DNA of 32,230 bases, taken from positions 1 to 32,230 of the forward strand of contig JARLIN010000243.1 in the NCBI GenBank assembly GCA_031291715.1, read 5' to 3'. This document shows, piece by piece, positions 1 through 32,230 of this stretch. The DNA is from Rhodopila sp. Lineage in GTDB: Bacteria > Pseudomonadota > Alphaproteobacteria > Acetobacterales > Acetobacteraceae. A program made the translations under genes and the position numbers. The notes beneath the pieces were generated by a model that made no database searches, was not told the DNA's origin, and saw only the letters and a program-made list of their open reading frames with translations. Position 1 is the stretch's first letter. Each line of letters starts with the position of its first letter.

Positions 1-210
1 GACGATCCGGAGCTCCGCCGGCGCGCGTACCTCGTCGGCGATCTCGGGATTGCCCGGCATGGTTCGAGCAGTGCCTGGCCGTGCGGCGTTCCTGGCGGCG
101 GCGAGACGCCCGGGCTGCTTCTGGGTTTGGCGGGTATCGGCTATTTCTACTTGCGGCTGCATTCGCCGTCTGAGGTGCCGAGTATTCTGCTCGTCGAGCC
201 AAGCCGATAG
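1..210 (+). CDS. Class II lanthipeptide synthetase (LanM), C-terminal end only
   Basis: Frame 1 is open from the first base to TAG at 208-210 and gives 69 residues; the ORF track misses it because the start lies outside the window. The tail contains WPCGVPGGGETPGLLLGLAG followed by IGYFYLRL and VPSILLVEP, which is the characteristic end of the LanC-like cyclase domain of LanM enzymes. LanM proteins dehydrate Ser/Thr and then cyclise with Cys to make lanthionine rings in a precursor peptide. The zinc-binding Cys/His residues of the cyclase lie upstream and cannot be checked. No precursor peptide, protease or exporter is visible to the right, so the rest of the locus should be upstream. The family call rests on the motif only; class II rather than class III/IV is inferred from the GxETPGLxxGLAGIGY pattern. 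Confidence 0.82.
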   Translation, partial: DDPELRRRAYLVGDLGIARHGSSSAWPCGVPGGGETPGLLLGLAGIGYFYLRLHSPSEVPSILLVEPSR

Positions 211-341
211 GTCATTCGCGCCTGGACGGGAAATTCGGAGGCCTGCCTTGCGGCGGCCGACCTGTCGAGATTCTTTACACCTCCGCGCCGTATCTATTCT
301 TTTCACGGAAATTATCACAATTTTTCAACACGCCGTGGTTC

Positions 342-357
342 TGGCCCTATATTTGCA
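342..357 (+). promoter_or_regulatory. Candidate sigma-54 (-24/-12) promoter of the PEP-CTERM gene
   Basis: TGGCCCTATATTTGCA has the GG and GC dinucleotides separated by 10 nt, as in TGGCAC-N5-TTGCA. It lies about 63 nt before the ATG at 420 in an otherwise AT-richer stretch. PEP-CTERM/exosortase genes are known in other bacteria to be controlled by the PrsK/PrsR system together with RpoN, which fits, but no PrsR site was identified. Confidence 0.45.
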
Positions 358-419
358 TCAAATCGTGGTGAGAATTCCACCTGACTGAGATTGGTCCCAT
401 AGGTTCGTAAAGGCCGCCG

Positions 420-1364
420 ATGCTACGCAAGCTCTCGATCCAAATCCTCACGGTTGGTGGCCTGATCGGCATCGCGGCTCCGCATATGGCGGCCGCCCAG
501 GTGTCCGGGTTCGATCTCGGGTCAATGGGGGGCTTCGCTGTCGTCATCGACAACGTAAGCAACTTCCAGTTGACCAGCGATTCCGGAATCACCGGCAGTC
601 TTGGCATCGGCAGCATGACGGGTTCCCCGCAATTCAGCGGCGGCAGCGTCAGCGGCGCGGTTGCTTTCGCGTCCGCGACATTGCCGAACGGCGTGACGGC
701 GGGCACGCCCGGCAGTGGCACCGGTGGCACGCAGGGGTCGATCGCCGCCGGCGTGGCGTCGGTCGGTTCGGCGATCTCAACAATGAGCACGCTGTCCAGC
801 TATTACGTCGGACAGACCGGAACGACACTTAGTCTCAACCTCGGCAACAGCAGCACAACCGTCAATGTGGAGACCGGAACCAAGGCGGCGAACGGCTCTG
901 CCTATGTCTTTGACGTAGGAACCAGCTTCAACGTCACCAACGGCGGCACGATCACGATCAGCGGTTCGGCGTCCGACTACGTGGTCTTCAACTTCGCGGC
1001 GAGTTCCACACTCAAATTCAACGACTCGATCGTGCTGGCCGGCGGGATCACCAGCGACCACGTGCTGTTCGACTACACCGGCACGAACCAGATTTCATCC
1101 GCGGCGAATGGCGCGTATGTCTATGGGGTTCTCGACGCTCCGAATGCGGCGCTCTCTCTCGACAACATCAAATTCGATGGTCGCATCATGGCCGGCAAGG
1201 TCAACACCAACTCTTCGATCCAATCAGGTGCCTACGTGACCCAGCCGACAACCTATTCGCCACCAGCCTCGGTGCCGGAACCTCGGTCAGTTGTACTCTT
1301 GCTCGTCGCGTTGGGCGGGCTTGCATGGGTGAAGACCCATCGTCTTCGATACGACAGGCTGTGA
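420..1364 (+). CDS. PEP-CTERM secreted protein, choice-of-anchor A-like
   Basis: A 314-residue exported protein. Residues 1-27 form a signal peptide ending in AAAQ. The central part is rich in Gly, Ser, Thr and Asn with few charged residues and beta-rich patterns such as YVVFNFAASSTLKF and GVLDAPNAALSLDNIKFDG...IMAG, which resemble the choice-of-anchor A (collagen-binding-like) proteins. The C terminus has VPEPRSVVLLLVALGGLAW followed by basic residues: a PEP motif, a hydrophobic helix and an Arg/Lys cluster, which is the exosortase sorting signal. Such proteins are cut and released by EpsH-type exosortase and often belong to exopolysaccharide or biofilm matrices; no exosortase is in this window. 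AAAGG lies 7-11 nt before the ATG. The MORN gene starts 26 nt downstream, so the two may be co-transcribed. The N-terminal domain assignment is tentative; the sorting signal is clear. Confidence 0.8.
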   Translation: MLRKLSIQILTVGGLIGIAAPHMAAAQVSGFDLGSMGGFAVVIDNVSNFQLTSDSGITGSLGIGSMTGSPQFSGGSVSGAVAFASATLPNGVTAGTPGSGTGGTQGSIAAGVASVGSAISTMSTLSSYYVGQTGTTLSLNLGNSSTTVNVETGTKAANGSAYVFDVGTSFNVTNGGTITISGSASDYVVFNFAASSTLKFNDSIVLAGGITSDHVLFDYTGTNQISSAANGAYVYGVLDAPNAALSLDNIKFDGRIMAGKVNTNSSIQSGAYVTQPTTYSPPASVPEPRSVVLLLVALGGLAWVKTHRLRYDRL

Positions 1365-1390
1365 TCGCCACGCCACCGCGGTCGCATTCG

Positions 1391-2422
1391 ATGTTGCCTA
1401 ACGCCCCGAACCTCGGCGTCAGCGTTTGTGCGCTGATGCTGCTCACGTTCTCGACGGCCTTCGCCCAGGAACCCCTGGCGAAACCAGGACAGCCCGGCTG
1501 GACACGGACCGACACCGGCTGCTTCGTCTGGAACCAAAACCCCCAGGCTGACGCGACGGTAAGCTGGACCGGGGGCTGCAAGGACTCTCGCGCGAACGGC
1601 CAGGGATCGCTTGTTTGGCATTGGCATTGGGCCTCCCTGCAGGAGCGCTACGAGGGAGACGTACGCGACGGCAAGCCAAGCGGCCAGGGCAAGATTACGT
1701 TCAGCAGCAACGACCGCTACGAGGGTGGATGGAGCGACGGCAAGCCAAACGGCCAGGGCGTTTATTCCTGGTCAAACGGCGATCGGTATGAGGGCGATTG
1801 GCTCAGTGGCCGGCGGTCCGGTCACGGCACGATCTCGCTCGGCGCTGGGGGCCATTACACAGGTGAGTGGAAAGACAACAAAGCCAACGGCAAGGGCGTG
1901 TTCGTATCCCGCACCGGCGACCGTTACGAAGGCGAGTGGCTGGACGGCAAAGCCAACGGTCATGGCACCTTTATCTGGGCGAATGGAGATCGCTACGAAG
2001 GCGAATGGCACGATGATATGCGTCTGGGCACCGGCACGCTGATGTTCGCGAATGGTGCACGGTACGAAGGCCAGTGGCGTGACAGCAAAGCGAATGGCCA
2101 CGGTGCATTGATATGGTCGTTCGGTGACCGTTACGACGGCGACTGGCACGATGATAAGCGAACGGGACTTGGCCTCATCACCTATGTTAACGGCGACCGC
2201 TATGCCGGCGAGTGGAAAGACGACAAACGCAGCGGATACGGCATCCTGGCGCGGGCCGATGGCTCCCGATACGAGGGCTCGTGGCTGGATGATAAGGCGG
2301 ACGGCCCAGGCGTATACAAAAGCCCGGATGGCACCGCGTATAGCGGCCTCTGGGACGTAGGCTGCTTCAAGGACGGCAATCGAAGGGCTGTCGTTGGGGG
2401 TGATCCAGCCAGTTGCCCCTGA
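1391..2422 (+). CDS. Exported MORN-repeat protein
   Basis: The protein has 343 residues if started at the second Met of the ORF (1391). That start avoids overlap with the PEP-CTERM gene and yields a clean signal peptide (hydrophobic core, cleavage after AFA near residue 25). After an N-terminal region with two Cys (FVWNQNP..., GGCKDS) there are ten consecutive 23-residue MORN units of the form RYEGxWxDxKxxGxGxxxxxNGD and a partial eleventh (AYSGLWDVG), which covers nearly the whole mature chain. MORN repeats build extended beta-meander rods that bind membranes, lipids or partner proteins; bacterial members are mostly uncharacterised. The start codon lacks a convincing Shine-Dalgarno sequence, and coupling to the upstream gene is possible. 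Another Met at residue 16 would truncate the signal peptide, so it is less likely. Confidence 0.85.
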   Translation: MLPNAPNLGVSVCALMLLTFSTAFAQEPLAKPGQPGWTRTDTGCFVWNQNPQADATVSWTGGCKDSRANGQGSLVWHWHWASLQERYEGDVRDGKPSGQGKITFSSNDRYEGGWSDGKPNGQGVYSWSNGDRYEGDWLSGRRSGHGTISLGAGGHYTGEWKDNKANGKGVFVSRTGDRYEGEWLDGKANGHGTFIWANGDRYEGEWHDDMRLGTGTLMFANGARYEGQWRDSKANGHGALIWSFGDRYDGDWHDDKRTGLGLITYVNGDRYAGEWKDDKRSGYGILARADGSRYEGSWLDDKADGPGVYKSPDGTAYSGLWDVGCFKDGNRRAVVGGDPASCP

Positions 2423-2460
2423 CGTCGCCGATGAACGGCTTTGCGGTTAGGCTGCGCCGG

Positions 2461-2655
2461 TCAAGCCCGCCGAAGCTGCGCTTCGTCGACCACGCGTTCG
2501 TGGCTGTCCAGCGCGCTTTTCGCCCGATACTGACACCCAAGCTGAGTCAGCGGCATGCGCCGGACGATCGTATAAATCCCAGCACGAACATTGGCGTTCG
2601 AACTGTTGGTCATCAGCGCGACCTTATCGCCGGCCGCGAACTTGTAATCGACCAA
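2461..2655 (-). CDS. Conserved small protein downstream of cspA (TTG start)
   Basis: This gene is not given a correct start in the ORF track. On the minus strand TTG at 2655 is preceded by GAGGGG with 7 nt spacing, and gives 64 residues beginning MVDYKFAAGDKVALMTN and ending DEAQLRRA. The sequence has a beta-rich, SH3-like pattern (FAAGDKVALM, GIYTIVRRMP, CQYRAKS, ERVVDEAQL). I recall similar short hypothetical proteins in Acetobacteraceae and related bacteria, but no function. It lies 52 bp after cspA on the same strand with a GC-rich hairpin in between, so it may be expressed by read-through from cspA. The alternative is the long ORF 2461-2871 from the track, which overlaps cspA in another frame and is not credible over that part. 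Confidence 0.65.
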   Translation of the reverse strand: MVDYKFAAGDKVALMTNSSNANVRAGIYTIVRRMPLTQLGCQYRAKSALDSHERVVDEAQLRRA

Positions 2656-2678
2656 TGGGCGTCCCCTCTGCAACATTG

Positions 2679-2701
2679 GGGCGGCGCACGAGGCGCCGCC
2701 C
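2679..2701 (-). terminator. GC-rich hairpin between cspA and the 64-residue gene
   Basis: GGGCGGCGC and GCGCCGCCC form a perfect 9-bp stem with a 5-nt loop, starting 7 nt after the cspA stop. No T-run follows, so it looks more like a partial terminator or 3' stabiliser than a full stop. It ends about 12 nt before the ribosome binding site of the next gene. Confidence 0.45.
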
Positions 2702-2707
2702 GGCATG

Positions 2708-2914
2708 TCAGCTCGCCTGGAGATTGACGGCGGAGGTCTTACCCTGCTGTCCACGCTCCAACTCGAAGCTGACCGTCTGACCCTCGTTGAGGGTCTTAAG
2801 CCCAGCGCGTTCAACGGCCGAAATATGGACGAAAACGTCCTTGGAGCCGTCGGCCGGCTGAATGAAACCAAAACCCTTCTGGGGGTTGAACCACTTTACA
2901 GTACCTGAAGCCAC
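2708..2914 (-). CDS. cspA: Cold-shock protein, CspA family
   Basis: A 68-residue single cold-shock domain, the normal length for the family. RNP1 is KGFGFIQ and RNP2 is VFVHIS, the two nucleic-acid-binding motifs; the start is [12 protein letters not shown]. The family binds single-stranded RNA/DNA and melts mRNA secondary structure in the cytoplasm. The GTG at 2914 is chosen as start because GGAGA sits 6 nt before it and the family begins at this point; the track's ATG at 2971 would add 19 unrelated residues. The 200-bp region upstream contains a CCCGC...GCGGG hairpin (2940-2955) that would be part of a structured 5' leader, as is usual for cold-shock mRNAs. A 64-residue gene follows on the same strand. 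Confidence 0.92.
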
Positions 2915-3040
2915 GTGAAGTCTCCGCAACTGGCCAAATCCCGCGCACATGCGGGACATCTTACTTTTCAATTGGGGAGAGAACGGCGCGCCGCGGTGCG
3001 ATCATATGACGCAAAGCGGTGCGAATTAGGGATCTTGCCC

Positions 3041-3059
3041 CGGCTGAAAAGTTCAGCCG
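3041..3059 (-). terminator. Hairpin between soxA/G and cspA
   Basis: CGGCTGAA-AAG-TTCAGCCG is a perfect 8-bp inverted repeat. A second, imperfect inverted repeat (ACCGG..AAATA..TATTT..CCGGT, 3078-3112) begins two bases after the soxA/G stop. Neither has a long T-tract on the minus strand. They may end the sox transcript or shape the cspA promoter region. Confidence 0.35.
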
Positions 3060-3113
3060 TTCGTCCCTCATACAGGAACCGGCCCAAATAGGACAGCGCT
3101 TATTTCACCGGTC

Positions 3114-6100
3114 TTACACAACCTCGGCATCGGTGAATTCGAGCCGGGCTTCCTCCAGGCACGCCCAGACATACGGCACGAAAGATCGGGGAACATGCAG
3201 GTGAAAAACCTCGGCGGCGATTCGCCACAGCACCACCTCGGCTTTGCCCAGCAGCGTACGGGTGCACATCCCGACCGGGAATGCGCGCACGTCCAGATCC
3301 AGCGCGCAGAACGCATTCACACACCAGGCGGCGCGGTGACCGGTGATTTCCAGGGTCTGTGACCCATGGGAAACATCGACGATGCTCGCCGGGTGGTCTC
3401 CCACCGCCTTGCGCGCCTGCACCGCCAGGTCGGACGCGGTTTCGGGTGCGACGATCAGCCATTCGTCGGGTCCGAGCCATAGCGCCGCCCGGTCACGGGA
3501 GATGACGGACCGGCAGGGCACCGTCGGCAGAAGCACGCCAATCGCCAGCCCGATCGCGGTGGCGGCCGAGGATCCCGCCCGAACCGAAAGCCGCGTCGTG
3601 GGTGCCAGTGCCGCCAGCCGCACAGATCCGGAAGGGCGGGCCACCGGCGCGGATTGAACCTCAGCCGGCAACAGCGGTTCGGCGGCCGGCCGAGGCACTG
3701 GCCTTACACGGAGCCGCTCCCCGGTCTTGTCGTGGAACAGCGGCTCGGTGACCGTGACCTCGATGCTGCCTCCCGGCATCGGTACCAGCAGCTTGGAACC
3801 GATCTGCGCGCGCCCCCCGGCGACCAGAGCGAGCGCGAAGCCGCGCCCCAGCGTGGGGCTGCGATAGGATGAGGTGACGTGACCGATCGCAAAGGCCCGC
3901 CCGACAACCTCCTTCTCCTCGTGGCTACGCGCGTTGCCCCCTGCGTCATCCTCGGACGAAGCCCCGGGGATCGCCGCGAAACCCGGTGTCTGCGGGGATC
4001 GCCGGGCCAAGCCCAGGGATGACGTGGACGAAGCGGTCACCTGCGCCCCCTCCTCCAACACCACCGCCGGGTTCGCCGGCAGCAGCCCGACAAGCTGTTT
4101 ACGGTCTGTGCGCTTCAGATCTGGCAGCGACAACGACCGTTTGCCGACGAAATCGGGTCCCCCAATCGTCCAACCGAGGCCGACGTCGTCCGGCGTAACG
4201 GTCCCGTCCGTCTCCTGCCCCACGATGAGGTAGCCCTTCTCGGCGCGAAGAATGTGCATCGCATCGGTGCCGTAGGGCGTCACATCTCGTTCTCGCAACG
4301 TATCCCACATGCGCTGTGCCTGGACGGATGGCAGATTGACCTCGAATCCCGCCTCACCGGTGAAGCTGACGCGGAACAGCCGGATCGCGCTGTTGTCGAT
4401 ATGACCTTCACGCACGCTCATATGCGGCATCGCGCCCAGGTCGATATCCGGAATGAACGGCGCCAGCACCTCGGGGGCACGTGGCCCTTGCACCGCGATC
4501 ACCGCCCATTGCTCGGTCACCGAGGTCAGCCACACCCGTAACCCAGTGAATTCCGTCTGCAGGTAGTCTTCCATATGATGCAGCACGAAGGCCGCGCCGC
4601 CGGTCGTGGTGGTGACATGGAAACGATCCACCGCCAATCGCGCGACGATGCCATCATCTCGGATAAAGCCATCTTCACCCAGCAGGACGGCGTACCGGCA
4701 GCGCCCCGGCGCCAGGCTCGCGAAATCGCCGGTATAGATGCGACTCAGGAACGATGCTGCATCGGGCCCGGCGACTTCGATCTTTCCCAGCGTGCTGGCA
4801 TCGAGCATCCCGACATCGTTACGCACAGCCAGACACTCGCGTGCTACCGCCGCGTCGATCGTTTCACCGTCACGAGGAAAGCAGCGCGCGCGTTTCCATG
4901 AGCCGACATCCTCCAGCACCGCGCCGGCAGCAACGATCGGCGGCAGCCGCACCGGCGCGAATAGTTTTCCACGAAACGGCCCGGCGAACGCTCCGAACGT
5001 AACGGGCGTATAGGGCGGCCGGAACGTGGTCAGGCCGACCGCCTCCACACCCTGCCGGGTCAGGGCCGCCACGTCGGTCAGAGCGTTCAGGTTGGATGTC
5101 TTGCCCTGATCGGTCGCCATGCCGGTCGTGGTGTAGCGCTTGACGTGTTCGATGGACACGAAGCCTTCGGTCGTCGCGGTCGCAAGATCCTTCGCCGTTA
5201 CATCGTTCTGGAAATCCACGAACGCCCGCCTGTTCGGTGCGGCTGCCACCGGCGGCCCGGCGCTTGCCATCACAGGCACGCCCGCGACCGCGAACGACCG
5301 CGGCTCGCTGCCGCCGGCCGCTGTGCCGTCGCGCAGGCACGTGGCAAGATCGAAGACCCCGGCGCATGCTCCGATGGCCCCCTCGGACGGCAGGTAGGTG
5401 CCCGAGGCGGCATCAAACACAAGCTGCCCACGTGACTGGCTGAACAGATGCACCGAAGGCGTCCAGCCGCCGGACATCAGAACGGTATCGCATGGAATGA
5501 TATCGGTTCCGTTCGCCAGCTTGACGGAATGAACCCGACTGCGCCCCTCGGTACTGCCGATCGTCATGCCGGCATGGATCGGGATGCCAAGCGCGCGCAC
5601 CGCCTCGATCGCCTCGCTGTCGGGTGCTGCGCGCTGATCCACGACCCCGGCGATCGCCACGCCCGCCGCATACAGATCCGCCGCCACCCGATACGCGCTG
5701 TCATCAGCCGTGGCGATCACCGCACGCCGTCCCACCTTCACGCCATACCGGTGTAGATACGTCCGCGCCGCCCCGGCGAGCATCACGCCCGGGCGGTCGT
5801 TGCCGGGAAACACCAACGGCCGCTCGATCGCGCCGGCCGCCAGCACGACACGTCCGGCGCGGACCTGCCACAGGCGCTCCCGAGGCAGCTTTGCCGCCGG
5901 TTCGGCCAGGTGGTCCGTCACCCGCTCCACCAGCCCGATCATGTTGCCGGGATACCAGCCGAACGCCGTGGTGCGCGGCAGCAATGTGACGGACCCGCCG
6001 AGCGTCACGAGCACCTCCCGCACCCAGTCCGGTGCGGGCCAGCCGTCGATCGTCACATCCGGCTCCGACAGCAGCGATCCGCCCAGCTCGGCCTGCTCAT

Positions 6101-6698
6101 CGCACAGAATAACCCGCGCCCCGGTGGCAGAAGCCCCCAATGCCGCCGCCAGGCCCGCCGCACCGCCGCCGACGATCAGCACATCACAATGCACATACTG
6201 ATGTAGATACCGGTCTGGGTCCGCTTCGACCGGCGCCCGTCCCAGCCCGGCCGAGCGCCTGATCGCCGGCTCATAAACCCGCTTCCAGAACGACCGCGGC
6301 CACATGAAGCTCTTGTAGTAGAATCCAGCCGAAAGCAGCGGCGCGGCCACCTCGGCCAGGGCGCCCAGGTCGAAACGAAGCGACGGAAAACGGTTCTGGC
6401 TGCGCGCCGTCAGCCCTTCATAAAGTTCTATCTGAGTCGCCCGCAGGTTCGGCGTCACCCGCCCGGCCCCGCGATCGACCGTGACCAGCGCATTCGGTTC
6501 TTCCGAGCCGGCCGAAAGGATGCCGCGCGGCCGGTGATATTTGAACGACCGCCCCACCAGGTGCACGTCGTTCGCCAACAGCGCCGAGGCGAGCGTATCG
6601 CCCGCGAAACCCTGGAAGGCGGCACCATCGAACGTAAAACGAACCGGCCGGTCACGGTCGATCCGCCCACCCGCCGGAATACGAAACGGCTGCGTCAT
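3114..6698 (-). CDS. soxA: Heterotetrameric sarcosine oxidase alpha subunit fused to gamma subunit
   Basis: The protein has 1194 residues, against about 965-1000 for SoxA alone. Residues 1-100 match the SoxA N-terminal domain (FDGAAFQGFAGDTLASALLAN, SFKYHRPRGI). Residues 170-205 contain the dinucleotide fold CDVLIVGGGAAGLAAALGA. The part from about residue 600 is the GcvT-like folate-binding domain (VGMLDASTLGKIEVAGPDA, GEAGFEVNLP). From about residue 1024 the sequence is a complete SoxG (RLAALAPTTRLSVRAG, RAALWLGPDEWLIVAPE, IVDVSHGSQTLEITG). The complex oxidises sarcosine to glycine, passing the methyl group to tetrahydrofolate and making H2O2. There is no stop or start codon between the two parts, so the fusion is encoded. 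Residues about 892-919 come from an inserted palindromic repeat (separate entry). The ATG overlaps the soxD stop as ATGA. Confidence 0.93.
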   Translation of the reverse strand: MTQPFRIPAGGRIDRDRPVRFTFDGAAFQGFAGDTLASALLANDVHLVGRSFKYHRPRGILSAGSEEPNALVTVDRGAGRVTPNLRATQIELYEGLTARSQNRFPSLRFDLGALAEVAAPLLSAGFYYKSFMWPRSFWKRVYEPAIRRSAGLGRAPVEADPDRYLHQYVHCDVLIVGGGAAGLAAALGASATGARVILCDEQAELGGSLLSEPDVTIDGWPAPDWVREVLVTLGGSVTLLPRTTAFGWYPGNMIGLVERVTDHLAEPAAKLPRERLWQVRAGRVVLAAGAIERPLVFPGNDRPGVMLAGAARTYLHRYGVKVGRRAVIATADDSAYRVAADLYAAGVAIAGVVDQRAAPDSEAIEAVRALGIPIHAGMTIGSTEGRSRVHSVKLANGTDIIPCDTVLMSGGWTPSVHLFSQSRGQLVFDAASGTYLPSEGAIGACAGVFDLATCLRDGTAAGGSEPRSFAVAGVPVMASAGPPVAAAPNRRAFVDFQNDVTAKDLATATTEGFVSIEHVKRYTTTGMATDQGKTSNLNALTDVAALTRQGVEAVGLTTFRPPYTPVTFGAFAGPFRGKLFAPVRLPPIVAAGAVLEDVGSWKRARCFPRDGETIDAAVARECLAVRNDVGMLDASTLGKIEVAGPDAASFLSRIYTGDFASLAPGRCRYAVLLGEDGFIRDDGIVARLAVDRFHVTTTTGGAAFVLHHMEDYLQTEFTGLRVWLTSVTEQWAVIAVQGPRAPEVLAPFIPDIDLGAMPHMSVREGHIDNSAIRLFRVSFTGEAGFEVNLPSVQAQRMWDTLRERDVTPYGTDAMHILRAEKGYLIVGQETDGTVTPDDVGLGWTIGGPDFVGKRSLSLPDLKRTDRKQLVGLLPANPAVVLEEGAQVTASSTSSLGLARRSPQTPGFAAIPGASSEDDAGGNARSHEEKEVVGRAFAIGHVTSSYRSPTLGRGFALALVAGGRAQIGSKLLVPMPGGSIEVTVTEPLFHDKTGERLRVRPVPRPAAEPLLPAEVQSAPVARPSGSVRLAALAPTTRLSVRAGSSAATAIGLAIGVLLPTVPCRSVISRDRAALWLGPDEWLIVAPETASDLAVQARKAVGDHPASIVDVSHGSQTLEITGHRAAWCVNAFCALDLDVRAFPVGMCTRTLLGKAEVVLWRIAAEVFHLHVPRSFVPYVWACLEEARLEFTDAEVV
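3942..4025 (-). repeat. REP-like palindromic element inside the soxA coding sequence
   Basis: The 84-bp stretch has inverted ends (gcgtcatcc...ggatgacgt) and internal palindromic halves (gccccggggatc, ggggatcgccgggcc). On the minus strand it matches the design of the intergenic element at 21309-21387: GTCATCCCTGGGCTTGGCCC against GTCGTCCCCGGCTTTGGCCC at one end, GGCGATCCCCGGGG against GGCATCCCCGGG at the other. Its length is a multiple of three and it is read as TSSLGLARRSPQTPGF and following residues, between the SoxA segments NPAVVLEEGAQ and IGHVTSSYRSPTLG that are close together in ordinary SoxA proteins. Confidence 0.72.
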
Positions 6699-6967
6699 GA
6701 CGGTGGCGCCTCACCCGGCTTATAGCTCGCCACGATCCGATCGCTTACCGTGTCGCGCACGCAATTGAAGAACCGGCCGCAGCCATGCAGATGCCGCCAG
6801 CGTTCGGCATGCCGCCCCTTCGGATTGTCCCGCAGATAAAGATACGCGCCCCAGGCCGCGTCATCGACCGCCGACGGATCGGGCGGCCGCACGACATGCG
6901 CCTGACCGCCGTAGCGAAATTCGCTTTCCGGCCGCGGGCCACACCAGGGGCAAGGGATCAGCAGCAT
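6695..6967 (-). CDS. soxD: Sarcosine oxidase delta subunit
   Basis: A 90-residue protein of normal SoxD length. It starts [24 protein letters not shown], with the CPWCG pair, the later His and HGCGRFFNCVRDT supplying the zinc ligands known from this subunit. The delta subunit is a structural zinc protein at the surface of the alpha-beta-gamma-delta complex. The start overlaps the soxB stop (TGATG) and the stop overlaps the soxA start (ATGA), so the three genes are translationally coupled. Gene order B-D-A-G is the standard one. Confidence 0.95.
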   Translation of the reverse strand: MLLIPCPWCGPRPESEFRYGGQAHVVRPPDPSAVDDAAWGAYLYLRDNPKGRHAERWRHLHGCGRFFNCVRDTVSDRIVASYKPGEAPPS

Positions 6968-8223
6968 CAGTGTGCCACGGCCGCGGCCGCGGCCTCATCG
7001 ATCAGGCGGCCGGTCACGAACCGGTCCAGACTGAACGGAGCCGCGATCGAATGCGGCTCCCCGCGCGCGATCGTCGCCGCGAACACGTGCCCCGAGCCGG
7101 GAGTCGCCTTGAACCCGCCCGTTCCCCAGCCGCAATTGACAAAAAGCCCCGGCACCGGCGTCAATCCGACGATCGGGGAGCGATCCGGCGTCGTATCGAC
7201 AATCCCACCCCAGTTGCGCAGCATGCGCAGCCGCCGGAATGACGGGAACAGCTCGCAAACCGCCTCCAGCGTCTCGCGACTGATGTGCAGCCCGCCGGCC
7301 TGGCTATAGGATGTATAGGCGTCCGTCCCGGCACCGATCACCAGTTCGCCCTTGTCGGACTGGGAGATATAGGCGTGGACGGTGTTCGACATCACCACGC
7401 AGGGCATCACCGGCTTCACCGGCTCGCTGACCAGCGCCTGTAATGGAAACGATTCCAAGGGCATCCGCACGCCGGCCATCGCCATCACGACGCTGGTGTG
7501 CCCCGCTGTGGCGACACCGACCCGCCGCGCCGCGATCGGTCCACGTGTCGTTTCGACTCCGGTCACCGCCCCAACCGCGTCGCGGGCAATACCCGTCACC
7601 GCGCAATTCTGAATGATATCGACGCCCATGGCGGACGCCGCCCGCGCATAGCCCCAGGCCACGGCGTCATGCCGCGCCACGCCGCCACGCCGCTGCAAGG
7701 CGGCACCAAGGACGGGATAACGCACACCCTGGCTGACATCCAACGGCGGACAAAACGCCTTGGCCTGAGCCGACGTGAGCCACTCATTGTCGATACCGTG
7801 CAGCCGGTTCGCGTGCACATGGCGCTTGAACACCTGCACATCGTGACGCGTGTGCGCCAGCATCAGGACCCCGCGCGGCGAATACATCACGTTGTAGTTC
7901 AGCTCCTGCGCCAGACCCTCCCACAACTTCAGCGCGTGCTCGTACAGCGCCGCGCTTTCGGGCTGGAGATAATTCGACCGGATAATGGTGGTATTGCGTC
8001 CTGTGTTGCCCCCGCCCAGCCAGCCCTTGTCCAGCACGGCGACGTCGCGGATTCCGTGCTCCTTCGCCAGGTAATAGGCGGTGGCCAGCCCGTGCCCGCC
8101 GGCGCCGACGATCACGACGTCGTACGCCGCCTTCGGCTGCGCGTCCCGCCACTGCCTGTCCCAGGCCTTTCCCAGTCCATGCCGCAGCAAGGACAGAAAG
8201 GAAAATCGTGCTGCTTCCCCCAT
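6967..8223 (-). CDS. soxB: Sarcosine oxidase beta subunit
   Basis: The beta subunit carries FAD and the covalent FMN and holds the sarcosine oxidation site. The start is set at 8223: AAGGA lies 8 nt upstream, the product is 418 residues, and [11 protein letters not shown] followed by WRDAQPK is the usual SoxB beginning. The ORF-track start at 8307 would add 28 residues without family support. The FAD-binding motif is [20 protein letters not shown] (residues 34-53), followed by [16 protein letters not shown]. His185 in [13 protein letters not shown] is in the place of the histidine that binds FMN covalently. The C terminus has [16 protein letters not shown]. This is the first gene of the sox operon, divergent from the GMC oxidoreductase with 101 bp between the starts, so both promoters must sit in or near that gap. 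Confidence 0.95.
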
Positions 8224-8324
8224 CAGACGGCATCCTTGCCATACCCCCCGCCCGGCGCAAAGCCGCGAGCCTTCCACCCAGCCGAACCTGCCGCTATAGA
8301 TCGTCACAAACGGGGGATGAGACG

Positions 8325-9941
8325 ATGGCCGAGTTCGACTACATCATTGTGGGCGCCGGTTCCGCCGGCTGCGTTCTGGCGAACAGACTGACCGAAGATC
8401 AGCGCGCCACGGTCCTGCTGCTGGAAGCCGGACCAAAAGACAGCTCGATGTGGATCAATATTCCGGCCGGCTTCGTCAAGCTGCTCAACAATCCGAAATA
8501 CAACTGGAATTTCGAGAGCGAACCGGAACCCAACGCAGCCAACCGGCGCATTCCCATCCCTCGCGGGCGCACCCTGGGCGGCTCCAGCTCGATCAACGGC
8601 ATGCTTTACGTCCGCGGCAATCCGTTGGACTACAATACATGGTCTCAGTTCGGGAACCGCGGCTGGGGCTACGACTCGGTGCTGCCCTACTTCCGCAAGT
8701 CCGAGCATTTCGCGCCCGGTGGCGACGGTTCGCGCGGCCACGGCGGCCTGCTGCATGTGGATCACATGCGGGAGCGTGCCGAACTGCTCGATGCCTTCAT
8801 CGACGCAGCGGTGGATCAAGGCTTCCCGCGCAACAAGGACTACAACAACGGCCACCAGGAAGGTTTCGGCTATTTCCAGGTGACGCAGAAGAACGGCGAG
8901 CGCTGGTCCACCGCCCGCGGCTTCCTCGACCCGGCTCGCAGCCGCCCCAATCTGAAGATCGAGACCGACGCCCTCGCCACGAAGGTGCTGCTGGAGGGCA
9001 AACGCGCCATTGGCGTCGCCTACACCCAGGGTGGGGTCGTCAAGGAAGCGCGCGCCAACCGCGAGGTTATCCTGGCGGCCGGGGCAGTGAAGTCGCCGCA
9101 CATCCTCGAACTTTCCGGGATCGGCCAGCCGGATCTGCTGTCCTCGCTGGGCATCGAGGTGCGGCACGCCCTGCCCGGCGTCGGCGAGAACTACCGCGAC
9201 CACTATGCCCCGCGGATGAACTGGCGGGTAAAACTGCCGGTGACGCTGAATGAACGCAGCCGCGGCATCGCCTTGGCCAAGGAAGTAATCAAATACTACA
9301 CTCAACGGCGCGGCATTCTGACTTTCACCGCCGGCATCGCCTATGGCTTCGTGAAGACCCGGCCCGAGTTGGAGGAACCCGACGTCCAGTTCCACTTCGC
9401 TCATGCCAGCTACGGCAATGCGCAAAAGCGCGATCTGGAAACCGAGCCGGGCATGACGCTGACCGTTTATCAGTGCCGGCCGGAATCCAAAGGTTCCATC
9501 CACGCGAAGTCGAGCGACCCAGCGGCGGCACCGGCGATCCGGCCCAACTACCTGGCCGACCCGATCGATCAGCGCGTCCTGGTGGACGGGATGAAGGTCG
9601 GCCGGAGCATCATCAACAACCGCGTGCTCGACAAATACCGCGCCTACGAGATGAACCCCGGCGACAAGGTCCGGACCGATGACGAGTGGCTACAATTCGC
9701 GCGCGAGAACGGTCAGACGACCTACCACGTGATCGGCACCTGCAGGATGGGGCCTGACCCGATGGCGGTGGTCGATGACCGGCTGCGGGTCCACGGCATC
9801 GCCGGATTGCGTGTTGTGGACGCCTCGATCATGCCGACGGTTCCGTCGGGAAACACCAACGCCGCGGTGATCATGATCGCCGAAAAGGGCGCTGACATGA
9901 TCAAGGCGGCGACGACGGAAGACCTGCGCGCGGCGGCCTGA
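8325..9941 (+). CDS. GMC-family FAD-dependent oxidoreductase, choline dehydrogenase-like
   Basis: The protein has 538 residues. It begins with the FAD-binding [18 protein letters not shown] and continues with the two GMC signatures [18 protein letters not shown] and [15 protein letters not shown]. The C terminus has [10 protein letters not shown] with the catalytic His and [20 protein letters not shown] with the second active-site position as Asn. Family members oxidise alcohols to aldehydes with FAD; BetA converts choline to betaine aldehyde. The position opposite the sarcosine oxidase operon favours choline or a related methylated amine alcohol, but GMC enzymes are easily mislabelled, and no betaine aldehyde dehydrogenase is present here, so the substrate is inferred. 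ATG at 8325 is chosen because of GGGGGA upstream and because the protein starts directly before the FAD motif; the ORF-track start at 8208 adds a 39-residue extension overlapping soxB. Confidence 0.88.
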
Positions 9942-9949
9942 TACTTTCC

Positions 9950-9982
9950 TTGTGATGGCGCGGCTTGTCCGGGCCATCACAA
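9950..9982. terminator. Inverted repeat between convergent GMC gene and dnaA
   Basis: TTGTGATGGC and GCCATCACAA form a perfect 10-bp stem around a 13-nt loop (gcggcttgtccgg). It lies in the 50-bp gap between two convergent stop codons. The core resembles the dispersed 'atggcccgg...ccgggccat' palindromes, so it may be a REP-type element used as a bidirectional terminator. Confidence 0.5.
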
Positions 9983-9991
9983 AGGGGGCGA

Positions 9992-11461
9992 CTACGACTC
10001 CAGCAGCCGCCGCAGCAGTTCGACGTCTTCGGCGAAGGTGCCGTCGCGTTCCATCAGTTCGGTCACGCGGGAGACGGCGTGCATCACCGTGGTGTGGTCG
10101 CGGTTGCCGAACTTGCGTCCGATCTCCGGCAGACTGCGGCTGGTGAGTTGCTTGGCCAGGAACATCGCCACCTGCCGCGGCCTTGCCACCGCCCGCGCGC
10201 GACGGGCGGACGACATGTCGGTCAGCCGGATGCTGTAATGTTCCGCGACCTTTTTCTGAATTTCTTCGATTGTGACGCGACGATCGTGCGCTTTCAAAAT
10301 ATCGTGAAGTACTTCGTGCGTCGCCTCTAATGTAACAGGCCGGCCGAACAAGTTGGCATGTGCAACCAGGCGGTTCAGAGCACCTTCTAGTTCACGAACA
10401 TTTGATGTGATCTTGTGCGCCAGGAATTCCAGCACCTTCACCGGCACATCGACGCCGGCCCGCGCTGCTTTCGCCTCCAGGATGGAGATGCGCAGCTCAT
10501 AGGTCGTCGAATGCAGGTCGGCCACCATCCCGCAGCCCAGGCGGGTGCGCAACCGGTGCTCCAACCCGTTCAGGTCGGATGGCGACTTGTCGGCCGAGAC
10601 GACGATCTGCTTTCCCGCCTCCACCAGATAGTTGAAAGTATGGAAGAATTCTTCCTGCGTATTGTCCTTGCCGATCAGGAACTGCAGGTCGTCGATCATC
10701 AACACATCGACGCTGCGGAGGTTCTCCTTGAACTCCATCGTCGATTGGCTGCGGATCGCAGCAATGAATCGATACATGAATTTTTCAGCCGACATGTACG
10801 CGACCGAGACCGGGCTGCTGGTACGGTCCGTCAACTCCCACGCAATGGCGTGCATGAGATGGGTCTTCCCCAAGCCGACGCCGCCATACAAGAACAACGG
10901 GTTGAATCCCGGGCTGGACGGACGTTCCGCCACGCGACGGGCACAGGCATAGGCGAATTCGTTCGGCTTGCCGACGACGAACCCTTCGAAGGTGAAGCGC
11001 GGATCAAGCGGTGCGGCGAGGTCGGAGCGCGGTTCGGACCGATCGTCCGGCCACCCTGCGGGGCTCGGTGCGGCCTCGGTGCGGCCCGGGCGCGGGGGTT
11101 CGATACTTGCCGGGGGAACCGGCTCCCGGAGCCTCTCCCTGGGGGCGGACAGGGTTTCCACTGGTGGCGGGGACGGAGAAGCCGCAGTGCCCACGCGAAC
11201 ATCGACGCGGCGGACGGTTGGGTTTTCCGCCTGCCACAGCGCGCGCAGCCGGTCGCTGTAACGGGTTGATACCCAATCGCGCAGAAAGCGTGTTGGCAGG
11301 GTTACCGTGATCTCATCGCCGTCAAGACCCGCCAGTGTCATCTGGCGCAGCCATGTTCGGTACTCGACCTCGCCCACTTCGGCCTGCAGCCGCCCTCGGA
11401 TCTTTGCCCACTGGGCCGCGAGTTGCGGCATTTCCACGATCTCGGTTTCAGTCGTGGTCAT
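9992..11461 (-). CDS. dnaA: Chromosomal replication initiator DnaA
   Basis: The protein has 489 residues. Domain I is at about 1-90, a Pro-rich linker (domain II) at 91-150, and the AAA+ domain at about 153-375 with Walker A GGVGLGKTH (193-201) and Walker B VDVLMIDDLQF (251-261). The DNA-binding domain IV contains the DnaA signature SLPEIGRKFGNRDHTTVMHAV (443-463), with RDHTTV making the box contacts. DnaA binds TTATCCACA boxes at oriC and melts the origin; it also represses its own gene. The start at 11461 is chosen because GGGGGAG lies 6 nt upstream; the track's 11584 start adds 41 unrelated residues. The gene faces the same way as rpsT, 413 bp upstream. Confidence 0.97.
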   Translation of the reverse strand: MTTTETEIVEMPQLAAQWAKIRGRLQAEVGEVEYRTWLRQMTLAGLDGDEITVTLPTRFLRDWVSTRYSDRLRALWQAENPTVRRVDVRVGTAASPSPPPVETLSAPRERLREPVPPASIEPPRPGRTEAAPSPAGWPDDRSEPRSDLAAPLDPRFTFEGFVVGKPNEFAYACARRVAERPSSPGFNPLFLYGGVGLGKTHLMHAIAWELTDRTSSPVSVAYMSAEKFMYRFIAAIRSQSTMEFKENLRSVDVLMIDDLQFLIGKDNTQEEFFHTFNYLVEAGKQIVVSADKSPSDLNGLEHRLRTRLGCGMVADLHSTTYELRISILEAKAARAGVDVPVKVLEFLAHKITSNVRELEGALNRLVAHANLFGRPVTLEATHEVLHDILKAHDRRVTIEEIQKKVAEHYSIRLTDMSSARRARAVARPRQVAMFLAKQLTSRSLPEIGRKFGNRDHTTVMHAVSRVTELMERDGTFAEDVELLRRLLES

Positions 11462-11515
11462 CCAAAACTCCCCCCGCGTTGGCGGTACGCAGCTAGATTT
11501 GAAGTTCGTTACCGG

Positions 11516-11528
11516 CGATTTGAAATCG
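11516..11528. repeat. Palindrome CGATTT-G-AAATCG upstream of dnaA
   Basis: A perfect 6-bp inverted repeat around a single base, with a GCCGG/CCGG extension on either side. It is about 55 nt upstream of the dnaA start codon, in the leader or proximal promoter. It could be an operator or a short hairpin; nothing identifies the partner. Confidence 0.3.
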
Positions 11529-11568
11529 GCCGGCTCTTCTCCCTCATCTTGGTCGGCGCGGAACACAG

Positions 11569-11577
11569 TTATCCACC
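11569..11577 (+). promoter_or_regulatory. DnaA box (TTATCCACC)
   Basis: TTATCCACC differs from the consensus TTATCCACA at the last base only. It lies 108 nt upstream of the dnaA ATG and downstream of the candidate promoter, a sensible position for repression of dnaA by its own product. Confidence 0.55.
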
Positions 11578-11629
11578 CCCTCACGAGGGTTCGACTTCGG
11601 ATATCATGGGTTTCCGGCTGACGAGACGA

Positions 11630-11657
11630 AGTATGTCAGAGATTAGGGCGGAGGCAA
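11630..11657 (-). promoter_or_regulatory. Candidate sigma-70 promoter of dnaA
   Basis: On the minus strand TTGCCT (-35) and CATACT (-10) are separated by 16 nt. Transcription would start near 11623 and pass the DnaA box before the ATG. This is a pattern match only. Confidence 0.3.
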
Positions 11658-11739
11658 TGGAAAATTCGCGCCGTTCAATCGAATCTAAATAAACGAAATA
11701 ACATTACCACGACGGATTACCTGCCACGACAATGGGTGT

Positions 11740-11755
11740 CGCCCCTATCGGGGCG
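11740..11755. repeat. Short GC hairpin next to a T-run
   Basis: CGCCCC-TATC-GGGGCG is a perfect 6-bp stem. On the plus strand it is followed by GGGGATTTTT; on the minus strand it lies downstream of rpsT. It could act as part of the rpsT terminator or belong to the origin-like region. Confidence 0.3.
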
Positions 11756-11797
11756 GGGGATTTTTCGATATTAAAACGGGTATATTCGTATAGTAAC

Positions 11798-11816
11798 GAC
11801 TATCCACTGGATAGTC
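11798..11816. repeat. Inverted repeat GACTATCC-ACT-GGATAGTC
   Basis: A perfect 8-bp inverted repeat with a 3-nt loop, 59 nt past the rpsT stop. Each arm contains TATCCA, the core of a DnaA box, in opposite orientation. It is either a weak rpsT terminator (no T-run on the minus strand) or a pair of weak DnaA sites. Confidence 0.4.
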
Positions 11817-11874
11817 CCAACCATGCTCGCCAGGAGCAGTCCGGTCAACCTCCCCAGTCGACCGGTCCCAAAAA

Positions 11875-12144
11875 TCAGGCGCTTGGCAGCGCCTTGATCC
11901 GGGCAGACAGCCGAGACAACTTGCGTGCCACGGTGTTGGCGTGAATGACGCCCTTGCCCGAAGCGCGCTGCATCTCCGGCTGGGCTTCCTGCAACGCCAC
12001 AGCCGCGGCGGACTTGTCGCCGCTGGCGATCGCGGTTTCCACCTTCTTCACGAAGGTTCGCATGCGGGACTTCCGCGCTTGGTTCCGCGCGGTGCGGGTC
12101 AGGGTCTGGCGGATGCGCTTGCGCGCCGATGCGGTATTGGCCAT
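11875..12144 (-). CDS. rpsT: 30S ribosomal protein S20
   Basis: An 89-residue, very basic protein starting [22 protein letters not shown], with the family pattern [14 protein letters not shown] and [20 protein letters not shown]20 binds the 16S rRNA 5' and 3' minor domains early in 30S assembly. The start at 12144 follows the family; the 43 extra residues of the track ORF are not part of S20. A weak GAAG precedes the ATG. Location directly upstream of dnaA on the same strand is common in alphaproteobacteria. Confidence 0.97.
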
Positions 12145-12285
12145 GCGTTCTTCGATCACAACGTTAAGAAGCCAAACAAACCCTGGTCTGCGAACCCGGG
12201 CTGGTTTGGCGGAAGACGCGGGTTTAAGCACCGCCCCGGGACGAGTCAAGTTCGTTGGCCATGTCCAACCCACGCACCCGGCCCC

Positions 12286-13173
12286 TCACAACACCGGGAC
12301 GCCGCATTGTTTCGCCTTTTCCTCGGGCTCCACGTGGATGGTGATCATCAGATGACCCATCTCGGCCTTCAGCGCATCCTCGATCCGATCACAAATCGCG
12401 TGGGCGGCAGCGACCGTCATGGTGCCCGGCACCACCAGGTGAAATTCCAGGAAAGTCAGCCGCCCGGCGTGCCGGGTGCGCAGGTCGTGCGCCTCGATCG
12501 CGCCTGCCGCGCTGTTCGCGACCAGTTCCTTGATCCGATTCATCACTGCCGGTTCGGGCGCCGTGTCCATCAGGCCGCTGACCGAGGACGAAATCATCCG
12601 CATGCCTGACCACAACACATAGACGCCCGTCGCCGCGGCCAGCAGCGGATCCAATATGAGATAGCCGGTGAAGACCGCCAGCAGGACACCTGCCACGATC
12701 CCCGCCGAGGTGACCACGTCGGCCATCAAGTGCCGCCCGTCGGCCTGCAGCGCCGGAGACCGCAGGCGGCGACCAGCCGAAAGCAGCACGACCGACCATG
12801 CACCGTTGATCGCGCTGGCCACCGCGTTCATGCCGAGGCCCTGAAACGGCTGCTCCAGCGGGTGGAGATGCATCCAGCTTTGCCACGCCTCATCGAAGAT
12901 CAGCAGGGCCGCGACCACGATCAGCACGCCCTCGATCACCGCGGCGAAGAACTCTGCCTTGTCGTGGCCGTAGGGATGATTCGCGTCGGCGGGGCGCGCG
13001 GCGAAGCGCAGCGCGATCCAGGCGATCAGGCTGGCCGCGACGTTGACCGTGCTTTCCAGCGCGTCAGAATACAATGCGGCGCTGCCGGTAAGCCACCAGG
13101 CAGCGCCCTTCAACCCGAGCACAAGGCAGCCAGCGACCATGCTGCCTAATGCGAAGCGCTCCCCGCTCGTCAT
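12286..13173 (-). CDS. Cation diffusion facilitator (CDF) family metal transporter
   Basis: The 295-residue protein has about six membrane helices (residues 10-30, 38-58, 76-95, 113-132, 150-170, 172-190) and a C-terminal cytoplasmic domain (about 205-290) with MTVAAAHAICDRIEDAL...HLMITIHVEP, the typical CDF dimerisation fold. HPYGHDKAEFF after helix 2 is the family hallmark. CDF proteins exchange protons for Zn, Mn, Fe, Co or Ni. The helix-5 metal site is His148/Asp152 (HLMAD). The helix-2 site reads Glu40...Asn44 (SDALESTVN) in place of the usual His/Asp...Asp pair; this ESxVN form occurs in a CDF subgroup whose metal I cannot name. The ATG at 13173 lacks a clear ribosome binding site. Confidence 0.9.
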   Translation of the reverse strand: MTSGERFALGSMVAGCLVLGLKGAAWWLTGSAALYSDALESTVNVAASLIAWIALRFAARPADANHPYGHDKAEFFAAVIEGVLIVVAALLIFDEAWQSWMHLHPLEQPFQGLGMNAVASAINGAWSVVLLSAGRRLRSPALQADGRHLMADVVTSAGIVAGVLLAVFTGYLILDPLLAAATGVYVLWSGMRMISSSVSGLMDTAPEPAVMNRIKELVANSAAGAIEAHDLRTRHAGRLTFLEFHLVVPGTMTVAAAHAICDRIEDALKAEMGHLMITIHVEPEEKAKQCGVPVL

Positions 13174-13305
13174 AGGAACGCGCCTAGCACATCATCACCC
13201 GCCCGTCAGCCAACCCGCCCGGATTTGAGTTTCGTATCCGAATATGTCGGTCTGCCTGCCCCTGGCACCCGCGCCCGTTCCATCCGCCGCGAGCGCCGAT
13301 CGGTA

Positions 13306-14598
13306 TCAGGCGTGCACCGCCTCCGCCAACCGCGCCGCCCGCTGAAGATGGTTGGCCCGCAGCGGACGCAGCACGAACAGCGCCAGCAGCACGACCACCA
13401 CATTGGTGACCGCGGCCACCAGAAACACCGATCCCCACGATCCGGTCGCGGTCTTCAGGATGTTCGCCAGCGGCACCACGAACGCCGAGGTGCCCTTGGC
13501 GGTATAGAGCAGGCTCGCATTCGCCGTGGCGTATTTTGGTCCGAACGTATCCGTGCAGGTGGACGGGAACAGCGAGAAAATTTCTCCCCAGGTGAAGAAG
13601 ATCAGCCCGGCGCACAGCACGAAGGCCCAAGGGGTTTGCCCGGCGACGGCCAGGAGCCAGTAGCTTAGGGCGCCGAGGGTGAAGGCCAGTGCCATCGTCT
13701 TCTCGCGCCCGATCCGGTCGGACAAGCCGCCGAAGAACGGCCTGGCAAGTCCGTTCAGCACGTTGTCCACCACAAGAGCGACACTGAGCGTGCTGGCGCC
13801 GAAGAAGATCGCGGTATTGGAGATACCATAGTCCTTGGCGATCGGGCCAAGCTGCGCCGTGGCCATCAGGCCGCTGGCGGAGACGCAGACGAACATCGCA
13901 TACAGCAGCCAGAAGATCGGCGAGCGCAGCATCTCCACGCTGGTGGCACTGCCAATGCTCTGCTGCACCTTAGTGGTGCCTTTGGGCGCGAGCACGACCG
14001 GCCTGTCCGGTCCGCGCAGGACGCGGGATATCACGACGAGTATCAGGGCCTGGCCAATGCCGAACCACAGGAAGGCCTGAGCGTAGCCGGCGGCGCCGAT
14101 GGTCAGACGAATCGGGATGACGGTCAAAGCCGCGCCGGCACCGAATCCCGCCGCGGTCAGACCGACGGCCAAGCCGCGCCGGTCGGGGAACCATTTCACC
14201 GCGTTACCGACGCAGGTGGCATAGATCGCGCCTGCCCCGGTGCCGGACACGGCTGCCCCCAGATAGAGTAATCCGAGCGAACCGGCGTAGGCGTTGATCA
14301 CCCAGCCGATCCCGACCAGCAGTCCGCCCACCGCGATGGTCAGACTGGGCCCCGAGCGCGGACCCAGGCGGTCGACAATGGCGCCGGCGGCCGGCGTCAG
14401 CCAGGTCTCGGTGGCTATGAAGATGCTGAAGGCCCACTGGATTTCCGCCAGGCTCCAGCCGCGCGCGACGTGTATGGGATCGACAAACAGCGTCCAGGCG
14501 TATTGCAGGTTGGCGATCAGCGCCATGCAAAGGACGCCCAGCCACAACTGGACCCACCGTCCGCTGAGACGCGGCACGGCAGACGAGATATTGACCAC
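13306..14598 (-). CDS. MFS transporter, oxalate/formate antiporter type (OxlT-like)
   Basis: A 430-residue, 12-helix carrier. RWVQLWLGVLCMALIANLQYAWTLFV at the N terminus and the E64TW motif (ATETWLTP) match the oxalate:formate antiporter subfamily. Arg286 in GLARPFFGGLSDRIG (helix 8) and Lys368 in LLYTAKGTSA (helix 11) correspond to the two basic residues that bind oxalate in OxlT. The substrate is therefore probably a small dicarboxylate, but no oxalyl-CoA decarboxylase or formyl-CoA transferase is nearby to support oxalate. The GTG at 14598 is chosen as start because GGGAGGAA lies just upstream with 4-6 nt spacing and the protein then begins right at the first helix; ATG at 14628 has only an A-rich stretch before it. 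Transcribed divergently from the exported protein at 14851. Confidence 0.85.
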   Translation of the reverse strand: MVNISSAVPRLSGRWVQLWLGVLCMALIANLQYAWTLFVDPIHVARGWSLAEIQWAFSIFIATETWLTPAAGAIVDRLGPRSGPSLTIAVGGLLVGIGWVINAYAGSLGLLYLGAAVSGTGAGAIYATCVGNAVKWFPDRRGLAVGLTAAGFGAGAALTVIPIRLTIGAAGYAQAFLWFGIGQALILVVISRVLRGPDRPVVLAPKGTTKVQQSIGSATSVEMLRSPIFWLLYAMFVCVSASGLMATAQLGPIAKDYGISNTAIFFGASTLSVALVVDNVLNGLARPFFGGLSDRIGREKTMALAFTLGALSYWLLAVAGQTPWAFVLCAGLIFFTWGEIFSLFPSTCTDTFGPKYATANASLLYTAKGTSAFVVPLANILKTATGSWGSVFLVAAVTNVVVVLLALFVLRPLRANHLQRAARLAEAVHA

Positions 14599-14850
14599 CG
14601 TATTCCTCCCAGGATGCCAATTCGGCATTCGTTCTTTTTCTTTCAGTCCCTGCCCGGCCGCGGCAGCCCATGGGCCACGGACGACTACGGCTTGTCGCGT
14701 GAACCGGATACTCCAAGGATAACCGTTTTCATCGCTGGAAAACAGCAATATCGTAATAATTGCGTGATTCATCTATCGACGAATTGATTATGGCGGCGCG
14801 CGGCGACCCGCGCTATCCAGCCACCGGAATAGAAGAACAAGGAGAACCGT

Positions 14851-15366
14851 ATGCGCCGGCTCGTGAGTGCTATTACCGCGTTGACCGTCCTGACCGCCCA
14901 GCCTGTGCTGGCGCAACATCAGTGCACGTCGCTGGCCGACCAATCGGCCTTCGAGGTGCAGGCGTTGCGTAGCGAGCTGATGGTGCTGGCAACCGGCTGT
15001 CATGATGACGACCGCTACAACGCCTTCATCCGGCGCTATCAGGCCGACCTGCAGGCCAACGAGCGGACGATCAACGCCTATTTCCAGCATCGCTACGGAC
15101 GCGCCGCGCAGGTGGAACACGATCGCTTCGTGACCGACCTCGCCAACGCGATTTCTCGCCAGGGCAGCGACCTGGGCGGCGATTTCTGCCCGCGCAACGG
15201 GTTGATGTTCAACGAGGTTCTGGCGCTTGAATCGGCGGCAGAGCTGGCGGATTTCGCCGCCGGCAAGAATCTGGTCCCGGCCTCGGTGGAGATCTGCACG
15301 CCGATGCCCTCCAGCGCTGTCGCGACCCGCAAGGCGGCGACTCGCGTGGCGTCGACAAAGAAATAG
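14851..15366 (+). CDS. Exported protein of unknown function
   Basis: The 171-residue protein has a signal peptide (MRRLVSAITALTVLTAQPVLA) and a mature part with four Cys (QHQC, ATGC, GDFC, VEIC), enough for two disulfides in the periplasm. The middle is mostly helical and charged (FIRRYQADLQANERTINAYF, VEHDRFVTDLANAIS). The last 20 residues are Ala/Arg/Lys-rich and probably disordered. AAGGAG stands 6 nt before the ATG. I do not recognise a domain. It is divergent from the MFS gene and followed by a repeat-rich intergenic region. Confidence 0.75.
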   Translation: MRRLVSAITALTVLTAQPVLAQHQCTSLADQSAFEVQALRSELMVLATGCHDDDRYNAFIRRYQADLQANERTINAYFQHRYGRAAQVEHDRFVTDLANAISRQGSDLGGDFCPRNGLMFNEVLALESAAELADFAAGKNLVPASVEICTPMPSSAVATRKAATRVASTKK

Positions 15367-15468
15367 GCGACGCACCGCCAGGGGGAAGTCGGTCTGGGGG
15401 GCGATGTCCCCAGGGTTCCGTATAGAGGCCGACTCTCGTTGGCCCAATCGTCATGGGCCCTCTACCTC

Positions 15469-15550
15469 GTCATGGCCCGGCGACAGTCCGGGCCATCTGC
15501 CACGGCATGGCGCTGGATCAGATGGCCCGGACGATCGCCGGGCCATGACG
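15469..15550 (+). repeat. 82-bp palindromic (REP/BIME-like) element, copy 1
   Basis: Two hairpin units, gtcatggcccggcgacagtc/cgggccat and atggcccggacgatcgccgg/gccatgacg, flank a central gccacggcatggcgctggatca. A near-identical copy lies inverted at 32122-32203 with about seven differences by eye. The conservation of the non-palindromic centre shows that the whole 82 bp moves as a unit. Confidence 0.75.
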
Positions 15551-15587
15551 GATGGGGAGACGGTCGCCGGGCCATGACGGATGGGGA
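15535..15587 (+). repeat. Tandem duplication of the element's right end
   Basis: The 24-bp string beginning tcgccgggccatgacggatg and ending gggga occurs at 15535 and again at 15564, a 29-bp period. It covers the last 16 bp of the palindromic element and its right flank, so it arose after the insertion. Confidence 0.75.
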
Positions 15588-15667
15588 ATGGCTGCGGGTT
15601 CATCTTTCGGCCGCTTGGTATGAGATGATGGCTCCGGCGCAAACCGTGAACGACAGACCCTTGGACG

Positions 15668-15697
15668 AAAAAAAGGGCGAAGAAAACTCCGCCCTTT
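15668..15697 (-). terminator. Rho-independent terminator of the Bax-inhibitor gene
   Basis: On the minus strand AAAGGGCG-GAGTTTTCTT-CGCCCTTT is followed by TTTT, giving an 8-bp stem and a seven-base T-tract. It lies 62 nt after the stop codon. Best intrinsic terminator in the window. Confidence 0.88.
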
Positions 15698-15758
15698 AAC
15701 CCGATCGACGTATGGCCGGGTCCGATGCCGACCCAGAGAAGCGGATACCGCCGCTCCC

Positions 15759-16526
15759 CTAGTTGTTGTTGCGGTTGCCCAGGAGCTGCAGCAGCAGCAT
15801 GAACAGGTTGATGAAGTTCAGGTACAGGCTGAGCGCGTCATAGACGCTGCGCTTGGCGGCCCCATCCGTCCCCTCGGCGTAAGCGAACTGCAGATAGCTG
15901 GATTTGATCCGCTGCGTGTCATAGGCGGTCAGGCCGGTGAAGACGACGACGCCGATGATGCTGACAGCGAACTGCAAGGCGCTGCTCTGGAAGAACAGAT
16001 TCACCAGGCTGGCGATAATGATCCCGAACAGGCCCATCATCAGGAAGCTGCCCATGCGGCTGAGGTCGGCCCTCGTCGTGTAGCCATAGAGGCTGGTCGC
16101 GGCGAAGGTCGCGGCGGTGATGAAGAACACCCGCACGATCGATTCACTGGTGTAGACCAGGAAGATATTGGTCAGGCTGGCGCCCATCGCGGCACAGAAC
16201 ACCCAAAACAGGGCCTGGGCGGCGGAGGTGGACAGCTTTTCGACGCCCAGCGACAGCACCAGCACGAACGCCAGCGGCGCGAACATCGCGATCATCGCCA
16301 AGGCGGTGGGGTGATGCGCGAAACCAAATGGAGTCTGGACCAGCGGGTAGAACGCATTGATCAGGCTGGTGTTGGCGATCGCGTAAGCGACCACGCCGGT
16401 CACCAGCAGACCCGACGCCATCCAATTGTAGACCCGCAGCATGTAAGCCCGTAGCCCGGCGTCGAAAACGGCCGTGGTAGCGGCGGATGCCCGTGGATAG
16501 GCCCCGGATTGCGGACTGTAAGCCAT
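15759..16526 (-). CDS. Bax inhibitor-1/YccA family membrane protein
   Basis: A 255-residue protein with seven predicted membrane helices. The family pattern is clear: LRAYMLRVYNWMASGLLVTG at helix 1, TLSLYGYTT-like SLYGYTTRADLSRMGSFLMMGL, FTGLTAYDTQRIKSSY near helix 6-7, and YDALSLYLNFINLFMLLLQLLG at the end. The Asp in TAYDTQ and the Asp in VYDALSLY are the pair that forms the pH-sensing latch in BsYetJ-type proteins, which act as pH-dependent calcium leak channels; in bacteria the physiological role is not settled. The start at 16526 is preceded by AGGGA and AAAGGA; the 49-residue extension of the track ORF has no family support. It is a single gene with its own terminator. Confidence 0.93.
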   Translation of the reverse strand: MAYSPQSGAYPRASAATTAVFDAGLRAYMLRVYNWMASGLLVTGVVAYAIANTSLINAFYPLVQTPFGFAHHPTALAMIAMFAPLAFVLVLSLGVEKLSTSAAQALFWVFCAAMGASLTNIFLVYTSESIVRVFFITAATFAATSLYGYTTRADLSRMGSFLMMGLFGIIIASLVNLFFQSSALQFAVSIIGVVVFTGLTAYDTQRIKSSYLQFAYAEGTDGAAKRSVYDALSLYLNFINLFMLLLQLLGNRNNN

Positions 16527-16665
16527 GGTTCCCTGTTTCCTTTCGAGCGTAAGCCCGCGTTGACTATACCAAATCGGTCGCCCTGCTAACAGTCCAGGGG
16601 AGGACCAACCAAGCCGGTTTACATATGGTCCGTCAGCGGGGCCGGACGGAGACCGAATGGATGCG

Positions 16666-19170
16666 CTACTCATTCCTCAAGAGCGGCGCCGGCCTGGCCC
16701 GCAGAGCCGCCGCTGTTCCAGCATACCCGAACAGCAGCATGAGTGCGAGTGCTCCCGCAAGTGTGTAAATTAGGGTAACGGGCAGGAAAATCCACTCCGT
16801 GTGCATAATGTAATGCGCCACGCCATAGCTCGCGGCCGATCCGACGATGGCGGCGATCAGGCCAGCGACCAGGCCGAGAAGACCGAACTCGGTCAGCCAG
16901 GCGCCCCGGATCTGGCCGCGGGTGGCGCCGAGGGTTTTCAGGATCACCGCTTCCCTCACCCGGCGGCGCTGCCCGGCGGCGATCGCGCCAACCAGCACGA
17001 ATGTCCCCGCGAGCAGAGTCAACGCACCAGTGGCCGTCAGCGCGGCGGCAACCTGCTCCAGGAGGTCGGCGACCGCGGCCAGCACATCCTCGACGCGGAT
17101 GCCGGTGACGTTCGGCAGGGCGTCAGTCACCGCACGAAGCAAAGCGCCCTGCCCGGCCTTGTCGATCCGGACAGTCGCGATATGGGTGTGCGGCGCATGC
17201 GCGAGCAGACCCGGGCTGGCAACCAGTACGAAATTAATCGACAGCGACTGCCAGGCGATGTCGCGGAGATTGGCAATTTTCAGATCGATGTCGCGGCCGA
17301 GGACGTTGACCCGGATGATGTCGCCGATGCCCACGTGCCAGCCTTTGGCAAGATTGACGTCGAACGACACCAGCGGCGGCCCCGCGTAGTCAGGCGGCCA
17401 CCATTTGCCGGCGACCAGATGAGTCCCCTCGGGCGGGGTCGCGGCATAGGTCAGGCCGCGGTCGCCGCGCAGTGCCCAGGCGGTTTCAGGCGTGGCGACA
17501 ACATTCTCGGTTGAGACGCCATTGACCGCGACGATCCGGGCACGGAGAGATGGCACCTGATGCAGGTCCCGCACGCCCGGTTGTGCGCGGACGATCCGTT
17601 CGAAATCGGCAAGCTGGTCGTTTTGGATATCGACGAAGAAGAAGCTGGGGGCGTTGGCCGGCAGCTGCTCCTGAATCTCATGCTGCATATTGCCCTGGAT
17701 CAGGGCGACGGCCGCCAGAGTCGATAGCCCCAGTCCGGCCGACAACAGAAGCAAGGGCGTGGGTGCGCCGGGCCGGTGCAGGTTGCCGATGCCAAGGCGC
17801 ACCGAGGGCCAGGCCAGGGATGGGGCGAGGCGGGCAAGCCACATCACGGCGGAGCCGCTCGCGCGGAACAGCATCAGCGTCAGGCCGGCGCCGACGCAGA
17901 AACACAGCGCGAAAAAGCGGTCGGTGGCGGTTGCGACCGTCAGGCCAACCAAGGCGAGCGCAAGGGCGGCGTTCACCGCGATCAGTGTGACGGACGGCCG
18001 TGTCGCCTCCGGCATCAGCCCATCGCGAAACAGCGCACCGCCAGGAATCCGCGCCGCTCGGCCCAACGGCCAAAGGGCGAAGCACAACGCGGTTAGCAAT
18101 CCGTAGATGGCCGCCAGCAGAAGCGGTCCGGGATACAGGCCAAGAACCGGCGGCACCGGCAGGATCGGCGCAAGGAACCGGACACCCAGCAGCGGCAGGC
18201 ACGCGCCGGCGGCCACCCCAAGGGCGATGCCGCCTGCCGACAGGGTAAGCACCTGGATCAAACAGACGGCGAAGACGAAGCGAGCGGAAGCGCCGAGGCA
18301 GCGCAATGTGGCGATCGTCCGCGCGCGGGCATCGAGCCAGGCGCGCACGCCGTTAGCGACGCCGATGCCGCCAACGAGCAAAGAGGTCAGGCCGACCAGG
18401 GTCAGAAACAGCGCGGTCTGGTCGATGAAACGGCTGACACCTGGCGCGGCGTCGTGCGGGTCGCGGATCCGCCAGCCCTCTCCGGGGAATTTCTCGCGAA
18501 TGTCCCGGACGATGCCGGCTGGGTCCGAGGCGGTCAGGCGCAAGGCATAGCGGACCATGGAGCCTGGGGAGATCAAGCCGGTGGATGGCAGCGCATCGGC
18601 CGAGATCAGCACACGGGGACCAAGGATCGCGGCGGTGGCGACGCGGTCGGGCTCGTGCGTCAGCGTGCCGGCGATACGGAAGCTGGCGGTCCCAAGCCTG
18701 GCGACGTCGCCGGGATGGAGCCCGAGGCGATCGAGAACGACCTGTTCCGCCAACAAGCCGTACTGACCATCCTGTGGCCGAAGGGCGTCGGGAAGCGACC
18801 GGCCGGGCTCGATGCCAGCGTTGCCGACGAGCGGCCATCGCGCGTCCACGGCCTTCAGCTCGATCAACTGCCGCTCGCCTGACGAGGCGACAAGCATCGA
18901 GCGCATTTGCGTTACGTCGGACGTCGTGGCGCCGCGGCCGCGCAGCCAGTCGCGCAGTTGGCCCGGCAGCGGCTGGGAGCCGCCATCAATCTCCAGATCG
19001 CCGCCGAGGAGAGCGCGGCCGTCGGAGGCGAGGCCGGCATCAACCGCGGCGCGTAAGGTGCCGACCGCGGCGATGACACCGACACCTAGGGCGAGACAGA
19101 GAAGGACGATCCACAGGCCGCGGACCCCGCCACGAAGCTCACGCCGGGCCAGGGTCAGGGCGAGGATCAT
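16666..19170 (-). CDS. ybbP: ABC transporter permease, YbbP/FtsX-like
   Basis: An 834-residue membrane protein with the layout of YbbP: an N-terminal helix (LWIVLLCLALGVGVIAAVGTL), a large periplasmic domain with MacB_PCD-like features (GDLEIDGGSQPLP, RMSMLVASSGERQLIELKAV), an FtsX block of three helices around residues 255-370, further helices, a second periplasmic domain and a final FtsX block (GALTLLAGTFVLVGAIAAGQRRRVREAVILKTLGATRGQIRGAWLTEF). The partner ATPase is YbbA. The family is thought to move lipids or hydrophobic compounds out of the periplasmic membrane face and often sits next to tesA, as here. The reading frame is intact although ybbA is interrupted. The ATG at 19170 has an in-frame TAA 12 nt upstream and a poor ribosome binding site. 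A 148-bp gap to ybbA is unusual, since the two normally overlap. Confidence 0.88.
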   Translation of the reverse strand: MILALTLARRELRGGVRGLWIVLLCLALGVGVIAAVGTLRAAVDAGLASDGRALLGGDLEIDGGSQPLPGQLRDWLRGRGATTSDVTQMRSMLVASSGERQLIELKAVDARWPLVGNAGIEPGRSLPDALRPQDGQYGLLAEQVVLDRLGLHPGDVARLGTASFRIAGTLTHEPDRVATAAILGPRVLISADALPSTGLISPGSMVRYALRLTASDPAGIVRDIREKFPGEGWRIRDPHDAAPGVSRFIDQTALFLTLVGLTSLLVGGIGVANGVRAWLDARARTIATLRCLGASARFVFAVCLIQVLTLSAGGIALGVAAGACLPLLGVRFLAPILPVPPVLGLYPGPLLLAAIYGLLTALCFALWPLGRAARIPGGALFRDGLMPEATRPSVTLIAVNAALALALVGLTVATATDRFFALCFCVGAGLTLMLFRASGSAVMWLARLAPSLAWPSVRLGIGNLHRPGAPTPLLLLSAGLGLSTLAAVALIQGNMQHEIQEQLPANAPSFFFVDIQNDQLADFERIVRAQPGVRDLHQVPSLRARIVAVNGVSTENVVATPETAWALRGDRGLTYAATPPEGTHLVAGKWWPPDYAGPPLVSFDVNLAKGWHVGIGDIIRVNVLGRDIDLKIANLRDIAWQSLSINFVLVASPGLLAHAPHTHIATVRIDKAGQGALLRAVTDALPNVTGIRVEDVLAAVADLLEQVAAALTATGALTLLAGTFVLVGAIAAGQRRRVREAVILKTLGATRGQIRGAWLTEFGLLGLVAGLIAAIVGSAASYGVAHYIMHTEWIFLPVTLIYTLAGALALMLLFGYAGTAAALRARPAPLLRNE

Positions 19171-19318
19171 GCGATTGCGATCTTATTCGGACGGTGGCTA
19201 AGCACATTCCAGCAATCGTCAGGGCCCGGCCCCTCGTCATGGCACAGCCACAATGATGCGCGTCCCCTTCCGGATACGCCCGTCCAGGATGGCGAGGGCC
19301 TGATTGTCGCCAGCGCCC

Positions 19319-19996
19319 TCACACCGGCACCGCCTCATCCACCCGGCCGTCGGACAGATGCACCTGTCGGTCGCAGCGGCCCGCCAAATCCCGGTCGTGG
19401 GTGATCAGCAGCAGTGTCGCGCCGGTCCGCTGGCGCAGCGCGAACAGCAGGTCGATCACCGACTCCCCGGTTGCCTGGTCCAGGTTGCCGGTCGGTTAAT
19501 CGGCCAGCAGCAGCGCCGGCTCCGGGGCGAAAGCGCGGGCGAGCGCGACCCGCTGCTGCTCCCCGCCGGAAAGCTGCCCCGGGAGGTGCGTCAGACGGTG
19601 ACTCAGGCCAACGGCGTCCAGCGCAGCGCGCGCGCGCGCGTCGGCGTTGCGGACGCCGGCCAGTTCCAGAGGGATCGCCACGTTTTCCAACGCTGTCATG
19701 GTGGGGATCAGGTGGAACGCCTGAAAGACGATACCGACCCGCTCGCGCCGCAGTTTCGCCAGCGCATCCTCGTTCAGCCGGGTGATCTCCTGTCCATCGA
19801 GCGAAACGCTGCCGGACGTCGCGCGTTCCAGCCCCGCCACCACCATCAGGAGGCTGGTCTTGCCCGAGCCGGACGGACCCACCAGGCCGACCGCTTCGCC
19901 CCTGGCGATGTCCAGATCGATCCCACGCAATATGTTGACCGGTCCAGCGGTGGACGGCACGGTCAGGTGCAGATCCCTGATCCGCACGAGCGGCAT
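19319..19996 (-). pseudogene. ybbA: ABC transporter ATPase YbbA with nonsense codon at Walker B glutamate
   Basis: The gene would encode 225 residues, close to the usual 228. Walker A is GPSGSGKTS (40-48), the Q-loop FQAFHL and the signature LSGGEQQR (143-150) are all intact. At codon 167 the expected LLLADEPTGNLD reads LLLAD-stop-PTGNLD: TAA at 19498-19496 in place of GAA, a single-base change. The frame continues unbroken for 58 codons with the D-loop and the H-loop (LLLITHDRDLAGRCD) to TGA at 19319. If the sequence is right, the protein ends before the catalytic Glu, D-loop and H-loop and cannot hydrolyse ATP. Lack of other damage suggests a very recent mutation or a base-call error. The start at 19996 is chosen by family alignment; the track start at 20044 would overlap tesA. 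Divergent from tesA. Confidence 0.85.
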
Positions 19997-20027
19997 GATG
20001 ACTTCGGCTGGGAGCGGAGAGAGCGGA

Positions 20028-20690
20028 ATGGAATCCATTGGCACTTTATATTGTGGTGCGGGATGGCGGCGAAAGGCCTGGTGCGTGGTTGCAATGGTGT
20101 TAGCCGTTGCCGGGCCGGCTCTGGCGGCGCCTCCGCGCCTGCTGGTGCTGGGGGATTCCCTGTCCGCCGGCTACGGGTTGCCGCATGATGAAGGGTTCGA
20201 GGTCCAGTTGCAGCGGGCGCTGAAGGCGCACGGCCATGACGTGTCCATTATCGACGGCGCCGTTTCAGGCGACACCAGCGCCGGCGGCCGCGCCCGGCTG
20301 GACTGGACGCTGGGCGATGGCGCCGATGCAGCGATCGTGGAACTCGGTGCGAATGACGGGCTGCGCGGCGTCGATCCAAAGGACATGGAGGCGAATCTGT
20401 CCGCGATCCTGGACGCCCTGGCGGCGAAGCACATCCCGGTGCTCTTGACCGGGATGTACGCGCCGCCGAACCTGGGACCGGACTATCAGGCGGCGTACCG
20501 CGCGGTGTTCGACCGGCTTGGGGCGCGGCCCGGCGTGCTGTATGACCCATTCTTCCTGGACGGCGTGGCGACGAAGCCGGACCTGATCCAGGCGGACCAT
20601 CTGCATCCAAATGCCGAAGGCGTGAAGCGCGAGGTTGCGCGACTCCTTCCCCTGGTGGAAAAATTGCTGGGCAAGGCAAATCCAGCATGA
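20028..20690 (+). CDS. tesA: SGNH arylesterase / acyl-CoA thioesterase I (TesA)
   Basis: The 220-residue protein has a signal peptide of about 34 residues (RRK, then [17 protein letters not shown]), so it is periplasmic. SGNH blocks are present: block [14 protein letters not shown] (nucleophile Ser44), block II Gly81 in SGDTSAGG, block III Asn109 in GANDGLRG, block V Asp190 and His193 in DHLHPN. TesA hydrolyses acyl esters, thioesters and lysophospholipids. GGAGAG lies 6 nt before the ATG at 20028; the track ORF from 19782 runs back through ybbA on the opposite strand. It is divergent from ybbA with 31 bp between the starts, the same layout as in E. coli. thpR follows 10 bp downstream. Confidence 0.92.
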
Positions 20691-20700
20691 GGTTGACAGC

Positions 20701-21237
20701 ATGAGGCTATTTGTCGCCCTCGATCTGCCGTGGATATTGCGTGAGAGGCTTTCGGCGCTTGCCGGGGCTGGTGTTCCTGGCGCCCGCTGGGTGCCACCCG
20801 CGAATTACCACCTGACCCTGCGGTTCATCGGGGAGACTCCCGGACATCGCGCGGAAGACATCGACATAGCGTTGACCGGGCTACGGGCGCGGGGCTTTTC
20901 GCTGACTCTCGCCGGGGTGGGCACCTTCACGAAGGGCGGACGGAGCACGGCGCTTTGGGTGGGGGTAGAACGGAACCCGCAACTGGACCATCTGCAGAAC
21001 AAGATCGAAACCGCGCTGCAGCGTTGCGGGCTGGAGCCGGAGCGTCGGCGATTCCAACCGCACGTGACGCTGGCTCGGCTGGACAATGTGGCCGAGGGGA
21101 AACTGGTCTCCTACGTGCAGGCGCACAACCTGTTCCGGGCGGAACCGGTGCCGGTGGAGCACTTCACGCTGTTCAGCTCGCAGTTGGGGAAAGAGGCTTC
21201 GGTTTATACGGCCGAGGTGGAATACGAGTTGGGGTGA
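20701..21237 (+). CDS. thpR: RNA 2',3'-cyclic phosphodiesterase (2H family, ThpR)
   Basis: A 178-residue protein with the two catalytic HxTx motifs of the 2H phosphoesterase family: HLTLRFIG (His37, Thr39) and HVTLARL (His121, Thr123). MRLFVALDLP and ALWVGVERNPQLDHLQ are usual ThpR features. The enzyme opens 2',3'-cyclic phosphates at RNA ends to 2'-phosphates and can ligate tRNA halves in vitro; the role in the cell is unclear. The start at 20701 has GAGG 8 nt upstream; the track start lies inside tesA. It is probably co-transcribed with tesA and is followed directly by a terminator. Confidence 0.93.
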   Translation: MRLFVALDLPWILRERLSALAGAGVPGARWVPPANYHLTLRFIGETPGHRAEDIDIALTGLRARGFSLTLAGVGTFTKGGRSTALWVGVERNPQLDHLQNKIETALQRCGLEPERRRFQPHVTLARLDNVAEGKLVSYVQAHNLFRAEPVPVEHFTLFSSQLGKEASVYTAEVEYELG

Positions 21238-21243
21238 TACCAG

Positions 21244-21271
21244 CGGCCCGAAGGGTCGATACTTCGGGCCG
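21244..21271 (+). terminator. Terminator of tesA-thpR
   Basis: CGGCCCGAAG-GGTCGATA-CTTCGGGCCG is a perfect 10-bp stem seven bases after the thpR stop, followed by TTGTTA. The T-tract is short but the position and stem are convincing. Confidence 0.7.
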
Positions 21272-21308
21272 TTGTTACAAGAGGCGTCCCGTGCCTTCTC
21301 ACCCCGCC

Positions 21309-21387
21309 GTCGTCCCCGGCTTTGGCCCAGGGACTCGGCTCACCCCATCGTTTGTAGGCATCCCCGGGTCAAGCCCGGGGATGATAG
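21309..21387 (+). repeat. REP-like palindromic element (ccccggg type)
   Basis: The 79-bp stretch has a left part gtcgtccccggctttggccc and a right hairpin CATCCCCGGG-TCAAG-CCCGGGGATG (21359-21383, perfect 10-bp stem). The element lies between convergent thpR and ppdK. It shares end sequence, length and layout with the copy read through inside soxA. Confidence 0.65.
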
Positions 21388-21420
21388 TGGACGATATGGG
21401 GTAGTAACGCGGGGGAACGC

Positions 21421-24090
21421 CTACGCCGTCCGGTCGCCGCCTGCCCCCAGCGCCGCCTGCGCGGCGGCCAGCCGGGCGACCGGCACGCGGAACGGGCTGC
21501 ATGACACGTAGTCCAGCCCGACCTGCTCGCAGAACGCGATGGACGCAGGATCGCCGCCATGCTCCCCGCAAATGCCGAGCTTGAGGTTCGGCTTCGTGGC
21601 GCGGCCCTTCTCGGCGGCGATGCGGACCATCTCGCCGACACCCTCAACGTCGATCGACACGAATGGGTCCTTCGGCAGGATTCCCGCCTCCACATAGTGC
21701 GGCAGGAACTTGCCGGCATCATCGCGCGACAGGCCGAACACAGTCTGTGTCAGATCGTTGGTGCCAAAGCTGAAGAAGTCGGCAACTTCGGCGATCTTGT
21801 CGGCCAGGATGGCGGCGCGCGGCAGCTCGATCATGGTCCCGACGCTGTATTCGATCGTCGTGCCGGTTTCCTTGAACACCTCAGCGGCGATCCTATCGAC
21901 CTGGGCGCGGGTGATCTCCAGTTCCTTCTTCATGCCCACCAGCGGGATCATGATTTCCGGATGCGGCGCCTTGCCGGTTTCCTTGGCGACGGCGATCGCA
22001 CCCTCGAAGATCGCGCGAGCCTGCATCTCGTAGATTTCCGGAAAGGAAATGCCCAGGCGGCACCCGCGATGGCCCAGCATCGGGTTCGCCTCGGCCAGTT
22101 CCGCCGCGCGCTGGCGGATGGTCCCGATATCGGTGCCCAGCGAGTCCGCCACTTCCTGCATTTCCTGGTCGCCGTGCGGCAGGAACTCGTGGAGTGGTGG
22201 GTCGAGCAGCCGAATGGTCACCGGCAACCCGGCCATGATGGTGAACAGTTGCCGGAAATCCTCCCGTTGGAACGGCAGCAAGCGCGCCAGCGCGGTACGC
22301 CGGCCGGCCTCACTGTGGGAGATGATCATCTGGCGGACCGCCAGAATGCGCTCCGGGTTGAAGAACATATGTTCGGTCCGGCACAGGCCGATACCCTCGG
22401 CGCCGAACTTGCGGGCCGTTTCGGCGTCCATCGGCGTTTCCGCGTTGGCACGCACGCCCATGCGGCGGCACTTGTCGGCCCATTCCATCAACGTGCCGAA
22501 ATCGCCCGACATGGCGGGCTCGATCATCGCGACTGGGCCGACGAACACCTCACCGGTGGCGCCGTCGAGCGTGATGACCTCACCGGCGCGGATGAACTTG
22601 CCGCCGGCGGCGAGAACCTGGCTGTTGTAGTCCACGCTGATGCCGCCGGCACCAGCGACGCAGGGGCGCCCCATGCCGCGGGCGACCACGGCGGCGTGGC
22701 TGGTCATACCGCCGCGGGTGGTCAGGATGCCCTTGGCGGCGTGCATGCCGTGGATGTCCTCGGGGCTGGTCTCGATCCGGACCAGGATGACGGACTCGCC
22801 CTTGGCGGCGCGGCTTTCGGCTTCATCCGCGCTGAACACGACGGTGCCGCAGGCCGCACCGGGGCTGGCGGGCAGGCCTTTGCCGAGCAGGGTACGCGGG
22901 GCCTTCGGGTCCAGCATCGGATGCAGTAGCTGATCCAGCGAGGACGGGTTGACGCGCATCACCGCCTCAGACTCGTCGATCAGGCCCTCGCGGGCCATTT
23001 CCACCGCCATGCGCAGTGAGGCCGCGGCGGTGCGTTTGCCGTTGCGGGTCTGCAGCATGTACAGCTTGTTCTGCTGAACGGTGAACTCGATGTCCTGCAT
23101 GTCCTTGTAGTGCTTTTCCAAGGTCGAGCGGACTTCCATCAGCTCCGCGTACGCCTTGGGCATGGCTTGTTCGAGCGGGATTTCGCCCGGCTTGGCGACG
23201 GAGGCGGACAGCGGCTGCGGCGTGCGAATGCCGGCAACGACGTCCTCGCCCTGCGCATTCACCAGATACTCGCCATAGAACATGTTCTCGCCGGTCGACG
23301 GGTCGCGGGTGAAGCAGACGCCGGTGGCGCAGTCGTTACCCATGTTGCCGAACACCATGGCCTGGACGTTCACCGCGGTGCCCCAACCGGCGGGGATGTC
23401 GTGCAGGCGGCGATAGGTGATCGCGCGCGGGTTCATCCAGGAGCCGAACACGGCGCCGATGGCGCCCCAAAGTTGCTCGTGCGGATCCTGCGGGAATGGA
23501 TTCCCGGTCTCCTGATGGACGAGATCCTTGTAGCCCTCCACCACACCGCGCCAGTTCTGCGCGCTCAGCGCAGTGTCCTCGATCACGTTGGCGTCGAGTT
23601 TGGCGTGCTCGATAATCTCTTCGAAGCGGTGATGATCGACGCCCAGCACGACCGAGCCGTACATCTGGATGAATCGGCGGTAGGAATCCCACGCGAAGCG
23701 GTCATCGTTGGCGGCTTTGGCGAGGCCTTCGACGGTGATGTCGTTCAGGCCGAGGTTCAGGACCGTGTCCATCATCCCCGGCATCGACACGCGGGCGCCG
23801 GAGCGAACCGAAACCAGCAGCGGATGCGCGTTGTCGCCAAAATTCAGGCCGACCGCTTTCTCGACCGCGGCCAGGGCGGCATCGACCTGGCCCTTCAGGT
23901 CGGCCGGGTAGTTGCGGTCATTGTCGTAGAAGGCGGTGCAAACATCCGCCGTGATAGTAAAGCCCGGCGGGACCGGCAGGCCGATCGACGACATTTCCGC
24001 GAGATTGGCCCCCTTCCCACCCAGGAGATTGCGCATGTCCGCTCGGCCTTCGTTGTGGCCGGCGCCGAAGCTGTAAACCCACTTGGTCAT
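21421..24090 (-). CDS. ppdK: Pyruvate, phosphate dikinase
   Basis: An 889-residue protein, the normal length. The N-terminal ATP-grasp domain starts WVYSFG and has GGKGANLAEMSSIGLPVPPGFTI. The swivelling phosphohistidine domain contains GGMTSHAAVVARGMGRPCVAG with the phosphorylated His465. The C-terminal PEP-binding barrel has GLCRTEHMFF, GTNDLTQ and GICGEHGGDP with the catalytic Cys. The enzyme interconverts pyruvate + ATP + Pi and PEP + AMP + PPi in the cytoplasm, feeding gluconeogenesis or PPi-dependent glycolysis. MTKWVYSFG at 24090 is preferred to the ATG at 24102, which lies directly on the glyS stop (TAGATG) and would add four residues; GGGG stands before the chosen start. glyS-ppdK order on one strand suggests co-transcription. 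Confidence 0.96.
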   Translation of the reverse strand: MTKWVYSFGAGHNEGRADMRNLLGGKGANLAEMSSIGLPVPPGFTITADVCTAFYDNDRNYPADLKGQVDAALAAVEKAVGLNFGDNAHPLLVSVRSGARVSMPGMMDTVLNLGLNDITVEGLAKAANDDRFAWDSYRRFIQMYGSVVLGVDHHRFEEIIEHAKLDANVIEDTALSAQNWRGVVEGYKDLVHQETGNPFPQDPHEQLWGAIGAVFGSWMNPRAITYRRLHDIPAGWGTAVNVQAMVFGNMGNDCATGVCFTRDPSTGENMFYGEYLVNAQGEDVVAGIRTPQPLSASVAKPGEIPLEQAMPKAYAELMEVRSTLEKHYKDMQDIEFTVQQNKLYMLQTRNGKRTAAASLRMAVEMAREGLIDESEAVMRVNPSSLDQLLHPMLDPKAPRTLLGKGLPASPGAACGTVVFSADEAESRAAKGESVILVRIETSPEDIHGMHAAKGILTTRGGMTSHAAVVARGMGRPCVAGAGGISVDYNSQVLAAGGKFIRAGEVITLDGATGEVFVGPVAMIEPAMSGDFGTLMEWADKCRRMGVRANAETPMDAETARKFGAEGIGLCRTEHMFFNPERILAVRQMIISHSEAGRRTALARLLPFQREDFRQLFTIMAGLPVTIRLLDPPLHEFLPHGDQEMQEVADSLGTDIGTIRQRAAELAEANPMLGHRGCRLGISFPEIYEMQARAIFEGAIAVAKETGKAPHPEIMIPLVGMKKELEITRAQVDRIAAEVFKETGTTIEYSVGTMIELPRAAILADKIAEVADFFSFGTNDLTQTVFGLSRDDAGKFLPHYVEAGILPKDPFVSIDVEGVGEMVRIAAEKGRATKPNLKLGICGEHGGDPASIAFCEQVGLDYVSCSPFRVPVARLAAAQAALGAGGDRTA

Positions 24091-24102
24091 GGCAGACCCC
24101 AT

Positions 24103-26157
24103 CTAGCCTTCGATTCGGGAGAAATCAGCGATCTGGTCCATGATGGACCGGACCTGGTTGAGCAAACGCAAACGATTGCGGCGTAAATCGGGCTCCGTGG
24201 CGTTCACGGTCACCTTTTCAAAGAACGCGTCCAGGGGCGCGCGGATGCCGGCCATATAGACCATGGCTCCGCGATAGTCCTCGCGCCTTAGCGTTTCCTC
24301 GGCGGCGACCGTCAGAGCGGCCGCGGCGGTGTAGAGCTGCGCTTCCTCATCGGATCGCAGCTCGTCAACATCGGGTGCGCCGGAATGGGGCCCGTCTTTA
24401 CGGTCCTCGATGCGCAGGATGTTCGCCGCACGGCGGTAGCCGGCGAGCAGATTCGTGCCATCCGACGCCGCGAGCAATTCACCCACCGCCTCGGCGCGGG
24501 CGAGCAGTGCGACCAGATCGTCGTCCTGACCGGCCTCCAGGCCGCGCGCGCCGAACACCGCATTCAGAATATCGTAGCGCGCACCCTCCACCCGGAGCTG
24601 AACGGTCAGGCGTTCGACGATGAACTCGAACACGGCCTGCACCGTGGCCTGATCCGCGGTGGCGGCAGCCAGCAGATCGCGCAGGTGCACGCGCAGGCCG
24701 TTTTCGCGGATGATGCGGATCACGCCGAGCGCCGCCCGGCGCAGCGCATAGGGATCACCCGAGCCGGTGGGCTTTTCGCCGATCGCGAAAAAGCCCGTCA
24801 GTTGGTCCAGCTTGTCGGCCAGGGCGACGGCGATCGAAACCGGGGCGGACGGTGCGGCCTCGGCGGGACCACGCGGGGCGTAGTGGTCGCGGATGGCGTC
24901 CGCGACTTCGCGGGCTTCGCCGTCGTGCAGCGCGTAATAGCGGCCCATGACACCTTGCAGCTCGGGGAACTCCCCGACCATGCCGGTGACGAGGTCCGCC
25001 TTCGCCAGTTCAGCGGCGCGGGCGGCCTGGACCGGGTCGGCGTCGACCAGAGGGGCGATTCTGGCGGCCAGGGCCTTGAGGCGACGGACACGGTCGCCCT
25101 GCGTTCCGAGTTTGGCCTGAAAGGTAACCTTGTCGAGCGCCGGGATGCGGCTTTCCAGACGGGTCTTGCGGTCCAGGTCCCAGAAATGGCGGGCGTCGGA
25201 GAAACGGGCGCGGAGGACTCGTTCATTGCCGGCGATGATGGCGGCGCCGTGGTCGTCGGCCTCGATATTGGCGACGAAGGCGAACCAGGGGGCGGCATCA
25301 CCCTCGGCGGTGCGCAAGGCGAAGTAGCGCTGGTTCACGCGCATGGAGACCTGCATGACCTCCGGCGGCAGATCCATGTGCTCGTCCGCGATACGGCCCA
25401 GGTGCGGCACCGGCCATTCGACCAGACCGGCGACCTCATCCAGCAGACCGGGGTCATCCACAACGGTCAGGGATTTCTCGGCAGCCAGACCGGCGATACG
25501 GTCGGCGATGACGCGCTTGCGGTCGGTGGCATCGACCAGGACGCGGTGCGCGGCCAGCTTCTCCCGCCAATCGGCGGCGGAGGACACAGCGAAAGCGCCA
25601 GGGGCGTGGAAGCGGTGGCCCTCAGTCAGGTTGCCGGACGCAAGATTGTGGCCGTCATCGCTGCCGTCACGCAGGTCGAACGGCACGACCACACCGTCCA
25701 GCAGGCAGATGATGCGGCGGAGGGGACGGACCCAGACGAAGTTGCTACTGCCACCCCAGCGCATGGATTTCGGCCAGTGGAAGCGGCGCAGCAGTCCCGG
25801 CATGGCGCCGGCGATCAGCTCGGCGGCGGAGATCGCGGCGGCGCTTTTCTCCAGCACCCAGTAGTCGCCTTCCTGGCGAAGCTGGTCGCGGGTGGCATTG
25901 TGCTTGCGAAGGAAGCCGGTCAGCGCCTGTTCCGGCGCGTTGGCGCGGGGGCCGCGTTCGGTGGAACTGGCGGCGGCGACTTCGGCGGCCACCTCGGCAC
26001 CCAGCGCGATGCGGCGGGGACCGAACCAGGTGACGACGTTGGCGGGCGCGATCTGGGCGAGCACCGCCGTGACAGCGCGTTCGAGTTCGGCCGCGCCGCC
26101 GCGCTGCATGCGAGCGGGGATTTCCTCGCTGAACAGTTCCAGGAAAAGTTCGGGCAT
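24103..26157 (-). CDS. glyS: Glycyl-tRNA synthetase beta subunit
   Basis: A 684-residue protein starting MPELFLELFSEEIPARMQ, the fixed beginning of GlyS. The middle contains MRVNQRYFALR, LDKVTFQAKLGTQGDRVRRL and GVMGRYYALHDGE; the C-terminal anticodon-binding domain has YDILNAVFGARG and FFEKVTVNATEPDLRRNRLRLLNQVRSIMDQIADFSRIEG. With GlyQ it forms the alpha2beta2 enzyme that charges tRNA-Gly; the beta subunit supplies tRNA recognition. The start at 26157 follows the family; the track start at 26259 reaches into vapC. It begins only 2 bp after the vapC stop, so it must be translated from a transcript that also carries vapBC, or from a promoter inside vapC. Confidence 0.97.
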   Translation of the reverse strand: MPELFLELFSEEIPARMQRGGAAELERAVTAVLAQIAPANVVTWFGPRRIALGAEVAAEVAAASSTERGPRANAPEQALTGFLRKHNATRDQLRQEGDYWVLEKSAAAISAAELIAGAMPGLLRRFHWPKSMRWGGSSNFVWVRPLRRIICLLDGVVVPFDLRDGSDDGHNLASGNLTEGHRFHAPGAFAVSSAADWREKLAAHRVLVDATDRKRVIADRIAGLAAEKSLTVVDDPGLLDEVAGLVEWPVPHLGRIADEHMDLPPEVMQVSMRVNQRYFALRTAEGDAAPWFAFVANIEADDHGAAIIAGNERVLRARFSDARHFWDLDRKTRLESRIPALDKVTFQAKLGTQGDRVRRLKALAARIAPLVDADPVQAARAAELAKADLVTGMVGEFPELQGVMGRYYALHDGEAREVADAIRDHYAPRGPAEAAPSAPVSIAVALADKLDQLTGFFAIGEKPTGSGDPYALRRAALGVIRIIRENGLRVHLRDLLAAATADQATVQAVFEFIVERLTVQLRVEGARYDILNAVFGARGLEAGQDDDLVALLARAEAVGELLAASDGTNLLAGYRRAANILRIEDRKDGPHSGAPDVDELRSDEEAQLYTAAAALTVAAEETLRREDYRGAMVYMAGIRAPLDAFFEKVTVNATEPDLRRNRLRLLNQVRSIMDQIADFSRIEG

Positions 26158-26159
26158 GT

Positions 26160-26555
26160 TCAGTCTTTCAGTGCCGGCTCGACGTCGGTTTGGGCGAAAT
26201 CGTCGCCAATGAACAGGAGGGGCTCTCCCGACAGCTTGGCGAGCGCGTAGGCAAAGCAATCGCCATAGTTCAGCTTCGCGGGATGGTTGCCGCGGCCATA
26301 GTCAGCATGGGCGCTCCGGCTGCGATAGGCGGCCTCGACGGTGACAGGCACCAATTCCATGCCAAGTTCTTGAATCAAGTCCTCGAATCTGGCTTTGGCC
26401 CGTGGATTTTTCCGCGAGTCGACGACCATGGCGGCTTCCACCCAGTTCGCGACCGACATGCGCAGCGCGGGCGCATCGACCATGGCCGCGGCCACGCGCG
26501 GCTCATCCGGTTCGTTCAGGATCATCGCCAGAAGTGCTGAGCTATCCACGATCAT
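26160..26555 (-). CDS. vapC: PIN-domain toxin, VapC family
   Basis: A 131-residue PIN-domain ribonuclease. The acidic metal-binding residues are in place: Asp4 (MIVDSSAL), Glu40 (SVANWVEAAM), Asp99 (KLNYGDCFAYALA) and Asp118/119 (FIGDDF). VapC toxins cut tRNA or rRNA and are held inactive by VapB. The start at 26555 fits the family beginning; the track ORF from 26660 overlaps vapB. It is 7 bp downstream of vapB and 2 bp upstream of glyS, i.e. packed inside the glyQ-glyS operon. All catalytic residues are present, so the toxin should be active. Confidence 0.9.
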   Translation of the reverse strand: MIVDSSALLAMILNEPDEPRVAAAMVDAPALRMSVANWVEAAMVVDSRKNPRAKARFEDLIQELGMELVPVTVEAAYRSRSAHADYGRGNHPAKLNYGDCFAYALAKLSGEPLLFIGDDFAQTDVEPALKD

Positions 26556-26562
26556 CCCATGA

Positions 26563-26826
26563 TCACCGGGGCAAACCCGTCTCATCGTCGTAGAGCCAGC
26601 TATGATCGGAGGTCGGCAGGTCCTCTCCCATGGCGGCGCGGATATCCGAGGTGATCGCACGTAACCGCTTCAGCCGCTGTTCGCGGTCCTGGCTTTGCAA
26701 CTGCCGATGGAGACGCTCACGCAGCGCCTCAGTCACCACAGCCGTCAAGCTCTCGCCGGTCAATTCGGACAGGCGAGAAGCCAGGCGGTAAGCGTCCTCG
26801 CTCTTGATGTTCAGTTGCGTGCCCAT
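26563..26826 (-). CDS. vapB: VapB-type antitoxin (Rv0623-like)
   Basis: An 87-residue protein. The N-terminal half, MGTQLNIKSEDAYRLASRLS followed by ELTGESLTAVVTEALRERL, matches the Rv0623/PSK-operon transcription factor family, which folds as a DNA-binding dimer and represses its own promoter. The C-terminal half (RAITSDIRAAMGEDLPTSDHSWLYDDETGLPR) is acidic and Trp/Tyr-containing, as expected for the toxin-neutralising tail. GAGG stands before the ATG at 26826; the track start at 26934 extends into the 52-codon ORF's region without family support. Forms a two-gene unit with vapC. Confidence 0.9.
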   Translation of the reverse strand: MGTQLNIKSEDAYRLASRLSELTGESLTAVVTEALRERLHRQLQSQDREQRLKRLRAITSDIRAAMGEDLPTSDHSWLYDDETGLPR

Positions 26827-26850
26827 ATCCACCTCGTGGTAGATTGTTGG

Positions 26851-26861
26851 ACCATTATGGT
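26851..26861. promoter_or_regulatory. Candidate vapB operator/promoter palindrome
   Basis: ACCATTATGGT is a perfect 11-bp palindrome 25 nt upstream of the vapB start. On the minus strand it contains CATAAT, a possible -10 box, and it is embedded in two TCTACCA direct repeats 22 nt apart. Autoregulation of vapBC would place an operator here. Confidence 0.4.
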
Positions 26862-26930
26862 AGAATGAGCGTTCCGGCGCCACACACAAAGCATCCCGCC
26901 GGGCGCGGTCATCGTGGAAACCCGCTCTCG

Positions 26931-27089
26931 TCACAGAGGAACCTGTCGCCAGCCATGGTCCGACGTCACATCGTCGGGCCTGTTGACTATGATCTCATCC
27001 GCGATTGCCAACAGACGCGCCTTGAGACCCCTCGCGTCGCGAGGCTGTCGGGCGTCGTCCATCGGAGACGCTTTGGGGATGCCCGTCAT
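26931..27089 (-). CDS. 52-residue protein translationally coupled to glyQ
   Basis: The ATG at 27089 overlaps the glyQ stop as ATGA. The product starts [20 protein letters not shown] and continues [20 protein letters not shown] to a short tail ending WRQVPL. The ORF-track version (114 residues from 27275) overlaps glyQ in another frame; only the last 52 codons are credible. The helical, charged middle looks like real coding sequence, but I do not recognise a family and the short length leaves doubt. It lies between glyQ and vapB. Confidence 0.5.
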
Positions 27090-27949
27090 GCCGCCTCTCC
27101 GGCCACCCAGACCTCGCAGCAGCCCTTCGCCAGCGCGCGCACACGGCCGATGTAACTTGCCCGCTCTGTCACGCTGATCACGCCGCGCGCATCCAGCAGA
27201 TTGAACAAATGGCTGGCCTTGATGCACTGGTCGTAGGCCGGAAGCGCCAGCTTCCGCTCCAGCAGGGCGCCGCACTCGCCCTCGGCATCCGTGAAGTGGC
27301 GCGACAGCATGGCGGTGTCGGCGAACTCAAAATTATGCGCGCTGTATTCGCGTTCGGCGCGGAGGAAAACGTCGCCGTAGCTCACCCCTGCCCCGTTGAA
27401 GTCCAGGTCGTAAACGTTTTCCTTGTCCTGGACATACATTGCCAGGCGTTCCAGCCCGTAGGTCATCTCGAAGCTGGGATAGGTCACCGGAATACCGCCG
27501 ACCTGCTGGAAATAGGTGAACTGGCCGACCTCCATGCCGTCGCACCAGACTTCCCAACCCAGGCCCCAGGCGCCCAGGGTCGGGCTTTCCCAGTCGTCCT
27601 CGACGAAGCGGAAATCGTGCCGCAGCGGGTCCAGGCCGATTTCCCGATAGCTCGCCAGCAGCAGCTCCTGCGCGTCCGCCGGGCTGGGCTTCATGATCAC
27701 CTGGTACTGGTAGTAATGCTGCAGCCGGTTGGGGTTCTCACCATAGCGGCCGTCGGTCGGGCGGCGGCTGGGCTGCACATAGGCGGCGCGCCACGGCTTC
27801 GGCCCCAGCGCGCGCAAAGTGGTGGCCGGATGGAACGTGCCGGCGCCCATCTCAGCGTCGTACGGCTGCAGGATGAGGCAGCCCTGACGCGCCCAGAAAC
27901 CCTGCAGCCGCAGAATAAGGTCCTGAAAGCTGGGTGCGGTTGGGTTCAT
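27086..27949 (-). CDS. glyQ: Glycyl-tRNA synthetase alpha subunit
   Basis: A 287-residue class II aminoacyl-tRNA synthetase subunit, normal length for GlyQ. Conserved segments are [67 protein letters not shown] and [22 protein letters not shown]. The alpha subunit binds ATP and glycine and makes glycyl-adenylate. AGGA lies 6 nt before the ATG. It is the first gene of a cluster glyQ-orf52-vapB-vapC-glyS-ppdK in which glyQ and glyS, normally adjacent, are 929 bp apart. Confidence 0.97.
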
Positions 27950-28144
27950 CGTGGTCCTGGCGGCTTGATCTGTGCCCGTTCCGGTCTCCCGGCACGGCGG
28001 GCGCCATTAAGCATCCCGGCCAGAACTGGACAAGCGGTGGCGTGATTTTGACGCTTCTTCTTGCGGCGCACGTGATCCAGGTCGCCCTCCGGCACGTATG
28101 ACCTCCCGTGGCAAAGCCCATACGCACGCCGATCGCCATCGCGA

Positions 28145-28381
28145 TTGGTCGGCCTTCTCGCGCTGGCCGGCTGCGGCTACGGCTACGGCTACGGCTACGG
28201 CTACGGCTACGGCTACGGCTACGGCTACGGCTACGGCTGGATATCCGCCCGCCAGCCGGTCGTCGATGACACGACTTATCAATCTCTGCTCGGCCGATTG
28301 AAGGATCAGGGTTACGACATCGGCCAATTCCGCCGCGTGGCACAGACTCCGGCCAAGATCGGGAATCCCGGCTTCCAATGA
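28145..28381 (+). CDS. Short lipoprotein: (Gly-Tyr)10 followed by a lipocalin-like C-terminal tail
   Basis: From TTG at 28145 the frame gives 78 residues: VGLLALAGC with a lipobox (LAGC), then ten Gly-Tyr pairs from the GGCTAC repeat, then GWISARQPVVDDTTYQSLLG, RLKDQGYDIGQF and RRVAQTP. The tail resembles the end of Blc-type lipocalins (WxLSRxPxxxxxxYxxLLxxAxxxGYDxxxLxxTPQ); the beta-barrel that should precede it is missing. There is no good Shine-Dalgarno sequence and the n-region lacks positive charge. One base earlier in another frame, ATACGCACGCCGATCGCCATC would give an ordinary signal start if ATA were ATG, so the 5' end may be decayed by a start mutation and a frameshift. A short hairpin (GACCGC-CTTAA-GCGGTC) covers the stop. 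Could be a remnant rather than an active gene. Confidence 0.45.
   Translation: MVGLLALAGCGYGYGYGYGYGYGYGYGYGYGWISARQPVVDDTTYQSLLGRLKDQGYDIGQFRRVAQTPAKIGNPGFQ
28175..28234 (+). repeat. (GGCTAC)10 hexanucleotide tandem repeat
   Basis: Ten perfect copies of GGCTAC followed by a degenerate GGCTGG. Both strands stay open through the repeat: plus reads (Gly-Tyr)n, minus reads (Val-Ala)n. Slippage would alter the count without shifting the frame. Confidence 0.97.
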
Positions 28382-28516
28382 CCGCCTTAAGCGGTCTATG
28401 TGCGACCGGCCGGACTTCGGGCGCGACTCGGTCGCGATCGGTCGCGGCCCGACATTGCGACAGACAGAGGCTCATACGATATGACCGATAACCGGCCATC
28501 CCCTCATGGGGGCACG

Positions 28517-28945
28517 ATGCGGAACGGGGCACGGATCGCCCTTCTCATGACCGGCGTTCTGCTGGCCGCCTGTTCTCAGCCCCCCCAGGGCGCGGCCGGG
28601 TCCAAGCTGCGCGTTTATGCCGCCGATCTCTCGGGTGCGGCAAAGACATGCGAGGTGCCGCAGGTCACCCCGGCAGCCGGCAAGACAACTGAAGTGCCGA
28701 TCAAGGTGGGCAATGACGGTGGCTGGTGCGGCATCCGCGTACACCAGGACAGCCTCAAGCCGTTCGATGTCGGGTTGCTGTCCGCCCGCCCGGCGCATGG
28801 CGACGTGCTAATCCACCAGGTCGGTGACGATACACGGATCGACTACACGCCGGACCGCGGGTTCACCGGCTCCGACAGCTTCGCGGTGAAACTGATCCCC
28901 GGCGACGATACGATCCATGCCGTGGTCACCGTCACCGCGCCCTGA
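28517..28945 (+). CDS. Lipoprotein with Ig/cadherin-like C-terminal domain
   Basis: The 142-residue protein starts MRNGARIALLMTGVLLAAC, a lipoprotein signal with lipobox LAAC (Cys19). The mature part has a Cys pair (KTCEV, GWCGI) and two similar Ig-like beta segments; the end, RIDYTPDRGFTGSDSFAVKL followed by AVVTVTAP, is the common motif of bacterial Ig-like/cadherin-like tandem domains. Role unknown; an envelope structural or binding protein is the fair guess. ATG at 28517 is preceded by GGGGG and directly begins the signal peptide; an upstream in-frame ATG at 28481 would add a 12-residue hydrophilic extension. A palindrome 16 bp after the stop may end transcription. Confidence 0.78.
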   Translation: MRNGARIALLMTGVLLAACSQPPQGAAGSKLRVYAADLSGAAKTCEVPQVTPAAGKTTEVPIKVGNDGGWCGIRVHQDSLKPFDVGLLSARPAHGDVLIHQVGDDTRIDYTPDRGFTGSDSFAVKLIPGDDTIHAVVTVTAP

Positions 28946-28961
28946 GCTGGCCGTCCCTCTT

Positions 28962-28991
28962 CATCATGGCCCGGGATATCCGGCCATGATG
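28962..28991. repeat. REP-like palindrome after the lipoprotein gene
   Basis: CATCATGGCC-CGGGATATCC-GGCCATGATG: perfect 10-bp arms. The ATGGCC/GGCCAT core is shared with the elements at 9950, 15469 and 32122. May serve as a terminator. Confidence 0.6.
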
Positions 28992-29054
28992 GTTGGGAAA
29001 TGATTTGCCTGTCATCCAGAGCGTGATCGTTTCAGGTTGAAGAAATCAAGCTCT

Positions 29055-29112
29055 CCAGTGTCTCGAATCTGAAGTTGGGCCTAGCGGGCGAACCTCAGAT
29101 TCGAGACACTGG
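29055..29112. repeat. 22-bp inverted repeat with 14-nt loop
   Basis: CCAGTGTCTCGAATCTGAAGTT and AACCTCAGATTCGAGACACTGG pair at 21 of 22 positions around GGGCCTAGCGGGCG. There is no T-run on either side. It is AT-richer and unrelated to the 'ggccatg' palindromes. Confidence 0.75.
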
Positions 29113-29339
29113 CTCTTTATGCAGTGGCCTGCTTATCCCCGAAGCTCGCCGCATCATGCGACGACCTTCGCAGGTAGGACACCAGCTCGTTTGCTTAAGA
29201 GGGCGATTCCCATCTGATGTTGATGTAACCTCAGACGTTCGCGCTCTAACACATTCCTGACAAGGGGTCGTGGCACCCCATTGCATGATACGCGTGTGTG
29301 CTGACATATAGCTCGGTGGCTTGTCGACAGAGGACTCCG

Positions 29340-30755
29340 ATGTCGCACCTTGATCCGCTTTTGCTGGCTCGCATCCAGTTCGGCTTCACGATCTCGTTCC
29401 ACATCATCTTTCCCGCGATCACCATCGGCCTCGGCAGCTATCTCGCCGTGCTTGAGGGCCTGTGGCTGCTGAAGAAGGATCCAGTCTATCACGACCTGTA
29501 TCACTTCTGGTCGAAGCTGTTCGCGGTCAACTTCGCAATGGGCGTCGTCTCCGGCCTGGTCATGGCGTATCAGTTCGGCACGAACTGGAGTTCGTTTTCG
29601 ACGTTCGCCGGCAGCGTTACCGGTCCTCTGCTGACCTACGAGGTGCTGACTGCATTCTTCCTGGAAGCCGGCTTCCTGGGCGTCATGCTGTTCGGCTGGA
29701 ACAAGGTTGGACCCGGCCTGCACTTCTTCGCCACGCTGATGGTGGCGGCCGGGACGATCGTGTCCATGACCTGGATCCTGGCATCCAACAGCTGGATGCA
29801 GACGCCGCAGGGTTATGAGATCATTGGCGGACGCGTGGTTCCGACCGATTGGCTCTCGGTGATCTTCAACCCGTCATTCCCGTACCGTCTGGTGCATATG
29901 GGCCTCGCCGCCTACCTGGCGACCGCGTTGTTCGTCTGCTCGGCCGGGGCCTGGCATCTGCTGAAATATCGCGACAACCCGCGCGTGAGGACGATGTTCT
30001 CGATGGCGCTGTGGATGGTGCTGGTCACCGCGCCGATCCAGATCTTCGTCGGCGACCTGCATGGCCGCAATACGCTCGAACACCAGCCCGCCAAGATCGC
30101 CGCGATCGAGGGACATTGGTCGAATGCCCCCGGCCAGAGCGTGCCGCTGATCCTGGTCGGCTGGCCCGACATGGCCGACCAGAAGACGCTGGGCGCGATT
30201 GAGCTTCCGCATCTGGGAAGCATGATCCTGACCCACACCTGGAACGGCCAGATCCCTGGCCTGGACGATTTTCCCGCAACCGACCGCCCGGACGCGACGA
30301 TCATCTTCTGGACCTTTCGCATCATGGTTGGCCTTGGCTCGCTGATGCTGCTGTTGGGCCTGGCCGGCGCCTGGCTCCGCTGGCGCGGGGAGTTGTATCA
30401 GCACCGGTTGTTCCTGCGCTGTGCGGTCGCCATGGGCCCAGCTGGCCTCCTGGCGATCCTGGCCGGATGGATCACGACGGAGGCCGGCCGTCAGCCCTGG
30501 GTTGTTTATGGCGTGATGCGGACCGCCGACGCCGTCTCCCACCATTCGGCTCTTGCGCTCAGTGTCAGCCTGTTGGTGTTCGTCGTCGTGTATTTTGCGG
30601 TGTTCGGCATTGGCATCTCCTACATGCTGAAACTCGTGGCGAAAGGACCTGATCGCGAGACCGGCGCCATGCCCCCGCCCCATACGGAGTTCCCTTCCCG
30701 GCCGATGTCCGCGGCGCCCGATGTGGAACCAACACCGGCCAGCACGGGAGCATGA
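29340..30755 (+). CDS. cydA: Cytochrome bd-type quinol oxidase subunit I (cyanide-insensitive, short Q-loop)
   Basis: The 471-residue membrane protein carries the quinol site and the haems. Haem ligands are His21 (FTISFHIIFPA), His186 (YRLVHMGLA) and Met329 (TFRIMVGLG). GRQPWVVYGVMRT near the end matches CioA/CydA. The Q-loop region after GDLHGRNTLEHQPAKIAAIEG is short compared with E. coli CydA (522 residues), which places it with the CIO-type oxidases (also called cioA). The complex oxidises ubiquinol and reduces O2 to water without proton pumping, and tolerates cyanide and low oxygen. GAGGA lies upstream of ATG 29340; the track start at 29298 has no support. cydB overlaps by ATGA. Confidence 0.95.
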   Translation: MSHLDPLLLARIQFGFTISFHIIFPAITIGLGSYLAVLEGLWLLKKDPVYHDLYHFWSKLFAVNFAMGVVSGLVMAYQFGTNWSSFSTFAGSVTGPLLTYEVLTAFFLEAGFLGVMLFGWNKVGPGLHFFATLMVAAGTIVSMTWILASNSWMQTPQGYEIIGGRVVPTDWLSVIFNPSFPYRLVHMGLAAYLATALFVCSAGAWHLLKYRDNPRVRTMFSMALWMVLVTAPIQIFVGDLHGRNTLEHQPAKIAAIEGHWSNAPGQSVPLILVGWPDMADQKTLGAIELPHLGSMILTHTWNGQIPGLDDFPATDRPDATIIFWTFRIMVGLGSLMLLLGLAGAWLRWRGELYQHRLFLRCAVAMGPAGLLAILAGWITTEAGRQPWVVYGVMRTADAVSHHSALALSVSLLVFVVVYFAVFGIGISYMLKLVAKGPDRETGAMPPPHTEFPSRPMSAAPDVEPTPASTGA

Positions 30756-31783
30756 CGGCGATGGGCATCGACCTTTCCCTGATCTGGGTGCTGATCATCG
30801 GCTTCGGCCTGATGATGTATGTTCTCATGGATGGCTTCGACCTGGGAATCGGCATCCTGTTCCCGTTTGTCCCGCACAGCAGCGACCGGGACATAATGGT
30901 CAACACCGTCGCCCCGGTGTGGGATGGCAACGAAACGTGGCTTGTGCTGGGCGGCGCCGGCCTGATGGCGGCGTTTCCCCTCGCCTACGCCGTTCTGCTG
31001 AGCGCGCTCTACATCCCGCTCGTGCTGATGCTGACCGGGCTGATATTGCGCGGCGTCGCCTTCGAGTTCCGCTTCAAGGCGGACGAGGCGCACCGGCGGT
31101 TCTGGGACATCGCCTTCGCCGGCGGATCCTATGCCGCGGCGTTTTTCCAGGGCGCGGCGCTGGGCGCATTCATCAATGGTTTCGTGATCACCGGCCAGAC
31201 ATACGAAGGCGGCGCGCTGGACTGGCTGTCGCCGTTCAGCGTCTTCACTGGGCTGGGCGTCATCGTCTCTTATGCCCTGCTGGGCAGCACGTGGCTGACG
31301 ATCAAGACCGAGGGCGTGCTGCAGGAGCACATGATCAGTTACGCCCGGCGCATCGTTCCGGTTCTGCTGGCCGGAATTGTCGTGGTCAGCCTGTGGACCC
31401 CGCTGGCGCACAGCGCCATCGCCAGCCGCTGGTTCTCGGTGCCGAACATCTTCTATTTCGCGCCGGTGCCGATCCTGGTGGTGGCGACAAGCTGGCAGTT
31501 GCTGCGGCTGCTGGCCGGCGGTTCGGAAGGCAATGTCCCCAGGGCGGGACCGTTTCTGCTGACGCTGTTCCTGCTGTTCCTGGGCTACAGCGGCCTGGCG
31601 ATCAGCCTTTGGCCCAACATCATCCCGCCCGGCGTGTCGTTCCGGGACGCGGCGGCCCCACCGCAGAGCCAGGGCTTCGCGCTGGTTGGCGCGCTGCTGA
31701 TCATCCCGATCATCCTGACCTACACCGGCTGGGCCTATTACATCTTCCGCGGCAAGGTGACGGGGAGCGAGGGCTACCACTGA
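30752..31783 (+). CDS. cydB: Cytochrome bd-type quinol oxidase subunit II
   Basis: A 343-residue protein with eight to nine membrane helices. LMDGFDLGIGILFPFV, NTVAPVWDGNETWLVLGGAGLMAAFP and ILRGVAFEFRFK are the signature segments of CydB/CioB; Asp and Glu in DGNETW lie in the proton/oxygen path. ATG at 30752 overlaps the cydA stop (ATGA); a second Met three codons on is an alternative. The stop overlaps the start of a 38-residue gene (TGATG), so the three genes form one coupled operon. Confidence 0.96.
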   Translation: MTAMGIDLSLIWVLIIGFGLMMYVLMDGFDLGIGILFPFVPHSSDRDIMVNTVAPVWDGNETWLVLGGAGLMAAFPLAYAVLLSALYIPLVLMLTGLILRGVAFEFRFKADEAHRRFWDIAFAGGSYAAAFFQGAALGAFINGFVITGQTYEGGALDWLSPFSVFTGLGVIVSYALLGSTWLTIKTEGVLQEHMISYARRIVPVLLAGIVVVSLWTPLAHSAIASRWFSVPNIFYFAPVPILVVATSWQLLRLLAGGSEGNVPRAGPFLLTLFLLFLGYSGLAISLWPNIIPPGVSFRDAAAPPQSQGFALVGALLIIPIILTYTGWAYYIFRGKVTGSEGYH

Positions 31784-31899
31784 TGTGGGGCCGCCGCGTC
31801 CTGTGGCTGGTCGCGATCTGGTCGGCGAGCGTGCTCGCGGTTGGCGTCGCGGCCTTGCTGATGCGCGGGTTAATGAGCATGGCCGGACTAACCGGCTGA
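31783..31899 (+). CDS. DUF2474 small membrane subunit of cytochrome bd oxidase
   Basis: A 38-residue single-helix protein hidden in the track inside a longer out-of-frame ORF. It starts MWGRRVLWLVAIWSASVLAV and continues GVAALLMRGLM, i.e. a basic N terminus and one membrane span. Its ATG shares the A of the cydB stop (TGATG). DUF2474 proteins occupy this place after cioAB/cydAB genes, as CydX does in E. coli, and are believed to stabilise the oxidase. Assignment is by position, size and pattern. Confidence 0.85.
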   Translation: MWGRRVLWLVAIWSASVLAVGVAALLMRGLMSMAGLTG

Positions 31900-31920
31900 G
31901 CCTGGGATCAATCGCCTCCG

Positions 31921-31952
31921 AAAGCGGCCAGCCCTGTCCTCCCGGCCGCTTT
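31921..31952 (+). terminator. Terminator of the cydAB operon
   Basis: AAAGCGGCC and GGCCGCTTT form a 9-bp stem around a 14-nt loop, 21 nt after the last stop codon. Only three T follow, part of the stem, so efficiency is uncertain. Confidence 0.6.
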
Positions 31953-32097
31953 GCCATGCGCCGGCGTTGAGGCCGTCAGTTCATGTCCCCAACACGCATT
32001 CACACATCGCGACCATAGTATATACCTATATATATTATTCTGCTCCGGCCGTTACTTCTGGACATCGAACATTTCGAGCGGCCGGCCCGCGCATGTC
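31953..32097. other. Intergenic stretch with AT-rich core
   Basis: No gene seen. The core at 32016-32040 (tagtatatacctatatatatt) is far more AT-rich than its surroundings and could be a promoter for a gene beyond the window. Together with the palindromes that follow, more than 300 bp at this end are non-coding. Confidence 0.5.
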
Positions 32098-32227
32098 GTC
32101 CTCGCCCGGCGACAGTCATGTGGTCATGGCCCGGCGACCGTCCGGGCCATCTGATCCAGCGCCGTGCCGGGGCAGATGGCCCGAACTGCGCCAGGCCATG
32201 ACCACATGACTGTCGCCGGGCAAGGAC
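32098..32227. repeat. Nested long inverted repeat containing palindromic element copy 2
   Basis: Outer arms of 34 nt (gtcctcgcccggcgacagtc... and its complement at 32194-32227) match at 33 of 34 positions. They enclose and partly overlap the 82-bp element 32122-32203, which is the inverted copy of 15469-15550. The outer gcccggcgacagtcatgtgg arms again carry the cccggcgacagtc motif of the element itself, so one palindrome appears built into another. Confidence 0.8.
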
Positions 32228-32230
32228 AAC

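Follow-up and report, generated by a model that had tools for sequence, protein, structure and literature searches.

A nested palindrome at the end of a Rhodopila contig is very probably a CGTC-type REP dimer flanked by extra half-REPs

The stretch of DNA analysed here (the window) spans an entire contig (G000:C539; 32,230 nt) of a Rhodopila sp. draft genome (6.24 Mb, 545 contigs, 91% complete), and its final 136 bases are occupied by a palindrome that encloses another palindrome, raising the question of what kind of element this is and how the nesting arose. The arms (32098–32131 and 32194–32227; 33 of 34 positions matching) surround an 82-nt palindrome (32122–32203), as a first-pass annotation had described, and when extended they reach 42 nt (32095–32136 and 32189–32230) with a complementarity of 93%. 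The same annotation had anticipated a long hairpin or cruciform, which fold prediction supports—the minimum free energy of the palindrome strand was −118.1 kcal/mol as compared with −66.8 ± 4.6 kcal/mol in dinucleotide shuffles (z = −11.3), and none of the 200 shuffles folded as well. Arms of 34 nt with at least 30 matches within 120 nt occur at one further place in the window (15466–15552), where the same repeat recurs. We conclude that the palindrome is a real feature of an already-known kind, a small bacterial hairpin repeat (REP element), and that it encodes nothing.

The key to the anatomy of the palindrome is a 25-nt direct repeat (32092–32116 and 32117–32141; 84% identity), into which the motif previously noted in both outer arms resolves. 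Read in this way, the feature is very probably a dispersed non-coding repeat composed of a CGTC-type REP dimer and an extra half-REP on each side (Table 1), and the additional half-REPs extend the 81-nt hairpin to a nested hairpin of approximately 136 nt. The outer arms abut the core at a distance of 0, the half-units have a period of 25 nt and tandem half-units resembling the left outer arm are present in other copies. Given that the outer palindrome is an extra half-REP on each side, made of the same repeat as the core, repeated insertion of one element into another, as initially proposed, is not the interpretation that fits this locus best. Apart from this locus, the sub-type of the outer unit with a TCATGTG linker has been seen only where contig C402 begins, and there the adjacent 16 nt (CGGCCGGCCCGCGCAT) are also shared and are possibly part of a longer arm; it is therefore possible that the true palindrome extends further than the window does, all the more so because the right arm forms the last bases of the contig.

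Table 1 Components of the palindrome and the basis on which each was assigned
Feature	Position	Strand	Basis
Core: head-to-head dimer of two ~31-nt REP palindromes, ~81-nt family (model R1)	32123–32202	+	cmsearch, 90.9 bits, E 4.7e-18
Left REP, itself palindromic, ATGGCCCGG..CCGGGCCAT type	32123–32153	+	Sequence; consensus arm alone −18.6 kcal/mol
Right REP, inverted partner, diverged (GAACTGCGCCAGG)	32173–32202	−	Sequence, alignment
Left outer arm: one extra half-REP (CGTCCTCGCCCGGCGACAG + linker TCATGT), in tandem with the left REP	32097–32121	+	25-nt direct repeat, 84%
Right outer arm: mirror copy of the extra half-REP, stops at the contig end	32203–32230	−	Arm comparison, contig end
CGGCCGGCCCGCGCAT (16 nt), common to the start of contig C402 beside the same outer unit	32079–32094	+	Two places in the genome

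The core belongs to a family with many copies. BLAST located the dimer at 40 places in the genome. Searching with a covariance model based on 32 copies (alignment A1; mean column identity, 89%) added further places, 20 of which were retrieved; the resulting copy number of at least 60 is a lower bound, as the model scored a limited number of candidates. The model also detected the ~81-nt family in 28 of the 33 genomes of the genus, which the nearest cytochrome bd subunit II relatives place as Rhodopila-like Acetobacteraceae. The plasmids and phages searched contained no match, and no Rfam family reached its gathering score for the repeat. In members of the family, a 19-nt spacer separates two 31-nt palindromes (ATGGCCCGG..CCGGGCCAT) that are inverted relative to each other (consensus, GTCATGGCCCGGCGACAGTCCGGGCCATCTG-ATCCAGCACCGTGCCGTGG-CAGATGGCCCGGACTGTCGCCGGGCCATGAC), and the consensus dimer can be folded either as two small hairpins or as a single long hairpin. 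Nearly all copies in this genome have C before GTCATGG (the CGTC head tag), and the loop of the copies is mostly CGACAGT (7 nt) and the tail CTG; in the relatives G041 and G046, the loop is 5 nt (CTTGT). Extra half-units flank 20 of 53 copies in the present genome (left only, 6; right only, 11; both sides, 3), and tandem arrays of half-units exist, such as repeated CGTCATGGCCCATC in L174. Pairing of the ATGGCCCGG/CCGGGCCAT stem is kept in about 94–95% of cells in the alignment of copies. Structural covariation was considered as proof of an RNA function and rejected—94% of the pairs were kept, but covariation was not clearly above that of shuffles.

These properties can be set beside those of CGTC-tagged REPs, which predominate in Alphaproteobacteria, have no known transposase and carry an unpaired CGTC (or TGTC or CCTC) head, a stem of 8–9 bp starting from complementary AT, a loop of 4–5 nt and a tail near CCA (PMC3733652). 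Their head-to-head dimers have a conserved spacer of ~20 nt, and REP dimers within longer palindromes have been reported for H. neapolitanus and A. variabilis (PMC3733652, Di Nocera et al. 2013). The present family shares the CGTC head, a 9-bp stem starting with AT, the head-to-head dimers with a spacer of such length, the occurrence in Alphaproteobacteria and the lack of a dedicated transposase; the tag, the stem and the dispersal as multi-copy head-to-head dimers were found across the family, and the intergenic position of copies was checked for the two window copies only. It differs in the 7-nt loop of most copies in this genome, in tails of CTG or CCG instead of CCA, so that the copies of this genome fall outside the described loop length and tail, in the tandem half-units outside the dimer and in residence in a MITE that duplicates TNA (see below). 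The window core is further set apart by its tag, which reads GGTC rather than CGTC; the outer unit carries CGTC. The GGTC tag and a loop exceeding 4–5 nt count against identification as a REP dimer, although we treat the longer loop as a variant and not as grounds for exclusion because other loops are allowed in some genomes (PMC3733652). REPINs (Bertels and Rainey 2011, PMC3116915) are similar in being inverted REP doublets that form one hairpin and are dispersed and non-autonomous. In contrast to REPINs, and in keeping with CGTC-tagged REPs, the Y1/RAYT transposase (PF01797) is absent from this genome (91% complete) and from 14 of 16 relatives, REP-rich ones included, and a REPIN driven by RAYT was rejected on these grounds.

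The position of the palindrome at a contig end bears on how far its right arm can be trusted. The first-pass annotation had suggested checking whether assemblies break here. Indeed, the window itself ends in the palindrome, and of 40 copies, 8 are no further than 100 nt from a contig end compared with 0.7 expected (~11-fold enrichment; P = 4e-7). In addition, 11 contigs begin with an end of the type-A element described below that points off the contig, some contigs degenerate to poly-G within the repeat, either right after CGTCATGG(G)CCCGG or shortly before it (L165, L169, L172, L177, L181, L187, L265, L267 and L271), and the relatives G046 and G042 have similar contig ends. Long poly-G (or poly-C) contig ends also include L266, and most of these ends fall just past the first bases of the REP palindrome. 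The poly-G ends are likely to reflect failed sequencing within hairpins, carried over into the assembly; the simplest reading would be two-colour Illumina reads going dark inside the hairpin, and a search of the literature on poly-G at hairpins returned nothing useful. As REP elements break assemblies, the last 28 nt of the window are unconfirmed, and, since the assembly stops inside the right arm, the exact form of that arm is uncertain.

It is accordingly conceivable that the right arm is an assembly or library artefact—a fold-back, or a k-mer switch to another copy—and that the real locus has the left extra unit only. We regard this as unlikely but far from negligible. The contig terminates exactly in the right arm, 28 nt of which (GGCCATGACCACATGACTGTCGCCGGGC) repeat the left arm exactly in reverse complement and the next 9 of which match C402, and other contigs finish in poly-G within the same repeat. 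However, the arms are not identical, with two mismatches in the outer part and several in the core, which excludes a simple fold-back, and the right half of the core has private variants. A REP dimer with an extra half-REP on both sides remains our preferred description.

Nesting by insertion, although no surrounding element (cradle) is visible at the window locus, does describe many other copies in the genome, in which the dimer lies inside an unrelated inverted-repeat element. One such element, a type-A MITE, is ~160 nt in length and has inverted TACCAAsCsGCG tips and a central REP dimer; by a loose pattern, 28 of 53 copies in this genome are placed centrally in an element with such tips. 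The 23 pairs of left and right tips span 109–250 nt, apart from one outlier at 1.4 kb, and their lengths cluster at ~160 nt (dimer inside), ~110 nt (collapsed to a single REP) and 180–250 nt (extra units). The 3 nt outside the tips form an exact duplication of the form TNA in 12 of 22 pairs (5.2 expected by re-pairing; P < 1e-4), and the variable middle base matches in 15 pairs (7.1 expected; P = 2e-4), indicating that type-A elements are MITEs moved by a TNA-duplicating transposase. This transposase presumably belongs to the IS5/IS1031 group, an assignment made from the duplication alone. Many family copies thus resemble IS5-like MITEs in their ~160-nt element, TACCAAsCsGCG tips and 3-bp TNA duplication, but the window copy lacks such tips and no autonomous partner was found—matches to PF13586, PF13340 and PF01609 in the draft genome had no paired TACCAA tips. 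Around the window copy, there are no TACCAA tips left of 32095, and the right side lies beyond the contig end. The second copy in the window (15469–15579, minus strand) comprises a REP dimer with an extra half-REP unit, or with such units on both sides, and lies near the left end of a type-A MITE (15596–15620).

Type A is not the only setting of the dimer. In the relative G041, it occupies a different cradle (tips, CATTGGCGTTAAAATAG), and further unrelated cradles were each encountered as single cases (L295, L328 and L026). When 79 non-redundant contexts were compared with mismatched pairs, 10.1% of the former and 1.4% of the latter had inverted flanks with a score of 11 or more (Mann–Whitney P = 2e-4). 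Cradle and core seem to be exchangeable, given that L171 and L183 have a type-A cradle around a different CGTC-REP dimer (CGTCATGGCCGGACCTGATCCGGCCATCC...). Another MITE of ~60 nt was also observed in many copies (L270 (G000:C407:17223-17280), L268 and L269; tips, TACCAACCGCC; core, GTTGACCC..GGGTCAAC), sometimes beside a ~55-nt palindrome (TACCAACCGTCGCTATC...).

With dimers placed centrally in unrelated inverted repeats above chance, and with C402 sharing the outer unit together with 16 further nucleotides, the window palindrome could be pictured as an 81-nt REP dimer inserted in the centre of a pre-existing outer palindrome. This seems rather improbable to us: the arms of cradles usually start 16–22 nt from the dimer, whereas those in the window start at 0 and are REP sequence, and in this genome no empty outer palindrome was found and the outer unit with its flank occurs at two places only.

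The palindrome lies downstream of a cytochrome bd operon, ~200 nt beyond it and on the same strand, with a terminator-like hairpin (31921–31952) in between as judged from the sequence. The cytochrome bd operons of relatives are without the repeat; their downstream regions are too diverged for an empty-site comparison. Two other features of this region were observed: a 38-amino-acid small protein with DUF2474 (PF10617; 31783–31899) is encoded immediately 3′ of the cytochrome bd subunit genes, with a similar small frame after cydB in the relatives L080–L085, and a short A+T-rich stretch (atagtatatacctatatatattatt; 32016–32040) in G+C-rich surroundings lies just 5′ of the palindrome. A function as transcription terminator or mRNA-stabilising hairpin of the operon is very improbable, because, although REPs are often found downstream of genes (PMC3733652) and the palindrome is downstream on the same strand, the terminator-like hairpin is already nearer to the operon, the operons of relatives lack the repeat and the family is dispersed genome-wide.

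The extended REP dimer is thus most likely a non-autonomous repeat without locus-specific function. At this locus, it would have no dedicated regulatory role and would at most form a stable RNA hairpin if transcribed. The outer half-units may arise through replication slippage at the hairpin; slippage alone would fit less well, as the outer arms of the two sides match each other better than it predicts, and intrastrand template switching might keep them alike. Template switching is known for quasipalindromes (for example, PMC7202029). For the family as a whole, we tentatively suggest that MITEs, mobilised in trans by a DDE transposase and not by RAYT, are the main carriers with which dimers spread; against this, no transposase with TACCAA tips was found.

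For the locus itself, the meaning is small: the palindrome is a repeat, and it cautions that contigs of such genomes end in hairpins which short reads fail to span. A point of more general interest is that several types of MITE carry CGTC REP dimers. It is possible, if still doubtful, that several unrelated DDE-transposase MITEs disperse these dimers as exchangeable cores, so that the dimers would borrow general transposases instead of RAYT. The TNA duplications around MITEs that contain REPs suggest an answer, open to testing, to a question from the REP literature: by what means CGTC REPs move although they lack their own transposase.
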